Assembly: GCA_023484105.1 (NCBI GenBank)
Contig: JAMDBD010000018.1
Location: forward strand, 1-59,467
Length of the DNA stretch: 59,467 nt
Origin: Thermoplasmatota archaeon
GTDB taxonomy: Archaea > Thermoplasmatota > Thermoplasmata > Thermoplasmatales > Thermoplasmataceae
Direction: 5' to 3'
Positions within the stretch are counted from its first letter, which is position 1, and every line of letters begins with the position of its first letter. The notes under the pieces are model-generated. The model did no database searches. It had not been told where the DNA came from and was given only the letters and a program-made list of their open reading frames with translations. Positions 1 to 59,467 of the stretch are shown piece by piece. The position numbers and the translations under genes are program-made.

Positions 1-22
1 TGTAACGAATTTTACACTGGAG

Positions 23-66
23 ATGAAAGACTTCACACGGTTACTCTTTCATCTGGTCTGAAGTCT
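23..66. repeat. Overlapping inverted repeats upstream of the IS element
   Basis: Two perfect inverted repeats share one arm region: a 9-bp arm at 23-31 pairs with 46-54, and a 7-bp arm at 30-36 pairs with 60-66. They cannot form together because they share bases 30-31. No gene is visible in positions 1-125. The structure may be the end of a transcript or a remnant of another mobile element cut by the window edge. Function unknown. Confidence 0.35.
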
Positions 67-125
67 GTTTATCTGGGATAATAGTTAATGCTTCAATAAA
101 TAACACAACAGCAACTGGAATTAAG

Positions 126-143
126 TGAGGATTTCCAAAAACC
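126..143 (+). repeat. Left terminal inverted repeat of the IS5-type element
   Basis: Eighteen bases beginning TGAGG match the reverse complement of 1208-1225 with two mismatches. This marks the transposase-binding left end of the element. Confidence 0.7.
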
Positions 144-183
144 TCCACCGAAACCTTTTTTCATGGCCTCATGATCAATATGC

Positions 184-1087
184 ATGAACCTGCTACAATC
201 CAGTTTCCCTGAATGGTATAAGGAGATTGAAAGTCTTGGGGACCCACTCTACGGTATATCAGATCGCATTGACTTCGAAAGGATCAGGCCAATACTTTCG
301 GATCTTTATGACAACAATACAGACAAGGGAGGAGGGCCAAATTATGATCCTGTACTCATGGTGAAGATACTGCTGCTCCAGCAATGGTATAACCTATCCG
401 ATCCCCAAATAGAAAGAGAGATCCATGACAGGATATCCTGACAGGCTTCCGGATCGAAATACAATATGGTATTTCCGTGAGAGATTATCGAAGACAGGAA
501 AGGATCGCCTTGTATTCAATGAAATTAGAGACCAGATCATGGCAAAGCGCATCAGAATCAAGAATGGCACCATGCAGGACGCATCCTTCATAGAGGCGGA
601 CAGAGGAGAATATGGAAAAACCAGGGGAAAGGATGCAAAGACCCGCAGGTCCAGGGATGGTGCATTCGCTACCAAGAATCATGAGCAACACTTCGGGTAC
701 AAGGCACATACTCTTGTGAACGAGATTAAGATCATAGAGGAACTGTCAGTTACACCTGCGAATGTGCATGATTCGCAGGTTGATCTTTCAATTCCAGGAA
801 TCATATGCTATCGTGATAAGGGTTATTTCAGATCTGAATGCAAAGGCATAAATGGAACCATGGATCGTGCTGTGAGAGGACATTCACTTCCAGTTAAGAG
901 TATACGCAGAAATGTCAGGATATCCAGGATCAGATCGGCGGTGGAACATCCCTTCGCCTTCATGAAGAGGATGTTCCATTTCTTCTATATGATGGTCACG
1001 ACAGTGCAGAGGGTAAGGGTGAAGACATACCTCACTGCAATGTGCTACAACCTTGTAAGGGCAAGATTCCTTGACAGGACAGCGTAA
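184..1087 (+). pseudogene. IS5-family transposase, frameshifted
   Basis: Two reading frames make one transposase. The first, from ATG 184 to a stop at 441, carries the IS5 N-terminal domain and ends at REIHDRIS. The second resumes near 428 with GYPDRLPDRNTIW and runs to 1087. In IS5 proteins a few residues (typically F..FL) lie between these two segments, and they are missing here. The rest looks intact: first Asp in the QDASFIEAD region, second Asp in YRDKGYF, and the catalytic Glu in AVEHPF. The junction sits at GGATATC, so a short deletion between two GGATATC copies is the simplest cause. The enzyme is presumably inactive unless ribosomal frameshifting occurs, which cannot restore the lost residues. 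Confidence 0.85.
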
Positions 1088-1207
1088 GCCATCGACAATC
1101 AGGAAAAATACAGTGAGAACGGGGATAAAATTGCCCCAATCAGAGTGAATTTGCATCTACTTTGCCTGAATCTCACAATCATTGATATGAGTCATTGTAA
1201 AATGTGT

Positions 1208-1225
1208 GGTTTTGGGAAAACCTCA
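1208..1225 (-). repeat. Right terminal inverted repeat of the IS5-type element
   Basis: Reverse complement matches 126-143 at 16 of 18 positions. It lies 120 bases after the transposase stop. Confidence 0.7.
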
Positions 1226-1370
1226 AGATTCGAAAAATAGAAAATTAATCCTTAACTCCGCGTTTTTGCGCAATAGGGATCACTTTTTATCACACTTTAA
1301 TCCCCATGAAATGCTTATTTCGTGCCATCCACAACATATTGCGAAAGATCTCTATATATTACCAATACTG

Positions 1371-2205
1371 TGTAATATTACTGCTCTTCCAGACTGGGTT
1401 AAAAAACACAAGACAAAGGGTGTTGAGATCCGTGTTTCCGGAAACAGATACTATGCCTATGAGATGACCAGCATATGGAATAGGGAGAAGAAAAAGGCGG
1501 ACAATATCAGTGGACAGGGCTGACAATGTAATGATGTATGAGAATGAACCGATATTCTGCAAACAGGTATCATTCACCATGGATGATCTTCACCTTAAGG
1601 GATACTTCTATCATTACAGGAAGAGAGAAGCTGACGAACTGTCTGATTTCCACAGGAAACTATCGGAGAAAAGATCCGCAATTGAAAAATTACAGATCAG
1701 GCCAGGCATAAGAGAAACGATAGAATCAATTGCATCGCATTACGGGAAATACTTCACCTGGAGGATAGAAGATGGCAGAATCAAAACAATGGCAAGGAAC
1801 AACACCATCTTCGCTGCAGAGAATAGGATGGGAAGATTCCTCCTTGTGTATAAAGGTGAATACACGCCACTGGAATGCCTTTCCATATATCGCAACCGGG
1901 ATAATATTGAGAAGGCATTCCGCATGCTGAAGACAGATCTGGACATATTTCCCATGAGGGTGAGGAAAGAATCAACCATCAGGGGAATGCTGTTCATATT
2001 CTTCATATCGCTCATAATAAGGACGGCGCTCATGAGGGGAATGATCTCATCAGGTCTGATGAATAGATACTCGCTGGAGAAAATGCTGCTGGAACTGGAG
2101 AAGCTGCATGTTGTGGAGGATGCAAATGGCGGATTGAGCGAACTCGAAAGTACAAGAAAGCAGAAGGACATCCTTGATGCACTTGAAAAGGTATCGTGGT
2201 GGTAA
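1371..2205 (+). pseudogene. IS4/IS1634-like transposase, internally deleted
   Basis: The N-terminal piece (about 1371-1523) reads LPDWVKKHKTKG and RYYAYEMTS, typical of the start of large IS1634/IS4-type transposases. The frame then breaks. The C-terminal piece (about 1513-2205) reads ENEPIFCKQVSF, then YRNRDNIEKAFRMLKTDL, the conserved C-terminal block containing the catalytic Glu, followed by IIRTALM. The central few hundred residues that should carry the first two catalytic Asp residues are absent, so this is a dead fragment. Its 3' end abuts an HxlR-type gene fragment with no visible terminal repeat between them. The exact left boundary is uncertain. Confidence 0.75.
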
Positions 2206-2492
2206 AAGCAGGGAGATCAGGATTTAACGAAATGCTGAAGACTGTGGAAGGCCTCAACTCCAAAACCCTCTCTTCGACGCTGAAGTATCTGGAGAGCCAT
2301 GGAATTATTGCTAGGGTAGTTGAAAGCACAAGGCCATTCAGGGTAAGATATTCTCTCACAGAGAAAGGAAGGGCACTTGAGGGACCACTTAAGGATCTGC
2401 AGAAGTGGGAAGAGAACTGGATCATAAATGGGAAGACAAATCAGGTCAATCCATTACAAATCAATGAACGAAGTGATCTTCCAAGCGAGTAA
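2196..2492 (+). pseudogene. HxlR-type winged-helix regulator, 5'-truncated
   Basis: The readable part begins at about 2208 with GRSGFNEMLKTVEGLNSKTL and continues to SLTEKGRAL, the recognition helix and wing of HxlR/MarR-like winged-helix DNA-binding proteins. The N-terminal 25-30 residues of the family (the helix before FNEML, including the usual KW.. segment) are missing. Their place is taken by the end of the transposase fragment, and the nominal GTG start at 2196 lies inside transposase codons. The C-terminus overlaps the convergent Mut7-C gene by 32 bases. It is most likely a non-functional remnant left by transposition followed by deletion, though a short product could still be made. 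Confidence 0.65.
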
Positions 2493-2949
2493 TTATTGAA
2501 TTTATGGTCTTCAGAATAGACACATAGTGCGTCCCTTCCCAGTATATCTTTCCACAGTTGGGACAGACAAAGGCAGAGTCAAATCTGGTACGCACGCCAT
2601 CTGGAACCCGATCCGCTACCAGGTTCATCGGCAGCCTGGAGGTCTTTCCATTGCACACTGGGCACCTGGTAAAGAAGAGTTCCCTTGACGGGGGGAACCT
2701 GGAAAGAAACTGTGCAAGCTGACCATCGATGTTTTCAGATTGAACATACATGGAATAACTGTACCTATTGGAAAGCTCCCAATCCCTTGTAAGCAAGAAT
2801 AAATTACTGCTAATGCAATATTCAATTATTTTGTCATCATCCCAGTCTGATGGTGCGTATTCTATCGAGTAACCCATCATCCTGAGCCACCTGGTGAGTC
2901 TGCCTAGCATCCTGTCCGCAAAGAACTCTTCAGTCCGTAAGTTCGTCAT
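2461..2949 (-). CDS. Mut7-C (PIN-like) RNase domain protein with zinc ribbon
   Basis: A 162-residue protein matching the Mut7-C family (formerly DUF82). FFADRMLGRLTRWLRMMGY at residues 9-27 is the family's hallmark N-terminus; Asp residues there and in DDDKI and LLTRDWEL form the presumed metal site of this PIN-like fold. Residues 95-135 carry two CxxC pairs (CPVC and CPNC), a zinc ribbon. Family members are predicted nucleases; the substrate is not established. It starts at ATG 2949. An A/T-rich TATA-like stretch near 2976-2984 lies about 27-30 bases upstream, which suggests a leaderless transcript. Its 3' end overlaps the truncated HxlR gene on the other strand. Confidence 0.85.
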   Translation of the reverse strand: MTNLRTEEFFADRMLGRLTRWLRMMGYSIEYAPSDWDDDKIIEYCISSNLFLLTRDWELSNRYSYSMYVQSENIDGQLAQFLSRFPPSRELFFTRCPVCNGKTSRLPMNLVADRVPDGVRTRFDSAFVCPNCGKIYWEGTHYVSILKTINSIITRLEDHFVH

Positions 2950-3021
2950 GTTTGCCCTCTACCAATTCTATGGATATAATTTAAAGTGGTCGTATATGGC
3001 AGGATGAAAAGCAAAAGGGAA

Positions 3022-4506
3022 TCACCTATTTGTATAATCCTCGTATGGGTCAAATCCAATGATGCCCTTGGACGGTTCAAGGGATGTGAGCTCTAGCGGG
3101 AGACCTTTGGTCTCTCTGATAGTAAGCATTGTTATTACTGCACCAAGAGTTGAGAAAAATGCTAGAAGTTCGAATTCTCCAGCCTGTCCAAGCACATATC
3201 CCAGGATCAGGAAGAGAAAAGTGAATATTCCGGCCCCAAGTTTCGCAACAGAGGATGCAATTCCATGGGCTGTAGCCCTAATCTCAGTTGGAAAGAGTTC
3301 TGTCGGCAAAATGAAAGTTGTGGTATTTGGGCCCATGTTACCGAAAAGATACGAAATGCCGAAAACCGCTATGAAGAGGCTTACGTCATCTTCAAGGGTA
3401 CTGTAGAAAATTCCCAGCACTAGGTAGGATACCGCCATGACCAGAAACCCTAACCACTGAAGTGTCTTCCTGCCTACGATGTCCACAGTAGCTACGGCAA
3501 TAAAGTATCCCGGGACGGCAAAAGCTGCAGCAAGTATGGTATCGCCAATTGCCGTGTTCATAACAGCAGTTTTCAGGGGTCCAGTTGTGCCATATCCAAT
3601 ATTATTCAGGATAAAGCTGTTGTTCAAAGTGGTACCGTAAAATGCCATATCAAAAATGAACCAGGTTAATGATGTGCCCAGAATGAAAGTCAAGTATTTT
3701 CTGATCATCTTTGGATAATCAGTCTTTTTTGAAACAGTGTTAACAGTTCCGGCTATCTCAGCAGCATCTCCACCAACAATTGTTTTCGTGGCTTTTGAGG
3801 CATATTCTGCATTACCTCTAACCTGCAGGGAAAACCTTGGAGTCTCCAGCATTTTCCTTCTCAGGTAAACCACGTAAAGCGCAGGTACAGCGCCAAATCC
3901 AAGCATGAACCTCCAGGAATAGGAAAGTGGAATTGTATAAATCGAAACCAGTCCTACAAGAGCACCTGCAAGCAAACCAAATCCCTGCATTGCGAATACC
4001 ATTCCAACAAGCTTTCCCCTGTGCTTGCTGCTTGAATACTCGCTCATAATAGTGGAGCTCAGGGGATAATCGCCGCCAACTCCTATACCAAGAATAAATC
4101 TGCTAATCACCAGCATTGTGGAATTTACTGAAAATGCTGAAATAATTGTGAATGCTATGATGATCCCAAGTTCAATTCCGTAAACAGCTTTCCTTCCAAG
4201 GCGGTCAGAAATGTTACCGAATATGAATGCACCCACAAAGGCACCAAAGAGGGCCGCTGAGGTGATTGCACCTTCCACTACTGAGAGAGTCGGAACACGG
4301 TAACCGAGCAGAACAGTATACCCAGACGCGGTCACATTCAGATTGAAGCCGGCTGGAGAAGCAAGAATCGGCATTGCAACGGTGAGCACGAAAAGCAGGT
4401 AAGCATCTGTGAAGAAACCCATCCCAGCAATAACCATCGTTTTGATGTGTCCCTTTCTGAGCCCAGAATTATCTAGGGATCTGAGTATCTCATCTGACTG
4501 GTCCAA
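3022..4506 (-). CDS. MFS transporter, phosphate:H+ symporter (PHS)-like
   Basis: A 494-residue, 12-helix major facilitator protein. The loop 2-3 signature reads GNISDRLGRKAVYG and the helix 4 segment reads GIGVGGDYPLSSTIMSEY. The GGDYPLS motif and the WFIFDMAFYGTTLN segment after a long central cytoplasmic loop are characteristic of the PHS (Pho84-like) family, so import of phosphate or another organic or inorganic anion with protons is a fair inference. The substrate cannot be read from sequence, and sugar or aromatic acid transport remains possible. The start used is TTG 4506, as no ATG precedes the first acidic residues. It diverges from the GNAT gene across a 146-base promoter region with TATA-like sequences in both directions. 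Confidence 0.85.
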   Translation of the reverse strand: MDQSDEILRSLDNSGLRKGHIKTMVIAGMGFFTDAYLLFVLTVAMPILASPAGFNLNVTASGYTVLLGYRVPTLSVVEGAITSAALFGAFVGAFIFGNISDRLGRKAVYGIELGIIIAFTIISAFSVNSTMLVISRFILGIGVGGDYPLSSTIMSEYSSSKHRGKLVGMVFAMQGFGLLAGALVGLVSIYTIPLSYSWRFMLGFGAVPALYVVYLRRKMLETPRFSLQVRGNAEYASKATKTIVGGDAAEIAGTVNTVSKKTDYPKMIRKYLTFILGTSLTWFIFDMAFYGTTLNNSFILNNIGYGTTGPLKTAVMNTAIGDTILAAAFAVPGYFIAVATVDIVGRKTLQWLGFLVMAVSYLVLGIFYSTLEDDVSLFIAVFGISYLFGNMGPNTTTFILPTELFPTEIRATAHGIASSVAKLGAGIFTFLFLILGYVLGQAGEFELLAFFSTLGAVITMLTIRETKGLPLELTSLEPSKGIIGFDPYEDYTNR

Positions 4507-4550
4507 TAGACTTCACTCAAGGAAATAAACTGAACAAATTTACGGTTTAC

Positions 4551-4588
4551 CTATATACGTTATCTATCCTAAATAGCACTATATATGA
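4551..4588. promoter_or_regulatory. Divergent TATA boxes between MFS and GNAT genes
   Basis: CTATATA at 4551-4557, read on the minus strand as TATATAG, lies about 45 bases before the MFS start. CTATATATGA at 4579-4588 points toward the acetyltransferase. Both resemble archaeal TATA boxes. Start sites are inferred, not seen. Confidence 0.4.
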
Positions 4589-4652
4589 TAAGATTAAACG
4601 TTGTGAAAGGAATTCAGCCATGCGCTATGAAACGGGCTGAAATACCGTTCCA

Positions 4653-5384
4653 ATGGGTCTGATGCGTGGCTATATGGAAAAAACCGTGATAAGGAAGGCA
4701 ACAGAAAAAGATTGGGCTGCGATATCCAGGATATCTTCCATTGCAATGTATGACGATTACATCAATGAGATAGGGCCAGGCTACCTGAAGATCGGTGATA
4801 CCTTTGTTCTGGAAAAAGGCAATCTGCTGGGTTTCCTGAAAATACAATACATGCCTGATGGGTTCCTCTATGTGAGCGGCTTAAGGGTGGACCCGACCGC
4901 CAGGAGACAGGGTATAGGAGAAAATCTCACTCGTTATGCCATATCGCTGGCTTTCGATTCTGGAAAGAAGGGAGCCAGAGTGCTCATCCATCCCGAAAAT
5001 CATGCCAGCCTTTCCCTCTCCAGAAAACTGGGATTCTACCCAATAGAGTCATTCCATTTCTTCCTGGGCGAGATTGATTTCTCAGGCTTTTCGGAATCCA
5101 AGAGCTGGCCAATGCGCATCATCGATCTGGGATTTGAGTACTCCCTTCCCACAGAAAACTTTCCTGCAACGCTTATGCAAAAAGGCTCCTTGCGAATATC
5201 TGTGTCGAAGATGGATCCCATATGGAACAATCGGACACTCACCATACTTGGAAATGGGCAGATATCCTTCAGAAATGGGAAATCGCTCATCTCCTTTCCA
5301 GAGGATTACTTTACCGGAACTCCTCCAGATCTGGAGCCTCTATCTGGATTTGAGAGCGCCGTTCTTCTTGAGAGGAAGTTCTGA
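4653..5384 (+). CDS. GNAT-family N-acetyltransferase
   Basis: A 243-residue protein. Residues 1-140 form a GNAT domain: beta strand VSGLRVDPTARRQGIG contains the acetyl-CoA pyrophosphate-binding motif (Q/R-x-x-G-x-G/A as RRQGIG), followed by HPENHASLSLSRKLGF, the usual motif B helix. The remaining 100 residues are an extra domain with no motif I recognise. The acceptor substrate is unknown. In-frame ATGs also occur at 4662 and 4674; the product from 4674 begins MEKTVIRKATEKD, which resembles typical GNAT starts and may be the true N-terminus. The gene stands alone downstream of its own TATA-like box. Confidence 0.8.
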   Translation: MGLMRGYMEKTVIRKATEKDWAAISRISSIAMYDDYINEIGPGYLKIGDTFVLEKGNLLGFLKIQYMPDGFLYVSGLRVDPTARRQGIGENLTRYAISLAFDSGKKGARVLIHPENHASLSLSRKLGFYPIESFHFFLGEIDFSGFSESKSWPMRIIDLGFEYSLPTENFPATLMQKGSLRISVSKMDPIWNNRTLTILGNGQISFRNGKSLISFPEDYFTGTPPDLEPLSGFESAVLLERKF

Positions 5385-5575
5385 AAGATCAATATTTTAC
5401 CTTGGTAGCTTCTGCGGAGAATCCGGTGAAGCAGAGAACCCCAGGGAGGGTGGCCGAAGCCTTTAAGCAAAAACCTTTGAGTGTAAGGCCGTCCGGGCGT
5501 TCAGAACAAAAGAGGAGGATTGAAAATATCCTTATGTTGATATGACCATTTATCAACCGAGAATTGACAATGTCT

Positions 5576-5584
5576 TTTATACTA
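5576..5584 (+). promoter_or_regulatory. TATA box for the DsrE-like gene
   Basis: TTTTATACT lies 32-40 bases before the ATG at 5616, the expected distance for an archaeal promoter giving a very short leader. Confidence 0.45.
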
Positions 5585-5615
5585 AGAGCCAATCTTTTTT
5601 ATTAGATTGAGAAGT

Positions 5616-5960
5616 ATGGCAGAAAAAGCGCTTGTTATAATTGCATCAGGGGCAGAGGCAAGAGAAAAGGCATTAACAGGAATAATGTATGCAGTCAATG
5701 CTGTTAGGTACAAATGGCTCGAGGACGTTCGCCTCATTTTTTTTGGGCCAAGTGAAAAACTGTTACTGACAGATGATGATGAAATTAAAAAGAATATGGA
5801 AATTATTCAGCGAACAGGGCTCGTTCCTATGGCCTGTGCAGCAATTGCCAGAGAAGAAGGTATAGAACCTGCACTACTTGAAAAAGGTATAAAGGTTGAG
5901 TATGTCGGTTCTATCATAAGCTCCCTGATAAAGGAAGGATACGCAGTTCTGTCGTTCTGA
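5616..5960 (+). CDS. DsrE/DsrF-like sulfur-relay fold protein
   Basis: A 114-residue protein of the DsrE-like alpha/beta fold: MAEKALVIIASG as first strand, AVNAVRYKWLEDVRLIFFGP as helix-strand, and C-terminal VEYVGSIISSLIKEGYAVLSF. A cysteine in the loop VPMACAAIA (about residue 72) is placed like the potentially reactive cysteine of some DsrE relatives. Family members take part in sulfur transfer or have unknown roles. ATG 5616 is preferred over TTG 5607 because the product then starts at the first strand and the TATA box is well placed. Monocistronic. Confidence 0.7.
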   Translation: MAEKALVIIASGAEAREKALTGIMYAVNAVRYKWLEDVRLIFFGPSEKLLLTDDDEIKKNMEIIQRTGLVPMACAAIAREEGIEPALLEKGIKVEYVGSIISSLIKEGYAVLSF

Positions 5961-6336
5961 GAATGGATAGATGACACTGGCGCTAAGTAAGTGTGGTTTC
6001 ATGTTTGAGATATGATGATCTACACTGTGGCATGTCGCATTAATTCAGTCAAATAGAACACAACTTTGTCTATAGGATAACCACCTTTGTATAAGCATTT
6101 GATCCTGAGGTACGCATCAGGAGGATCTCATAGAATGCAACAAATATAAACACTCGCAAACGCCTAAAGAGAATAGAAAGGGACAGGCTTTCTGAATGAG
6201 CATGGAGTCTTTGATTCATTATGCTACTTTAATAAATGGTCATGTGTTGCAACCTTTCTCCAAAAAAAATAAAGATCTACCAGGAAGAAATTAAGGACTA
6301 TTATTCAATGCATCTATACGAGAACAGGACCATACC
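5961..6336. other. Intergenic region without a recognisable gene
   Basis: 376 bases between convergent genes. No ORF with family resemblance, tRNA or clear terminator hairpin is seen. Short open stretches near 6130-6200 and 6260-6340 read like lysine- and glutamate-rich coding sequence but are broken by stops. They could be decayed gene fragments; this is not proven. Confidence 0.4.
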
Positions 6337-7251
6337 TCAGGACTGTGAGTCTTGAGGACCTGGCCCACTTCTACCTCTTCTTCTCTTAATTGCCATCTTA
6401 ACAGTCTCCTCAGTAGCATCGAAATTTTTCGGCAATCCTTTGCCCTGAACGTAGTCGAACAGAATAAGCCGGAAAATATTAGAAAATACGCTGTAGAAAA
6501 CCATGCCTATTACAATGATTACAATGCCGGAGGCTATACCTATAATGCCTAGATAAAGGCCGAGTGCCGGGAGTATAAGGAGGAGTGAGACAATGAACAG
6601 AACAAAACCAGCGAAAACAATACCAAGACTGACCAGATCAACGTATGCGAATCCGCCAAAAACAGATCCGAAGTATCTGTAGATGACGTGATAGCTATCC
6701 TTGGCTGCCTTTATGGGGCCAACTCTATTCTCTGTAATTGAAGGTATTGCAAAAAGAGTTGCAGCTGCAAGGGCCATTCCGCCAACTATTCCAAGGATCG
6801 CTCCCCCTATGCCTCTTATCCTCTTCTCTATCATCCTAAGTATTGCAAGCACAATAAAATAAAAAAGCGCCCACTCCAGCGCCAGCTTCGAGTAACTTTT
6901 GGCCATTCCAAGGCTCTCGAAGACTCCAATATGTTCGCCCTCCTCAAACTTCTTGAAAGAAAGATACATTGCTATAGTGACATAAACCGAGATAAACCCG
7001 ATGATTATGTAAAACAAAGCGGAAGCAGCGATAAAAATTACCCCACTGAGGCTGGAAAGATTAGAGAAACTAAGGGTTGGAAGACCTAAAAAGCCAAAAA
7101 CAAGCCCTGCAAAAAGAAAGAAATATGCAACGGCAGCAATCAAAGCAAAGGCAACCATGGTGAATGGATATAGAAATAATTTCTTGTCCGTCATTATCAG
7201 TTTTCTTGTAGCCCTAGCAAGGCGCCAGCCAGCCTTAACCCGCTCGAACAT
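6337..7251 (-). CDS. DUF6159-like integral membrane protein
   Basis: A 304-residue polytopic membrane protein. It begins MFERVKAGWRLARATRK, an amphipathic segment followed by about six to eight hydrophobic stretches and ending in a basic tail (KRRRGRSGPG). The start motif, the LIMTDKKLFLYPF segment before the first helix and the YFGSVFGGFAYVDL segment resemble the DUF6159 family, whose function is unknown. ATG 7251 is chosen over TTG 7272 because it begins exactly at the conserved amphipathic helix. A TATA-like A/T tract lies just upstream. Monocistronic. Confidence 0.7.
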   Translation of the reverse strand: MFERVKAGWRLARATRKLIMTDKKLFLYPFTMVAFALIAAVAYFFLFAGLVFGFLGLPTLSFSNLSSLSGVIFIAASALFYIIIGFISVYVTIAMYLSFKKFEEGEHIGVFESLGMAKSYSKLALEWALFYFIVLAILRMIEKRIRGIGGAILGIVGGMALAAATLFAIPSITENRVGPIKAAKDSYHVIYRYFGSVFGGFAYVDLVSLGIVFAGFVLFIVSLLLILPALGLYLGIIGIASGIVIIVIGMVFYSVFSNIFRLILFDYVQGKGLPKNFDATEETVKMAIKRRRGRSGPGPQDSQS

Positions 7252-7640
7252 TGGGTGGCGATTACAGTCCAATTAATAAATTTAGCATAAATCTATGCTT
7301 AGAAATCGAAAAAGGCAGGCCTAACTGCACATTTCTCATGCAATAGAATTACTCGCACTCCCATCTGTATTGTTTCCCAGTCTATGGTTACACACCCACT
7401 CACCTTGTGTAGTTTGTATTTCGCAGCATGTGAAGGAAAGATGAATAAGGCCTGGAACGATTAACTTCTGCTAGAAAGACAAGGTGTGTTACTGCTGAAG
7501 CCATAGCAAGTAAAAAACCGGTCTCTTCTGAGGAAAACGAGCAATAAATTCAGAAGTCAAGTATAAATACTGTATTAGAAGATAAAAGCAAAAGAATTAG
7601 CAAGGATTATATAGAAGTTTATTTTTACGTGGTGATTAAC
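7252..7640. other. Upstream region of the thermosome gene
   Basis: 389 bases with no gene visible. Positions 7561-7570 hold a good TATA box (GTATAAATAC). A second A/T-rich box lies at 7608-7615. The remainder shows no repeat, tRNA or heat-shock operator that I recognise. Confidence 0.5.
7561..7570 (+). promoter_or_regulatory. TATA box of the thermosome gene
   Basis: GTATAAATAC with a purine-rich flank; the inferred start site near 7595 would give a leader of about 45 bases containing the ribosome binding site GGTGAT at 7631-7636, four bases before ATG 7641. The alternative TATATAG at 7609-7615 would give an almost leaderless mRNA. Confidence 0.55.
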
Positions 7641-9275
7641 ATGATAGGTGGACAGCCAGTTTTCATATTGAAGGAAGGCACTAAGAGGGAGTCTGGTAAA
7701 GACGCTATGCAGAATAACATAGAGGCTGCCAAAGCAATATCCACATCGGTTAGGTCCACTCTTGGACCACGCGGTATGGATAAAATGCTTGTAGACTCTC
7801 TTGGAGACATTGTCATAACAAATGACGGTGTAACTATCCTAAAAGAAATGGATGTGGAGCACCCGGCAGCCAAGATGATGGTTGAAGTGTCAAAAACTCA
7901 GGACAGCTTTGTCGGTGACGGTACCACAACCGCTGTAATAGTGGCCGGCGCATTGCTGTCGGAAGCGGAAGGACTCATAAAACAGAATGTACATCCGACA
8001 GTGATATCAGAAGGCTATAGAATGGCTTCAGCACAGGCGAAGAAGATTCTGCATGAAATGGCCAAACCGGTCAAGATAGAGGATAAGGAACTGCTGGAAA
8101 AGATGGCATCAACTGCGCTAAGCAGCAAAAGCGCATCGGGAAGCAAGGAAAAGCTTTCAAACATCTCTTATGAGGTCGTGAAGAGCGTTGCTGAGAAGAT
8201 TGAAAACAGATATGTTGTAGACTTCGACAACATTCAGCTGGTAAAGAAGAAGGGCGGAGAAATAGACGATACCGAGCTCATTTATGGTATAATTGTTGAC
8301 AAGGAAAAGGTACATCCTGGGATGCCCGACTTTGTAAAGGATGCGAAGATAGCCTTACTGAACGCAGCACTGGAAATCAAGAAACCCGAGTTCGATACTA
8401 ATATACGGATAGATGATCCATCTATGATACAGAAGTTCCTTCAGCAGGAAGAATCGATCCTCAGGGACATGGTCAAGAAGGTTAAGAGCACTGGTGCAAA
8501 CGTACTCATAACCCAGAAGGGAATTGATGACCTTGCACAGCACTTCCTGGCTAAGGAAGGGATATACGCAGTTAGAAGAGTAAAGAAGAGCGATGTTGAG
8601 AAACTTGCAAAAGCCACAGGAGCTGCCATAGTCAGTTCAATCGAAGAGCTGACGTCCGCTGATCTCGGAACAGCAGAGCAGGTGGAACAGAAAAAGATAG
8701 ACGAAGACTATCTTACCTTCGTCACTGGATGCAAGAACCCGAAGGCTCTCAGCGTTTTGATCAGAGGGGGAACTGAACATGTTGTGGATGAAATAGAGAG
8801 GTCCATAACAGACTCAATCCATGTGGTTGCCGCGGCGATTGAGGATGGGAAATACACATCCGGAGGAGGTTCTTCAGCTGCTGAAATTGCTTTCCGCCTT
8901 GGTGAATATGCAAGGAAGGTTGGAGGAAGGCAGCAGCTTGCAATTGAAAAGTTCGCCAATGCTATGGAGGAGATACCCAGGGCTCTTTCTGAGAATGCCG
9001 GTCTTGATCCCATTGACGTGATCATAAAGATCAGGAGTAAACACGCTGATGGTCAGAAGTATCATGGTATCAACGTCTATACTGGAGAGGTTGAAGACAT
9101 GATAAAGGCTGGCGTAATCGAACCAATAAGGGTCGGAGAGCAGGCAATTGAATCAGCCACAGAGGCAGCTGTGATGATACTGCGCATAGACGACGTGATA
9201 GCAACCAAGTCCTCTTCCGCTGGAGGTTCTAAATCTCCTCCTGGAGGCGGTGAAGGCGCAGGCTCTGAGGATTAA
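7641..9275 (+). CDS. Thermosome subunit (group II chaperonin)
   Basis: A 544-residue group II chaperonin that folds proteins in the cytosol by ATP-driven closing of a double ring. Visible signatures: LGPRGMDKM near residue 44, [10 protein letters not shown] near 61, GDGTTTAV near 93 (phosphate-binding loop with catalytic Asp), and GGGSSAAEI near 410, all equatorial ATP-site motifs. The C-terminus is a Gly/Ser-rich tail ending GSED and lacks the GGM repeats found in some thermosomes. ATG 7641 is chosen because GGTGAT at 7631-7636 is an ideal Shine-Dalgarno; GTG 7629 would lie before it. Alpha versus beta type cannot be assigned by eye. It is transcribed alone. Confidence 0.97.
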
Positions 9276-9568
9276 TTATCCTCTCCTTTTATTACACTTG
9301 TATAATGCCATATTTTTAATGGAAACGCTTTGTACCTTATATGCGTTAATTGTAAGTGCAGTAGGACAGTTTCCCTATGGTTAATTTTGGTGCTGAACAC
9401 AAATGCTGGTCCAATCTTACATGATACTTCGAGAACCGGTAGGCCGAGGGATATAGAATCAGCTATTTTAAAATCCATAGTGAAGAGAAGTTGGAGCTTA
9501 ACCGAAACCTGTTGGACAAAGAATTATGCAAGATAATAGACATTAAACGCTCTGTGCAGGACTAATCA
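9276..9568. other. Non-coding stretch with possible gene debris
   Basis: After the thermosome stop a pyrimidine-rich CTCTCCTTTT (near 9281-9292) may terminate transcription. Around 9440-9560 a frame reads YRISYFKIHSEEKLELNRNL and on to LCKIIDIK, interrupted upstream by stops. It looks like the tail of a lost gene but resembles no family I can name. Confidence 0.35.
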
Positions 9569-10026
9569 TTGTTTAAGCATCACCTTAAAAGAGGCGTCAT
9601 ACCTCTGAGCAGGCTTACAACACAGGGCCTTGCTGTTATCGGACCGTAGATAACTGCGGTGATTCTGATAACAGGAATAGCGGGAGTTGCCCTTTCTGCC
9701 ATGCCTCCTGTGTTTTTCGTGGCTACGCTGGCAATGCTAACACTGCAATAAAGCATTCAAAGAAAACAGTGCCAGCTCAGAAGGTTTCTTCGCATACGTC
9801 TCTCGCGGGATAAGGCCAAAGAGCCGGATGATGACAGGCCTTTTCATAAGATCAGTTTACGGATCACTCTATGCACTTTATGCCTCACCTAATATACCAT
9901 TTCGTATACCCATACCATCCTGCTCCTATCGGCATTGCCGTACGGTCGGTGATCATAACAGTATACATTATGTTGCACAGGAGAATGAGAGACAATGCTG
10001 GGAAAATCGGTAAATTCACACTCTAG
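9569..10026 (+). pseudogene. APC-type amino acid permease, decayed remnant
   Basis: From TTG 9569 one frame reads HHLKRGVIPLSRLTTQGLAVIGP, then a TAG, then ITAVILITGIAGVALSAMPP. A different frame at 9760-9890 reads SSEGFFAYVSRGIRPKSRMM and then YGSLYALYA. A third frame at 9920-10026 reads APIGIAVRSVIITVYIMLHR. The first two pieces match the N-terminal helices 1-3 of APC superfamily permeases (the FYAYVSRG..P motif after helix 2); the last looks like the terminal helix plus cytoplasmic tail. The roughly 300 residues between are missing. At least one nonsense change, two frameshifts and a large internal deletion make it non-functional. Confidence 0.65.
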
Positions 10027-10029
10027 GTG

Positions 10030-11248
10030 ATTACGCTGACAGAGAGAATCTACGGGAAATGAGAATAACCTTGAAAAACGGCTGGAAATGGCGATCAAGT
10101 GTAATAATGTGTGAAGGCCGGAAACCCTCAATCTGGAAGTATCTGAATCAATTCTTTTTAAGAGGGCAGAATACGGCACATACAGAGGGCTCAGCAAACG
10201 CGCCGTGGTTGGTGTGCCCGGAGACAGGCAAAGTGAAGGGGGGCATACATAGACATAATTGAAGAAATATGCAGCACTCTGGCAAAAGCCTTCATCCTCG
10301 TCGGATTTATTGAGGGGAGTCACTATCAGGTTCTCTGGCAGACTGGATCTTAATACATTTGCTAGTCGGCGTAATAGACCAGATAATCGTTATTCCATGC
10401 CGCTTGGCCACTCGATCTGTAAGAAAATGGCTATGCGGGGTTCAGAGGGCTTAAGATAACAAGAATGCCATATAGCTGGGAGGCTCTTGAGCCTGACCAT
10501 GACACCATAAAGCGTATAAGCCAGTCCGGTGCATTTTCGCTGATTGTGGAGTGCAGCTCTTTCATACAGCTTCTTCATGACTTCAGGAAACCGAGGGAAG
10601 CGGTCGGTGAACCTCCGCCCTGGTATGGCGCTGCTCATGTTCTTGCGCTAATACTTGCAAACATATCCACCAATCCTATAAAATACGGAATTGATGTGAT
10701 AAGCGGGTCCACACAGAAAACCCTTGTCGACCACGTGGACGGGCTTACCGCGACCAACAACGAACCAATCTATAACAGAGTCGCAATGTGCACATCAAAT
10801 GACATGGCGATGCCTGATCACTCAAGATATGGATTACTTGCCAGGATCCAGATTAAACCGGCAGAGGGATGGTCAAGCAATTGCCGCAGGAAAAGTATCA
10901 AACGCAAAACACCTCGCAGCAGAAGGATTCACCGTGTTTCTGGAGGAAAAAGGGTATATATCAACCTATCAGGTGGCATTTGTGGCACAGGAAGAGGACA
11001 CAGCAATGCAGGCATGTAGAGTACTTAACAGTGCAAATATAATGGGAACTCCACTTTCCATTCCACTAAGCAATGGAAAATCTGAGGTCATCAGGATAGT
11101 AACAACGGAAATAACCCAACTTGGCGCTGAAGAGGACGAAATGAAAGGCATTGCATACGCAATCAGGATGGCCTTCAGCGATCCTGACAGGGCGAAGAGA
11201 CATTCAGTGGAACTGGCGGAAAGGCTGGGAAAAAAGGCGAAAGCTTAA
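10030..11248 (+). pseudogene. glyA: Serine hydroxymethyltransferase, decayed
   Basis: Remains of an SHMT gene spread over several frames. Around 10180-10310 the pieces SKRAVVGVPGDRQSEG and DIIEEICSTLAKAF correspond to the N-terminal region (Y.G..YID.IE.IC). Positions 10465-10760 read EPDHDTIKRISQSGAFSLIV, YGAAHVLALI and GSTQKTL, the last being the PLP-lysine region; the aspartate that normally precedes AH in D.AHV is lost. Positions about 10860-11248, in another frame, carry QAIAAGKVSNAKHLA, STYQVAFVAQEEDTAM and ANIMGTPLS, the C-terminal domain. Part of the N-terminal half is deleted and there are at least three frame breaks. The last 174-codon frame stays open, so decay may be recent. If no second glyA exists, glycine/serine interconversion would be lost. 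Confidence 0.7.
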
Positions 11249-11286
11249 AAAAATAATACGGTAATCAGACATATTACAAAACTTAG

Positions 11287-11294
11287 TTATATAG
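11287..11294 (+). promoter_or_regulatory. TATA box for the taw1-tmk operon
   Basis: TTATATAG is centred about 23 bases before GTG 11313, which fits a leaderless transcript beginning at or next to the start codon. Confidence 0.55.
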
Positions 11295-11312
11295 AAACAT
11301 AATCTGAGAGTT

Positions 11313-12278
11313 GTGGAGAACACTTACAGGCAGATATACAGAAAGCAGCACTACGGAATGGTGGGAAAGCATTCCGCAGTGAAGGTGTGTCACTGGACTA
11401 AATCAGAACTCACAGGCGGTGATGGTTGCTACAAGCATCTTTTCTATGGTATCCGATCACACCAATGTATACAGATGACGCCTGCAGTCAACTCGTGCAC
11501 AGAAAACTGTTCATTTTGCTGGAGGTTCCAGGGCTTCGACTCGATGCACATATCAGATGAGGACGACCCTGAATTTATTCTTGAAAAGTCCATAGAGGCC
11601 CACAAAAAGCTACTCTCAGGATTCAAGGGAAACCCAAAGGTAACAAGAGAAAGGTGGGAGGAATCCCAGAATCCAAGGCACATTGCTATTTCCCTTACAG
11701 GAGAACCGACGGTTTACTCCAGGCTTGGTGAATTTATTGAACTTGCCGGCAGGAGGGGATTCACAACCTTCCTCGTAACTAACGGCACCCTTCCAATGGT
11801 TCTAGAAAAACTCGATCCTCTGCCTACACAACTGTATTTAACAGTAGCAGGGCCGACAAAGAAGGTCTTTAATGAAGTCCTGAACCCGGCAATAGGGAAT
11901 GCATGGGAGAACTTTAACAGAACGCTGGATTTACTCCCATCGTTGAATACAAGGAAGGTCATAAGGCATACCCTCGTTAAAGACGTTAACATGCCGTTCA
12001 TAGATGAGTATGCAGAGATGGACAGGAGAGCTGACCCGCATTTCATCGAGTCAAAGGGCTACGTACATGTAGGGCAGTCAATGGAAAGGCTCTCTGCCTC
12101 GAACATGCCGCCTCATCAGATGGTGGTTGACTTTTCAAAAGAACTTGGAAAGAGGCTTGGTTATGAATTTACTGCGGAGAGCCCGGCCAGCAGAGTTACC
12201 CTTCTCTGCAAGGATCCAGGCATGAGGATGATAAACCTCTCCAATCCAGTCAGGCTCATCTCAGGGGCTAACTCTTGA
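11313..12278 (+). CDS. taw1: Radical SAM 4-demethylwyosine synthase (TYW1/Taw1)
   Basis: A 321-residue radical SAM enzyme that condenses pyruvate carbons onto N1-methylguanosine-37 of tRNA-Phe to form the tricyclic base 4-demethylwyosine. CTENCSFCWR (residues 64-73) is the CxxxCxxC cluster motif binding the SAM-coordinated 4Fe-4S cluster. Upstream cysteines at C27, C39 and C52 fit the second cluster of archaeal TYW1. AISLTGEPT and LVTNGT are the downstream SAM-barrel motifs; KGYVHVGQSMERL is TYW1-specific. It lacks the flavodoxin domain of eukaryotic TYW1, as expected for archaea. The start is GTG 11313. The stop overlaps the thymidylate kinase start by 4 bases, so the two are co-translated. 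Confidence 0.93.
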   Translation: MENTYRQIYRKQHYGMVGKHSAVKVCHWTKSELTGGDGCYKHLFYGIRSHQCIQMTPAVNSCTENCSFCWRFQGFDSMHISDEDDPEFILEKSIEAHKKLLSGFKGNPKVTRERWEESQNPRHIAISLTGEPTVYSRLGEFIELAGRRGFTTFLVTNGTLPMVLEKLDPLPTQLYLTVAGPTKKVFNEVLNPAIGNAWENFNRTLDLLPSLNTRKVIRHTLVKDVNMPFIDEYAEMDRRADPHFIESKGYVHVGQSMERLSASNMPPHQMVVDFSKELGKRLGYEFTAESPASRVTLLCKDPGMRMINLSNPVRLISGANS

Positions 12279-12928
12279 CATTTATTGCAATAGAAGGAAT
12301 TGACGGATCAGGAAAAAGCACTCTCTCGAGGAGACTGAAATCCTATCTTGAAGACAAGGGTTACAGGGTCTTTTTGACAAGTGAACCATACGGAAATCCT
12401 CTGATAAGAGAAGAATGGATAAAGAGCGGAAGCGTGGAATCTGCCCTCAAACTTGCCATCAGTTTCATAACCGATAGGGTGGTCCACTCCAGGAAGATTG
12501 CGGAAAGAATCCGAAAAGGATACATAGTGATCTCCGATCGCTACTTTCTCTCCACGGTTGCTTATCAGGGGCTCAATCTGAAACCGGAACTTGCAACGCC
12601 TGAAAAAGTGCTGTCTTTTTTGCTTGGAATCTCTGAGCCTGTGGAGGCATGGCCGGAGTGCACCATAATGTTGGACGTTGATCCGGATACATCAGTCAGC
12701 CGGATAAGTGGAAGGAAAGGCAGGTCACCCTTTGAGGAAAAGGGGTATCTTGAAGATGTCAGGTCCTTTTATCTGGAAATTGCAAACCTGATAGCTTCTG
12801 ACAGGGTGAAATGGAAGACCCTGGGTGAAATATTTATAATCAAAAGTAACGCAAGAAGAAGTGAAGTGATGAAACAGGCAACTGGTGCAGTCAGCAGATT
12901 CCTTTCAGGGGAGAACCAGTCCCAATAA
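12275..12928 (+). CDS. tmk: Thymidylate (dTMP) kinase
   Basis: A 217-residue dTMP kinase making dTDP from dTMP with ATP. The P-loop is GIDGSGKST at residues 7-15; SEPYG near 36 is the DR(Y/E)-like TMP site segment; SDRYFLSTVAYQG near 88-100 binds the thymidine base; GRKGRSPFEEKG near 150 is the lid. Length is usual for the family. It starts at a TTG that overlaps the taw1 stop, which indicates translational coupling. Confidence 0.92.
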   Translation: MTFIAIEGIDGSGKSTLSRRLKSYLEDKGYRVFLTSEPYGNPLIREEWIKSGSVESALKLAISFITDRVVHSRKIAERIRKGYIVISDRYFLSTVAYQGLNLKPELATPEKVLSFLLGISEPVEAWPECTIMLDVDPDTSVSRISGRKGRSPFEEKGYLEDVRSFYLEIANLIASDRVKWKTLGEIFIIKSNARRSEVMKQATGAVSRFLSGENQSQ

Positions 12929-12973
12929 ATAAACGCGGCATTACATACCAAAAGACACCGGCTTAAAATCCAA

Positions 12974-13852
12974 TCAGAGAGTTGTGACCACAACATCATC
13001 TGAAAGAACAAGTATGGTGTGTTCAGCCTGTGATATAAAGACACCCGAATGTTCTTTGAGAACCGGGAATGAAACGATCTCTTTTCTGCCCAGGGCCTCC
13101 CTGAGGAATCTGTCCGGGTTGTTCACCTTTCCGTTAAGCCATCTCGATGCAAAGGGAAGAGTGTTAAATTCCCTGTAAATTATACCTTCCCTGTCGATCC
13201 TGGGGCCATCAAGCATGAAGATGTTTCCAGGCTGGCCGTTGCGAATCATCCCTATGCCAGTTGAGGCAAAAGGCTCTATCGCGATCAGGGAGTTTGGCCT
13301 GACAGTATCCATATTTCCGTCATCATAGTTCGGAATGAATATTGATGAATGAAGATCATATCTGCCTATTCCATGACCCCCAAGGTTCTTTACAGGCCTG
13401 AATCCGAATGAAAGTATGACCTCCTCAATCTTCTCCCCTATTTTGGATATGGTAACATTTGGCCTGACCACCTTAAGGGCTGCCTTAAGCGCTTCAGACG
13501 TTGCATCTATGAGATCAGAATGTTTTCCAGCTTCACCCACCTCCAGAGTGCACGCGTTATCTGAACAGTATCCGTCAAGGCTGGCACCTATGTCTATCTT
13601 AACCACATCTCCGGTGCGAAACACCTTCTGATCACCATAAGACGGTGTGTAATGTGCAGCCTCATTGTTGATAGAGAGATTAAGTGGAAAGGAAGGCTTC
13701 AGGCCGGACTCAACTATATACTTCTCTGTTTTTTCGGCAACATTGAATAAACTTTCGCCTGGTGCAACCAGGGTTTTTGCAAGTTCTAGCGCATTTTTCC
13801 CTATCCTGCCGGCCTCTTTGATCTTCCTGATGATATCCTGATCTAACTGCAT
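12974..13852 (-). CDS. map: Methionine aminopeptidase, type II
   Basis: A 292-residue enzyme removing the initiator Met from nascent proteins. Dinuclear metal ligands are visible: DIGASLDGYCSDNACT (two Asp), GGHGIGRY (His), IEPFAS (Glu) and QAEHTI (Glu), with substrate His in AAHYTPSYGD. The long insertion between HGIG and IEPFA marks the type II (archaeal/eukaryotic) form. ATG 13852 (MQLDQDII) is preferred; ATG 13870 and TTG 13873 in the same frame would add 6-7 residues. A TATA-like element near 13883 fits a leaderless start at 13852. It converges with tmk. Confidence 0.93.
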   Translation of the reverse strand: MQLDQDIIRKIKEAGRIGKNALELAKTLVAPGESLFNVAEKTEKYIVESGLKPSFPLNLSINNEAAHYTPSYGDQKVFRTGDVVKIDIGASLDGYCSDNACTLEVGEAGKHSDLIDATSEALKAALKVVRPNVTISKIGEKIEEVILSFGFRPVKNLGGHGIGRYDLHSSIFIPNYDDGNMDTVRPNSLIAIEPFASTGIGMIRNGQPGNIFMLDGPRIDREGIIYREFNTLPFASRWLNGKVNNPDRFLREALGRKEIVSFPVLKEHSGVFISQAEHTILVLSDDVVVTTL

Positions 13853-13939
13853 GAAACGCGCCTTGATCATCAAAGGCTAAATTATGTTTGTGATTTTTCC
13901 GGTGCCGGCTTGAAAATAGCCATTGAATATAACATAGTA

Positions 13940-13948
13940 TTTTAAATA
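13940..13948 (+). promoter_or_regulatory. TATA box for the Rieske-etf operon
   Basis: An A/T-rich box (TTTTAAATA) begins 27 bases before ATG 13967, consistent with leaderless transcription of the Rieske gene. Confidence 0.5.
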
Positions 13949-13966
13949 AAAAAGAAATTGTCCGTT

Positions 13967-14287
13967 ATGGCATGGTATAAAGTGGCAAAAGAAAGCGCTT
14001 TGAAGGATGGTGACATATTCAAAGTTAATGCGGGATCAAAGGAACTTATCCTGATGAACGTGGGAGGAAAGTTCTATGCAACATCACATCTGTGCACCCA
14101 CGAGCAATACGATCTGGCTGAGGGTTTCATAGATGACGGAAATCTGGTGTGCCCCAACCATTTTGCCATATTCAAACCTGCAGACGGGTCAGTTGTCAGT
14201 CCTCCAGAAGGGAGTGACAGCATAGCGCCGCTTGAATCCTATAAGGTAAAGGTAGAAAACGGGGAAGTTTTTATAGAAGTTGCATGA
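13967..14287 (+). CDS. Rieske [2Fe-2S] ferredoxin-type protein
   Basis: A 106-residue single-domain Rieske protein with no membrane anchor. The cluster motif is CTHEQYDL near residues 45-52 and CPNH near 64-67, i.e. C-x-H ... C-x-x-H, so two Cys and two His bind the cluster. It resembles the small ferredoxin components of dioxygenases or NirD-like proteins. The 4-base overlap with the downstream electron transfer flavoprotein gene suggests the two exchange electrons or serve the same redox pathway; that is inference from context. ATG 13967 is preferred over TTG 13958 because of the TATA position. Confidence 0.9.
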   Translation: MAWYKVAKESALKDGDIFKVNAGSKELILMNVGGKFYATSHLCTHEQYDLAEGFIDDGNLVCPNHFAIFKPADGSVVSPPEGSDSIAPLESYKVKVENGEVFIEVA

Positions 14288-15993
14288 AGATTCTTGTTCT
14301 GGTGAAACAGATCCCTGACGTGAACAGGGTAAGATGGGATCCAGCCACCAACAGAATAATCAGGGAAGGCGTTACGCTTCAGATGAATTCCTTCGACAAG
14401 AAGGCCGTCGAGGAAGCCTGCAGAATAAAGGAGAAAACAGGTGCTGAAGTGACAGTGCTTTCCATGGGCCCTGATTCTGCAAAAGATGCACTGGTTGTAA
14501 GCCTCAAGATGGGAGCTGATTCCGCGTATCTGTTATCTGACAGATCCCTTGCCGGCTCAGATACCCTGATCACTGCTATGGCCCTCTCAGCATTTGCAAA
14601 GAAACTGAAACCCGATCTCATTCTGTGCGGAAAATACTCACTGGACGGGGAAACATCTCAGGTACCGCCGGAAGTTGCCGTTTTCCTTGGTTATGAGTTT
14701 ACATCTTCCGTATCACGTATTGAGCTGCAGGATGGCTATGCTGAGATAACAAGGGATCTTGAGGGAGGAACTCTTAGCACGAAGATCTCACTTCCGGCAG
14801 TCATTAGTGTGTCAGAGAAGATAAACAAGGCAAGATTCGTGAGGCCGGGTGGTCCAGATCTCAGCGATAGGATAAAGGTGGTGAACCAGGAATTCACAGG
14901 GACACATCTTGAGGGAATTAAAGATTCACCAACTGTTGTGGTGGGAACAGAGAACATAGAGAGCAAAAGGCGTGTACAGTTCATAGAAAACATCGGAGAT
15001 TTCATCAGGCTGATCATGGAAGCGAGAATTTCCGGCGATGAGAATGCCAGAACAATTGAAATGGAAGACCATGATGGCAGTCCCGAATCCTTTGTCATAG
15101 CTGTAGATGATGCCGGTACAACCATGGAGATCGCAACAAAGGCTGTTGATATGACTCATGGTGGATACAGGGTAACAGCGATAGGAAACATTCCACCGGA
15201 AGAATTAAAGGGGATCACGGCGCATGAATATATCAGAATACCATGCAGAAATACAAGAAAGCTGGCTGAACACATAGTTGATCTGATCAGGGAAAGAAGC
15301 CCGGAATTTGTGTTGTTTCCTTCAACTGTGAACGGGAGGGATCTAGCCTCCTTTGTGGCTGCATCCATGAAGCTTGGGCTTACAGCCGACTGCATCGATC
15401 TAAGGCTTGAAGACAGGAGGCTTGTACAGCTGAAGCCGGCGTTTGGTGGAGGGGTGGTGGCAAGCATAATATCAAAAACAACACCTCAAATGGCAACAGT
15501 CAGACCGGGGGTATTCAAGGCGGCAACAACCCAGAGGCCCTTCAGGTTCGTCGAGAGAAAGTGTGATGAGGATATCAGCGTTCCAGAGATATTTACCGGC
15601 GTTCCAGAAGATTTCAAACCACTGAACGGCAGCAGCATTGTGATCGGGATAGGCAAGGGTCTTATTTCAAAGGATAACGTCAGATATGCAATCGATCTGG
15701 CAAACGCTCTTGGAGCATCTCTCGGAGGCACAAGGCCTATTGTGGATATGGACTGGCTTCCAAGGCAGCAGCAGATAGGACTGACCGGAATGAGCATATC
15801 TCCGGGTCTCTACCTCGCGATCGGAATCTCCGGGCAGGACAACCATGTTGTCGGTATAAGGTATGCCAAAAAGGTGTTTTCAGTAAACAGGTCAAGGGAC
15901 GCACCCATATTCCAGTATTCGGACTACGGTCTGATCTATGATTCCGTTGAGTTCATCAAAGAGTTCATAGAGAAACTGCAGAACGATCAGTAG
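14284..15993 (+). CDS. etfBA: Electron transfer flavoprotein, fused beta-alpha subunits
   Basis: A 569-residue fusion. Residues 1-240 are EtfB: MKILVLVKQIPDVNRVRWD, the family's N-terminus, and LCGKYSLDGETSQVPPEVA, which holds the AMP/FAD loop. Residues about 265-569 are EtfA: VIGIGKGL, then GASLGGTRPIVDMDW, LPRQQQIGLTGMSISP and YLAIGISGQDNHVVGI form the C-terminal FAD-binding domain. Etf takes electrons from acyl-CoA or related dehydrogenases and passes them to the quinone pool. Fusion of both subunits into one chain fixes their stoichiometry. It is coupled to the Rieske gene upstream by an ATGA overlap. Confidence 0.94.
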   Translation: MKILVLVKQIPDVNRVRWDPATNRIIREGVTLQMNSFDKKAVEEACRIKEKTGAEVTVLSMGPDSAKDALVVSLKMGADSAYLLSDRSLAGSDTLITAMALSAFAKKLKPDLILCGKYSLDGETSQVPPEVAVFLGYEFTSSVSRIELQDGYAEITRDLEGGTLSTKISLPAVISVSEKINKARFVRPGGPDLSDRIKVVNQEFTGTHLEGIKDSPTVVVGTENIESKRRVQFIENIGDFIRLIMEARISGDENARTIEMEDHDGSPESFVIAVDDAGTTMEIATKAVDMTHGGYRVTAIGNIPPEELKGITAHEYIRIPCRNTRKLAEHIVDLIRERSPEFVLFPSTVNGRDLASFVAASMKLGLTADCIDLRLEDRRLVQLKPAFGGGVVASIISKTTPQMATVRPGVFKAATTQRPFRFVERKCDEDISVPEIFTGVPEDFKPLNGSSIVIGIGKGLISKDNVRYAIDLANALGASLGGTRPIVDMDWLPRQQQIGLTGMSISPGLYLAIGISGQDNHVVGIRYAKKVFSVNRSRDAPIFQYSDYGLIYDSVEFIKEFIEKLQNDQ

Positions 15994-16586
15994 ATTGGCC
16001 TTTCATAGGTGTATTTTCTGTACCTTTCCATGTACTGAAGCACCAGTCCGCTCACCATGGTCAATGAGGCTATGATCTGTGCCGCCAAGCTGTCCATCCC
16101 GGCAGAATAAAGGGCAAACCATATCATTAGGGCTCCAACAACAGCGGATAGAACCATGGTTATGCGCTTGTAAAGAAGGTATGAAACAGCAAAGGCAGCT
16201 ACACCTGCAATCACGTCGGCCACAAAGTGGGGATAGATCGAAGCGGATATCAGGTAGACAAGCAGCCCCATTGCTAGGGGAAGTCCAACTCTGACAAGTG
16301 CCCTTACAAGGATAGCTCCGGCCACAGCTCCGATCACAAGAACAAGATAGAGCGGGAAGGATGACGTAATAAATACCCTTGCAACATAAAGCGAGAAGAC
16401 CACGCCGAAATAGGCTCCTACAAGAATAAACATGACGTCCCATGCTGTAGATCCCTTGAAACACAGAAATATGCCTATGACAACTATTATCAGAGAGGAT
16501 AGATAGAGATATGGAGCGGGAAGAAAATTGAAAACCTTGGCTATGCTTCCGGCATATTTGTCCAGCAAGGCACCTACGTCAGACAC
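15987..16586 (-). CDS. Hydrophobic membrane protein (DUF4203-like)
   Basis: A 199-residue protein with about six to seven predicted transmembrane helices and very short loops, ending in a basic tail (MERYRKYTYERPIY). The repeated small-residue helices (LVIGAVAGAILVRAL, VIAGVAAFAVSYLLYKR) resemble the DUF4203/TMEM198-type fold; this is only a loose match. Function unknown. It starts at GTG 16586 and its 3' end overlaps the end of etfBA by 7 bases in convergent orientation. Nob1 lies just upstream in its transcript direction at a 47-base distance and may be co-transcribed. Confidence 0.65.
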   Translation of the reverse strand: MSDVGALLDKYAGSIAKVFNFLPAPYLYLSSLIIVVIGIFLCFKGSTAWDVMFILVGAYFGVVFSLYVARVFITSSFPLYLVLVIGAVAGAILVRALVRVGLPLAMGLLVYLISASIYPHFVADVIAGVAAFAVSYLLYKRITMVLSAVVGALMIWFALYSAGMDSLAAQIIASLTMVSGLVLQYMERYRKYTYERPIY

Positions 16587-16633
16587 ATGTATGACATTGA
16601 ATCATCTGTATTTAAAGTTTGGGCAGGCCAGAA

Positions 16634-17107
16634 TCAAATCTTTCTTTTCTTTGGATAGTATCTCCTGACAGGATGCCCGCAGACTGGACACAGTGGAGAA
16701 TCCACATAAGCACCGCAGCCGCTGCATCTCCTCACCCATGTTATATGGCCACTGATACCCTTCTCTTTACATGGCATGAATTTCAGCGACAGGGATAAGG
16801 CCACATTCTGCACAGAATAGTCATCAGTAACTACGGTGCCGCCAACATCAAGCGCGAGTGCAACCACATCAATATCAGTACCGGAAAGATCCTGGAGATT
16901 TCCGCTCATCTTTGAAGCCTCTCTGACACGATCTATGGAACCGGCGGTCGGTTCCCTTATGTCGATAAAGTCTTTAAGATCTGAAATACGATCAGCAAGC
17001 CTACCTTTTCTCACTTCACCTATAACTGAAGGCGTGGTGACGAATTTTCCTGAGGTCAAATCTATACCTCCGTGGAGCAGGGCTGCTGTATCAAGCACAT
17101 AAGCCAT
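16634..17107 (-). CDS. nob1: Nob1-type ribosome-maturation endoribonuclease (PIN + zinc ribbon)
   Basis: A 157-residue PIN-domain nuclease expected to trim the 3' end of pre-16S rRNA. Acidic site residues: Asp in YVLDTAAL (residue 5), Asp residues in GTDIDVVALAL and VVTDDYSV. Residues about 125-150 form a zinc ribbon with CSGCG and CPVCG. The size and domain order are those of archaeal Nob1. ATG 17107 is preferred; GTG 17116 in the same frame adds MLE. It overlaps or abuts the end of the NAD(P)HX repair gene, so it is the last or second-last gene of that operon. Confidence 0.9.
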   Translation of the reverse strand: MAYVLDTAALLHGGIDLTSGKFVTTPSVIGEVRKGRLADRISDLKDFIDIREPTAGSIDRVREASKMSGNLQDLSGTDIDVVALALDVGGTVVTDDYSVQNVALSLSLKFMPCKEKGISGHITWVRRCSGCGAYVDSPLCPVCGHPVRRYYPKKRKI

Positions 17108-17108
17108 C

Positions 17109-18503
17109 TCAAGCACCGCCCACCAGTTTTAGCGAACTGTTGATCACATAAGGTACCTTCTCGAGCATGTCCTGCACACTGTACCAGTATCCTTTTTCAA
17201 CATAGCAGAGGTCAGCTGAAGCCTTGTTTATGTATGAAGCGAACGATGCGGCCCTGACTGAGGGCATACCTTTAGCAACAAATCCGGCCACGAGACCAGC
17301 AAGCATATCACCAGTTCCGCCCATGGTCATCCTTGCATTTCCCCCCGGTGAATGAATCTTCATCCTGCCGTCAGTTATTATGTCTGTCTCTCCCTTGAGC
17401 AGGACAGTGAAGCCGTATCTCTGTGCAGAGGAAATGGCATTCTCTTCAGTTGGATCCAGTCCAGTAAATATCTCAAATTCCTTCCTGTGTGGTGTGATAA
17501 CTGCATTTTTTCCCTTAAGGACTTCAGGGCGCATAATCTTTAAAGCATCAGCATCCAGTACAATCGGCCCTGTATATCTTTCCAGAATTCCATGTATCAT
17601 CTCTGATCTGTCATCACCTGTACCGAGCCCTGGACCTATTAAGATTGCAGAGGACTTTGAAATCTGTTCAATATATTTCTGATCGTATTCGCGCAGCATA
17701 AACTCCACGGAATGCGATGCGAACCGGTCAATCATCGTCGGTGGCAGGTAAACCTTCACAAGATCTATGCCGGTTGAAAGGGCAGCTTTTGAGGAGATAA
17801 CGCCTGCACCATATGACTCCCATCCTGCGATCACAGACAGCTCTCCATTCATGCCCTTGTGAGAAGATGACAGGGGCAAGGGGTAGTAAACAAAATCGCC
17901 AGGTCCGCTATGATTAAAGCAACTGGCAGGAATCCCAATATCACGGATTACAATCATTCCAGAATTATTGGGAGTCATGCCTTCCTTGGCATCCGTGAAT
18001 GTTACTGTCCGGATCGGCTTAATGGCTTCTTCCGATCCAAGACCGGATGGCAGATCTATGGACAGTACAGCCTTTCCTGAGGAGTTGACCACATTGATTG
18101 CGGATTTCACCGGTTCTCTTAGGCCAGGCTTTGTTCCGGTTCCAAGAATGGCATCAACAACCAGATCGGCCCAGGTAATTGCGGAAGGGAGATTTTCAAG
18201 TTTCTCCATCTCTCCATGATATGACGATAGCGCCTTCTGGGCAAGATCACTCTTCACACGGCCGTCTAACGAAACTATGATGACCTTTACAGAACAGCAA
18301 TCCCTTACCATTTCTGCCGCTGTAAGGCCATCACCCCCATTGTTTCCTGTGCCGCAGAGAAAGAGAACCTTCGATCCGGATGGAACCATGCTTTTTATTT
18401 CAGCGGCAACAGAAGCTCCAGCTCTCTGCATGAGATCTGAAAGCGGGCCATAAAAGGCGGAATAGTTGATCTCTGCCCGCCTCATCTCAGGAAATGTGAT
18501 CAT
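17109..18503 (-). CDS. nnr: Bifunctional NAD(P)H-hydrate epimerase/dehydratase
   Basis: A 464-residue two-domain repair enzyme that restores damaged NADHX/NADPHX. Residues 1-205 are the epimerase (YjeF N-terminal) domain: LCGTGNNGGDGLTAAEM near 50-66 and SIDLPSGLG near 150. Residues 215-464 are the ADP-dependent dehydratase (ribokinase-like) domain: ILIGPGLGTGD, TPHRKEFEIFTG, and MTMGGTGDMLAGLVAGFVA with the catalytic Asp in GGTGD. Both active sites look intact. Its ATG directly follows the stop of the upstream Ogg2 gene. Confidence 0.93.
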   Translation of the reverse strand: MITFPEMRRAEINYSAFYGPLSDLMQRAGASVAAEIKSMVPSGSKVLFLCGTGNNGGDGLTAAEMVRDCCSVKVIIVSLDGRVKSDLAQKALSSYHGEMEKLENLPSAITWADLVVDAILGTGTKPGLREPVKSAINVVNSSGKAVLSIDLPSGLGSEEAIKPIRTVTFTDAKEGMTPNNSGMIVIRDIGIPASCFNHSGPGDFVYYPLPLSSSHKGMNGELSVIAGWESYGAGVISSKAALSTGIDLVKVYLPPTMIDRFASHSVEFMLREYDQKYIEQISKSSAILIGPGLGTGDDRSEMIHGILERYTGPIVLDADALKIMRPEVLKGKNAVITPHRKEFEIFTGLDPTEENAISSAQRYGFTVLLKGETDIITDGRMKIHSPGGNARMTMGGTGDMLAGLVAGFVAKGMPSVRAASFASYINKASADLCYVEKGYWYSVQDMLEKVPYVINSSLKLVGGA

Positions 18504-19133
18504 CTATTTCAACACCCTGCCGGTCGCATTCTTCCAGAGCACAAGATCAAATACACCAGGCTTCATACTATATGATTCTGATATTTTAATGAACTCTCTC
18601 TCTATCTCCAGATACTTCCTGGGAGTCATGGTTCTGGGAAGACGAATGGAGAAGTGCCTATCAAGCACTCTCAATATATGTTTGTCAAGTATAGCGAGAT
18701 CAAAAACACCAACATTTCTCAGAAAATGCGAAGCCTCCTTATATCCAATTCCGTAGACGTTGTCGACCAGATATTGTCTCGCCTCAAATGGATCTGGTGC
18801 ATTCACCAGCGAGGGCAGCTCTTCCATTATCCACCTTGAGTTAAATATGTACCTACTTCTTGTGTTGTAGAATCTGTACCTTGCCAGCTTGAGCGCATTT
18901 CTGAGATCGCTCAGGTCATACTCTATGAATGGCACTGTTCCAATCTCCTTCTGCATCTTCAGCCCAAGTTCGGCAGACGTGTTAGCGGTCAGAATACAGT
19001 AGCAAAGTTCAAAAAAGAGAATTTCTTTGGGAGATCCTTTCAACCGCCCAAAGGTTTCTATCCTTTCCAGAATGTCACTGGAAAGCTCAAGGTTTAGCGT
19101 TTCCGGAACAGTTCGTGCGCCAACCTCTTCCAT
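18504..19133 (-). CDS. 8-oxoguanine DNA glycosylase/lyase, Ogg2 type
   Basis: A 209-residue HhH-GPD glycosylase that removes 8-oxoguanine and nicks the abasic site. Family features: FFELCYCILTANTSAE near residues 43-58, YRFYNTRSRYI near 98, and the helix-hairpin-helix GIGYKEASHFLRNVG with the catalytic Lys (near residue 142), followed by LDKHILRVLDRH with the conserved Asp. The shape and length match the archaeal Ogg2 family rather than AGOG or Nth. It is followed without a gap by nnr and preceded by superoxide dismutase after 6 bases, so an oxidative-damage operon (SOD-Ogg2-Nnr-Nob1) is plausible. Confidence 0.9.
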   Translation of the reverse strand: MEEVGARTVPETLNLELSSDILERIETFGRLKGSPKEILFFELCYCILTANTSAELGLKMQKEIGTVPFIEYDLSDLRNALKLARYRFYNTRSRYIFNSRWIMEELPSLVNAPDPFEARQYLVDNVYGIGYKEASHFLRNVGVFDLAILDKHILRVLDRHFSIRLPRTMTPRKYLEIEREFIKISESYSMKPGVFDLVLWKNATGRVLK

Positions 19134-19139
19134 AATAGA

Positions 19140-19754
19140 TTATTTGAACACTTCGTAGCATTTAACGGCTTTGCTGTATCTCTTAGAAACAGAGCTCCAG
19201 TCAACATTCTTCATGAATGCATCCAGATAGCCTGCCCTCTTTGGCCCGAAGTCCGTATAATAGGCATGCTCATACACATCGAGCGCAAGGACAACTATTG
19301 CATTCCATATGCCGTTGGTGTTATGCACATCTGCGCCGATATTCCTTAACTTGCCGGTGTTAAGATCGAAAACAAGAAGGGCCCATCCTCTGAAAGCAGT
19401 GCCTGTGGCCTTAAAATCCTCAACCCACTTCTCATAGCTCCCAAAATCCCTCTCGATGGCCTTTTTAAGATCTTCAGGGACCGAGGACTTCTGTGCTTTC
19501 AGGTTCTCAAAATAAAGCTCGTGCAGCAGGGATCCATCATAGTTGAAGGTCTCCTCAAGTTTGAGCTCCCTGAACTCGCTGTAATTCTGGTTTGCCTTTG
19601 ACCTGTCCGCACTCTGCAGCTTCTCCCAGATCTCGTTCAGCTTATTGACATATCCCTTGTAGTGCGTCTCAAAATGATAGTCTATCTGCTGGTTTGAAAT
19701 GCCGTCTAGCCCGCTGGGTTTCAGTTTGTCCTTTATTTCCCATTTTTCTGTCAT
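19140..19754 (-). CDS. sod: Superoxide dismutase, Fe/Mn type
   Basis: A 204-residue enzyme dismutating superoxide. Metal ligands: His in THYKGYV (about residue 31), His in LLHELYFENL (about 82), Asp and His in LDVYEHAYYTDFG (about 163 and 167). Fe versus Mn cannot be decided by eye. The protein lacks a signal peptide, so it acts in the cytosol. It appears to lead a minus-strand operon with Ogg2, Nnr and Nob1. Confidence 0.96.
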   Translation of the reverse strand: MTEKWEIKDKLKPSGLDGISNQQIDYHFETHYKGYVNKLNEIWEKLQSADRSKANQNYSEFRELKLEETFNYDGSLLHELYFENLKAQKSSVPEDLKKAIERDFGSYEKWVEDFKATGTAFRGWALLVFDLNTGKLRNIGADVHNTNGIWNAIVVLALDVYEHAYYTDFGPKRAGYLDAFMKNVDWSSVSKRYSKAVKCYEVFK

Positions 19755-19824
19755 TTTGCCTCATTCTTTGCATTAATACAAGGTTTAAAAAGTTATTTTA
19801 AAAGAATGGTTGAATATTGCAGGT

Positions 19825-20016
19825 TCAAAACATGTCCAGGGGGCGCTCAAAGCCTGATAATCTGAATCTGAGCACCTGCTGGACCGAGGATATCCACTCA
19901 TCCAGGGGCTGGTCATCAAGCGTTCTGACCCTGGTGAACTCATGCAGGCAGTCACTGCAAGTGAATCCTGAAGCTATAAGAGTGTTGCATAAAATGCAGT
20001 GTCTCTTTACTGCCAT
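19825..20016 (-). CDS. Small zinc-ribbon protein
   Basis: A 63-residue protein with HCILCNTLIASGFTCSDCLHEF at its N-terminus: two CxxC pairs 12 residues apart, an evident zinc ribbon or finger. The rest is charged, ending RFRLSGFERPLDMF. It resembles no named family to me. It starts at ATG 20016 and ends about 70 bases before the SOD start on the same strand. Intact cysteines and lack of overlap with another gene argue that it is real. Nucleic-acid or protein binding would be a guess. Confidence 0.6.
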   Translation of the reverse strand: MAVKRHCILCNTLIASGFTCSDCLHEFTRVRTLDDQPLDEWISSVQQVLRFRLSGFERPLDMF

Positions 20017-20155
20017 CAGACCTTCATAACAGTGGTAAATAAGGTTTTTTCAATGCAGACTTTGATTCCCGTGGCAGCTTATTAAACATTCCAAAACCAT
20101 TTAAGAACACTTATCCTGGAAAGATCGCAATGAATTATTTTAAACGCACTTCATT

Positions 20156-20935
20156 TTAATCATCCCTAAACATGGTGTCCGAATCATCCCCGCCGGAAAA
20201 GATCAGGGAAGCCTGGCTGTATATATCTTCAAAGCCCTCCATATCTCTGGCGGACGTCGGAAATATCTGTGTTATAAGACCGCTATCCCTGAATGACCTG
20301 ACCATCTCAAGGTAGAAGTCCTTTACCATCTTCTGTTTTTCCTCTGCAAAACTCTCATAGAGAATATCCGGATCCTGCTCCCACCGCACCACGTTTTCAA
20401 GCTGTTCTCTGGTTATCAGATCAGTCTTGTTGAGCACAAAAATCATTGGCTTGAAGAACCTGAAGAATACAGAACCAAACAGCATTTTCTGAGAGATAAA
20501 TCCGGACGGAGAAGATGCCACCACCGAATCTGAAAGGAAGCAGATCATACCTCTGTCTCCAGCAAGGGAATCAACAAGTATGGGGCTTCCCTGCCTGAAG
20601 CTGAATAGCTCTACCTGCCCGGGTGTGTCGAATATCACGTAGTGATCCTGCAGATCATCCAAACCTTCCCTAATTTCCTGAACATGATCCAGGATCAGGT
20701 CGGCGGCAACAACCTGAGCGCCGTTGGGTCCAAGGGAGTATTCCCTCATCACGTTCTGAAGGGAGACAAAATCCCTCACATCAAGATCCGGTGAATATGG
20801 AAAATACTCTGCACCTGGATCAAGATTAACTATTGCAGAATCTATCTGCTGTTCCGTAAGCCACGAATTAAGTGCACCACAGAACGTGGATTTGCCTGTG
20901 CCAGCAGGTCCAGTGACAAATATACCTCCCCTCAT
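20156..20935 (-). CDS. GPN-loop GTPase
   Basis: A 259-residue GTPase. P-loop GPAGTGKST at residues 9-17; LDPGAEYFPYSPDLDVRDF near 39-57; the family-defining Gly-Pro-Asn in SLGPNGA near 69-75; DTPGQVE (G3) near 104; NKTD (G4) near 170; TSA (G5) near 225. Archaeal members form homodimers, and their eukaryotic relatives help assemble RNA polymerase II. The ATG overlaps the stop of the PolD large subunit gene by 4 bases, so it is co-translated with a replication gene. Confidence 0.93.
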   Translation of the reverse strand: MRGGIFVTGPAGTGKSTFCGALNSWLTEQQIDSAIVNLDPGAEYFPYSPDLDVRDFVSLQNVMREYSLGPNGAQVVAADLILDHVQEIREGLDDLQDHYVIFDTPGQVELFSFRQGSPILVDSLAGDRGMICFLSDSVVASSPSGFISQKMLFGSVFFRFFKPMIFVLNKTDLITREQLENVVRWEQDPDILYESFAEEKQKMVKDFYLEMVRSFRDSGLITQIFPTSARDMEGFEDIYSQASLIFSGGDDSDTMFRDD

Positions 20936-23900
20936 GCCTCCTCCTCCATGGGGAGTTCAGAAACCTCCGGATCACTTCCAAATGTGTCGTATATCGTCCT
21001 GCTCAGATTGTCTATTCTCGCTTTCATATAATCCGGAATCCCGTATTCCTTTGAAATCTTGATCGTCTCCTGAAGATACTTCACTATGCCTCCCTTATGG
21101 ACAGTGAGCGTTATTCTGTCCGAACCGCACTTAGGACACCTTCCGGATAACGGCACCCTCCTGAACTTTCTGTTGCACTTTGTGCAGCGGAATGTCTGGG
21201 AGAAAAACCCTCTGAAGTTACCGTAAATGTCAGGCAAAAAGTGTGAGTTCAGGACCCTCGCGGCCACGTCATCAACATCCACTGCCCTGATAATGGCTGC
21301 CAGGTGAAGCTGTCTCTCAATCTTCTCTTCCATGGTCACTATCGTCTTATAGGAGGAAACAAGCACGCCAGAGTTGATATCCTCTGTCATCACAGTGAAG
21401 CCGGCGCCACAGTAAGACCCGCTGCTTGAGATCAGAGTTTTCATAGGGTACATTATGTGCTCAATCTCAGATGGAGACGCCATCACTTCTGCAGTCTCAT
21501 AAAATTCCAGAGGATATTTCCATAGCGTGTCGACGTTCATGGCTTCCTTGTCTATTTCATCTGGATCTATGAACTCAGAGAGAACGAGCGGGGCATCCAT
21601 AAGCCCGCCTGTTGTCGATGGAAGAAACTCCCTTGAAAAGTTCAATAAACCCTCCAGCAGAAGCATTATGCTGTCCTCGTCCCCATCGCAGTTTCTCCTC
21701 TTGGAAGCATGGAAAAAAGGATGGGCATAACAGCCGGATACCTTAGTGAAGCCTATGATCCTTCCGGCAACCCCTCCTGAAGTGTGCGGTGCAAGCCCTA
21801 TTATAAGGTGGCCGATGAGGTCGTCTATGCTGCCGCAAGAATAGAATGGAGGCAATCCATAATAATTCATCAGGAGATCATCCACGAACTTTGAAACATG
21901 AAGGAGATACTCCGCCGCATCGTAGGGGATGATCACATCCTGGGGGAAAATCTCATTCATCTTTCCAGGGACATATCCCAGATCTTCTGCCTTTGACGGG
22001 CTCAGGGAAATTTCCTCAGGCTTGAAATGGGTTATCGGAATGTCAGATAGGTCGTATCTGCATGTCCCGTCCTTGTTGACAGACACATCATTCTTTGCCC
22101 TAAGGAGCCCTTTTTCAATGGGTTCACATACCTTATGGCTTGACATCAGCTTCTTGACCCCTTTAAGCAGACCCACATCCTTCAGCTGGACTCCTGCTCT
22201 CCGCTCTGCGGCAGAAAGAATTGATGAGAGATTCACTGTCGCTTCAGATACTTTATCCTGCCTCACAGTTTTGCCACCACACTTTTCACAGTGTGGTACA
22301 ACCGTGATGTTGCCACAGCCTGTGCATATCCTCGGAGTAACCTCAGAAAGGTAATCTCCCTTTGATGACATGGCCTCGCCTACAGATCGTCTGGAAGATC
22401 CAAATTCCTCAACAGGGAATAGAACATGAACCATGGGCTTCATCTTTCTTGATCCTGCCTTTTCAGGCCTGCCCATCCTGGCACCTATCCTGGTGGGCGA
22501 TTTCGCCTTAACCTGAATGCCAGAACTAACCGTGATTGACATTAATGGATCTCCTGCGTCCTCAAAAGGGCCTTTTGGAACTATCCTATCTCCCTCAACT
22601 TCAAGATTCAGGCAGGATATCAGAGGGAAATACTCCATGATCGATACAGATCCGTCAGAAACAGAAAACTCCACTCCAAGGGATTTTAGAATGTCAATGA
22701 GGGAATCTTCCTTATGGAGTATTAGCTTATTGTTGGAAATTTTTCCACCGGTGATAAAATCTCTGAGCGAAAGTATGCTGCCGTGTGAAAGATCGTGCCA
22801 GAAATAATCGTACCTTGGATGCAGAGGAATCCTGTATTTTCTGCTTATATCAACTGCCTCAAACTGATCCGGATCAGACAGCTGGAACCGATCCAGATCA
22901 TGTATGCCTGAGATCAGAAGCCTCCACCACTCAGGCGTAAACGAAGGCTTTTCCAGCCTGTGGTTATTCTCAAGAAACTCGCCATAGCCTATGAGAATCT
23001 CTCCAAGGTCTGTGATCTCAACAACACTGTCCCTGACCTTTCTGGCAGTTTCAATGTCGTTTATCCTGATGTGCCTTCCGTCACTGAGCATCACCATGGG
23101 GCCGTCGATACCTTCACATGGAGTCACCGCAGCAGCCTTTCCAGGGAGCTCTATCTTTATCTGTGATCCAACCGCAATGAAACCTCCAAGGATTTCCATG
23201 GATGCCGGGTTTATGCCAGCGGCTGCCAGCCCTGTGGTCCTGCTCTTTCCATAACGTAGCCTGAAGCCACCTGGCCTTCCAGGATGACTGAACACAGGCC
23301 TTCCTGCTATGATATCCTTCAGGAATTTCTCCTCCTTCCTCTCCACCTTCTGGTTTTCAGAAGTGCCGGAAAGGCTGCCGAGGAAATCCCACTCGCTGAG
23401 CTTCATGTGCGAGGTGTACTTCATCAGCTTCTTGGATTTCTGAATCAGCCCCTCACACAGCACAAGGCACATTCCGCCTCTTATCCGGTTTGACCTGATC
23501 CTTGCCATATCTCTATGACCGGATATTTCCTCCTCCTCACTCCCCTCACCGTCAATCATTACCGGCAGGTTGGAAATAACCAGCTTAATCTCCTCCCCGC
23601 TTGGCAGATACTGCAGATGCTTGAGGCGGTTGTAACTCTGCACCTCCTCTATGTATCTCTCGATCTCATCATCAAAGGCCTTGAAACCTGAAATACCAAG
23701 ATCCCGCCTCACTATGTCAGCAATCAAAACGCTGAGCGCCTGTGCAGTACCTCCAGCACCCCTTATCGGGCCGGAATAAACAACCGCAACATAATCGGAA
23801 CCAGGAGAACCCCTGATATCCACACTCTTGATACCTTCAAGAGGCGCGACAAGTATCCCTTCCGTGAGAATTGCCAGCCCAACTCTTACAGCCTTGTCAA

Positions 23901-24207
23901 GTGCAAACTCCTTGCCTTTTCCGGCATATAATCTCGCAATCTCCCTTGATGCCTCAATGGCGACATCCTCTCTGCTTCTTCCATGAGAGAGTCTTCGTAT
24001 GATTTCAGCCAGCCCTTCAACCTCAAGCAAAGCCTCGATCCTCTCCGCCATATCCGAGGCAAGCGGGACTTCCACCTTTTCAGTGACATCTCTCCCAAGG
24101 CTTCTGGCATGAGCAGCAAGGCTGTATATTCTCTCTATTTCCCTGGAAAGATTATTTCTGTAGGATTCAATCCTCTCAGTGCTCAGGCTGTTTATATCCA
24201 TATTCAC
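20932..24207 (-). CDS. polC: DNA polymerase II (PolD) large subunit DP2
   Basis: A 1091-residue catalytic subunit of the archaeal replicative D-family polymerase. Recognisable blocks: SGPIRGAGGTAQALSVLIAD near residue 144, the active-site segment KRRNCDGDEDSIMLLLEG (Asp residues of the double-psi beta-barrel site) near 840, and HTSGGVAGRIIGFT upstream of it. Zinc sites are CTGCG...CEKCG near 625-650 and CTKCN...CPKCGSD near 1010-1035. No intein interrupts the gene. The stated start is GTG 24207, overlapping the upstream stop (GTGA); ATG 24201, two codons in, is an equally good candidate. The small subunit DP1 is not in this window. Confidence 0.95.
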   Translation of the reverse strand: MNMDINSLSTERIESYRNNLSREIERIYSLAAHARSLGRDVTEKVEVPLASDMAERIEALLEVEGLAEIIRRLSHGRSREDVAIEASREIARLYAGKGKEFALDKAVRVGLAILTEGILVAPLEGIKSVDIRGSPGSDYVAVVYSGPIRGAGGTAQALSVLIADIVRRDLGISGFKAFDDEIERYIEEVQSYNRLKHLQYLPSGEEIKLVISNLPVMIDGEGSEEEEISGHRDMARIRSNRIRGGMCLVLCEGLIQKSKKLMKYTSHMKLSEWDFLGSLSGTSENQKVERKEEKFLKDIIAGRPVFSHPGRPGGFRLRYGKSRTTGLAAAGINPASMEILGGFIAVGSQIKIELPGKAAAVTPCEGIDGPMVMLSDGRHIRINDIETARKVRDSVVEITDLGEILIGYGEFLENNHRLEKPSFTPEWWRLLISGIHDLDRFQLSDPDQFEAVDISRKYRIPLHPRYDYFWHDLSHGSILSLRDFITGGKISNNKLILHKEDSLIDILKSLGVEFSVSDGSVSIMEYFPLISCLNLEVEGDRIVPKGPFEDAGDPLMSITVSSGIQVKAKSPTRIGARMGRPEKAGSRKMKPMVHVLFPVEEFGSSRRSVGEAMSSKGDYLSEVTPRICTGCGNITVVPHCEKCGGKTVRQDKVSEATVNLSSILSAAERRAGVQLKDVGLLKGVKKLMSSHKVCEPIEKGLLRAKNDVSVNKDGTCRYDLSDIPITHFKPEEISLSPSKAEDLGYVPGKMNEIFPQDVIIPYDAAEYLLHVSKFVDDLLMNYYGLPPFYSCGSIDDLIGHLIIGLAPHTSGGVAGRIIGFTKVSGCYAHPFFHASKRRNCDGDEDSIMLLLEGLLNFSREFLPSTTGGLMDAPLVLSEFIDPDEIDKEAMNVDTLWKYPLEFYETAEVMASPSEIEHIMYPMKTLISSSGSYCGAGFTVMTEDINSGVLVSSYKTIVTMEEKIERQLHLAAIIRAVDVDDVAARVLNSHFLPDIYGNFRGFFSQTFRCTKCNRKFRRVPLSGRCPKCGSDRITLTVHKGGIVKYLQETIKISKEYGIPDYMKARIDNLSRTIYDTFGSDPEVSELPMEEEA

Positions 24208-24533
24208 TTGAAAAGTTCCGTGAGAAACAGCTTGTCGAAAAGCGATGCCTTTATTTTTATCTTCTTTTCAAGATAAGCGCTCATAGGGTCAATCTCTCTT
24301 GAAATTATCTTTTTGAAAACCTCCGAAGGAACTGAAATTTCGATGTCCGACGGTGCATTTCCTTCAGCTATCTCGCCCACCTTTCCGTCTTCGATCCTGA
24401 AATTGTAAAAGTCCCTGTCATCGAAGGCAACAAGGAACGTCTTATTAAAGCCTGCCAGCTTTTTCGCGAACTTCTCATCAGTTGCAGCCCTGTCGTTAAC
24501 CCTCTTTCTCAGATCTTCCAGCATATCCTTCAT
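24204..24533 (-). CDS. SCP2-like (sterol carrier fold) protein
   Basis: A 109-residue soluble protein. The central part ([20 protein letters not shown], then [19 protein letters not shown] and [20 protein letters not shown]) follows the SCP2 fold pattern: a beta sheet, then a helix and the K.K..G/A....L motif. Such proteins bind lipids or acyl-CoA in a hydrophobic pocket; here the ligand is unknown. It sits between pyrG and polC and overlaps both by 4 bases, so it is a true operon member. Confidence 0.65.
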
Positions 24534-26122
24534 TTATTTCTCCTCCCATGTTCGAACGCTTTGAGTACCAGGTATTCGTGAACCTTTGAAGGATTCAGAG
24601 GCCTGGACTTGAACTCGCTATGATATTGTGTGGCAATAAAGTTTTCTCTATCGCTCAACTCAAGGATCTCCATCCTTATCCCTTCCGAATCAGTGCCAGA
24701 AAATCTCATTCCATGAGATTCCAGTTTCTCTATGAAATTCGGATTGACTTCATACCTGTGCCTGTGCCTTTCGCTAATTTCCCTGGTACCGTATATGCCT
24801 TCCGCGATCGTGTCCTGTTTTATTGAAACTGGAAGCGCCCCGAGCCTCATTGTACCTCCCATCTGATCAATACCCTTCTGTTCCGGCAGCAGATCTATGA
24901 CCGGGCTTGGCGTTTCAGGATCGAACTCCGTACTGTTGGCTCCCCTGAGGCCGAGAACATTTCTGGCGAACTCTATTACCGCCGTCTGGAAACCAAGGCA
25001 TATTCCGAGAAACGGAACGGAGTTTTCCCTTGCAAATCTTATGGCTTCAATCTTCCCTTCGACACCTCTATAGCCAAAACCTCCAGGAACTAGGATGCCG
25101 TCAACTGTGTTGAGAACTGAAGTGCTCTTTTTCAGATCATCTGAATTAATCCACACCATCTCAACACCTATTCCATGTTTTCCAGTAACATGGGTAAAAG
25201 CCTCTCTGTGGCTGATGTAGGCATCACTCAATTCTATGTATTTACCTACAATCGCAATCCTTACAGACTCCCTGGGGTTGAGAAGGTTCTCCCGGAAAGT
25301 TTTCCAGACATCGCTGTACCTGTATCCTCTGAACTGAAGCTTTTCAAAGATATAGTCAAGAACACCCTGCCTTTTCATAATGTCTGGCAGAAAATATGGG
25401 TTCTGAACGTCGCTGACCCCTATTATTCCGTCCTCAGGGACGTCGGTGAAAAGCGAAATCTTTTTCCTTGACTCACTGGAAAGCTTTCCCTTGAGCCTTG
25501 CAAATATGATCTCTGGCTGGATACCTATGCTGCGAAGAGTGTTGACACTGTGCTGAGTGGGTTTAGTCTTCTGTTCCATGGAACTGCCTATCTCCGGCAC
25601 AAGGGTCACGTGTCCGAAAAGGACAGTATCGCCATCCCTCCTCATCTGCCTTAGAGCCTCCAGGAAAGGCATGGATTCTATGTCTCCTACGGTGCCTCCA
25701 ACCTCTATCAGGGTAATATCTGCATTCCACTCGCCTGCAACCTTTCTCAGCCAGCCCTTTATTTCATTTGTGACATGCGGAATTATCTGAACTGTACTGC
25801 CAAGGTACTCTCCCTTTCTTTCCTTTTCAATGACGTATTTGTATATCTTTCCTGTGGTTATGTTGTTCATCCCGGAAAGATCCAGGTTCATGAATCGCTC
25901 ATAGTTACCGAGATCAAGATCGACCTCGCTCCCATCATCCATGACAAAGACCTCCCCATGCTGGTAAGGATTCATGGTTCCTGCATCATAGTTCAGGTAT
26001 GGATCGATCTTCACCGCAGTTGTCCTCAGTCCTGAGTTCACAAGAAGATGAGAGAGGCTGGATGTTATTGTGCCCTTTCCAAGACCGGAAATCACACCAC
26101 CAGTTATGGCAATAAACTTCAC
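24530..26122 (-). CDS. pyrG: CTP synthase (glutamine hydrolysing)
   Basis: A 530-residue enzyme converting UTP to CTP with ATP and glutamine. Residues 1-265 are the synthase domain with [17 protein letters not shown] (P-loop) and [21 protein letters not shown]. Residues about 285-530 are the class I glutamine amidotransferase domain: oxyanion strand VPGGFGYRG, nucleophile Cys in LGICLGFQ, and His/Glu in TQYHSEF. It starts at GTG 26122 and overlaps the downstream SCP2-like gene by 4 bases. It leads the pyrG-SCP2-polC-GPN run. Confidence 0.96.
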
Positions 26123-26156
26123 TGCACTAAAGCGTAACTTGTTTTATTAATCTTCT

Positions 26157-26222
26157 TTATGACCATCTGAAGTCTTTGCTCATCCTGATGATGTCAGGAA
26201 GGCAGTCTGCATAATATCGCAT
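26157..26222 (-). CDS. Candidate 21-codon small ORF
   Basis: Two bases after the EamA stop an ATG opens a 21-codon frame that starts MRYYADCLP and ends with DFRWS before TAA at 26157, 34 bases ahead of pyrG. The composition looks protein-like, but no homology can be judged at this size. It could be a real micro-protein or a chance frame. Confidence 0.25.
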   Translation of the reverse strand: MRYYADCLPDIIRMSKDFRWS

Positions 26223-26224
26223 AT

Positions 26225-27097
26225 TCAGGAAAGGGAACCTTCCCGATAGCGCATATAGGTTGAAATCACCATGGAAAGTACCATAACGGATCCACCAATT
26301 GCAGTAAAAAGCGTGAGGGACTCGTTGCCTATAAAGACAGCTGCTGCAGTGGAAAATATGGGTTCACCAACGAATATTATACCAGCCAGCCCCGCATCAA
26401 CAAATCTGAGTGCCATATTCTGCACATAAATGGCGAATGAACCCGCCAGCGTTGCCGTGAACAGTATGGAAAACAGAAGATAGCTGTTTACAACAAGAAA
26501 TTCATGAGGATACAGAGGGACTGAGACAAGTGAGAGTACGGAGACTGTGAGAAGGGTGTAAAAGGTGAATGACCACAGTTCTGTCCCCGAAGATTTCCTG
26601 GAAACGAAGATAATTTGCAGCGCATAAGCAAAGGCACAAACAACCGTTAGAACATTCCCAATCTGAAGAGAAAGATCCCCGAGTGCAAATATTGACATGA
26701 TAATTAGACCTGAGAGAGAAAGGAGCGACAGAACATAATCCCGTTTCATCACGGTTGCCCGGAAAACAAGTGCTGAAAGTACTGGAATGAGAACTACATA
26801 GAGACCAGTTATGATCCCGGAATCGATTGCAGATGTATACACAAGCCCAAGGGTCTGAAAAAAATATCCGAGAAAGAGGAGGGTTCCTGAAACTATACCC
26901 GGTACAACGCTTCTGGTCATTGCTATTTCCTTACCCTTAATCGCCAGCGGCAGAACTACAGCTGCAGAGATACCGAATCTGACGGCAAGGAAAATGACGG
27001 GCGTGGTGTATTCCATAGACTGCTTGATCAGCGGAAATGTTACACCCCAGAAAAAGGTCACAAGAAGCAGAAGGAGAACGTAATGCAGCTTCTTTAT
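26225..27097 (-). CDS. EamA/DMT-superfamily transporter
   Basis: About 290 residues and ten predicted transmembrane helices in two EamA repeats. FFWGVTFPLIKQ in helix 1, and GLAGIIFVGEPIFSTAAAVFIGNE late in the second repeat, are typical of the family. Substrate unknown. The first standard start codon, GTG 27061, cuts into helix 1. Twelve codons further upstream in frame (KKLHYVLLLLLV after an ATA at 27097) complete that helix. The ATA overlaps the TAA stop of the geranylgeranyl-reductase-like gene (ATAA) exactly where an ATGA overlap would be expected, so non-AUG initiation or a sequence error is possible; otherwise use 27061. Confidence 0.8.
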   Translation of the reverse strand: MKKLHYVLLLLLVTFFWGVTFPLIKQSMEYTTPVIFLAVRFGISAAVVLPLAIKGKEIAMTRSVVPGIVSGTLLFLGYFFQTLGLVYTSAIDSGIITGLYVVLIPVLSALVFRATVMKRDYVLSLLSLSGLIIMSIFALGDLSLQIGNVLTVVCAFAYALQIIFVSRKSSGTELWSFTFYTLLTVSVLSLVSVPLYPHEFLVVNSYLLFSILFTATLAGSFAIYVQNMALRFVDAGLAGIIFVGEPIFSTAAAVFIGNESLTLFTAIGGSVMVLSMVISTYMRYREGSLS

Positions 27098-28230
27098 TTT
27101 CCTGCCAGAAGATAGGCCAGTATCTCCGGGCTCCTCAGGATAACTGATAGAACCACCTTCGATGGATAATCTATATCTCCCTTTCTGTTTATAAGCTCCG
27201 TAATCTCTGGCCTTGAAATAACCCTGTAGAGGCGATCGAAAGTCCTGTCAGAAAGCGAAGAGAAAAGCTTCTGTATGATGCCGTCAAACCAGAGCTCTTT
27301 ACCGAGTTCACTTCTCCAGGATTTCTGATAAAGGGAAAGTGATTTGCTGTTGACAGAACCGTTCTCGATGGCTCTGCTTATCACTCCTGCGCCGCACTTT
27401 GAAGAAACTATGCCGGTGTATATGCCGCCACCGCTGAGCGGCTTAACTATCCCGGCGGCATCACCGACAAGGATGCTTCTGTTGCTGTAAGTCCTCTTCA
27501 GGTATGAGATCGGAATTGCCCCTCCATTTATTCCAAGAATCCTGTTGCTTCCAAAGTTTCTGTTGAGCCGTTCAAAGAATTTCCTGGCAGTTGGAAACAG
27601 CGATCCAGTTCCTATCTTCGTCAGGTCACCTGATGGAGTAGCCCAGCCGAAAAAACCACCGGATGTTCCTGATCCAAGGTAGACTTCAACGCTCCTCTGA
27701 TCCTCCATGGAATACGCTGAATCAACCTGATATGCTGAAACAATCCTGGATGGCCTTGTACCGTAAAGTTCCTTCCTGACAACGCTGTTTATTCCATCTG
27801 CTCCAACCACCACAGATGCATTTTCCTCAACAATCCGTCCATCCTTCCTGTATTTAACGGAGACATGATCCTCATGCTCCTTTACAGAGATAACTCTTGA
27901 ATTTATTGAAAAATCTGACCCTGCACCAATTGCCATCCCGGCAACATCCTTGTCAAAGTGGTCCCTGTCCATAACTATGGTTTTCTCAGTTTTCTCTATA
28001 TGTATGCTGCTTCTGCCAGGAAATATTATACTGGCACCTGTGACATAGTTTGTCTCGGCCTTTGTGTTCACAAGTTTCATAACCCTTTCAGAGACAAGCC
28101 CAGTGCATTCAACAGGCTTACCTACCTCCCTGTGCTCCTCAAGGATCAGGACGTCGTGCCCCATTTTGGAAAGAGAGTATCCCATATAGGAGCCTGATGG
28201 ACCGGCACCAACAACTATGACGTCCCGCAC
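27094..28230 (-). CDS. Geranylgeranyl reductase family FAD-dependent protein
   Basis: About 378 residues. The N-terminal dinucleotide-binding motif is VIVVGAGPSGS, followed by LEEHREVGKPVECTGLVS, the PxxC-type motif of geranylgeranyl reductases. VVGADGINSVVRKEL and LVGDAAGIVKPLSGGGIYTG form the conserved GD FAD motif. The family reduces the isoprenoid chains of archaeal ether lipids, or related prenyl groups. GTG 28230 (MRDVIVVGAG) is preferred, because a TATA-like CTATTTAT near 28262 would give a leaderless start there; TTG 28251 is the longer alternative. It leads the EamA gene. Confidence 0.88.
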   Translation of the reverse strand: MRDVIVVGAGPSGSYMGYSLSKMGHDVLILEEHREVGKPVECTGLVSERVMKLVNTKAETNYVTGASIIFPGRSSIHIEKTEKTIVMDRDHFDKDVAGMAIGAGSDFSINSRVISVKEHEDHVSVKYRKDGRIVEENASVVVGADGINSVVRKELYGTRPSRIVSAYQVDSAYSMEDQRSVEVYLGSGTSGGFFGWATPSGDLTKIGTGSLFPTARKFFERLNRNFGSNRILGINGGAIPISYLKRTYSNRSILVGDAAGIVKPLSGGGIYTGIVSSKCGAGVISRAIENGSVNSKSLSLYQKSWRSELGKELWFDGIIQKLFSSLSDRTFDRLYRVISRPEITELINRKGDIDYPSKVVLSVILRSPEILAYLLAGK

Positions 28231-28264
28231 AGAATCTTCATAGAAGTTCAAGATAAATAGTTGA

Positions 28265-28732
28265 CTATGGATAGACCTGAATCATTGCTGCAAATACGGT
28301 TATGAGGATAAGGAGTCCGAGAGTTACATATGAGATAAAGTGCGCGGTTTTTCTCATTTTTGCGACGTCATCCATCTTTTTTTCCATGATCATTTTCACA
28401 ATTTTCTTTGCATGGTGCAGATTGTTATAGTACATGAGCGAAAGGGCAACAACAACGGTTGCGGCTTTCAGAAGCAGTATTTCAAAGGCAGGATCTGAAA
28501 GGCTTGGATGTAGCCCAAAGTCGAAGTAAGCAAGGGCAAGGCCTGTTGGAATCAGCACCAGAACGCTGAGATTGGTGAAAAGTGCAAACCTTTTAGAAAA
28601 CTTCCCCACCATCATTGTCCGATCCTTCTCGCTGAGAGAGAGATCAAAAGATACCGGCCATACTACGAACCATATGAAGAATGATCCTCCAATGAAAACT
28701 ATGGCAGAAAAAAGATGAAGCCACAGCACCAT
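28265..28732 (-). CDS. CopD-like four-helix membrane protein
   Basis: About 155 residues with four predicted transmembrane helices. MVLWLHLFSAIVFIGGSFF in helix 1 (His in the WLH segment) and NNLHHAKK after helix 3 recall CopD/DUF420-type membrane proteins that may bind heme or copper. Function unproven. ATG 28732 is chosen; TTG 28756 adds eight residues. Its 5' side faces deoxyhypusine synthase across a short divergent promoter region. Confidence 0.65.
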   Translation of the reverse strand: MVLWLHLFSAIVFIGGSFFIWFVVWPVSFDLSLSEKDRTMMVGKFSKRFALFTNLSVLVLIPTGLALAYFDFGLHPSLSDPAFEILLLKAATVVVALSLMYYNNLHHAKKIVKMIMEKKMDDVAKMRKTAHFISYVTLGLLILITVFAAMIQVYP

Positions 28733-28804
28733 CGAAAAAAGCCAGTCAGGAACCAATGTGCCTTTATCCCAGAAAGGATATTAACGTTTGCGCGTTGCAG
28801 ATAC

Positions 28805-29737
28805 GTGGACAGGGAACATTTGCTGAAGGACAGGGTGAAAGATGTAAGAGTGGACGGGGAAACCACACTTTCAGATCTCATGAGGCAGCTTGGAAAATCA
28901 GGGGGATTTTCAACCGGGAAGATATACACGGCACATTCCATCCTCAAGCGAATGTTCTCGGAGGAGAACACCACCTTTCTCTCCTTTCCTGCCGACATTA
29001 TTGCCACCGGGACCAGGGGAATCATAACCGATATGATCAGAAGCGGGCTCATAGATGTCATAATAACAACATGCGGCACAATCGACCATGACATAGCAAG
29101 ATCACTCGGAGCATATTACTGCGGCGATTTTTCCATGAGCGACGTAATGCTGAGAGAGATTGGAATAAACAGGCTTGGCAACGTTCTTGTTCCGGATGAA
29201 AGCTATGGGCCACTCATAGAGCACTTCACACAACCCATCCTTGAAAATCTGTATGCTGAAAAGAAAGAATGGGCACCCGTGGATCTTATTGACAGATTCG
29301 GCTCACAGATCAACGATGAAAGTTCCATACTCTTTCAGGCACACAGAATGAAGGTCCCGATATTCATCCCAGGGATTACAGACGGGTCATTCGGATCACA
29401 ACTCTGGTCGTTCTATGAAAGGCATAAGGACTTCTCTATCAATCTTCTTGAAGATGAGCACAGGCTCTCTGACATCATATTTGACTCAAAGAAGGCGGGA
29501 GCCCTTATGATCGGAGGAGGAATCTCAAAGCATCATACCATTTGGTGGAACCAGTTCCGTGGAGGCCTGGACTACGCGATATATATAACAACCGCACAGG
29601 AGTATGACGGATCACTTTCTGGAGCAAGGCTCGAGGAAGCCATATCGTGGGGAAAGGTAAAACCCAGAGCAAAATTCGTCAACGTTTATGGAGATGCCAC
29701 TGTAATATTACCCTTACTTCTGGCTCCATTCCTGTGA
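28805..29737 (+). CDS. dys: Deoxyhypusine synthase
   Basis: About 310 residues. It transfers the aminobutyl group of spermidine to a lysine of translation factor aIF5A, the first step of hypusine synthesis. Visible signatures: TGTRGIITDMIRSGLIDVII with TTCGTIDHDIARSLG (NAD site), GSFGSQLWSF, LMIGGGISKHHTIWWNQFRGG with the active-site Lys, and YITTAQEYDGSLSGA. GTG 28805 (MDREHLLKDRV) is chosen because it matches the usual DHS N-terminus, sits 20-25 bases after an A/T-rich box at 28780, and avoids running into the divergent gene as the longer ORF from 28715 would. Confidence 0.93.
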   Translation: MDREHLLKDRVKDVRVDGETTLSDLMRQLGKSGGFSTGKIYTAHSILKRMFSEENTTFLSFPADIIATGTRGIITDMIRSGLIDVIITTCGTIDHDIARSLGAYYCGDFSMSDVMLREIGINRLGNVLVPDESYGPLIEHFTQPILENLYAEKKEWAPVDLIDRFGSQINDESSILFQAHRMKVPIFIPGITDGSFGSQLWSFYERHKDFSINLLEDEHRLSDIIFDSKKAGALMIGGGISKHHTIWWNQFRGGLDYAIYITTAQEYDGSLSGARLEEAISWGKVKPRAKFVNVYGDATVILPLLLAPFL

Positions 29738-30034
29738 TCATATAAATCTGAGCCAGAGCATGACAGGGTCATCGGCACCATGAAGATCGGTCACGGTCTC
29801 GCCGAAGCTGCTTCTTGTTGTAAATCTGTAAAAGAATACCATGTCGTTAACAATGGTTCCGTACATTATGTGCTCAACCTCCTCGCCATTGGGCTTATGT
29901 GGTATGGCCTCAGGAAAATCAGGCGTGAAGCGCAACTCCAGTTTATCTCCGGTAACAGTCATCGTGTAGGAGTAATTTGAGTTTGTCAAATCCCTCAGTT
30001 TTTCAATACTGATAGAGGGAAGATCAGGCTTCAT
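29738..30034 (-). CDS. Conserved-looking hypothetical protein, 98 aa
   Basis: An acidic, soluble 98-residue protein with strand-like segments (YSYTMTVTGDKLELRFTP, IMYGTIVNDMVFFYRFTTRS) and no cysteine or signal peptide. I recognise no family. It starts at ATG 30034, divergent from the ornithine-cyclodeaminase-like gene, and its stop abuts the stop of dys. Codon pattern and absence of overlap suggest a real gene. Confidence 0.55.
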   Translation of the reverse strand: MKPDLPSISIEKLRDLTNSNYSYTMTVTGDKLELRFTPDFPEAIPHKPNGEEVEHIMYGTIVNDMVFFYRFTTRSSFGETVTDLHGADDPVMLWLRFI

Positions 30035-30108
30035 ATTTCCACATGGAATAAACGTATTTTACATTTGACCATGTCAAAGGTGAAATACAAAATGTTCCTG
30101 CAGATTAT

Positions 30109-31026
30109 ATGTTCTTCATCACAGAGAATGATGTTAGGGAAAATCTGCATTACGGGGAACTCATAGAATGGCTCAGAAAGGCTTTTTCAATGCTTGACAT
30201 GGGAAAGGCAGAATCCTCTCCCAGGCTCAGAACCAGGACTGGAAAGGAGATCCTGAACTCACTCCCTGCAATAATTCCTGAGCTGGATATTTCTGGCGAG
30301 AAGGTATATTACTCAGGGCCTGCAGGCGCAGTTTTTCATTATGTATTGTTCAGGAACAGCTGCCCGTCTGTACTTGCGGTGTTTGAAGCCAGTGCACTTG
30401 GCCAGATAAGAACAGGTGCGCTTTCTGCACTTGCAAGCCTTCTGATGCATGGCAGAAACGCGAAACATATACACATCATTGGGAGCGGATACCAGGCAGA
30501 ATCCCAGCTTATGGCGCATCTCTCAATCTATGATCCGGAAAAGATAACGGTATACTCAAGGGATACCAGGCACGCTGAATCTTATGCGAGGAGAATGGAA
30601 AAACTTACGGGCTACAGCATATCCGTGAGCAACAGCCTTGAACAATCTCTGAAAGAGGCCGATCTGATATGCTCTGCCACAAGCGCAAGAACACCGTTCA
30701 TAAGTGGTGTTATGCTGCCGGAAAACTTTCACATAAACCTTGTTGGCGCAAACCTGCCTCAGAGGATGGAGGCGGATACTTCAGTTCTGGAACGGGCTGA
30801 AGCTGTATGCGCTGAGGACATTAAGCAGGCCATGCTAGAGAGCTCTGAAATAACAGGGTTTCTGTCAAAACATCCCGAAGCCCGTATATATGAATTGAAG
30901 GAGCTTGCATCAGGAAGGTCAAAAACTGTGAATGCAAGAAGAACGGTGTTTAAATCGATGGGCAATGGAATAGAGGACCTTATTGCAGCATATCTGGTGT
31001 GTAAGAACATGGGAATAATTACCTGA
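30109..31026 (+). CDS. Ornithine cyclodeaminase/mu-crystallin family dehydrogenase
   Basis: A 305-residue NAD(P)-dependent enzyme. HIHIIGSGYQAESQL near residue 122 is the Rossmann nucleotide loop (GSGxQA), preceded by LGQIRTGALSALAS near 100, the family's substrate-site segment, and followed by CSATSARTPFI near 187. Members are ornithine cyclodeaminases, alanine dehydrogenases, ketimine reductases or similar; the substrate cannot be assigned. ATG 30109, divergent from the 98-residue hypothetical. Confidence 0.87.
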   Translation: MFFITENDVRENLHYGELIEWLRKAFSMLDMGKAESSPRLRTRTGKEILNSLPAIIPELDISGEKVYYSGPAGAVFHYVLFRNSCPSVLAVFEASALGQIRTGALSALASLLMHGRNAKHIHIIGSGYQAESQLMAHLSIYDPEKITVYSRDTRHAESYARRMEKLTGYSISVSNSLEQSLKEADLICSATSARTPFISGVMLPENFHINLVGANLPQRMEADTSVLERAEAVCAEDIKQAMLESSEITGFLSKHPEARIYELKELASGRSKTVNARRTVFKSMGNGIEDLIAAYLVCKNMGIIT

Positions 31027-31066
31027 TTCTGTATGTTCCATTAACAGTATAGCATACGCTTTCATT

Positions 31067-32197
31067 TCACGAAATTCCGTAATTCTCTAGGAGCCTGTCG
31101 ACATAACCTTCCACAGAGTAGGATTCTGCAATCACCGAAGGATCATACTCGTGCCTCATGGAAATTATGCGTTCAGCCATTTCAGGGATCTCAGATTCAT
31201 TTTCATAGGCTTCTCCAGCTTTTCCTGCGAGGATGAACTCGTACTGGGACGATCTCTTAGGAACAAGTATTGGCGTTCCGCAAGACATCGCCTCGATGTC
31301 AACGGCACTCTGGTTCTCAAAGAGCGAGGGGTTGCAGAAAATGTCAGCGCTTCTGTAATAAAGTGGTTTCTGATCTTCAGGAACAAATCCCTTGAAAACA
31401 ACATCTGAACCAAAGGAATCCGCCATAGCTCTAAGTTTCTCCAGATAAGGCCCACTCCCACAGATCACTGTCCTGATGCCCTTTTTTAGCAATTCTCCAG
31501 ACGATCTTATTAACACGTCAAGATTTTTCTCTGCCCCTATTCTCCCCATATAAAGCGCAATTTTAGTCTCTGGGCTTATGCCGAGCAGCTTTTTTGCCTC
31601 CTCCTGAGAAGGGAGATCTCTGTACGATCTGAGATCTATCCCGATATCCTGTCTTATTACCTTTCTTATGCCAATACTCTCAAGCGCACGTTTTGTATGA
31701 TCTGACGGTGCTGCAACCCATGAGAAGCGTGCGTAGAATCTTTTCAGGTACATATTCAGGGATTTGGAAAGCGCAAGAGAAACACTTCTCCCAAGATGGG
31801 CATATTTCCTGATGGTTTCAGGATCGTTTATGAACGTGTGAAAGGTGGCATACGGTGTGATCTCCAGCCTTTTTGCAACCTTGACCGAGAGCCTGCCCAT
31901 GGAAACTGGTGTATGAGCATGGATAATATCAGGGGAAAACCTTAACGCATTCTCAAAGGCATATCGTGACAACAAGGGGATTCTGTACTGTGGATAAAGG
32001 AAGAAAGTGAGCCCTTTCTGGCTCACTGCAGTGTATGAATTTCTATTCTCAACTGCAGAAATCCTACCAGGAAAGTATACGCGCACAGTGAAGCCTCTTC
32101 TGGAGAGTTCCTCTGACATCTCACGAACCCTGTAAGCAACACCGTCAACATTCGGGTAAAACGAGTCGGTGAATATGGCGATTTTTCTTGCACTCAA
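31067..32197 (-). CDS. GT4-family (GT-B) glycosyltransferase
   Basis: A 376-residue retaining glycosyltransferase. IFTDSFYPNVDGVAYRV at the N-terminus, LYMGRIGAEKNLDVLIRS opening the nucleotide-sugar domain near residue 215, and NPSLFENQSAVDIEAMSCGTP near 290 with the E-x7-E motif place it in GT4. Relatives glycosylate membrane lipids or make cell-surface glycans. TTG 32197 is the start used; no ATG lies before the first strand. Monocistronic and divergent from the protease. Confidence 0.88.
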   Translation of the reverse strand: MSARKIAIFTDSFYPNVDGVAYRVREMSEELSRRGFTVRVYFPGRISAVENRNSYTAVSQKGLTFFLYPQYRIPLLSRYAFENALRFSPDIIHAHTPVSMGRLSVKVAKRLEITPYATFHTFINDPETIRKYAHLGRSVSLALSKSLNMYLKRFYARFSWVAAPSDHTKRALESIGIRKVIRQDIGIDLRSYRDLPSQEEAKKLLGISPETKIALYMGRIGAEKNLDVLIRSSGELLKKGIRTVICGSGPYLEKLRAMADSFGSDVVFKGFVPEDQKPLYYRSADIFCNPSLFENQSAVDIEAMSCGTPILVPKRSSQYEFILAGKAGEAYENESEIPEMAERIISMRHEYDPSVIAESYSVEGYVDRLLENYGIS

Positions 32198-32398
32198 TTC
32201 GTGCAGTAAATATGTCTATGTTTTTATTTGTTCTCATCATGCTATTAATATTCAGAATATCATGTTGGCAACAAGGTCAGGCGCTGTACCTCGAGAGGTT
32301 TGTGCACATTCCGTATATTCTGTATATAAGTCTATCATGCAAATTTCCGGGGATTGAACGGCAAAGTTCAAATACTGAAACGAGCATATGGTTTGGCA

Positions 32399-35300
32399 AT
32401 GAATCGCAAATCAATGCTTTTCGTTGCGATAGTTGTTTCGTTCGCTATGGTTTTTGGTGCTGTGAGCTTTTCTATGCAGCATGTATCGAACGGAAACAAA
32501 ACATACAACTTTGTCCCGAATTCAGAGACAGGAGTTGTATCCAACGCGATAAGTGTAGGGCCGGTAAACCAGATGATGCACCTTAATGTGATGGTGACAC
32601 TGAAGTTCAGAAACCAGGCAATGCTCTCAAACCTCCTGTACGAACTTCAGGATCCTCATTCTCCTATGTATCATAAGTTCCTGTCACAGAGCCAGTTCAC
32701 ACAATATTTTTCGCCAACGCCCTCTGAATATTATGGTTACGTGGCATATTTCCTCTCTAAGGGACTCAGTGTTCAGACCTATTCGGATAGAATATCCATG
32801 ACACTTGGCGGAACAGTCTCTCAACTTGAATCTGTCTTTCACACAACGATCTCTATGGTCAAGGATCATGGAAGAATCTTTTATGCACCCGTGAAGGAGT
32901 TAAGGCTGTCCTATGGTCTCTCCGGAGATATTGCAGGCGTTGTGGGCCTAAGCAATGAGTTCAAGGCACAGATAGCGCCACTGTTTACTGGATCCGGATC
33001 GGGTGAACTTCTGTATGGTGCGGATATGCAGGCAGCCTATCAGCTGAACAAGATATATGCCGCAAAGGGCTATCCTACAAATGAGACAATAGCGACCATA
33101 CTGTGGTCCGGTACAGACTCTGCAGGAAACTCAGTAGCACCTTTTGTGCCTTCAGATATTTCATATTACTTTAACCACAATTTGCCATCAGGCGAGCCCA
33201 AATCAACTGTTTACGGCTATCCTATAGATGGGGCGCCGGCACCTGGGCCATCTGCTGCAAACGATCAGTCGCAGGCAGATTTTGAGAGCACGCTCGATCT
33301 GGAGATGGCTGGAAGTGCTGCTCCTGGTGCAACCATAGTTGAGGTTTACGGTCCACAGGCCACCCAGACAGATCTTGACCAGGCATTCGCGGCAATACTG
33401 AATCCAAGTTACAATACATCCGTTAATAGCGCACTTTCTCACGTTGTAGCAATCTCAAACTCCTGGGGCGGTTCGGATATGGTGGATTCCACGTGGAACC
33501 AGTACGAACAGGAGGCTGCTGCTCGGGGTATAACTGTACTTGCATCATCAGGCGATGATGGGGACACAAGCAATGTATCCCCAAGCTTCCCTGCAACTGT
33601 TGGTTATGATACCTACGGTACGCTTTCAGTTGGAGGGGCAGCTACAGTTCTCACTGGGACAACATCCACTGATGGCAGTGGAACAACCGGAATATCCACC
33701 GAGTCTGTATGGTACAACACACCTAATTCCGGAGACGGGTCTCAGGGCGGTGTAAGCTCATACTATGCAGAACCCAGCTGGCAGCAGTTCAGTTCTGATG
33801 CAAACTCAGTGATTACGGGCGCATCATCCACCACAGGGGTTGCTTCAGGACGGGGGACTCCTGACGTAGCTGCAGATGGGGCAAACATGGAGATATACAT
33901 AACCTACAGTGGTTCAAGCGGTTATCAGGAGCTGTGGGGAACGAGCATAGCTTCACCGCTTACAGCAGGGATAGTGGCGGTAATGGACTACTACCTCGGG
34001 CAGAAGGAAGGGTTCATGAATCCTCTTATTTACAGACTTGCCCAGGCAGAATATAACGGGTCTTATGCAAACGCGAAGCCGTTCTATTTCATAAGCAACG
34101 GATCAAACGGGGCATTCAGTGCGAACAACGGATACAGCCTTGCCGTAGGCTGGGGATCAATAAACGCATACAACTTTGTCCTGGCGCAGACATCCTCAAC
34201 AAGTCCTCCACCTACAACGGCCACGTATTCCGTTACCTTCACTGAATCCGGATTGCCGTCCGGAACAACATGGTCTGTGACACTGGGAGGATCAACACAG
34301 AGCGGAACAGGCAGCATATCATTCAGTGAACCCAATGGATCGTATTCATACACAGTCGGTTCAGTCTCGGGATATACATCCAGCCCGTCGAGCGGTACGG
34401 TAACGGTTAGCGGTGCTTCAATAACTAAGGCAATAAGCTTCACGGCCACTACGACTCCAACACAGCAGTCTATGGCCGTCGCGCAGGTTAACGCAACCGC
34501 ATCGAATACGTATACCTACAATCTTCCTGAAGCAGAGGAAATTACCCCAGGTTCAACGTCATTGAGCATCAACTATGTATCGCTCTATCTCTCAGGTAGC
34601 GGAAGCGTAGACTTTGGTATTGGTACAAGCCTGTGGGGGGATAATGTCGTGCCATTTACAGCTGTTCAGGTTAACAGTAATGAGGTCTGGTACAACGTAA
34701 GCTTCCCGGCGGTTACCCTGGCAGGAGGAACCGACTATTACCTCACTGTTGAAGGATCTGGATCTATTCTTTGGGGATATGCCAGTTACGGATCAACCAC
34801 AGTGGATCACAATGCACTGAAAGATTACTGGTACAGTTCCCCGCCGAGTAATGGAATGCCGTCAGGAACACCCACCAGCGACAATTCATATCCAGATCTA
34901 TTCACCGTGGGTTATTACGCAAGCAGCACACCTGTCAGCTCACCTTCGACATATCCAGTTACCTTCACTGAATCCGGATTGCCGTCCGGAACAACATGGT
35001 CTGTGACACTGGGAGGATCAACACAGAGCGGAACAGGCAGCATATCATTCAGTGAGACAAACGGAACATACTCCTATACTGTATCTACTTCAGACAAATC
35101 CTACGCGCCTTCCAGCTATTCTGGAACGGTAACAGTTGCCGGGTCATCTGTTACGACTCCGATTACGTTCTCTGAAGTTACATATCCAGTTACCTTCACT
35201 GAATCCGGATTGCCGTCCGGAACAACATGGTCTGTGACACTGGGAGGATCAACACAGAGCGGAACAGGCAGCATATCATTCAGTGAACCCAATGGATCGT

Positions 35301-35944
35301 ATTCATACACAGTCGGTTCAGTCTCGGGATATACATCCAGCCCGTCGAGCGGTACGGTAACGGTTAGCGGTTCCAGTACCTCTGTCTCAATTACCTTTTC
35401 TGCAGTATCATCATCTGTACCAAATGGTGTGTTCGCACAGGTCAATGCAACATCTTCAAACACGTATTATTATACGTTGCCTGAGGCTGAAGAGTTCGAC
35501 GTCAGCAGTACAGTTCAGGTTGACTACGTTACATTGAACATTGAAGGCACCGGTACTATAACGGTGGGAATAGGGACATCAGTCTTTGACTCAAACGTCC
35601 TGGCAAACATAACGCTAAGCGTAAATGTTCCTAATGGCGGCTGGATCAACATCAGCTTCCCCGCGGTAACTCTCAATAGCGGTACAAACTACTTCCTCAA
35701 TGTGAACGAACCTTCTGGAAGCGGAAACGTACAGTGGGGATATACAACGTCACCGTCTGTTGATAATAACGCACTGCAGGACTACTGGTACTCAGGATCC
35801 ACGCTTGTGAACGACAACTCGTATCCTGATCTGTTTTCAATAGGATACTCCAGCAGTGCCGCTGTCATAGCCATCCCACATGTTCCAGGAAACGCACCTT
35901 TGTTCACAGGAATGACGCAGATCAAAGCGATCATCAAATACTAA
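32399..35944 (+). CDS. Secreted pro-kumamolisin/sedolisin (S53) peptidase with repeated beta domains
   Basis: About 1181 residues. A signal peptide (MNRKSMLFVAIVVSFAMVFG) is followed by the S53 activation prodomain (about 40-190: SPMYHKFLSQSQFTQYFSP) and the catalytic domain (about 210-610). Catalytic residues by position: Glu296 and Asp300 in FESTLD, oxyanion-site Asp in SNSWGGSD, and Ser516 in GTSIASPLTAG. Sedolisins are acid peptidases active outside the cell. The C-terminal half alternates short FTESGLPSGTTWSVTLGG domains (three copies) with two larger beta domains beginning AQVNAT.SNTY and ending DNSYPDLF. No C-terminal membrane anchor is visible. ATG 32399 is chosen over TTG 32354; a TATA-like CAAATACT lies about 30 bases before it. 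Confidence 0.93.
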   Translation: MNRKSMLFVAIVVSFAMVFGAVSFSMQHVSNGNKTYNFVPNSETGVVSNAISVGPVNQMMHLNVMVTLKFRNQAMLSNLLYELQDPHSPMYHKFLSQSQFTQYFSPTPSEYYGYVAYFLSKGLSVQTYSDRISMTLGGTVSQLESVFHTTISMVKDHGRIFYAPVKELRLSYGLSGDIAGVVGLSNEFKAQIAPLFTGSGSGELLYGADMQAAYQLNKIYAAKGYPTNETIATILWSGTDSAGNSVAPFVPSDISYYFNHNLPSGEPKSTVYGYPIDGAPAPGPSAANDQSQADFESTLDLEMAGSAAPGATIVEVYGPQATQTDLDQAFAAILNPSYNTSVNSALSHVVAISNSWGGSDMVDSTWNQYEQEAAARGITVLASSGDDGDTSNVSPSFPATVGYDTYGTLSVGGAATVLTGTTSTDGSGTTGISTESVWYNTPNSGDGSQGGVSSYYAEPSWQQFSSDANSVITGASSTTGVASGRGTPDVAADGANMEIYITYSGSSGYQELWGTSIASPLTAGIVAVMDYYLGQKEGFMNPLIYRLAQAEYNGSYANAKPFYFISNGSNGAFSANNGYSLAVGWGSINAYNFVLAQTSSTSPPPTTATYSVTFTESGLPSGTTWSVTLGGSTQSGTGSISFSEPNGSYSYTVGSVSGYTSSPSSGTVTVSGASITKAISFTATTTPTQQSMAVAQVNATASNTYTYNLPEAEEITPGSTSLSINYVSLYLSGSGSVDFGIGTSLWGDNVVPFTAVQVNSNEVWYNVSFPAVTLAGGTDYYLTVEGSGSILWGYASYGSTTVDHNALKDYWYSSPPSNGMPSGTPTSDNSYPDLFTVGYYASSTPVSSPSTYPVTFTESGLPSGTTWSVTLGGSTQSGTGSISFSETNGTYSYTVSTSDKSYAPSSYSGTVTVAGSSVTTPITFSEVTYPVTFTESGLPSGTTWSVTLGGSTQSGTGSISFSEPNGSYSYTVGSVSGYTSSPSSGTVTVSGSSTSVSITFSAVSSSVPNGVFAQVNATSSNTYYYTLPEAEEFDVSSTVQVDYVTLNIEGTGTITVGIGTSVFDSNVLANITLSVNVPNGGWINISFPAVTLNSGTNYFLNVNEPSGSGNVQWGYTTSPSVDNNALQDYWYSGSTLVNDNSYPDLFSIGYSSSAAVIAIPHVPGNAPLFTGMTQIKAIIKY
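34232..34414 (+). repeat. Intragenic 183-bp repeat, copy 1
   Basis: Identical base for base, as far as I can check, to 35189-35371. It encodes the FTESGLPSGTTW domain through the TVTVSG end strand. Confidence 0.9.
34949..35055 (+). repeat. Intragenic repeat, copy 2 (partial)
   Basis: 107 bases identical to 35180-35286; it then diverges (different end half of the domain). It also shares its 98-base core with copy 1. Confidence 0.9.
35189..35371 (+). repeat. Intragenic 183-bp repeat, copy 3
   Basis: Second full copy of the 34232-34414 unit, 957 bases downstream and in the same reading frame. Confidence 0.9.
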
Positions 35945-35992
35945 ACCTTTATAATTTTCAAAACCTTCAAAATTTAAACACAATTTTCTTTT

Positions 35993-36892
35993 TTGGCAGG
36001 CAAAAATAAGAATACCATTTCAAAATACTCCAACGTGAAACCAGACTATACAAGGGTCAGGATACCATCTGGCGAGAATTTTCTTTCAGTGAGACAAAAC
36101 CTGAGAGGGAAATCTCTTCACACAGTGTGCGAGGAGGCTAGATGCCCAAATATAGCGGAATGCTGGGACTCTGGCACGGCTACATTCATGATCCTTGGTA
36201 AGAACTGCTCCCGAGGCTGCAGGTTCTGCTCTGTAACCCATGGCCGAATGGAACCACTTGATCCGCTGGAACCGGAAAAGGTGAAGGAAGCAGTTCAGGA
36301 GATGGGACTCACCTACGCGGTGATAACCTCTGTTGACAGAGACGACCTTCCTGATCAGGGGGCAGAGCATTATGCCCGTGTGATAAGAAAGGTAAAGGAA
36401 CTGGGAGTAGTGGTTGAAGTTCTCACGCCAGATTTTCAGGGGCGGGAAGATCTCATAGATATATTGATCATGGAAAAACCACACGTTTACGCACACAACG
36501 TGGAAACTGTCAGGAGGCTGACTCCTGAGGTAAGGGACAGAAGGGCAGGATATGATCAGTCACTGAAGGTTCTTTCTCATGTAAAGGCAATGGATAAAAA
36601 CATAGTTACCAAATCCTCCATAATGATCGGGCTTGGTGAAACAGATGAGGAAGTATTATCAACGATGGAGGACTTGCGGCATGCAGGGGTGGATATCCTT
36701 ACAATAGGGCAGTATCTTCGCCCCTCAAAAATGCAGATAGAGGTTCGTGAGTACTGCACGCTCGAACGCTTTAAAAGCCTCGAGAAGATCGCATACGAGA
36801 AAGGGTTCTCATACGTGGCTTCAGGTCCACTGGTGAGAACTTCGTACAGAGCCTCTGAGGCTTGGGTTAAGAGGATGGTTGAAAATGTCTGA
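35993..36892 (+). CDS. lipA: Lipoyl synthase
   Basis: A 299-residue radical SAM enzyme inserting two sulfurs into protein-bound octanoyl groups. Auxiliary-cluster motif C-x4-C-x5-C is CEEARCPNIAEC near residue 44; the radical SAM motif is CSRGCRFC near 75. DDLPDQGAEHYARVI and the C-terminal RTSYRASE (the Arg-Ser type sequence that caps the auxiliary cluster; the usual RSSY is RTSY here) are present. It starts at TTG 35993, as no ATG precedes the conserved region; an A/T-rich box near 35973 suggests a leaderless mRNA. It is the first gene of the 2-oxoacid dehydrogenase operon. Confidence 0.94.
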   Translation: MAGKNKNTISKYSNVKPDYTRVRIPSGENFLSVRQNLRGKSLHTVCEEARCPNIAECWDSGTATFMILGKNCSRGCRFCSVTHGRMEPLDPLEPEKVKEAVQEMGLTYAVITSVDRDDLPDQGAEHYARVIRKVKELGVVVEVLTPDFQGREDLIDILIMEKPHVYAHNVETVRRLTPEVRDRRAGYDQSLKVLSHVKAMDKNIVTKSSIMIGLGETDEEVLSTMEDLRHAGVDILTIGQYLRPSKMQIEVREYCTLERFKSLEKIAYEKGFSYVASGPLVRTSYRASEAWVKRMVENV

Positions 36893-37889
36893 GGAAAGCG
36901 ATGAAAGATCTAAATTCATAAAGGCGTACACAGCTATGGTCCTTTCAAGGACCCTTGACAAGAAGATAATGAGTGCGCAGAGACAGGGAAGGGTGGGTTT
37001 CTACACTCCCACCATGGGTCAGGAAGCATTACAGATAGGGGCATCAATGGCTCTGGAAAGTGACGACCTCATATATGGTTATTACAGGGACGTTCCGCTC
37101 ATGCTTCATCGCGGGGTTCCAATGGAAAATATAATCAACCAGATTATGGGCAATAGCGCGGATGAGGCAAAGGGAAGGCAGATGCCAAGCCATTACACTG
37201 CAAAGGCCTTTCACTTCATGTCGGTGCAGAGCCCGGTGGCAACTAACCTTCCTTTGGCTGCTGGGGCAGCATACGCCATGGTTTATCAGAAGAAGAAGAG
37301 TGTGGTTCTTACCACGTTTGGGGACGGTTCAACATCCACTCCTGATTTTCATGCGGCGATGAACCTTGCAGGTGTTTTCAATCTTCCAGTAATATTTCTG
37401 TGCGAAAACAACGGTTGGGCAATATCTCTTCCAGTGGAAAAGCAGACAAAGGTGGAGATCTGGACAAAGGCAGAGGCATATGGAATAAGGGGGATAAGGG
37501 TGAATGGTAACAACTTCGTGGAAACATACAATGCAGTGCTCGAGGCAGTAAAGAGGGCAAGAGAAGGCAAGGGAGCCACACTCATTGATGCAATCAGTTT
37601 CAGGATGGGGCCACACTCAACATCGGATGATCCCACAAAGTACAGATCTGAGACCGTTGAAGAGGGAAGCGAAAAAGATCCGCTAGTGGTGACTGAAAAT
37701 ATTCTCAAGGGGAAAAAGTATATTGACGACAAGATGATAGATGGGATAAAAACAAAGGCACAGAAGCTTGTGGATGACAAATTCAACGAATGCGAAAAGA
37801 TCAAACCGCCAGAGCCAATGACCGCCTTCACAGATGTTTACAAAAATATGACGTGGATGCTCAAGGAGGAGGTTGAGGACATACTATGA
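36885..37889 (+). CDS. 2-oxoacid dehydrogenase E1 alpha subunit
   Basis: About 334 residues, the thiamine-diphosphate-binding subunit of the decarboxylase. The TPP motif begins GDGSTSTPDFHAA and ends CENNGWAIS about 30 residues later (GDG...NN, near 147-178). YGYYRDVPLMLHRG and GRQMPSHY form the active-site entrance typical of branched-chain or pyruvate-type E1 alpha. ATG 36885 lies within the last codons of lipA (8-base overlap), so translation is coupled. Substrate preference (pyruvate or branched-chain 2-oxoacids) cannot be read directly; Thermoplasma relatives prefer branched-chain acids. Confidence 0.93.
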   Translation: MSEESDERSKFIKAYTAMVLSRTLDKKIMSAQRQGRVGFYTPTMGQEALQIGASMALESDDLIYGYYRDVPLMLHRGVPMENIINQIMGNSADEAKGRQMPSHYTAKAFHFMSVQSPVATNLPLAAGAAYAMVYQKKKSVVLTTFGDGSTSTPDFHAAMNLAGVFNLPVIFLCENNGWAISLPVEKQTKVEIWTKAEAYGIRGIRVNGNNFVETYNAVLEAVKRAREGKGATLIDAISFRMGPHSTSDDPTKYRSETVEEGSEKDPLVVTENILKGKKYIDDKMIDGIKTKAQKLVDDKFNECEKIKPPEPMTAFTDVYKNMTWMLKEEVEDIL

Positions 37890-38854
37890 CCGAAATGAAC
37901 ATGGTTCAGGCATTGAACTCAACATTGGATCTGCTTATGTCAAAGGACAGCAGCGTTGTCCTGCTGGGAGAGGATATAGGCAAGGATGGAGGAGTCTTCA
38001 GGGTAACAGACGGTCTTCAGGCAAAGTATGGTCCGGAAAGAGTGATAGACACTCCACTGGTTGAACTTGGAATAGTTGGAATGGCAATCGGCATGGCTGT
38101 TAACGGAATGAAACCGATTGCAGAAATTCAGTTTCAGGATTTCATATATACAGCTATGGATCAGATCATAAACCAGATGGCAAAGATAAGGTACAGATCA
38201 GGCGGGGATTATACAGTTCCAATGGTCCTCAGAACTCCTTACGGAGGAGGAATAAAGGGTGGGCTCTACCATTCGCAGAGTGGAGAAACATACTTCGCTC
38301 ATACTGCCGGCCTCACTGTTGTCACACCGTCAAATCCTTACGATGCAAAAGGGCTGCTCCTGTCTTCCATGCAGCTTGGCGATCCGGTCATATTCCTGGA
38401 GCCCAAGCGTTTATACAGATCTATAAAGAATGATGTGCCTGACGGTGAATATACGGTACCCATAGGCGAGGCAAAAAAAATCAGAGAGGGTAATTCAATC
38501 TCAATAATAACATACGGTTCAATGGTTCCCACAGTGCTCTCAACTGTCGAGAAGAATAACGTGGATGCCGAAATTATTGATCTCAGAACACTCCTGCCGA
38601 TGGATCTTAATGCGATAATGGATACAGTCAAGAAAACAGGTCGGGTTATGATCGTTCATGAGGCGCCGAGAACTCTTGGCATGGGGGCAGAGATCTCAGC
38701 AATTATATCTGAAAGGGCAATCGACAGCCTTCTCGGTCCAATACTCAGGGTGACAGGTCCGGACTCCCCATTTCCATACAGGATGGAGGATTACTACCTT
38801 CCAAATGAGAAGAGAATCATGAAGGCAGTGAACAAACTGATGACATTCGGGTGA
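37886..38854 (+). CDS. 2-oxoacid dehydrogenase E1 beta subunit
   Basis: A 322-residue partner of E1 alpha. LLGEDIGKDGGVFRVTDGL near residue 29, PLVELGIVGMAIGMAVNGMKP near 58, and EIQFQDFIYTAMDQIINQMAK are standard E1 beta segments; the Glu in GED and in EIQF help activate TPP. The ATG overlaps the E1 alpha stop by 4 bases. Confidence 0.95.
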   Translation: MTEMNMVQALNSTLDLLMSKDSSVVLLGEDIGKDGGVFRVTDGLQAKYGPERVIDTPLVELGIVGMAIGMAVNGMKPIAEIQFQDFIYTAMDQIINQMAKIRYRSGGDYTVPMVLRTPYGGGIKGGLYHSQSGETYFAHTAGLTVVTPSNPYDAKGLLLSSMQLGDPVIFLEPKRLYRSIKNDVPDGEYTVPIGEAKKIREGNSISIITYGSMVPTVLSTVEKNNVDAEIIDLRTLLPMDLNAIMDTVKKTGRVMIVHEAPRTLGMGAEISAIISERAIDSLLGPILRVTGPDSPFPYRMEDYYLPNEKRIMKAVNKLMTFG

Positions 38855-38861
38855 TGATGAA

Positions 38862-40079
38862 GTGTTTGAATTTAAATTACCGGATATAGGCGAAGGCGTT
38901 GCTGAGGGGGAGATTGTGAAGTGGCATGTCAAGCCTGGCGACACAATCTCCAGCGATCAGGAGATGGTGGAGGTTATGACGGATAAGGTGACAGTGAAAA
39001 TATCTTCTCCAGTCTCAGGAACTGTCAAAGAAATACTTGCCAAGGAAGGGACGATATCAAAGGTTGGAGATCTGCTTATAAGGATCGATGACGGCAAGAG
39101 TGAAACATCAACAAACCTTGCAACCCAGACGGAAGAACCTGCAAAAAGTGAGGCACCTCAGGCTCAGAGCCAGCCTCAGGAAAAGCCTCAGGCATCCAAG
39201 ATCTCCGCAACACCTGCAATAAGAAAGGCTGCAAAGGATATGGGGATCGATCTGGAAAAGGTGACCCCTTCAGGCGAAAACGGAAGAATAACAATGAAGG
39301 ATCTGGAAGCATATGCAGCTGCAGCGAAAGCTGCGGATCAGAAAAAGCCTGTGTTGTCACATGAGGCTTCAAAATCTGCAGAGAAACCAGCTCCAAGGCC
39401 GGGAATGGAAGAAGTATATGAACCAAAGGGACTCAGGAGAATAATCTTTGACAAGATGTCAAAATCAAAGTCCATCATACCGCATTTCATGATAGGGGAA
39501 TACATCGATTTTACAAAGATGAGAGAAGCAAGGGAAGATCTGAAGAGCCGTGACAAGAATGTGACATTCACCCCCATATTCGTGAAGGCAATAACCATAG
39601 CACTGAAAGAATTCCCAAAATTCAACGCCATTTACGATGAGAGATCCAAGACATATTCAATAAAGAAGTATTACAATATCGGCATCGCGGTTGACACGCA
39701 GGAAGGCCTCAACGTTGTTGTGATAAAGGATGCAGACAAGAAGAACGTATTTGCAATATCACAGGAACTTGCAGATATGGCCAGCAGGGCAAGATCAAAC
39801 AAACTCACACTTTCAGACGTGCAGGATTCCACCTTCACAATAACAAATGTTGGCACCATCGGAGGCATATTCTCGACACCAATAATCAACTATCCCGAAG
39901 TGGCCATCATAGGCTTCCACAGAACTCTGAACGAGGACATGCAGAACCCCAACTCAAGGGAGTTCATGTACGTCACCATGTCATGTGATCACAGGCTTAT
40001 AGATGGAGCCGATGCGGCAAGGTTCATAACAAGGGTTAAGGAACTTCTGGAGAAACCATCCTTGATATTCGTGGAGTGA
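38862..40079 (+). CDS. 2-oxoacid dehydrogenase E2 acyltransferase
   Basis: A 405-residue core protein. Domains in order: one lipoyl domain (1-77) with lipoyl Lys in MTDKVTVKI; an Ala/Pro/Gln-rich linker (80-110); the E1/E3-binding domain (about 112-150, ATPAIRKAAKDMGIDL); a second linker; and the catalytic domain (about 180-405) with HRLIDGADAARF carrying the His-x3-Asp-Gly active site. It starts at GTG 38862, 7 bases after the E1 beta stop. Its lipoyl domain is the presumed client of LipA and LipB encoded in the same operon. Confidence 0.95.
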   Translation: MFEFKLPDIGEGVAEGEIVKWHVKPGDTISSDQEMVEVMTDKVTVKISSPVSGTVKEILAKEGTISKVGDLLIRIDDGKSETSTNLATQTEEPAKSEAPQAQSQPQEKPQASKISATPAIRKAAKDMGIDLEKVTPSGENGRITMKDLEAYAAAAKAADQKKPVLSHEASKSAEKPAPRPGMEEVYEPKGLRRIIFDKMSKSKSIIPHFMIGEYIDFTKMREAREDLKSRDKNVTFTPIFVKAITIALKEFPKFNAIYDERSKTYSIKKYYNIGIAVDTQEGLNVVVIKDADKKNVFAISQELADMASRARSNKLTLSDVQDSTFTITNVGTIGGIFSTPIINYPEVAIIGFHRTLNEDMQNPNSREFMYVTMSCDHRLIDGADAARFITRVKELLEKPSLIFVE

Positions 40080-40084
40080 CAGCG

Positions 40085-41407
40085 ATGGATTACGACGCGG
40101 CAATAATAGGCGCCGGCCCTGCAGGATATGCAGCAGCCATAAGGCTTGCGCAGATGTCAAAGAAGGTTGTTCTGATCGAGAGGGACAAAATAGGCGGAGA
40201 ATGCCTTAATTATGGCTGTATCCCTTCGAAGGCACTAATAGAGCTGGCTAACTCCATCAACTACCTGAAGGAAATGCCAGGTATCACCCTTGATGCCAGG
40301 GTAGACATGAAGAAATGGCAGGAGTGGAAATGGGGGATGATCAACAGGCTGACATCGGGAGTTGAAACACTCTGCAAATCCCAGGGCGTTACCATACTGA
40401 AAGGCTCTGCAGAGATAATGGACAGAAACAGGGTTAAGGTTGGTGATACAGAAGTTTCCGCAGAAAACCTTGTAATTGCAACCGGATCATCTCCGGTAAA
40501 GCTACCCTCATTTGAAGGGGTTTCCTATAACAGGGAAATTCTTGACATTCAAAAAATACCGGAATCCCTTATCATCGTTGGTGGAGGGTACATTGGAGTT
40601 GAGCTGGGAACAGCATTTGCAAAACTCGGATCGAAAGTCACCATAGTTGAGATGATGGAAAATATCCTCCCTGGAGTTGACAGGGAGCTTGTTAATCCTG
40701 TCGAGAGAAGGATGAAGGCCCTTGGGATCCAGGTTCTCACCTCCACAAAGGTGGAATCGGTGGTGAAGGAAAAGGAAATATTCCATGTCACAGTCTCAGG
40801 CAACGTTTCTTTGGAGGCCGATCACATTCTGGTCACGGTTGGCAGAAAGCCAAACACTGAAGGGTTTGGCCTGGAGAAGCTCGGGCTTGAGATGAACGGA
40901 AAGTTCATCAAAATAGATTCCAGGTGTGAAACCTCTGTCAAGGGCGTGTACGCGATTGGGGATGTTTCGGGAGAGCCCATGCTTGCACACAGGGCTTACT
41001 ATCAGGCTGATATTGCGGCACAGAACATTGCGGGCCATGAAGCGGAAATAGATTACCATGCAATGCCATTCGTGATATATTCAGATCCGGAGATCTCCTA
41101 CACCGGCAAGAAGGACTCCGGCGTTAGCGTATTTCCTCTGGCCGCCAATGGCAGGGCTCTAGGCATGAATTCCACTACGGGAACATACAGGATATATTAT
41201 GACAGTGACGGCACAGTGACTGGGGCAGGTATAGTTGCACCACATTCCTCGGAGATGATCAGCGAGGTCACTCTTTCAGTGGAGTCATCCCTTTCCGTGA
41301 ATGACATCGCACTGACAATTCACCCGCACCCGACAGTTTCTGAAGGTTTGAAGGAGGCAGCAGAAGGTGCATTCGGAAAGCCGCTGCATTTCAAGACCGG
41401 CCGCTGA
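40085..41407 (+). CDS. lpdA: Dihydrolipoamide dehydrogenase (E3)
   Basis: About 440 residues. AAIIGAGPAGYAAAIRLAQ is the FAD loop; GGECLNYGCIPSKAL holds the redox disulfide (CxxxxC, near residues 43-48); IIVGGGYIGVELGTAFAKLG is the NAD loop; AIGDVSGEPMLAHRA completes the FAD site; HPHPTVSEGLKEAA supplies the active-site His-Glu pair. ATG 40085 is chosen over GTG 40076 because GGAGTGA at 40073-40079 is a good ribosome binding site with a 5-base gap. It reoxidises the E2 lipoyl arm. Confidence 0.94.
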   Translation: MDYDAAIIGAGPAGYAAAIRLAQMSKKVVLIERDKIGGECLNYGCIPSKALIELANSINYLKEMPGITLDARVDMKKWQEWKWGMINRLTSGVETLCKSQGVTILKGSAEIMDRNRVKVGDTEVSAENLVIATGSSPVKLPSFEGVSYNREILDIQKIPESLIIVGGGYIGVELGTAFAKLGSKVTIVEMMENILPGVDRELVNPVERRMKALGIQVLTSTKVESVVKEKEIFHVTVSGNVSLEADHILVTVGRKPNTEGFGLEKLGLEMNGKFIKIDSRCETSVKGVYAIGDVSGEPMLAHRAYYQADIAAQNIAGHEAEIDYHAMPFVIYSDPEISYTGKKDSGVSVFPLAANGRALGMNSTTGTYRIYYDSDGTVTGAGIVAPHSSEMISEVTLSVESSLSVNDIALTIHPHPTVSEGLKEAAEGAFGKPLHFKTGR

Positions 41408-42053
41408 TCTTGGGGAAGTTGAATACGGCACCGCGCTGCATATACAGAAGCAGCTTGTTGGCTGTGTGAAAACCGGACGCATAGAAGCTGCACTTATCGC
41501 ACTTGATCACCCTCCCGTATACACCGTTGGGAGGAAGCCCGTTCCGGAGAATTATCCAGGCATAGAACCGGTTGTAACTGAGAGGGGAGGTGACATAACA
41601 TATCATGGGCCTGGACAGCTTGTGATCTATCCTATACTTGATGTCAGGACTGACGGCCGCAGGGACGTACCGGTATTCATATCAAAGGTTCTCAAAGCTG
41701 TATCGATGTCGCTGGAAGAACATGGCCTTCGCACCGAAAGCAACCATCAGGAGACAGGAATATGGGTGGGCGGTAAAAAAGTGGGGTCAGTGGGAATGGC
41801 TATAGACGGCTTTGTGTCATATCATGGCGTGGCTATAAACACATCCGGCGAGGTCCTCCCATGGTTCAGCAGAATACGGCCGTGCGGTCTGGATCCATCG
41901 GTGATGTCCTATGTGGATATACCAAGAGATGCTCTCAGGGATTCCATATTCAGGTCATTCTCTGAGGTTTTCGGGAAATTCTCAGAGGTTACTGCAGGAG
42001 AAATGCTTGAGATATCATCAGGATTCTCTGCCGATATCCCAGATTCTCTCTGA
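41367..42053 (+). CDS. lipB: Lipoyl(octanoyl) transferase
   Basis: About 228 residues; moves octanoyl groups from acyl carrier protein, or an equivalent donor, to lipoyl domains. LGEVEYGTALHIQKQ, VTERGGDITYHGPGQLVIYP near 85-103, GKKVGSVGMAIDGFVSYHG with the catalytic Lys, and RIRPCGLDP with the catalytic Cys are all present. The reading frame from GTG 41367 overlaps lpdA by 41 bases; the homologous part starts at about residue 13, so the true start may be a weaker codon nearer 41400. Together with LipA it gives a full de novo lipoylation route. Confidence 0.92.
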   Translation: MHSESRCISRPAADLGEVEYGTALHIQKQLVGCVKTGRIEAALIALDHPPVYTVGRKPVPENYPGIEPVVTERGGDITYHGPGQLVIYPILDVRTDGRRDVPVFISKVLKAVSMSLEEHGLRTESNHQETGIWVGGKKVGSVGMAIDGFVSYHGVAINTSGEVLPWFSRIRPCGLDPSVMSYVDIPRDALRDSIFRSFSEVFGKFSEVTAGEMLEISSGFSADIPDSL

Positions 42054-42551
42054 AATACCATTTCTCTTATTGGCAAGCACAGCATGCATAAATATCAGTG
42101 ACGAAAGCCTGTTAAGGTATGACAGAATGGTCTGTGTGGTATATATGGAGTCCTTGTAACGGACAACAATCCGTTCAAGGGATCTTGCAGATGTTCTGGC
42201 AACATGAAGTATTGCAGACTGCTGCGATCCTCCAGGGACTATGAAAAGCCTTACTTTTCCTGCCTCGCGCTTATACTCCACAGAACGGGTCTCCAGCCAT
42301 GAGACCCTGGATCCGTCAAGAACTCTTCTCTTCCCGGAAGTCAGAATCTCTTCCCCTATTGTAAACAGATCTATCTGCACCTTTTCAAGATCCTCCCTGA
42401 TGTCCTGCCACTCAACCATAGTTGATGCAAAACCCACAAGTGATATGAGGAAGTCAATCTCGCCCTCTATCTCAATCATCATATCGCCCTTGGATACCCT
42501 TCCGGCAAGGGGCCTATCAGTCTCTCCGGAATCCCCCTTCCTGGTGAACAT
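42018..42551 (-). CDS. ATP:cob(I)alamin adenosyltransferase, PduO type
   Basis: A 177-residue enzyme making adenosylcobalamin. TRKGDSGET at residues 3-11 is the N-terminal ATP-binding motif; FIVPGGSQQSAILHVARTSARSLER near 102-126 and YLNRLSSLIF near 145 are the other hallmarks. In the Arg-rich motif RTSARSLER the usual first Arg of the RR..ER pair is Ser. Its 3' end overlaps lipB by 36 bases (convergent). It follows AlaX after 2 bases. Confidence 0.9.
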   Translation of the reverse strand: MFTRKGDSGETDRPLAGRVSKGDMMIEIEGEIDFLISLVGFASTMVEWQDIREDLEKVQIDLFTIGEEILTSGKRRVLDGSRVSWLETRSVEYKREAGKVRLFIVPGGSQQSAILHVARTSARSLERIVVRYKDSIYTTQTILSYLNRLSSLIFMHAVLANKRNGISERIWDIGRES

Positions 42552-42553
42552 GG

Positions 42554-43282
42554 CTATCGATCCCCTGACAGGTTGATTATCATCCTTTTATTCCTCCTGC
42601 CCTTGTTTTCCACTCTCACAAGGCCAATGGTTCCAACCTCCCGTGTATTTCTGACATGTGTCCCTCCGTCTGCCTGAAGATCCACACCTTCGATCTCTAC
42701 GATCCTGACGCGATCCATCCTGCTTATGAGATCCCGTCCCGGAGCAGTCCTTGCTAGATCTCTGATACCTGCAGCATCCTCTCTTGAGATGAAGTAATCC
42801 CTGACAGTATGGCCCTCACTAACAATCACGTTGGCTGAGTCAACAATCTTACGCGCATCATCTGCGGTCATGGAGTCAATGGAGAAATCAACGCGTGCCC
42901 TGTCAGTGTATATCTGACTCCCGGTTATCAGGCCATGGCTTCCATAGATAGTGTGGACAACAGCATCTATTATGTGTATTGCCGTATGAAATCTCATATG
43001 GGAATACCTTCTGATCCAGTCAATCCTCCCTTCAACGGCAGCACCTTCCTCCAGCCCTGAAGTATCTGCAATAATGTGAAGTGGTTCGTCACCGGATTTG
43101 ACTGTGTTGGAAACCAGGTAAGATAGACTGCTGGCAATCAGTGTGCCGGTATCACCTGGCTGGCCACCCCCCTCGGGATAAAATGCAGTTTCACTCAGAA
43201 ATATGCCCTCGGAAGTTTTTCCAGTTACCGTGGCTCTGAACATGGCCGTGTAAGGATCATTCCAGTAGAGTTTTTCTGTCAC
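42554..43282 (-). CDS. alaX: AlaX-type alanyl-tRNA editing protein
   Basis: A 242-residue free-standing editing domain hydrolysing mischarged Ser- or Gly-tRNA-Ala. AFYPEGGGQPGDTG near 32-45 is the glycine-rich editing motif; HTAIHIIDAVV gives the first two zinc ligands (HxxxH); ADGGTHVRNTREVG near 208 is the third motif. The canonical Cys of CGGTH is Asp here, leaving the downstream His. Length fits the AlaX-M/L group. ATG 43282; co-directional with the adenosyltransferase 2 bases downstream. Confidence 0.9.
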   Translation of the reverse strand: MTEKLYWNDPYTAMFRATVTGKTSEGIFLSETAFYPEGGGQPGDTGTLIASSLSYLVSNTVKSGDEPLHIIADTSGLEEGAAVEGRIDWIRRYSHMRFHTAIHIIDAVVHTIYGSHGLITGSQIYTDRARVDFSIDSMTADDARKIVDSANVIVSEGHTVRDYFISREDAAGIRDLARTAPGRDLISRMDRVRIVEIEGVDLQADGGTHVRNTREVGTIGLVRVENKGRRNKRMIINLSGDR

Positions 43283-43519
43283 TATAGTTGATCATCAAGG
43301 TGGGTAATTATCCTATGGTTACTGCCGGTAAGACGGATGGTCATTTTTCCACAATATGGAAGACTCTCTACCTGAGCAGCGGATCCAGTGCAATGTGAGC
43401 CTGTGGCATGTCATAGTAGCAGGTGTCAAACCCAGAGAAGAATGGTATGCATGCGAAATTCCGGAGAAATGGCAGATCTGTGCACATATTAAATAGTTAA
43501 AGATCATAGTTCATACGCC

Positions 43520-44479
43520 ATGAAATTTGGAATAATCTCGCCTGGAAGGCACTTCATGAACAGGATATATCCGGCAATGGTGGCAGAGGGGAACCAAGTT
43601 ACTGCAATTTGCTCAAGGCATTCCGGAAACAGGGAAGAACTGGCGAAAATCTGTGATCAGATCACGTCAGGCCTTGATGAATTTTCAAAGATGGATTTCG
43701 ATGCAGCGTACATATCATCTCCGAATGCAATGCACTTCGGGGATGCCATGGCATGCATCAGGGCAGGAAAGGATGTGCTGCTGGAAAAGCCAATGACTCT
43801 GAACCACACGGAGGCTTTGAAACTGGTTGAATCAGCCTCGTCTGCAGGAGTGAAGCTGGCCATAGGTTTTCACCTGAGGTTTCACCCCGCAATGAAAGAG
43901 ATAAGGGAACTGATAAGGAATGACGATATTGGTAAAATTGCCCATATAACAGCAGCATGGGGATCATATTCAGACAGAACCGGCGACACACGTGTCTGGA
44001 AGTTTGACGAGAGGCTGGCAGGCGGAGGATCTCTTGTGGCCACTTCTGTGCATGTCATGGATTCAATAAACTTCATCAGCGGTGAAAAACCAGTTGAGCT
44101 TTCATGCATGAGATTCCCAAACCAGGTAGTTGAAACAACCTCCGCAATTACGGTAAGATACAGTTCTTTTCCTGCTCATATAACCACATCATCAAAGGTG
44201 CAGTTTCCGGACAACGCACTTCGGATATACACGGATACTGATACGCTGGAAGCTGAGGGAGTATACGGCGTGGAAATAGGCGGGACGCTGAAGAGAAACG
44301 GGCGTGTTTTCAGAAGGTACCAGAGAAAGGACATCTACAGAAGAGAGATTAGGGGATTCATGGATCTTGTGGATGGAAGAGAGACAGAAATAGCAACCGG
44401 AGAAGACGGTGCGCTGGTCACCAGGGAACTGGAAGCTGCACACACATCGTCTGCCAGCCATGTCACAGTGAAACTATGA
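43520..44479 (+). CDS. Gfo/Idh/MocA family oxidoreductase
   Basis: A 319-residue NAD(P)-dependent dehydrogenase. The Rossmann fold begins MKFGIISPGRHFMNRIYPAM; AYISSPNAMHFGDAM and LLEKPMTLNHTEA (EKP motif with catalytic Lys, near residue 92) are family signatures; GFHLRFHPAMKEIRELI begins the substrate domain. Substrate is probably a sugar or polyol. A/T-rich TATTAAATAG at 43487-43496 lies about 25-30 bases upstream of ATG 43520, suggesting a leaderless start. The stop overlaps the next gene by 4 bases. Confidence 0.9.
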   Translation: MKFGIISPGRHFMNRIYPAMVAEGNQVTAICSRHSGNREELAKICDQITSGLDEFSKMDFDAAYISSPNAMHFGDAMACIRAGKDVLLEKPMTLNHTEALKLVESASSAGVKLAIGFHLRFHPAMKEIRELIRNDDIGKIAHITAAWGSYSDRTGDTRVWKFDERLAGGGSLVATSVHVMDSINFISGEKPVELSCMRFPNQVVETTSAITVRYSSFPAHITTSSKVQFPDNALRIYTDTDTLEAEGVYGVEIGGTLKRNGRVFRRYQRKDIYRREIRGFMDLVDGRETEIATGEDGALVTRELEAAHTSSASHVTVKL

Positions 44480-45129
44480 GAACCGATCATGTACAGCCTG
44501 TCATGTGGAAGGAACTTACCTTCACACACAGGATTGAGAAGAGGGACAGCGCAAGGGAAAGAGACTTTTCATTCTATCTTGTACCACCACAGGGCCACTG
44601 CAATAGATTCAGGGTTATAGCAAGCATCGAATCAGTAAGGTTCTTCATAGGAAGCTCATCTCCGGAATCGCTCGGATCATTGAGCACATATTTCTCAAAG
44701 TGCTACGGGACATTTTCCACAGATACTGATCCGGAAAACCTGGATGGGAAGACACTGGCATTCAAGGTCAGGCGCATCAGCGTGAAGGCCAAGGAGGCAA
44801 TCGATCAGGGATTCATAAGATCCGTAACCTATACGCCTGTGGCGATAAAAGGCATCAGGCTTTCCTACGATGTGATAGTAGTTTCTGCAGGAAAGGGAAG
44901 GAGACCAAAGTTCTCCTTTCTGATTCTAACATCCATAAGCGGGGATGAAAATCAGGTGACTGCAGCTGAAACCATGCTGAAGATAAGGTTCAACCACCTC
45001 AAGGCAACAGCAGGCATTTTTCTCTCCCTCAGGAAACGCAGCAGGGTGTCGTTCTCTGGGGGACTCTTCGGAACGCCATTCAAGCTTGTCACATTCTTTG
45101 GAATTCCAACTGACGAGGGTCTCATTTGA
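44476..45129 (+). CDS. Unknown protein coupled to a DNA methyltransferase
   Basis: A 217-residue protein with no family I can name with confidence. It has no signal peptide or cysteine-rich site. Predicted alternating strands and helices (FRVIASIESVRFFIGSSSPE, KFSFLILTSISGDENQVTAAE) and the final GTPFKLVTFFGIPTDEGL recall the N-terminal domains of VirB4/HerA-type ATPases, but no ATPase domain follows. The resemblance is weak. It overlaps the oxidoreductase stop (ATGA) and the methyltransferase start (TTGA), so the three are translated together. Confidence 0.6.
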   Translation: MRTDHVQPVMWKELTFTHRIEKRDSARERDFSFYLVPPQGHCNRFRVIASIESVRFFIGSSSPESLGSLSTYFSKCYGTFSTDTDPENLDGKTLAFKVRRISVKAKEAIDQGFIRSVTYTPVAIKGIRLSYDVIVVSAGKGRRPKFSFLILTSISGDENQVTAAETMLKIRFNHLKATAGIFLSLRKRSRVSFSGGLFGTPFKLVTFFGIPTDEGLI

Positions 45130-46127
45130 AACTTAACGGGGATATTGGCAGGCTGGTGCAATCGATTCTTGATTCTGACGATCAGGAATTTATAAAAGAG
45201 CAGATATCAGTGTGCCAGAGAATAGCCGAGCGCGAAAACAAAACACATCTTACATATCTCTTCAAAAAGGCAGCGGAGAGCAGAACAGTTGAAAGAAAGA
45301 AGCACTATTGCAGAAGGGCCATGGATTCATATGCCAGTGAGAAGCATCTGCCATATACTGATCTGCTTCCTGACAGGTGGATGGATCATCCGGAAATTCT
45401 CACGGATTCACTGTGGATATTTGGAAGCAGGAAGAGAGATGAGTTTCACGACTCATCATACTGGGGCAACTTCGTCCCTCAGATACCTGAACAGCTTATA
45501 AAGAGATACAGCAGATCCGGAGAAACCATCCTTGATCCTTTTATGGGGATGGGAACAACGGTGGCAGAGGCAGTAAGGGCGGGAAGAAAGTGTATTGGCA
45601 TAGAAATATCAGAGGACACAGTCCGGCGGGCAGAAGAAAGGCTCAGCGCAGCATCAATAGATCCTGGGATGAGACGTCTGGTAGCCGGTGATTCGGCAAC
45701 CGTCTCCGGAGATGAAATATTTGGCAGCTGGGAAAGAAAGGCGCACCTGATAATAATGCATCCGCCGTACTATGACATTATAAAGTTTACCCGGGATCAA
45801 AGGGATCTTTCCAACTCAGGCTCTGTACAGGATTTCATAGGAAAACTCACGCGGGTTGTTCGAAACGTTTCGGACTATCTTCCAAAGGGGAGATTCCTGT
45901 GTCTGGTGATAGGTGACAAGTATGCGGATCAGGAGTGGATCCCGCTGGGCTTTCTGGCAATGGACGCGGTGGTGAAGCAGGGGTTCAGCCTGAAGAGCAT
46001 AGTCGTGAAAAACTACGAGAACACAAGGGGAAAAAGGATGCAGGAAAACCTATGGAGATACCGTGCGTTAGTGGGCGGGTATTACATATTCAGGCATGAG
46101 TACATATTCATCTTCAGGAAGAAGTGA
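45126..46127 (+). CDS. DNA methyltransferase (N4-cytosine/N6-adenine type)
   Basis: A 333-residue SAM-dependent methylase. ILDPFMGMGTTVAEAVRAG near residue 137 is motif I (FxGxG) with IGIEIS as motif II; IIMHPPYYDIIKFT near 211 is motif IV (DPPY-like with His replacing Asp). Motif I before IV matches an alpha- or gamma-type order. An N-terminal helical domain of about 95 residues precedes it. No restriction endonuclease is seen nearby, so it may be an orphan methylase or a tRNA/DNA-modifying relative. It starts at TTG 45126; its 3' end overlaps the Nudix gene by 14 bases. Confidence 0.82.
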   Translation: MKLNGDIGRLVQSILDSDDQEFIKEQISVCQRIAERENKTHLTYLFKKAAESRTVERKKHYCRRAMDSYASEKHLPYTDLLPDRWMDHPEILTDSLWIFGSRKRDEFHDSSYWGNFVPQIPEQLIKRYSRSGETILDPFMGMGTTVAEAVRAGRKCIGIEISEDTVRRAEERLSAASIDPGMRRLVAGDSATVSGDEIFGSWERKAHLIIMHPPYYDIIKFTRDQRDLSNSGSVQDFIGKLTRVVRNVSDYLPKGRFLCLVIGDKYADQEWIPLGFLAMDAVVKQGFSLKSIVVKNYENTRGKRMQENLWRYRALVGGYYIFRHEYIFIFRKK

Positions 46128-46548
46128 TATACTCACCTTTCAGTTCCATAAGTATTTCAACAGCTTTTCTCATCTGATCCCATTTCAGAAGATCGATGGC
46201 CTTCGCAGGCTTCACCCATTTGTAGCGGTCATGCTCCATTTCAGGATTACCGGAAATATCCACCTGAGCTTCAGCCGATATCATTACTGCGTAAACATTC
46301 TCCTGTATGATCGAACCGTCCCTGGAATACTGGAAACTGTTGATCCTGACAACATCCTCTATTTCTCCTGAATCAATGCTGCACTCTTCCAGAATCTCCC
46401 TTCTGATGCATTCAAAATCAGTCTCACCAGATTCAACCTTCCCGGTTAGATTCTCCCAGTACGATCTAGGTGGAGAATAGTGAAGAAGAAGAATCTGCAG
46501 ATCAGGGTTATATCTGTATATCAGACACTGTACCTTCCTTATGTTCAT
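46114..46548 (-). CDS. Nudix hydrolase
   Basis: A 144-residue pyrophosphohydrolase. The Nudix box is GKVESGETDFECIRREILEE followed by CSI, near residues 36-58 (G-x5-E-x7-REUxEExGU with the final Gly as Ser). Residues after it (DRYKWVKPAKAIDLLKWDQ) resemble NudB/diadenosine-polyphosphate-type Nudix enzymes, but substrate assignment is uncertain. It overlaps the TIGR01777 gene by 4 bases. Confidence 0.85.
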   Translation of the reverse strand: MNIRKVQCLIYRYNPDLQILLLHYSPPRSYWENLTGKVESGETDFECIRREILEECSIDSGEIEDVVRINSFQYSRDGSIIQENVYAVMISAEAQVDISGNPEMEHDRYKWVKPAKAIDLLKWDQMRKAVEILMELKGEYITSS

Positions 46549-47459
46549 ATGTTTCTCCTCGCTATGTCCTGCAGGGCAGGCATCAGATCAGGGAATTTAA
46601 AGGTGAATCCATATCCCTTAAGTTTCATCGGGATTATCTTTGCACCATTCAGTATTAGATCAGAACTTTTTCCGAATCTGGATCTTATTACAAAGGCCGG
46701 TATAGGCAGCCATGACGGTCTTCCGAGAACATCTCCGAAGAGCTTTGTGAACTCTCTCATCCTCACTGAGTTTGGAGAGGCGGCATTCACGGGCCCCCTG
46801 TAACTGTCATTTTTCAGAGCCTCCACTGCGATTGAGACCTCATCATCTATGTGTATCCATGAAAACCACTGGTTTCCGGGCCTGGGATAGCCTCCAAGGT
46901 ACTTTCTGAACAGCGGATAAAGCTCCCTCCATAATCTTCCTCTGGAAGAAAGCACCACACTTGTTCTTATATTTACAACTCTTGTACCAAGGCTTTCAGC
47001 TTCCAGCGATTCAGCCTCCCACCTGCTGACAAGGTCTCCCCAGTAATCCTTTGCGGCGGGCATCTCCTCCGTAAATCCATCAACGTCATTTCTCTCATAA
47101 CCGTAGAATCCTGAGGCAGACCCGTTTATGAAAACCTGCGGAGGATAAGGCATTTTCCTGAATGCGCTGACAATGTTTTTCACAAGGCCGACCCTGCTGG
47201 ATTCTATTTCCGAAGAGTTTTTTCCAAATATCTCGGAGCCGCTGAAGTTGATCACATGCGTGATCCCTACAAGATCTCTGGCCATTTCTTCAAAACCCCT
47301 GTACCTGGCATAAGTGAGACCAGGAACTTTCAGCCTTGCCTTCTCTATGTCCCTGGCAAAAGCTATAACTTTGTAACCTTCGCTTTTCAGCCTCAAGCAG
47401 ACGGCAGATCCTATGAGGCCTGTGGAACCGAAAACGGCAACCTTGGTATCACTTTCCAT
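46545..47459 (-). CDS. TIGR01777-family NAD-binding protein (SDR epimerase-like)
   Basis: A 304-residue extended SDR-like protein. VAVFGSTGLIGSAVCLRL is the N-terminal nucleotide loop, FINGSASGFYG near 110 is the active-site region, and GRPSWLPIPAFVIRSRFGKS near 245 begins the DUF1731 C-terminal part that defines the YfcH/TIGR01777 family. Function within the family is unknown. ATG 47459; its stop overlaps the Nudix ATG by 4 bases. Confidence 0.88.
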   Translation of the reverse strand: MESDTKVAVFGSTGLIGSAVCLRLKSEGYKVIAFARDIEKARLKVPGLTYARYRGFEEMARDLVGITHVINFSGSEIFGKNSSEIESSRVGLVKNIVSAFRKMPYPPQVFINGSASGFYGYERNDVDGFTEEMPAAKDYWGDLVSRWEAESLEAESLGTRVVNIRTSVVLSSRGRLWRELYPLFRKYLGGYPRPGNQWFSWIHIDDEVSIAVEALKNDSYRGPVNAASPNSVRMREFTKLFGDVLGRPSWLPIPAFVIRSRFGKSSDLILNGAKIIPMKLKGYGFTFKFPDLMPALQDIARRNI

Positions 47460-47499
47460 GGTTCTCCATTGGAACTGACAATAAAATACTTCTACAGAA

Positions 47500-47796
47500 T
47501 TATTTTGACAGAACCTCGACGTATAGAACGTTGCCCTTCACGTCAGTGATTCTTGCCTTCATCCCGGGTTCCGGCTTCACATCATTCACAACCTGTGCCC
47601 TCCATATCTGGGATTCAAGCCTGACCTCTATGAAATCCCCCCTGATTGCCGTGATCTCCACCACCCTTCCCTTCATACCCTCGATGCCTGTTACTGAGGA
47701 TCTGCCAAACGGATATCTTGTCAGAAATCTTCCGATCCATCCCCCCACAAACAGTGAGATGGCGGCAACACCTATGATCAATAGCAGGGATGTCAT
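47500..47796 (-). CDS. Short NfeD-like membrane protein with OB fold
   Basis: A 98-residue protein: one transmembrane helix (about 4-24) and a beta-rich domain (GMKGRVVEITAIRGDFIEVR...IWRAQVV...GMKARITDVKGNVLYVEVL) typical of the NfeD C-terminal OB fold. Such short forms usually pair with stomatin-type proteins, not seen here. It lies 44 bases after atpI on the same strand and may be read as the tail of the ATP synthase operon. Confidence 0.75.
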   Translation of the reverse strand: MTSLLLIIGVAAISLFVGGWIGRFLTRYPFGRSSVTGIEGMKGRVVEITAIRGDFIEVRLESQIWRAQVVNDVKPEPGMKARITDVKGNVLYVEVLSK

Positions 47797-47840
47797 TTCT
47801 GATGGTAATATCTTCTCAGGTTAATAAGAGTAGTTAGAAT

Positions 47841-49799
47841 CTATCTTCTGAGATCCTGCAGTTCATACTGCTTCACGGTGTACTTCCTGGAGCTTGAGAA
47901 TGGTACAAATGGTTTTCCATTGCCTCTGTAAAACTTCGAGAAGAATTCCACATATATCAGCCTTGCACCCTGTATTCCAGGTTCAAACACGGCGATCGCA
48001 AGGTTGAAAAGCTGACCGAGAACGAGTATCACACCTCCGAAGATCATCAGGCCAATCGATGACGTGGACGACTCGAAGACAGAGTCAACCACATATGCAA
48101 GTATCACAGATGCAAGCAGAATGCCCACTATTCTTGTGTAAGAAAGAATATGGCTCACTATTGAAGGCAGTTCCATCGCCCCATGTGAACCTTCAGCAAA
48201 CATTATGACAGCAACGCCCGCCAGCGCAAGAACAACGAACAGGTAACTGATCACTGTTATGTTATTGTGAAGCATATCAAGTCCAAAGAGGGATACGCCC
48301 CAGGCAATCATGATCCAGCCAAGTTTTCCTGTGGCTCCTTTGAAATTCCTGTGATCATACTCATCAATAAATCCAAGAATAAGGCCAAGGGTGACCATCC
48401 CAAGGCCGATGAAGCCTGAGATCACCAGCAGATGCGGAAGATATATGATCACAACAGGGCCATGGACTGTATACGGGAGCAACCCCGAGATGAACGGGAC
48501 AGGGAAACCAAAGAACTCGTTGAACAAAATGCCAAAGAATATCGCAACTATGGATCCAGGAATAAGAGCTCTGGCCAGAGTTCTCAGAGCGGATGGCCCC
48601 ATAATCATACCTACAAAACCTGAGATCTTTTTGGGAATATGCGAAACCCTGGGGGGATGGGCCAGCCTGTGGTTCAGCCACAATGCAACCAGGAGGATTA
48701 TAAGGCCGTAGCCGACATCACCCACCATAAGTCCGAAAAAGACCGGAAACACAAGGGCAAAGATGAGTGTGGGATCAAATTCCGTCTCCTGTGGGAGAGA
48801 ATAGAATCTTATGAAGAACTCAAATAGCCTTATTCTTCTCGGGTTGGAAAGCATGGTCGGTGGAGTCTCGTCTGTACTCACTCTGGTTATTACGGCCCTC
48901 CCTCTGGCTAGCTCATCTATCTTTGAAGACAGCCTATCTATAAGGTCCGAAGGCACCCACCCCTCCATCACAAACACAGACTTTGTTGATGCGAGCCTCT
49001 CTGTGATTTCTGCCCTGCTGAACTCAATTTCCAGCTGTTCTCTCACCTGGGCAATCTCCACATAATGGCTTTCAGCAATCTTCCTGAGATCCAGCCTCAG
49101 ATCTGCGAACCTGGACATGGTCTCCTTAAGCTTCATTTCCAGCTCCGGAATATATTCATTGACCCTGCCCTGCATCTGCGGGATCTGCACAATATCGAGC
49201 TTGGCGGAAGAGGCTAATCTTCCGATGCCAGACTCCAGTTCTCTTGGAATCGAAACAACAACACCGTCGCTTCCTGAATAGACAACTGCGGCATCCTTGA
49301 CTTCAGCCCTAAGTAGGGGCGTGAGATCCTCTTCCGTTATGTTTCTTACCAGGAATGAAATTATATGATCTCCATTCAGTATGCCCAGATCATATGGGAA
49401 GAGAGAGAGCGATTTCGCGATCTCAAGGCGGCTCTCTATCAGCTTCAGGTCAGACTCCAGATCCTCCTCCTCTCTCTTCAGAACCCATATCTCCGGTTCT
49501 ATTGCCTCTGAAATTCTATCCGCAGCCGCGAAAAGATCGTCCAGACCATGGAAGGATCTTCTCTCCCTCACAGGAATCGGGGGCAGGGCGTTCTCATATC
49601 CTCTGAATTTCTGCAGAAGATCCTGTATCTTCCTGTACTTCTCATCGGTCTTCCCGGCTGAAAGCAGGTCTCTGAGATCCATGGAAACAGGCTCAAGCTG
49701 CATAACACCATAGTCATGCAGAGCGGAAACGACCCTTTCCCTAACGGAGTCGGATCCGATGATCCTGATCTTATCCATCCTTCGAGGCCTGAGCAGCAT
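47841..49799 (-). CDS. atpI: A-type ATP synthase subunit I (stator, a-subunit)
   Basis: About 652 residues. The N-terminal 340 residues are cytoplasmic with coiled-coil arms (about 55-115 and 225-280), then a membrane domain with about seven or eight helices. LSYTRIVGILLASVILAYVV near residue 560 contains the Arg expected to face the rotor carboxylate during proton transfer. ATG 49799 is chosen because GGTGAT, the last codons of atpH, sits 5 bases upstream; TTG 49805 is the longer alternative. It follows atpH with near overlap. Confidence 0.94.
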   Translation of the reverse strand: MLLRPRRMDKIRIIGSDSVRERVVSALHDYGVMQLEPVSMDLRDLLSAGKTDEKYRKIQDLLQKFRGYENALPPIPVRERRSFHGLDDLFAAADRISEAIEPEIWVLKREEEDLESDLKLIESRLEIAKSLSLFPYDLGILNGDHIISFLVRNITEEDLTPLLRAEVKDAAVVYSGSDGVVVSIPRELESGIGRLASSAKLDIVQIPQMQGRVNEYIPELEMKLKETMSRFADLRLDLRKIAESHYVEIAQVREQLEIEFSRAEITERLASTKSVFVMEGWVPSDLIDRLSSKIDELARGRAVITRVSTDETPPTMLSNPRRIRLFEFFIRFYSLPQETEFDPTLIFALVFPVFFGLMVGDVGYGLIILLVALWLNHRLAHPPRVSHIPKKISGFVGMIMGPSALRTLARALIPGSIVAIFFGILFNEFFGFPVPFISGLLPYTVHGPVVIIYLPHLLVISGFIGLGMVTLGLILGFIDEYDHRNFKGATGKLGWIMIAWGVSLFGLDMLHNNITVISYLFVVLALAGVAVIMFAEGSHGAMELPSIVSHILSYTRIVGILLASVILAYVVDSVFESSTSSIGLMIFGGVILVLGQLFNLAIAVFEPGIQGARLIYVEFFSKFYRGNGKPFVPFSSSRKYTVKQYELQDLRR

Positions 49800-49801
49800 A
49801 T

Positions 49802-50122
49802 TCAATCACCAAAAAGGCCATCTATAAGTTCACTGACAAATTTCCCTGCAGCAGAAGCCTTGATATCAAGCACAAGAAGTGAAGCTTTCCTGTTTGCCTC
49901 TCCAACAACCTTTTCCCTGTACTCATGCATCCTGGAAAGCTCGGCAGTATAACGCTCCTGAAAGGCAGATTCAAGGGTTTTTCTAAGATCTTCAACTTCA
50001 GATCTGTGCCTTTCAGTAATCTCCTTTATGTGAGCCTCACCCTTCCTTCTTTCTGCCTCTATCTCGCTTTCTGCAGCCTTCTCTGCCTCCTTTATTCTGG
50101 CAATTATATCAACATCAGACAC
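49802..50122 (-). CDS. atpH: A-type ATP synthase subunit H (peripheral stalk)
   Basis: A 106-residue, highly charged, almost wholly helical protein: ARIKEAEKAAESEIEAERRK and HRSEVEDLRKTLESAFQERY form a right-handed-type coiled coil of the peripheral stalk partnering subunit E. The C-terminal AAGKFVSELIDGLFGD matches subunit H ends. GTG 50122 (MSDVDII) is chosen: it lies 2 bases after the TAG of the 53-codon gene, and the GTG 50137 alternative would add MGCIA from that gene's last codons. Confidence 0.88.
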   Translation of the reverse strand: MSDVDIIARIKEAEKAAESEIEAERRKGEAHIKEITERHRSEVEDLRKTLESAFQERYTAELSRMHEYREKVVGEANRKASLLVLDIKASAAGKFVSELIDGLFGD

Positions 50123-50124
50123 AG

Positions 50125-50286
50125 CTATGCACCCCACAGGTAAATTAACGAAATGAAAGCGGCGGTAAGACCTATGTTAAGGATCATCAGAATCCTCTTT
50201 ATCCTGAGAAACTTTTTCACGTAAGGATTGGAGAAATCTATATTCTTCGTGGCAAAATCCCTCCTGATGTACTTCATCGGATTCAT
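50125..50286 (-). CDS. 53-aa single-helix membrane protein inside the ATP synthase operon
   Basis: An ATG at 50286 overlaps the atpD stop (ATGA) and opens a 53-codon frame ending in TAG at 50125, directly before atpH. The product starts [15 protein letters not shown], is basic for its first 31 residues (RIKRI at 28-32), then has one strongly hydrophobic segment (LMILNIGLTAAFISLIYLW, residues 33-51). The positive-inside rule puts the basic N-terminus in the cytoplasm. Tight coupling on both sides and a full-length hydrophobic helix argue for a real gene. I know no named A-ATPase subunit of this form; it might help assembly or bind subunit I or K. Confidence 0.75.
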   Translation of the reverse strand: MNPMKYIRRDFATKNIDFSNPYVKKFLRIKRILMILNIGLTAAFISLIYLWGA

Positions 50287-50918
50287 CTGTATCCCCTCCT
50301 CTCAATATTCTTCTTTACAGTCTTGAGAGTGGCGAAGGAATCCCTCTCCATCTCATCAAGCCTCATCCTGATGTACTTTGCATTCTCCCTAAGCCTTGGA
50401 ATGAGGATGTTTTCTATCGCATTGGATCTTCTCTTGGTCCTCTCTATCTCCCTGAGCAGTTTCCGCATGGCACTCTCTCTCTCCGCAACCTGAAGGATCA
50501 GTTTGAGAAGATCCTCAAATCTGGATATTGCGTCATTGGTTGCAACAGGCACGGAGGTCATTCTGTAAACGTTTGAGATCACAGAACCTCCAAGATCCAC
50601 ATTCAGGGTTGGAACACGCACTCCCATCACGTTCTTTGACTTCACCTCTGCAGTGGTCTGTGCATACATGTTGGCTATTGCCTCCACAACCATTGTACCG
50701 TCAACCACGTTTGCAATGTTGACGGCCCTGATCGCCTCCATGAGCTTTTCACGGAGATCTGTTCTCAGGCCTGCCACGGTTTTGCTGATCCTGAAAAACT
50801 CCATCACAAGGGACGATCTCTTCATCTTCAGGAGATCAAGGCCTCTCTTTGCGAACCTGATTCTCCGGTTGGTGTTGATCAGCTCTATTCTTGTAGGCCT
50901 TACATCACTGGACGGCAT
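50283..50918 (-). CDS. atpD: A-type ATP synthase subunit D (central shaft)
   Basis: A 211-residue coiled-coil protein forming the rotating shaft through the A3B3 head. [20 protein letters not shown] near residues 20-38 and [20 protein letters not shown] near 164 are the conserved N- and C-terminal helices. ATG 50918 overlaps the end of atpB by 14 bases. Confidence 0.95.
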
Positions 50919-52302
50919 TTTCTGTCTTTCTCCATTTCCCGTATTTGGCTATGTGATCCCGCTTTACCCTCTTCATATCGGATTCAGGGAGAACCGAAAG
51001 GAGGTCCCATCCGAGATCAAGGGTTTCCTCAATTGTCCTGCTTTCCGATCTTGCCTGATTCACATACCTCCTTTCAAACTCATTCGCGAACTTCAGATAA
51101 GTCCTGTCATTACTGCTCAGAGCTTCCTCCCCCACTATTGCGCTCAGCGATCTGAGATCCCTTCCCTGTGCATATGCAGAGTATATCTGATCGGCCACGC
51201 CTCTGTGATCTTCTCTGGTTCTGCCTGATCCGATCCCCTGGTTCATCAGCCTGGACAGGGAGGGAAGAACATTAATCGGCGGATATATGCCAGCCCTGAG
51301 CAGATCCCTGCTCAGCACGATCTGCCCTTCAGTTATGTATCCCGTAAGATCAGGTATGGGGTGAGTGATATCGTCACCTGGCATTGTGAGAATTGGGATC
51401 TGCGTTATGGAACCTGTTTTTCCCTTTATCTTTCCGGCACGTTCATAAATCGTGCTCAGGTCAGTGTACATGTAACCAGGATATCCTCTTCTGCCCGGCA
51501 CCTCTTCCCTGGCAGAAGATATCTCCCTGAGAGCCTCGCAGTAGTTGGTCATGTCAGTGAGTATGACAAGAATGTGCATGCCCTGTTCATATGCCAGATA
51601 CTCGGCAGTTGTCAGGGCTATTCTGGGAAGAATAATCCTCTCCATAGACGGATCTGAGGACAGGTTCAGAAACAGCACCGATCTTGATATTGCTCCAGTG
51701 TTCCTGAACTCGTTTATGAAGAAGTTAGCCTCCTCGCTTGTGATCCCCATAGCACCGAAAACAACGGCAAAGGATTCATCATTCCCTCTCACCCTTGCCT
51801 GTCTGGCAATCTGGGCAGCTATCATGTTGTGCGGAAGCCCGGATGCTGAAAATATGGGGAGCTTCTGTCCCCTGACCAGTGTGTTCATACCGTCTATGGT
51901 GGAAATTCCGGTCTGAATGAATTCTGAAGGCTCTTCCCTGGAATACGGATTTATTGCATTTCCCACAATTTCTGATCGCTCGCCACCTACTATGTTCGGA
52001 AGCCCGTCTTTAGGCTCTGCAAGGCCGTTGAACACCCTTCCCAGCATCTCCGAGGATACAGAAATCCTGGCTGTGGATCCGGTGAACCGCACCTTCGTGC
52101 CGGTGATGTCCATTCCAAGGGTGGAACCAAAAACCTGAACAACCGCTATCCCCTTTCTGCTTTCAAGCACCTGACCCGTCCTTGTCTCCCCGTTCTCCAT
52201 GGTTATGTTCACAATTTCGTTGTATCCGGCATTTTCTATACCTTCAACAAAGAGCAAAGGGCCGTTAATCTGGTAGATTGATCTGTAGTCTATCTTAATC
52301 AT
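50905..52302 (-). CDS. atpB: A-type ATP synthase subunit B (non-catalytic)
   Basis: About 465 residues. Non-catalytic nucleotide-site subunit of the A3B3 hexamer, lacking a canonical Walker A (the position reads SASGLPHN). [13 protein letters not shown] near 83, [34 protein letters not shown] near 250 are hallmarks. ATG 52302 is chosen because GGTGAT at the end of atpA is 4 bases upstream; GTG 52311 would lie before that site. It overlaps atpA by 8 bases. Confidence 0.95.
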
Positions 52303-54061
52303 TCTTATCACCCTCTCTGGTGTACTGTTCGAACGCCTGCCTTATCTCCTCCAGTGACTCCTCATAGTACTTCCTGAAGTCGTTCTCACGGATCTCCTTC
52401 ATTCTGGATATCCGGTCTCTTGCCCTGAGTCCCTGCAGCTGTGACATCAGGTTCCCGCGTTCGACAGCCTTCATCTGCAGTCCACCGTAGGTAATGATGA
52501 GCGAAAGCATCATGCTCTGCTTCTGGAGCGAGCAGTAGGTATCCACATCATCGAAGGCGCTTTGCTGCAGGAAATCCTCACGTATCATCCTTGCAGTATC
52601 CAGTGTGGCCTTCTCTATCTCGGGCAGAGCATCATATCCTACAAGCTGGACAATCTCCTGAAGTTCAGCCTCCTTCTGCAGTATCCCCATTGCATCTGCA
52701 TAGGTTTTTGACCACTGATCCGAGACATTCCTGTCAAACCATGGGAAGAGATCGTCCCTGTAAAGGGAATAGCTGTTAAGCCAGTTAATCGAGGGGAAAT
52801 GCCTTCTTGAAGCAAGGGAGGCATCCAGCGCCCAGAAAACCCTTGTCACTCTGAGCGTGTTCTGGGAAACCGGCTCTGAAATGTCACCGCCTGGCGGGGA
52901 TACCGCCCCCACGACCGTAATGGAACCCGTGCGATCTGTGGAAGCCTTTATAACCGCATTTCCAGATCGCTCATAGAACTCGGATATCTTTCTCCCGAGA
53001 TACGCAGGGAAGCCCTCCTCACCCGGCATCTCCTCGAGTCTCCCAGATATTTCCCTGAGAGCCTCAGCCCATCTGGATGTGCTGTCCGCCATCAGCGCAA
53101 TATTGTAACCCATATCCCTGTAATATTCGGCGATGCTTATGCCAGTATAGATTGAAGCCTCTCTTGCTGCAACTGGCATATTTGAGGTATTGGCAATTAG
53201 GACAGTCCTCTCCATGAGCGGCTTTCCGCTCTTCGGGTCTTTAAGTTCAGGAAAGGTTGTCAGGATCTCTGTCATCTCATTGCCTCTCTCACCGCATCCG
53301 ACGTATACAACTATGTCACTGTCTGCCCATTTCGAGAGCTGGTGCTGAACCACTGTCTTGCCGGAACCAAACGGGCCGGGAACAGCCACCGTTCCCCCCT
53401 TTGCGACAGGAAAGAATGTGTCTATTACCCTCTGTCCAGTAACAAGAGGCTGGTCAGGAGGAAGTTTCCTCAGAACAGATCTTATATTTCTGACAGGCCA
53501 GTGCTGCCTGAGGTAAATGTTCTTTATTCCGGAGCCTGTATTCACCCTCCCTATTGGTTCCTCAACAGTATAACTGCCTGACTCAATGGAGTCAAGTGTT
53601 CCCGAGATTCCGGGAGGAACCATTATCTTGTGTGTGATCAGGTCTGTCTCCTGCACCTCACCAACAATATCGCCTGAGGATACATGCACTCCAGCCTTTG
53701 CAGTGGCCCTGAAATCCCATTTTTTCTTTCTGTCCAGTGCAGGAGCAGTTAATCCCCTCCTTATGAAATCCCCACTCTGGTCCCTGATCACGTCAAGAGG
53801 CCTCTGTACACCATCATATATGGACTTGAGCAGACCAGGGCCGAGTTCAACAGACAGTGGCATTTCAGTGTTTTCCACAGAATCTCCAGGCCTTATCCCG
53901 CTAGTGTCTTCATAAACCTGTATGGTAGCTTCTCCCGATGAAAGCTTTATGATCTCACCGACAAGTCCAAGATCGCTCACCCTCACCACGTCATACATCT
54001 TTGCGTTCTTCACGTCTTTTGCCACAACAACCGGGCCAGAAACCTTAACTATTGTCCCCAA
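52295..54061 (-). CDS. atpA: A-type ATP synthase subunit A (catalytic)
   Basis: About 588 residues. Walker A is [15 protein letters not shown] near residue 230, the catalytic Glu lies in [14 protein letters not shown] near 258, and Walker B-type [20 protein letters not shown] near 328. The archaeal non-homologous insert is present (about 110-190). No intein lies at the P-loop, unlike the Thermoplasma genes. TTG 54061 is preferred because GGAGGTG ends 6 bases before it; GTG 54070 lies inside that ribosome binding site. It overlaps atpF by 17 bases. Confidence 0.95.
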
Positions 54062-54380
54062 CGACTGCACCTCCTATATCCACACCGAGAATCCTTTTAG
54101 CCAGAACTTCAACCGACTCCTCGTCAACAGCACCTACAACAGGCAGGAATATGACAAGCGGCTCCGGGCTGATATCTATAAGCGAAAGCAGCCTCCTGTC
54201 CACAAACTTTCTTATAGAATCTGACACCATAATTACAGAGTACTTTCCGCTGTTGAACGCCTCTGTCAGTTTCAAAGCTCCTTCTTCGCCAACAGCATTG
54301 ATCGTACTCTCAATGCCTACCAGCCTGAACCCTCTTGAAAGCTGGTCTTCGCCAATGAAAGCTATTTCTTTTATATTCAA
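54045..54380 (-). CDS. atpF: A-type ATP synthase subunit F
   Basis: A 111-residue central-stalk protein with the CheY-like fold of subunit F: IAFIGEDQLSRGFRLVGIE at the N-terminus, IMVSDSIRKFVDRRL near 50, then PLVIFLP near 75 and the C-terminal helix VLAKRILGVDI. It starts at TTG 54380 with a GGTGG/GGAG ribosome binding region just upstream. Confidence 0.88.
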   Translation of the reverse strand: MNIKEIAFIGEDQLSRGFRLVGIESTINAVGEEGALKLTEAFNSGKYSVIMVSDSIRKFVDRRLLSLIDISPEPLVIFLPVVGAVDEESVEVLAKRILGVDIGGAVVGDNS

Positions 54381-54392
54381 AGCTCCACCACC

Positions 54393-55451
54393 TCAAATCA
54401 TTCCGGTAAGTGCCAGAACAGTCTTCCTGTCAAGCCCATACCTCTTACCGTTAACTATGCCTTTCAGCCTCATCCTCTCAATTTCGGACCTGAGCAGATA
54501 CCACATGATATAATTCAGTGAAGAAGTTGCCGATGCCATCTGGGCAAGATACCTTTCGGTCATGCCATAGTAAATTGCTATAGCGGCTTCGGTGGGTGTT
54601 TCAGCATCCTGAGGTAGGTTCACAGAAAACGAGGCTGAAACCAGCTGAGCAAAATCCTCAAAACCTGCATTGAAAATCTGCATGAGGCGATCATCTCCAA
54701 TACCGGCAGTACTGGGAATGGCAGACCTGACCATGTTATAATCAAGCCCAAGGGCCTTTCCCTTTATCACTATCTCCATGTTTCTAAGTGAAATTAAATC
54801 GGTAAAGTAATTCCGCACTATCCATTCATCCCCCCTGTAGAACTTGAGATAGCCTACTATCTGGCTGTAAAAATAGTTGTCAACGGCGGAAAAAAACATC
54901 GACAGATCCTTGTGCTTCTTGTATATCTCAAGCTGAGCCAGAAACATCTTCCCTGAGAAATACTGCGCAATGGATTCAACAATCTGCTCAATTCCCCCTG
55001 TCTGGGTGAGGGATCTGTAAATCTCGTAGGGAATTATTCCTCCAAACATAGCCATTGGAATATCCCTGAAACTCACGATGAACGGATCACTTATTGACAC
55101 ATCGTAGCCGACTGTTTTTGCGGCTATTATCGTCTTGACATTTTCAACATCCCACTTTGAAAGATAGAACTGGACAAAATCCCTGACCTGTCCGGGACAT
55201 GTACTCAGAACCATATAGTTTCTGTTAGCAAGCCTTCTGTTCACGACCATCTCAAGCAGGTCATAGCCTCTGTACTTGCCTGAGAGTGCAGAAATATCTG
55301 ATGCATATGCGTGCTGGGAAAGCAATGAAAGCATGGAATCCTGGTCTGCATCAACAATTGAACGGATGCGATCCAGAGAAAGAAATTCAGTGGCCTTAGA
55401 TTTTAGAGTTCCGTAAGTCCCGGAATAGGTCAGATCCAAGTTAACTCTCAC
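54393..55451 (-). CDS. atpC: A-type ATP synthase subunit C (rotor-stalk adaptor)
   Basis: A 352-residue, largely helical protein of the V-ATPase d/AtpC family that links the central shaft to the membrane ring. Family patterns: LSKWDVENVKTIIAAK near 93 and YFTDLISLRNMEIVIKGKALG near 217, with LLRSEIERMRLKGIVNGKRYG close to the C-terminus. GTG 55451 is used; a TTG four codons later (55439) sits at a good distance from the GGTGAG element and is an alternative. Confidence 0.92.
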   Translation of the reverse strand: MRVNLDLTYSGTYGTLKSKATEFLSLDRIRSIVDADQDSMLSLLSQHAYASDISALSGKYRGYDLLEMVVNRRLANRNYMVLSTCPGQVRDFVQFYLSKWDVENVKTIIAAKTVGYDVSISDPFIVSFRDIPMAMFGGIIPYEIYRSLTQTGGIEQIVESIAQYFSGKMFLAQLEIYKKHKDLSMFFSAVDNYFYSQIVGYLKFYRGDEWIVRNYFTDLISLRNMEIVIKGKALGLDYNMVRSAIPSTAGIGDDRLMQIFNAGFEDFAQLVSASFSVNLPQDAETPTEAAIAIYYGMTERYLAQMASATSSLNYIMWYLLRSEIERMRLKGIVNGKRYGLDRKTVLALTGMI

Positions 55452-56010
55452 CTATTCTGCTCATTACAAATTGCTCTATCTTGGGTTTCATCTCAGAGAA
55501 TATATTCTCAAGAGTGAAGTCAATCTCCATCTTCCCAGAGGATGAAACTGCTATGAATCCACCCGACATCTCTCCTGCCACAAGGCTGCATTTTGTGCCA
55601 AAGAGGCTCTTAATCCTTTCAAAATCCTCCTTTCTGCATTTCAATGTGCCCACATCCCCGAGAGCCTTTTTTGCCTCAGCAGCACATCTATCCAGAAAGT
55701 CCTGATAAGCAGCATCCGACGGGAAAGACATCAGTGCATTTCTGATAAGATCCACTCCCTGTGAGACAAGATCAGATTTTTTTTCCAGTATTATCCTCCT
55801 GGCTTCGAGATCAGCGAGGTCCTTTTCCCTTGACTCCATGGATCTGATCTCATTCTCAGTCTTCCTGGCATATTCAGCCCTAAGATCCTCAATTTCCTTC
55901 TGGAAAACTTGATTGAGCTCCTTTTCTCTTTCGAGAAAATCTGATCTGATCTTCTCAATCTGGGTTTTTTTCCCTTCCTCTATCTCGTTAACTATGTCTT
56001 CAATAGTCAT
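55441..56010 (-). CDS. atpE: A-type ATP synthase subunit E (peripheral stalk)
   Basis: A 189-residue stator protein: residues 1-90 are a charged coiled coil (KKTQIEKIRSDFLEREKELN) and the C-terminal 100 residues form the globular head that binds subunit B (SGGFIAVSSSGKMEIDFTLE). It starts at ATG 56010, 16 bases after atpK. Confidence 0.92.
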   Translation of the reverse strand: MTIEDIVNEIEEGKKTQIEKIRSDFLEREKELNQVFQKEIEDLRAEYARKTENEIRSMESREKDLADLEARRIILEKKSDLVSQGVDLIRNALMSFPSDAAYQDFLDRCAAEAKKALGDVGTLKCRKEDFERIKSLFGTKCSLVAGEMSGGFIAVSSSGKMEIDFTLENIFSEMKPKIEQFVMSRIGES

Positions 56011-56026
56011 GTGCCCAGTCTTACAC

Positions 56027-56248
56027 TCAAAGTATGTTCAGTAGAAGCACTATACCCAAGATGAAACCTATAATCCAGAGCGTTTCAGGGATAACGAAGA
56101 AGAACAGAACCTGTCCAAACTTCTCAGGTTTCTCAGCGATAATGCCCATCCCAGCTGCACCTATTCCCTGCTGTGCCATGCCCGTACCTATGAGACCACC
56201 GGCAATCGCGATACCTGCCGCCAGAGCCACAAAATGATGAACAACCAT
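56027..56248 (-). CDS. atpK: A-type ATP synthase rotor subunit K (c-ring)
   Basis: A 73-residue two-helix proteolipid: helix 1 VALAAGIAIAGGLIGTGMAQ, a polar loop EKPEKFG, helix 2 VLFFFVIPETLWIIGFILGI. Glu55 in IPETLW is the ion-carrying carboxylate. A single hairpin, not a fused double or triple hairpin, is encoded. It is the first gene of the operon, with the TATA box 35-40 bases upstream. Confidence 0.95.
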   Translation of the reverse strand: MVVHHFVALAAGIAIAGGLIGTGMAQQGIGAAGMGIIAEKPEKFGQVLFFFVIPETLWIIGFILGIVLLLNIL

Positions 56249-56280
56249 TAACGATGCACCAATAGGCTGATTAGCCTTAC

Positions 56281-56290
56281 TTATATAAAA
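56281..56290 (-). promoter_or_regulatory. TATA box of the ATP synthase operon
   Basis: Read on the minus strand TTTTATATAA lies about 33-42 bases before the atpK ATG. It is the strongest archaeal TATA match between the operon and the divergent rhodanese gene. Confidence 0.65.
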
Positions 56291-56406
56291 GTAATCGCAC
56301 CGGCATTACTGTGTGTAAAAATCTCTTAAAACTCATAAAGCATTATAATTCTGTCCATGCTTGCCATTTTCAGCAGAGGTAAATAGCCGGAACACGATTA
56401 TGTACA

Positions 56407-56751
56407 ATGCCGTTCCTAAGCTATTTCATCAATCCAAAGGGATTGAAGGAGTATACCCCGGAAGAATTTCTTGGCGAGATTTCCAGTGAACATTCGGTGG
56501 TCATAGACGTCAGGACCTCGATTGAATTCAATCATGGGCATCTGAAATCGGCAATTCACATTCCGCTTTCATCATTCAGAGAACAGATGAGCGGATTGAA
56601 CAGGGATGCAAGGTATTATCTTGTCTGTGCCACAGGTCACAGGAGCAGGGCGGCTGCTACTATGATGATAAAGAATGGATTCAAGGAAGTGTCTCATCTG
56701 AAAGGTGGAATGATGGCTATGAACAGGTATGAGAAGAGAAAGGAAAGGTAA
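56407..56751 (+). CDS. Rhodanese-like sulfurtransferase
   Basis: A 114-residue single rhodanese domain. VVIDVRTSIEFNHGHLKSAIHIP near residues 31-53 is the CH2-A-like entry motif; CATGHRSRAAA near 76-86 holds the active-site Cys in a CxxGxRS loop; HLKGGMMAM ends the domain. It could transfer sulfur from thiosulfate or persulfides. ATG 56407 follows an A/T-rich stretch near 56381, suggesting a leaderless mRNA. Confidence 0.9.
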   Translation: MPFLSYFINPKGLKEYTPEEFLGEISSEHSVVIDVRTSIEFNHGHLKSAIHIPLSSFREQMSGLNRDARYYLVCATGHRSRAAATMMIKNGFKEVSHLKGGMMAMNRYEKRKER

Positions 56752-56829
56752 ACGCATACGCAATGTCTATCAACTCGTGCAATTGAGAAAGCATGATGTA
56801 AATGTTGAACTGAGATTTACATCGTCAAG

Positions 56830-56839
56830 TTATAAATAC
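56830..56839 (+). promoter_or_regulatory. TATA box for eL41
   Basis: TTATAAATAC stands about 70 bases before the eL41 start; a start site near 56860 would leave a leader that contains the ribosome binding site AGAGGTG at 56896-56902. Confidence 0.5.
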
Positions 56840-56907
56840 GGTTCATATATTGTCCTGCAACTTAGCACACAATCAATGTTGCTGCTTTGCAAAGTAGAGG
56901 TGCTCGT

Positions 56908-57015
56908 TTGAAAAGAAGTTCAAGAGACTGGAAGAAAAGAGGGAAGATGCGCTGGAAGTGGAGAAAGAAGAGAATAAGGCGCCTGAAAAGGGCCAGAAGG
57001 GCAAACAGAACCTGA
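56908..57015 (+). CDS. rpl41e: Ribosomal protein eL41 (L41e)
   Basis: A 35-codon gene missed by size. From TTG 56908 the product reads [16 protein letters not shown], then [19 protein letters not shown]. The WRKKR.RRLKR.RR core is that of eL41, the smallest ribosomal protein, a single basic helix of about 25 residues. AGAGGTG at 56896-56902 is an ideal Shine-Dalgarno 5 bases before the TTG; an internal ATG at 56947 would give only 22 residues. Two hairpins follow it. Confidence 0.88.
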
Positions 57016-57028
57016 TAGTTTTATCAAA

Positions 57029-57044
57029 AACTCCTTTTGGAGTT
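57029..57044 (+). terminator. Hairpin downstream of eL41
   Basis: AACTCC-TTTT-GGAGTT forms a 6-bp stem with a 4-base loop 14 bases after the eL41 stop. Archaeal termination depends mostly on T-tracts, so the role is uncertain. Confidence 0.4.
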
Positions 57045-57059
57045 ATATCATAAGCTTCG

Positions 57060-57080
57060 GAACCCATATTATCGGGGTTC
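57060..57080 (+). terminator. Second hairpin downstream of eL41
   Basis: GAACCC at 57060-57065 pairs with GGGTTC at 57075-57080 across a 9-base loop and is followed by TCTTC. It may be a terminator or an RNA 3' structure. Confidence 0.35.
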
Positions 57081-57503
57081 TCTTCAGTTACTGACCGTCT
57101 ATATTATGTTTTCATGACACTTTATTCCTGGTCAAAGTGTGTGCAAGTGCATATCATGTGCTGTGAGAAACAGTACATAAAACAATCCTCATCTTTTCCT
57201 GAGCCAGCAGATTTCCATGAATTAAGATTCATGGCAACATTGAAGGCGACGATTTTGACATCTATGCACGAAATCCGGAAAATTCGTAGTGTTCTTCTAT
57301 GAAATAAGTTGATCCGGCTTTGATCCTCATATTGAAGATAATCGCTTATTTAATGCCAATGGCGGGTTCCTATAGGCTTCCTTTGATTTTCAATAAATTT
57401 TCCCAATGATCTTGTACTAGCCCTAGTCTCTCTTACACAAAATTCTGTACCCTATCAAGACCCATATCTTCACTTCTAGTTTTTCACCAGTCGTAAGTAC
57501 ACA

Positions 57504-58382
57504 TCACACCCAATCCCAGACGCTACTGTCATACGACCGGACAGCAACAAGCCTGAATTTGGCTTCAGGATGCTTCTCCGATGCACTGTACAGGACAGAA
57601 AGCTGGTCATCCATCATGGAGAATGGCACTAATGTTGATGACCTGTACCTGTCATTCAGCGTGCGTGAAAGTATTGCTGCTTTTGGTATCCTCTTCTCAA
57701 TCGAGAGACGCTGAACCTCCTCCAGAAATGCCGATTTCACATAGCGGATCGAAAATCCTTCGTCGTCATACACCAGAGCCCTGAATCCTCTCTCCTCCTG
57801 CCTGCGGAAGTTGTACTCGATGTAATAGTCGCTGCCTCGAGTCAATCCAGTTTCACTCAGTATATCAGCCTCATAGGAGACCACGCCCAGGTGTATCCTT
57901 GAATCTACAGAATCCATAGCGGCTATTCCGCCGGACGACGGGCCGAGATCGGAGACCCTTATCCTGTTCCCCATTCCAATGATCCTGCGCACTATCCTGG
58001 TAATGTCTTCTGCTGCAGAAGAGTGCATCCTGTAGTCGATGTATACGCCACTGCCCTTCAGATAGAGGCCTGTGCGCACCTGAGAGCCTATTTCTGATAT
58101 CTCATCCATTACCGTGGTGGCCGTCTTCATCTCCTCCGCAGGTATGCTGAGTATGAGGCAGTCACCTCTATTTTCCGGGTTGAATTCCCCGGCCAGTCCA
58201 ATGATTTTGCCTGCAGCACTACCGCACATGAACAGATCGATGAAGCCTTCACTGCCTATCACATGGAAGTCCAGCGGTATCGTCTCCATTTCCTTAAGCA
58301 GGAGAGGAATAATAGGGTGTTTCTGCTCCATGGTTATGGTGAGACCGGTGTCAAGTACTTTTTCAACATCTCTGTAAAGGAT
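57504..58382 (-). CDS. Unknown protein, paralog of the upstream gene; probable ATC start
   Basis: About 292 residues, soluble, no recognised motif. It is a paralog of the gene at 58407-59345: both have GLYLKGSGVYIDYRMH-like / LKDELYIDFRFH segments near residue 110, a TLVPF / TFVPA segment near the end, and finish with VW(D/E)W plus one hydrophobic residue. The first conventional start, ATG 58331, gives 275 residues, but 17 more in-frame codons (from ATC 58382: ILYRDVEKVLDTGLTIT) align gap-free with the paralog's N-terminus. GGTGAT at 58388-58393 (minus strand) sits exactly 5 bases before that ATC, as before the paralog's ATG. Initiation at ATC, or a mutated ATG, is inferred. Confidence 0.65.
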   Translation of the reverse strand: MLYRDVEKVLDTGLTITMEQKHPIIPLLLKEMETIPLDFHVIGSEGFIDLFMCGSAAGKIIGLAGEFNPENRGDCLILSIPAEEMKTATTVMDEISEIGSQVRTGLYLKGSGVYIDYRMHSSAAEDITRIVRRIIGMGNRIRVSDLGPSSGGIAAMDSVDSRIHLGVVSYEADILSETGLTRGSDYYIEYNFRRQEERGFRALVYDDEGFSIRYVKSAFLEEVQRLSIEKRIPKAAILSRTLNDRYRSSTLVPFSMMDDQLSVLYSASEKHPEAKFRLVAVRSYDSSVWDWV

Positions 58383-58406
58383 GCTTTATCACCTCTCTGT
58401 ACAGAA

Positions 58407-59345
58407 TCACAGCCATTCCCAAACCTCCTCATCCATTTCCGAGTAATACTCCAGCAGCGGATGCGTTCCATGATCGGCCATCAGGGAGTTCATCATTATG
58501 GAAACGTATTCATCGGCTTCTGCTGCGGGAACGAATGTGGTGTCGTATAGCCTCCCATTCTCTATGTTAAGGAAAAAAGCTATCCTTGGAATCTTTGCCT
58601 CGTTGCCTCTTCGCCTCCCTTCTACCAGTGATTTCTCGTACACGTAGGTTTCATAGACATTATCTTCTTGGGATATTACTTCAGCCATGCCATGCTCCAC
58701 AGGCTTCGAAGTGTAAAGCAGGATCTTGATCCCCTCATCGGTGACGGATCTCCCCTCTATCTCGGCAACCGCATCCGCGTGGTTTTCAGCCATGTATTTC
58801 ATGAACGGATTGTCCAGGGGTATCGGTATGGAGTATCTCACAACCGCAAGCGGAGTCTGTGAATGCATTTCTTGCATCCTGTCTCTAAATGTACGGGAAT
58901 GCGCCAGTTTTACTATCCTGAAGTTCTGGTTCTTTCCAATAACTTCTGAAAGTATGTCATTGATCTCATGCAGCCTGTTTCCATGAAACCTGAAATCAAT
59001 GTACAGTTCGTCCTTAAGCAGGTAGGCATCGTTCAGTGCCAGAGAGGGTGCTTCCAGGAGATCTCCGATGACCTTCATCCCCTGTATGTTGTTAATCCGT
59101 TCGGATATCGAATAATAGGATCTCTTCTCCACCAGGTCTTTCCTCGAGAGAATGGGTGCCAGGATCTGGTTCGGCTTGCCTGATTTCGGGAAGAACAGCT
59201 GGATGTATGTCCTGTCTTCCTCAGTGAACGTGTATGCCGGTATTCTCTGATCCATCCGTGCAAGCAACTCGAATATCCCGCTGTGCTGCCTTATTGCAAT
59301 GACGCATCGCCTGTCCAGTTTTCCATGAACTTCACTTATCTTCAT
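58407..59345 (-). CDS. Unknown protein, first of a tandem paralog pair
   Basis: A 312-residue soluble protein beginning MKISEVHGKLDRRCVIAIRQ and ending DEEVWEWL. No family is recognised; the alpha/beta pattern suggests two similar domains (about 1-155 and 160-312). ATG 59345 has the Shine-Dalgarno GGTGAT (59351-59356) with a 5-base gap. It lies 24 bases before the proposed start of its paralog, so both are one transcription unit. There is no DNA-binding motif, signal peptide or membrane helix visible. Confidence 0.7.
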   Translation of the reverse strand: MKISEVHGKLDRRCVIAIRQHSGIFELLARMDQRIPAYTFTEEDRTYIQLFFPKSGKPNQILAPILSRKDLVEKRSYYSISERINNIQGMKVIGDLLEAPSLALNDAYLLKDELYIDFRFHGNRLHEINDILSEVIGKNQNFRIVKLAHSRTFRDRMQEMHSQTPLAVVRYSIPIPLDNPFMKYMAENHADAVAEIEGRSVTDEGIKILLYTSKPVEHGMAEVISQEDNVYETYVYEKSLVEGRRRGNEAKIPRIAFFLNIENGRLYDTTFVPAAEADEYVSIMMNSLMADHGTHPLLEYYSEMDEEVWEWL

Positions 59346-59467
59346 TGCCTATCACCAAATATCTTTATTCACACCCAATCGACATGCAGCTGTTGAAATA
59401 CTTAGCGACATCAAGATGCTGACCTGTAAGCTGCAACGTACTGGGTAATCTATTACATAGCATTTAC

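Follow-up and report, generated by a model that had tools for sequence, protein, structure and literature searches.

A probable ATC start codon conserved in a Ta1207-family gene of an uncultured Thermoplasmata archaeon

Comparison with its orthologs makes it almost certain that a gene of an uncultured Thermoplasmata archaeon starts at ATC rather than at ATG, GTG or TTG. The gene lies in a window (the whole stretch of DNA that we analysed) of 59,467 nucleotides, and its features are listed in Table 1. It matches the Ta1207 family (Pfam PF19020) with 121.9 bits, against a gathering cut-off of 26.3 (E = 3.2e-35). The closest loci with names are Thermoplasmata archaeon metagenome assemblies. A structure search found no solved structure for the protein, and Rfam no known RNA element at the ATC. 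The codon appears to be one of several near-cognate starts in this genome that are led by a Shine-Dalgarno sequence (SD).

The start site and the tandem paralog

An earlier note on this DNA had placed the likely start at ATC 58382, in the absence of any ATG, GTG or TTG ahead of Met 58331. Direct reading bears this out. On the minus strand, positions 58385 to 58332 read AGC ATC CTT TAC AGA GAT GTT GAA AAA GTA CTT GAC ACC GGT CTC ACC ATA ACC, followed by ATG at 58331. Directly upstream of the AGC, and in frame with it, stand TAA (58388-58386) and TGA (58391-58389), and the frame of the gene holds no conventional start between these stops and Met 58331. The 3' end of the 16S rRNA in the window genome is ..GGATCACCTCC, so that the GAGGTGAT before the ATC is an 8-base match to the anti-SD.

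The upstream neighbour is a paralog whose stop lies 24 bases ahead of the ATC, and the two Ta1207 genes stand in the same tandem order in G029 (L004). The motif GGTGAT occurs exactly 5 bases before the first codon of both genes (58388-58393 before ATC 58382, 59351-59356 before ATG 59345), and the N-termini align without gaps, both as the earlier note had described. The shared residues include Val6, Leu10, Asp11 and Ile16, and 13 of 52 positions are identical, or 14 when the first codon is counted as Met. Shuffled N-termini gave a mean of 3.3 identities, and none of 20,000 reached 14. The arrangement GGTGAT-N5-ATC is not rare by itself (two matches in the window vs 0.7 expected). The weight of the argument rests on its coincidence with the homology and with the orthologs, not on the pattern.

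Two further genes have possible near-cognate codons of uncertain status. Another Ta1207 paralog of the window genome (L002, G000:C22:2453-3376, minus strand) has ATA at the start column of the family, after GGAGGTGAT, with an in-frame GTG three codons upstream. An ATC in G013 (L010) has both TTG and GTG upstream in frame.

Table 1. Positions of the gene, its start region and other candidate near-cognate starts
Feature	Position	Strand	Remark
Full gene, Ta1207 family (PF19020)	57504..58382	-	292 codons from ATC, plus stop; orthologs align over 1-292
ATC, probable first codon	58380..58382	-	ATC in the G089 and G029 orthologs; ATG, TTG or GTG at that column in more distant homologs
SD GAGGTGAT	58388..58395	-	5 bases before ATC; match to the anti-SD from the 16S 3' end
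SD form AGAGGTGAT	58388-58396	-	kept in both orthologs (three-genome alignment)
Consecutive in-frame stops, TGA TAA	58386..58391	-	end the open frame directly ahead of AGC-ATC; direct reading
Codons 2-17, ATC to first conventional Met	58332..58379	-	probably translated, judged by synonymous change
Met18, first conventional start, internal	58329..58331	-	no homolog begins there
Predicted RNA hairpin, GGUG of the SD with CAUC containing the start codon	58370..58406	-	suggestive only
Tandem paralog, Ta1207 family, ATG start	58407..59345	-	Pfam E = 1.5e-55
GGTGAT of the upstream paralog	59351..59356	-	5 bases before its ATG; direct reading
glyS, candidate CTG start after GAGGTGAT	L162 about 10056; G000:C34:110056	+	no conventional start nearby
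PORgamma (2-oxoacid:ferredoxin oxidoreductase gamma subunit), candidate ACG start after AAGGAGGTGA	L146, G000:C19:56984-57571	-	
Riboflavin synthase-like gene, candidate CTG start after AGGTGAT	L144, G000:C15:29717	+	
Alcohol dehydrogenase-like gene, candidate CTG start	L163, G000:C34:135482	+	ATG in seven homologs

Conservation of the ATC and alternative starts

Orthologs of the gene were found in two genomes, G089 (82% identical) and G029 (80%), that belong to the same family but to a different genus. Both have ATC at the same codon, AGAGGTGAT 5 bases upstream of it and, one or two codons before it, a TGA in frame. The base preceding the ATC is C in all three species; most of the spacer varies. 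The nearest homolog with ATG at the start column is that of G088 (51% identical). Among the other homologs this column is mostly ATG, with TTG in G033 and G068 and GTG in G030, and the wider Ta1207 family also starts there, mostly at ATG and sometimes at TTG. The ortholog alignment that the earlier note had recommended thus speaks for its proposal of ATC initiation, together with the nearby upstream stops and the equal SD spacing.

In the tree, the three genes with ATC group together as a clade (support 1.000), so their history is most simply explained by a single ATG-to-ATC change before they split. Transfer from one genus to the other is also conceivable. The other option in the earlier note, a very recent ATG-to-ATC change, finds no support, since ATC is common to three species in two genera. 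The codon appears to be a conserved start, neither a sequencing error nor a very recent change.

The substitutions downstream of the ATC point the same way. Between the window and G089, 12 of codons 2-17 differ, 10 of these synonymously, and the 14 base differences are distributed 3/0/11 over the codon positions. If 25% of random changes are taken to be synonymous, this excess has P about 4e-5. The pattern indicates that codons 2-17 are translated in all three lineages, and the ATC would be the only shared codon at SD spacing where such a reading can begin. It is improbable, on this evidence, that translation starts at the conventional Met18 (58331) and that the match ahead of it is a leftover or due to chance. 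Met18 is an ATG kept in both orthologs, and it is the start that gene finders would pick in the window. Yet codons 2-17 change strongly synonymously, the 17 codons ahead of Met18 match the N-terminus of the family, and the SD sits at the ATC. Orthologs beginning at Met 58331 were what the earlier note had named as evidence against its proposal, and none of the homologs aligned begins there.

It is very improbable that the ribosome starts out of frame at a conventional codon further upstream, e.g., GTG 58410, and then shifts into the frame of the gene. This GTG shares bases with the upstream stop (GTGA), and the short frame that it opens resembles the N-terminus over a few codons. However, the resemblance is lost in the orthologs, where the spacer differs in length and sequence while the SD and the ATC are invariant, and no conserved slippery site was seen. 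Neither the frameshift from GTG 58410 nor a 25-base near-repeat around it is conserved in the orthologs, and both were rejected. We also rejected readthrough from upstream: the frame is closed by two successive stops both in the window and in L033, and by one in L034. It is hardly credible that the ATC arose by faulty sequencing or assembly, or that the gene has recently become a pseudogene whose start is dead. The three genomes are all metagenome assemblies, but independent ones. Most synonymous sites in codons 2-17 differ between them, yet the ATC is shared, and all three frames are intact for 292 codons. A base error, which the earlier note had wished to check by resequencing, is ruled out by this sharing.

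Probable near-cognate starts elsewhere in the genome and in the genus

We scanned 1.29 Mb of the window genome (G000), in stretches, for starts led by an SD. SDs of at least 6 bases directly preceded the first conventional start at 43 ATG, 13 GTG and 11 TTG codons. Few SD-led frames lacked a reachable conventional start and had coding-like extensions. Besides the ATC of the window, these few included glyS, riboflavin synthase and an ABC ATPase, all with CTG, and PORgamma, with ACG. An alcohol dehydrogenase is a further SD-led CTG case, with ATG at that place in seven homologs. The functional names of these genes are our reading of the sequences, not database matches. The choice of candidates was partly guided by the class of near-cognate codons, and for this reason we give no combined probability. 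All the near-cognate codons in the set differ from ATG by one base, as would be expected of codons read by the initiator tRNA.

The glyS gene has GGTGAT-N3-CTG in all four genomes of the genus, and ATG or GTG at that column in several other genera. In the window genome, about 39 codons pass before its first conventional start. PORgamma reads aaaggaggtga GTC AAG ACG in G000 and aaaggaggtga AGT GAG ATG in G003, and has GTG in G001 and G002. The start column of riboflavin synthase is GTG in G003, TTG in G001 and G013, and ATG in many others. The ABC ATPase probably starts at CTG in G000; in G003, the same SD is followed by ATG. The gene is truncated in G000 (G000:C9:33629-34091), where it is interrupted by a short stretch that nearly duplicates its own sequence (93% identity), either a local duplication or an assembly fault.

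The same scan of 707 kb of G003 returned the CTG of glyS and an ACG before a trpG-like gene. The latter (L304 12677, G003:C13, plus strand) has an ACG that opens the frame after GGTGAT, and its first conventional start comes 75 codons later. A sulfate adenylyltransferase-like gene (sat) of the window genome (L115 2826, G000:C25, plus strand) has CTG after AAGGAGGT, and none of the next 9 codons is a conventional start. This CTG (L240) is a candidate of uncertain status, since the gene has no close ortholog at its N-terminus and its orthologs are too distant for a decision.

A possible mechanism of initiation

The conservation, reading frame, SD and spacing at AUC 58382 can all be read from the alignments. 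We consider it very probable that translation starts there through placement of the ribosome by the 8-base SD and an initiator Met-tRNA with a mismatch at the third base, and that the site belongs to the SD-led near-cognate set. The initiator tRNA (anticodon CAU) would sit on AUC with the first two positions paired and a C-C mismatch at the third, and the SD would most likely make up for the weak codon. Methionine would be inserted, and the protein would begin with Met-Leu-Tyr-Arg-Asp-Val.

The weak AUC may also lower the yield relative to the upstream paralog, which is encoded on the same probable transcript. The fold predicted around the SD and the start codon has -11.0 kcal/mol (z -3.15) in the window. 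When ATC is exchanged for ATG, its predicted stability drops from -11 to -8.1 kcal/mol. The same hairpin is predicted in G089 (z -1.63) and in G029 (z +0.24), and is thus not significant in one species; nothing comparable was seen at the start of glyS. Ribosomes that reach the end of the upstream gene, 24 bases from the ATC, might open the hairpin by translational coupling. The hairpin and the C before the ATC would fit a throttling that is relieved in this way, a reading that is only suggestive at such weak statistics. Both coupling and throttling are proposed from the 24-base distance and the predicted fold. One might go further and suppose a lineage with relaxed start selection, in which AUC, CUG and ACG are routinely used as SD-dependent starts in conserved genes, essential ones among them, and the hairpin-held AUC acts as a throttle coupled to the upstream paralog; we regard this as a rather doubtful possibility.

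In archaea, aIF1 discriminates against non-AUG starts (PMC6237735, PMC8211752). Its loss as a cause of lax initiation was rejected: aIF1 (PF01253) is encoded by a separate gene in the window genome (G000:C4:6785-7000) and is present in 30 of the 31 genomes searched. Absence of the factor is therefore not the reason for the ATC start.

Comparison with known systems

According to a review of 2021, non-canonical translation had been demonstrated in archaea for elongation and termination only (PMC8211752). A survey that covered 36 groups of prokaryotes and more than 60,000 starts counted no more than a handful of changes to CUG or AUU (PMC5622118). Against this rarity, it is unusual for one genome to have several such starts in genes that are conserved. 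Gene finders restricted to ATG, GTG and TTG would mis-call the N-termini of glyS, riboflavin synthase and the ATC gene in this lineage. Several natural near-cognate starts also make the fidelity of archaeal start-codon selection testable. The literature searched, which lacks most subscription papers, contained no archaeal ATC or ACG start.

The closest parallel is infC, the gene of translation factor IF3, which starts at ATC in Streptomyces and at ATT in Escherichia coli (PMC5472188). As in infC, a chromosomal gene has a conserved AUC or AUU start at which the initiator tRNA would be mismatched at the third base. However, infC is bacterial and self-regulating, IF3 being the factor that rejects such starts, whereas the ATC gene encodes an archaeal Ta1207-family protein (PF19020) and not a factor that discriminates against its own start. 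In Streptomyces, the GTC start of sigR is repressed by IF3 (PMC5472188). The two cases would be alike in that a rare start codon keeps one product of an operon low compared with its partner, which is experimentally shown in the bacterial sigR and is a hypothesis here. Ribo-seq of Methanosarcina mazei revealed small ORFs that start at CTG (PMC11456600). Those are CTG only, whereas the genes described here are long and conserved and include candidate ATC and ACG starts. The 2010 proteogenomics of Deinococcus deserti by Baudet reportedly found that a single prokaryotic genome uses several initiation codons that are non-canonical. That bacterium differs in having peptide evidence for its starts, those described here being known from sequence. 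ATC starts are thus known in bacteria and CTG starts in archaeal small ORFs; for the putative ATC and ACG starts of these genes, no archaeal counterpart was found in the literature searched.
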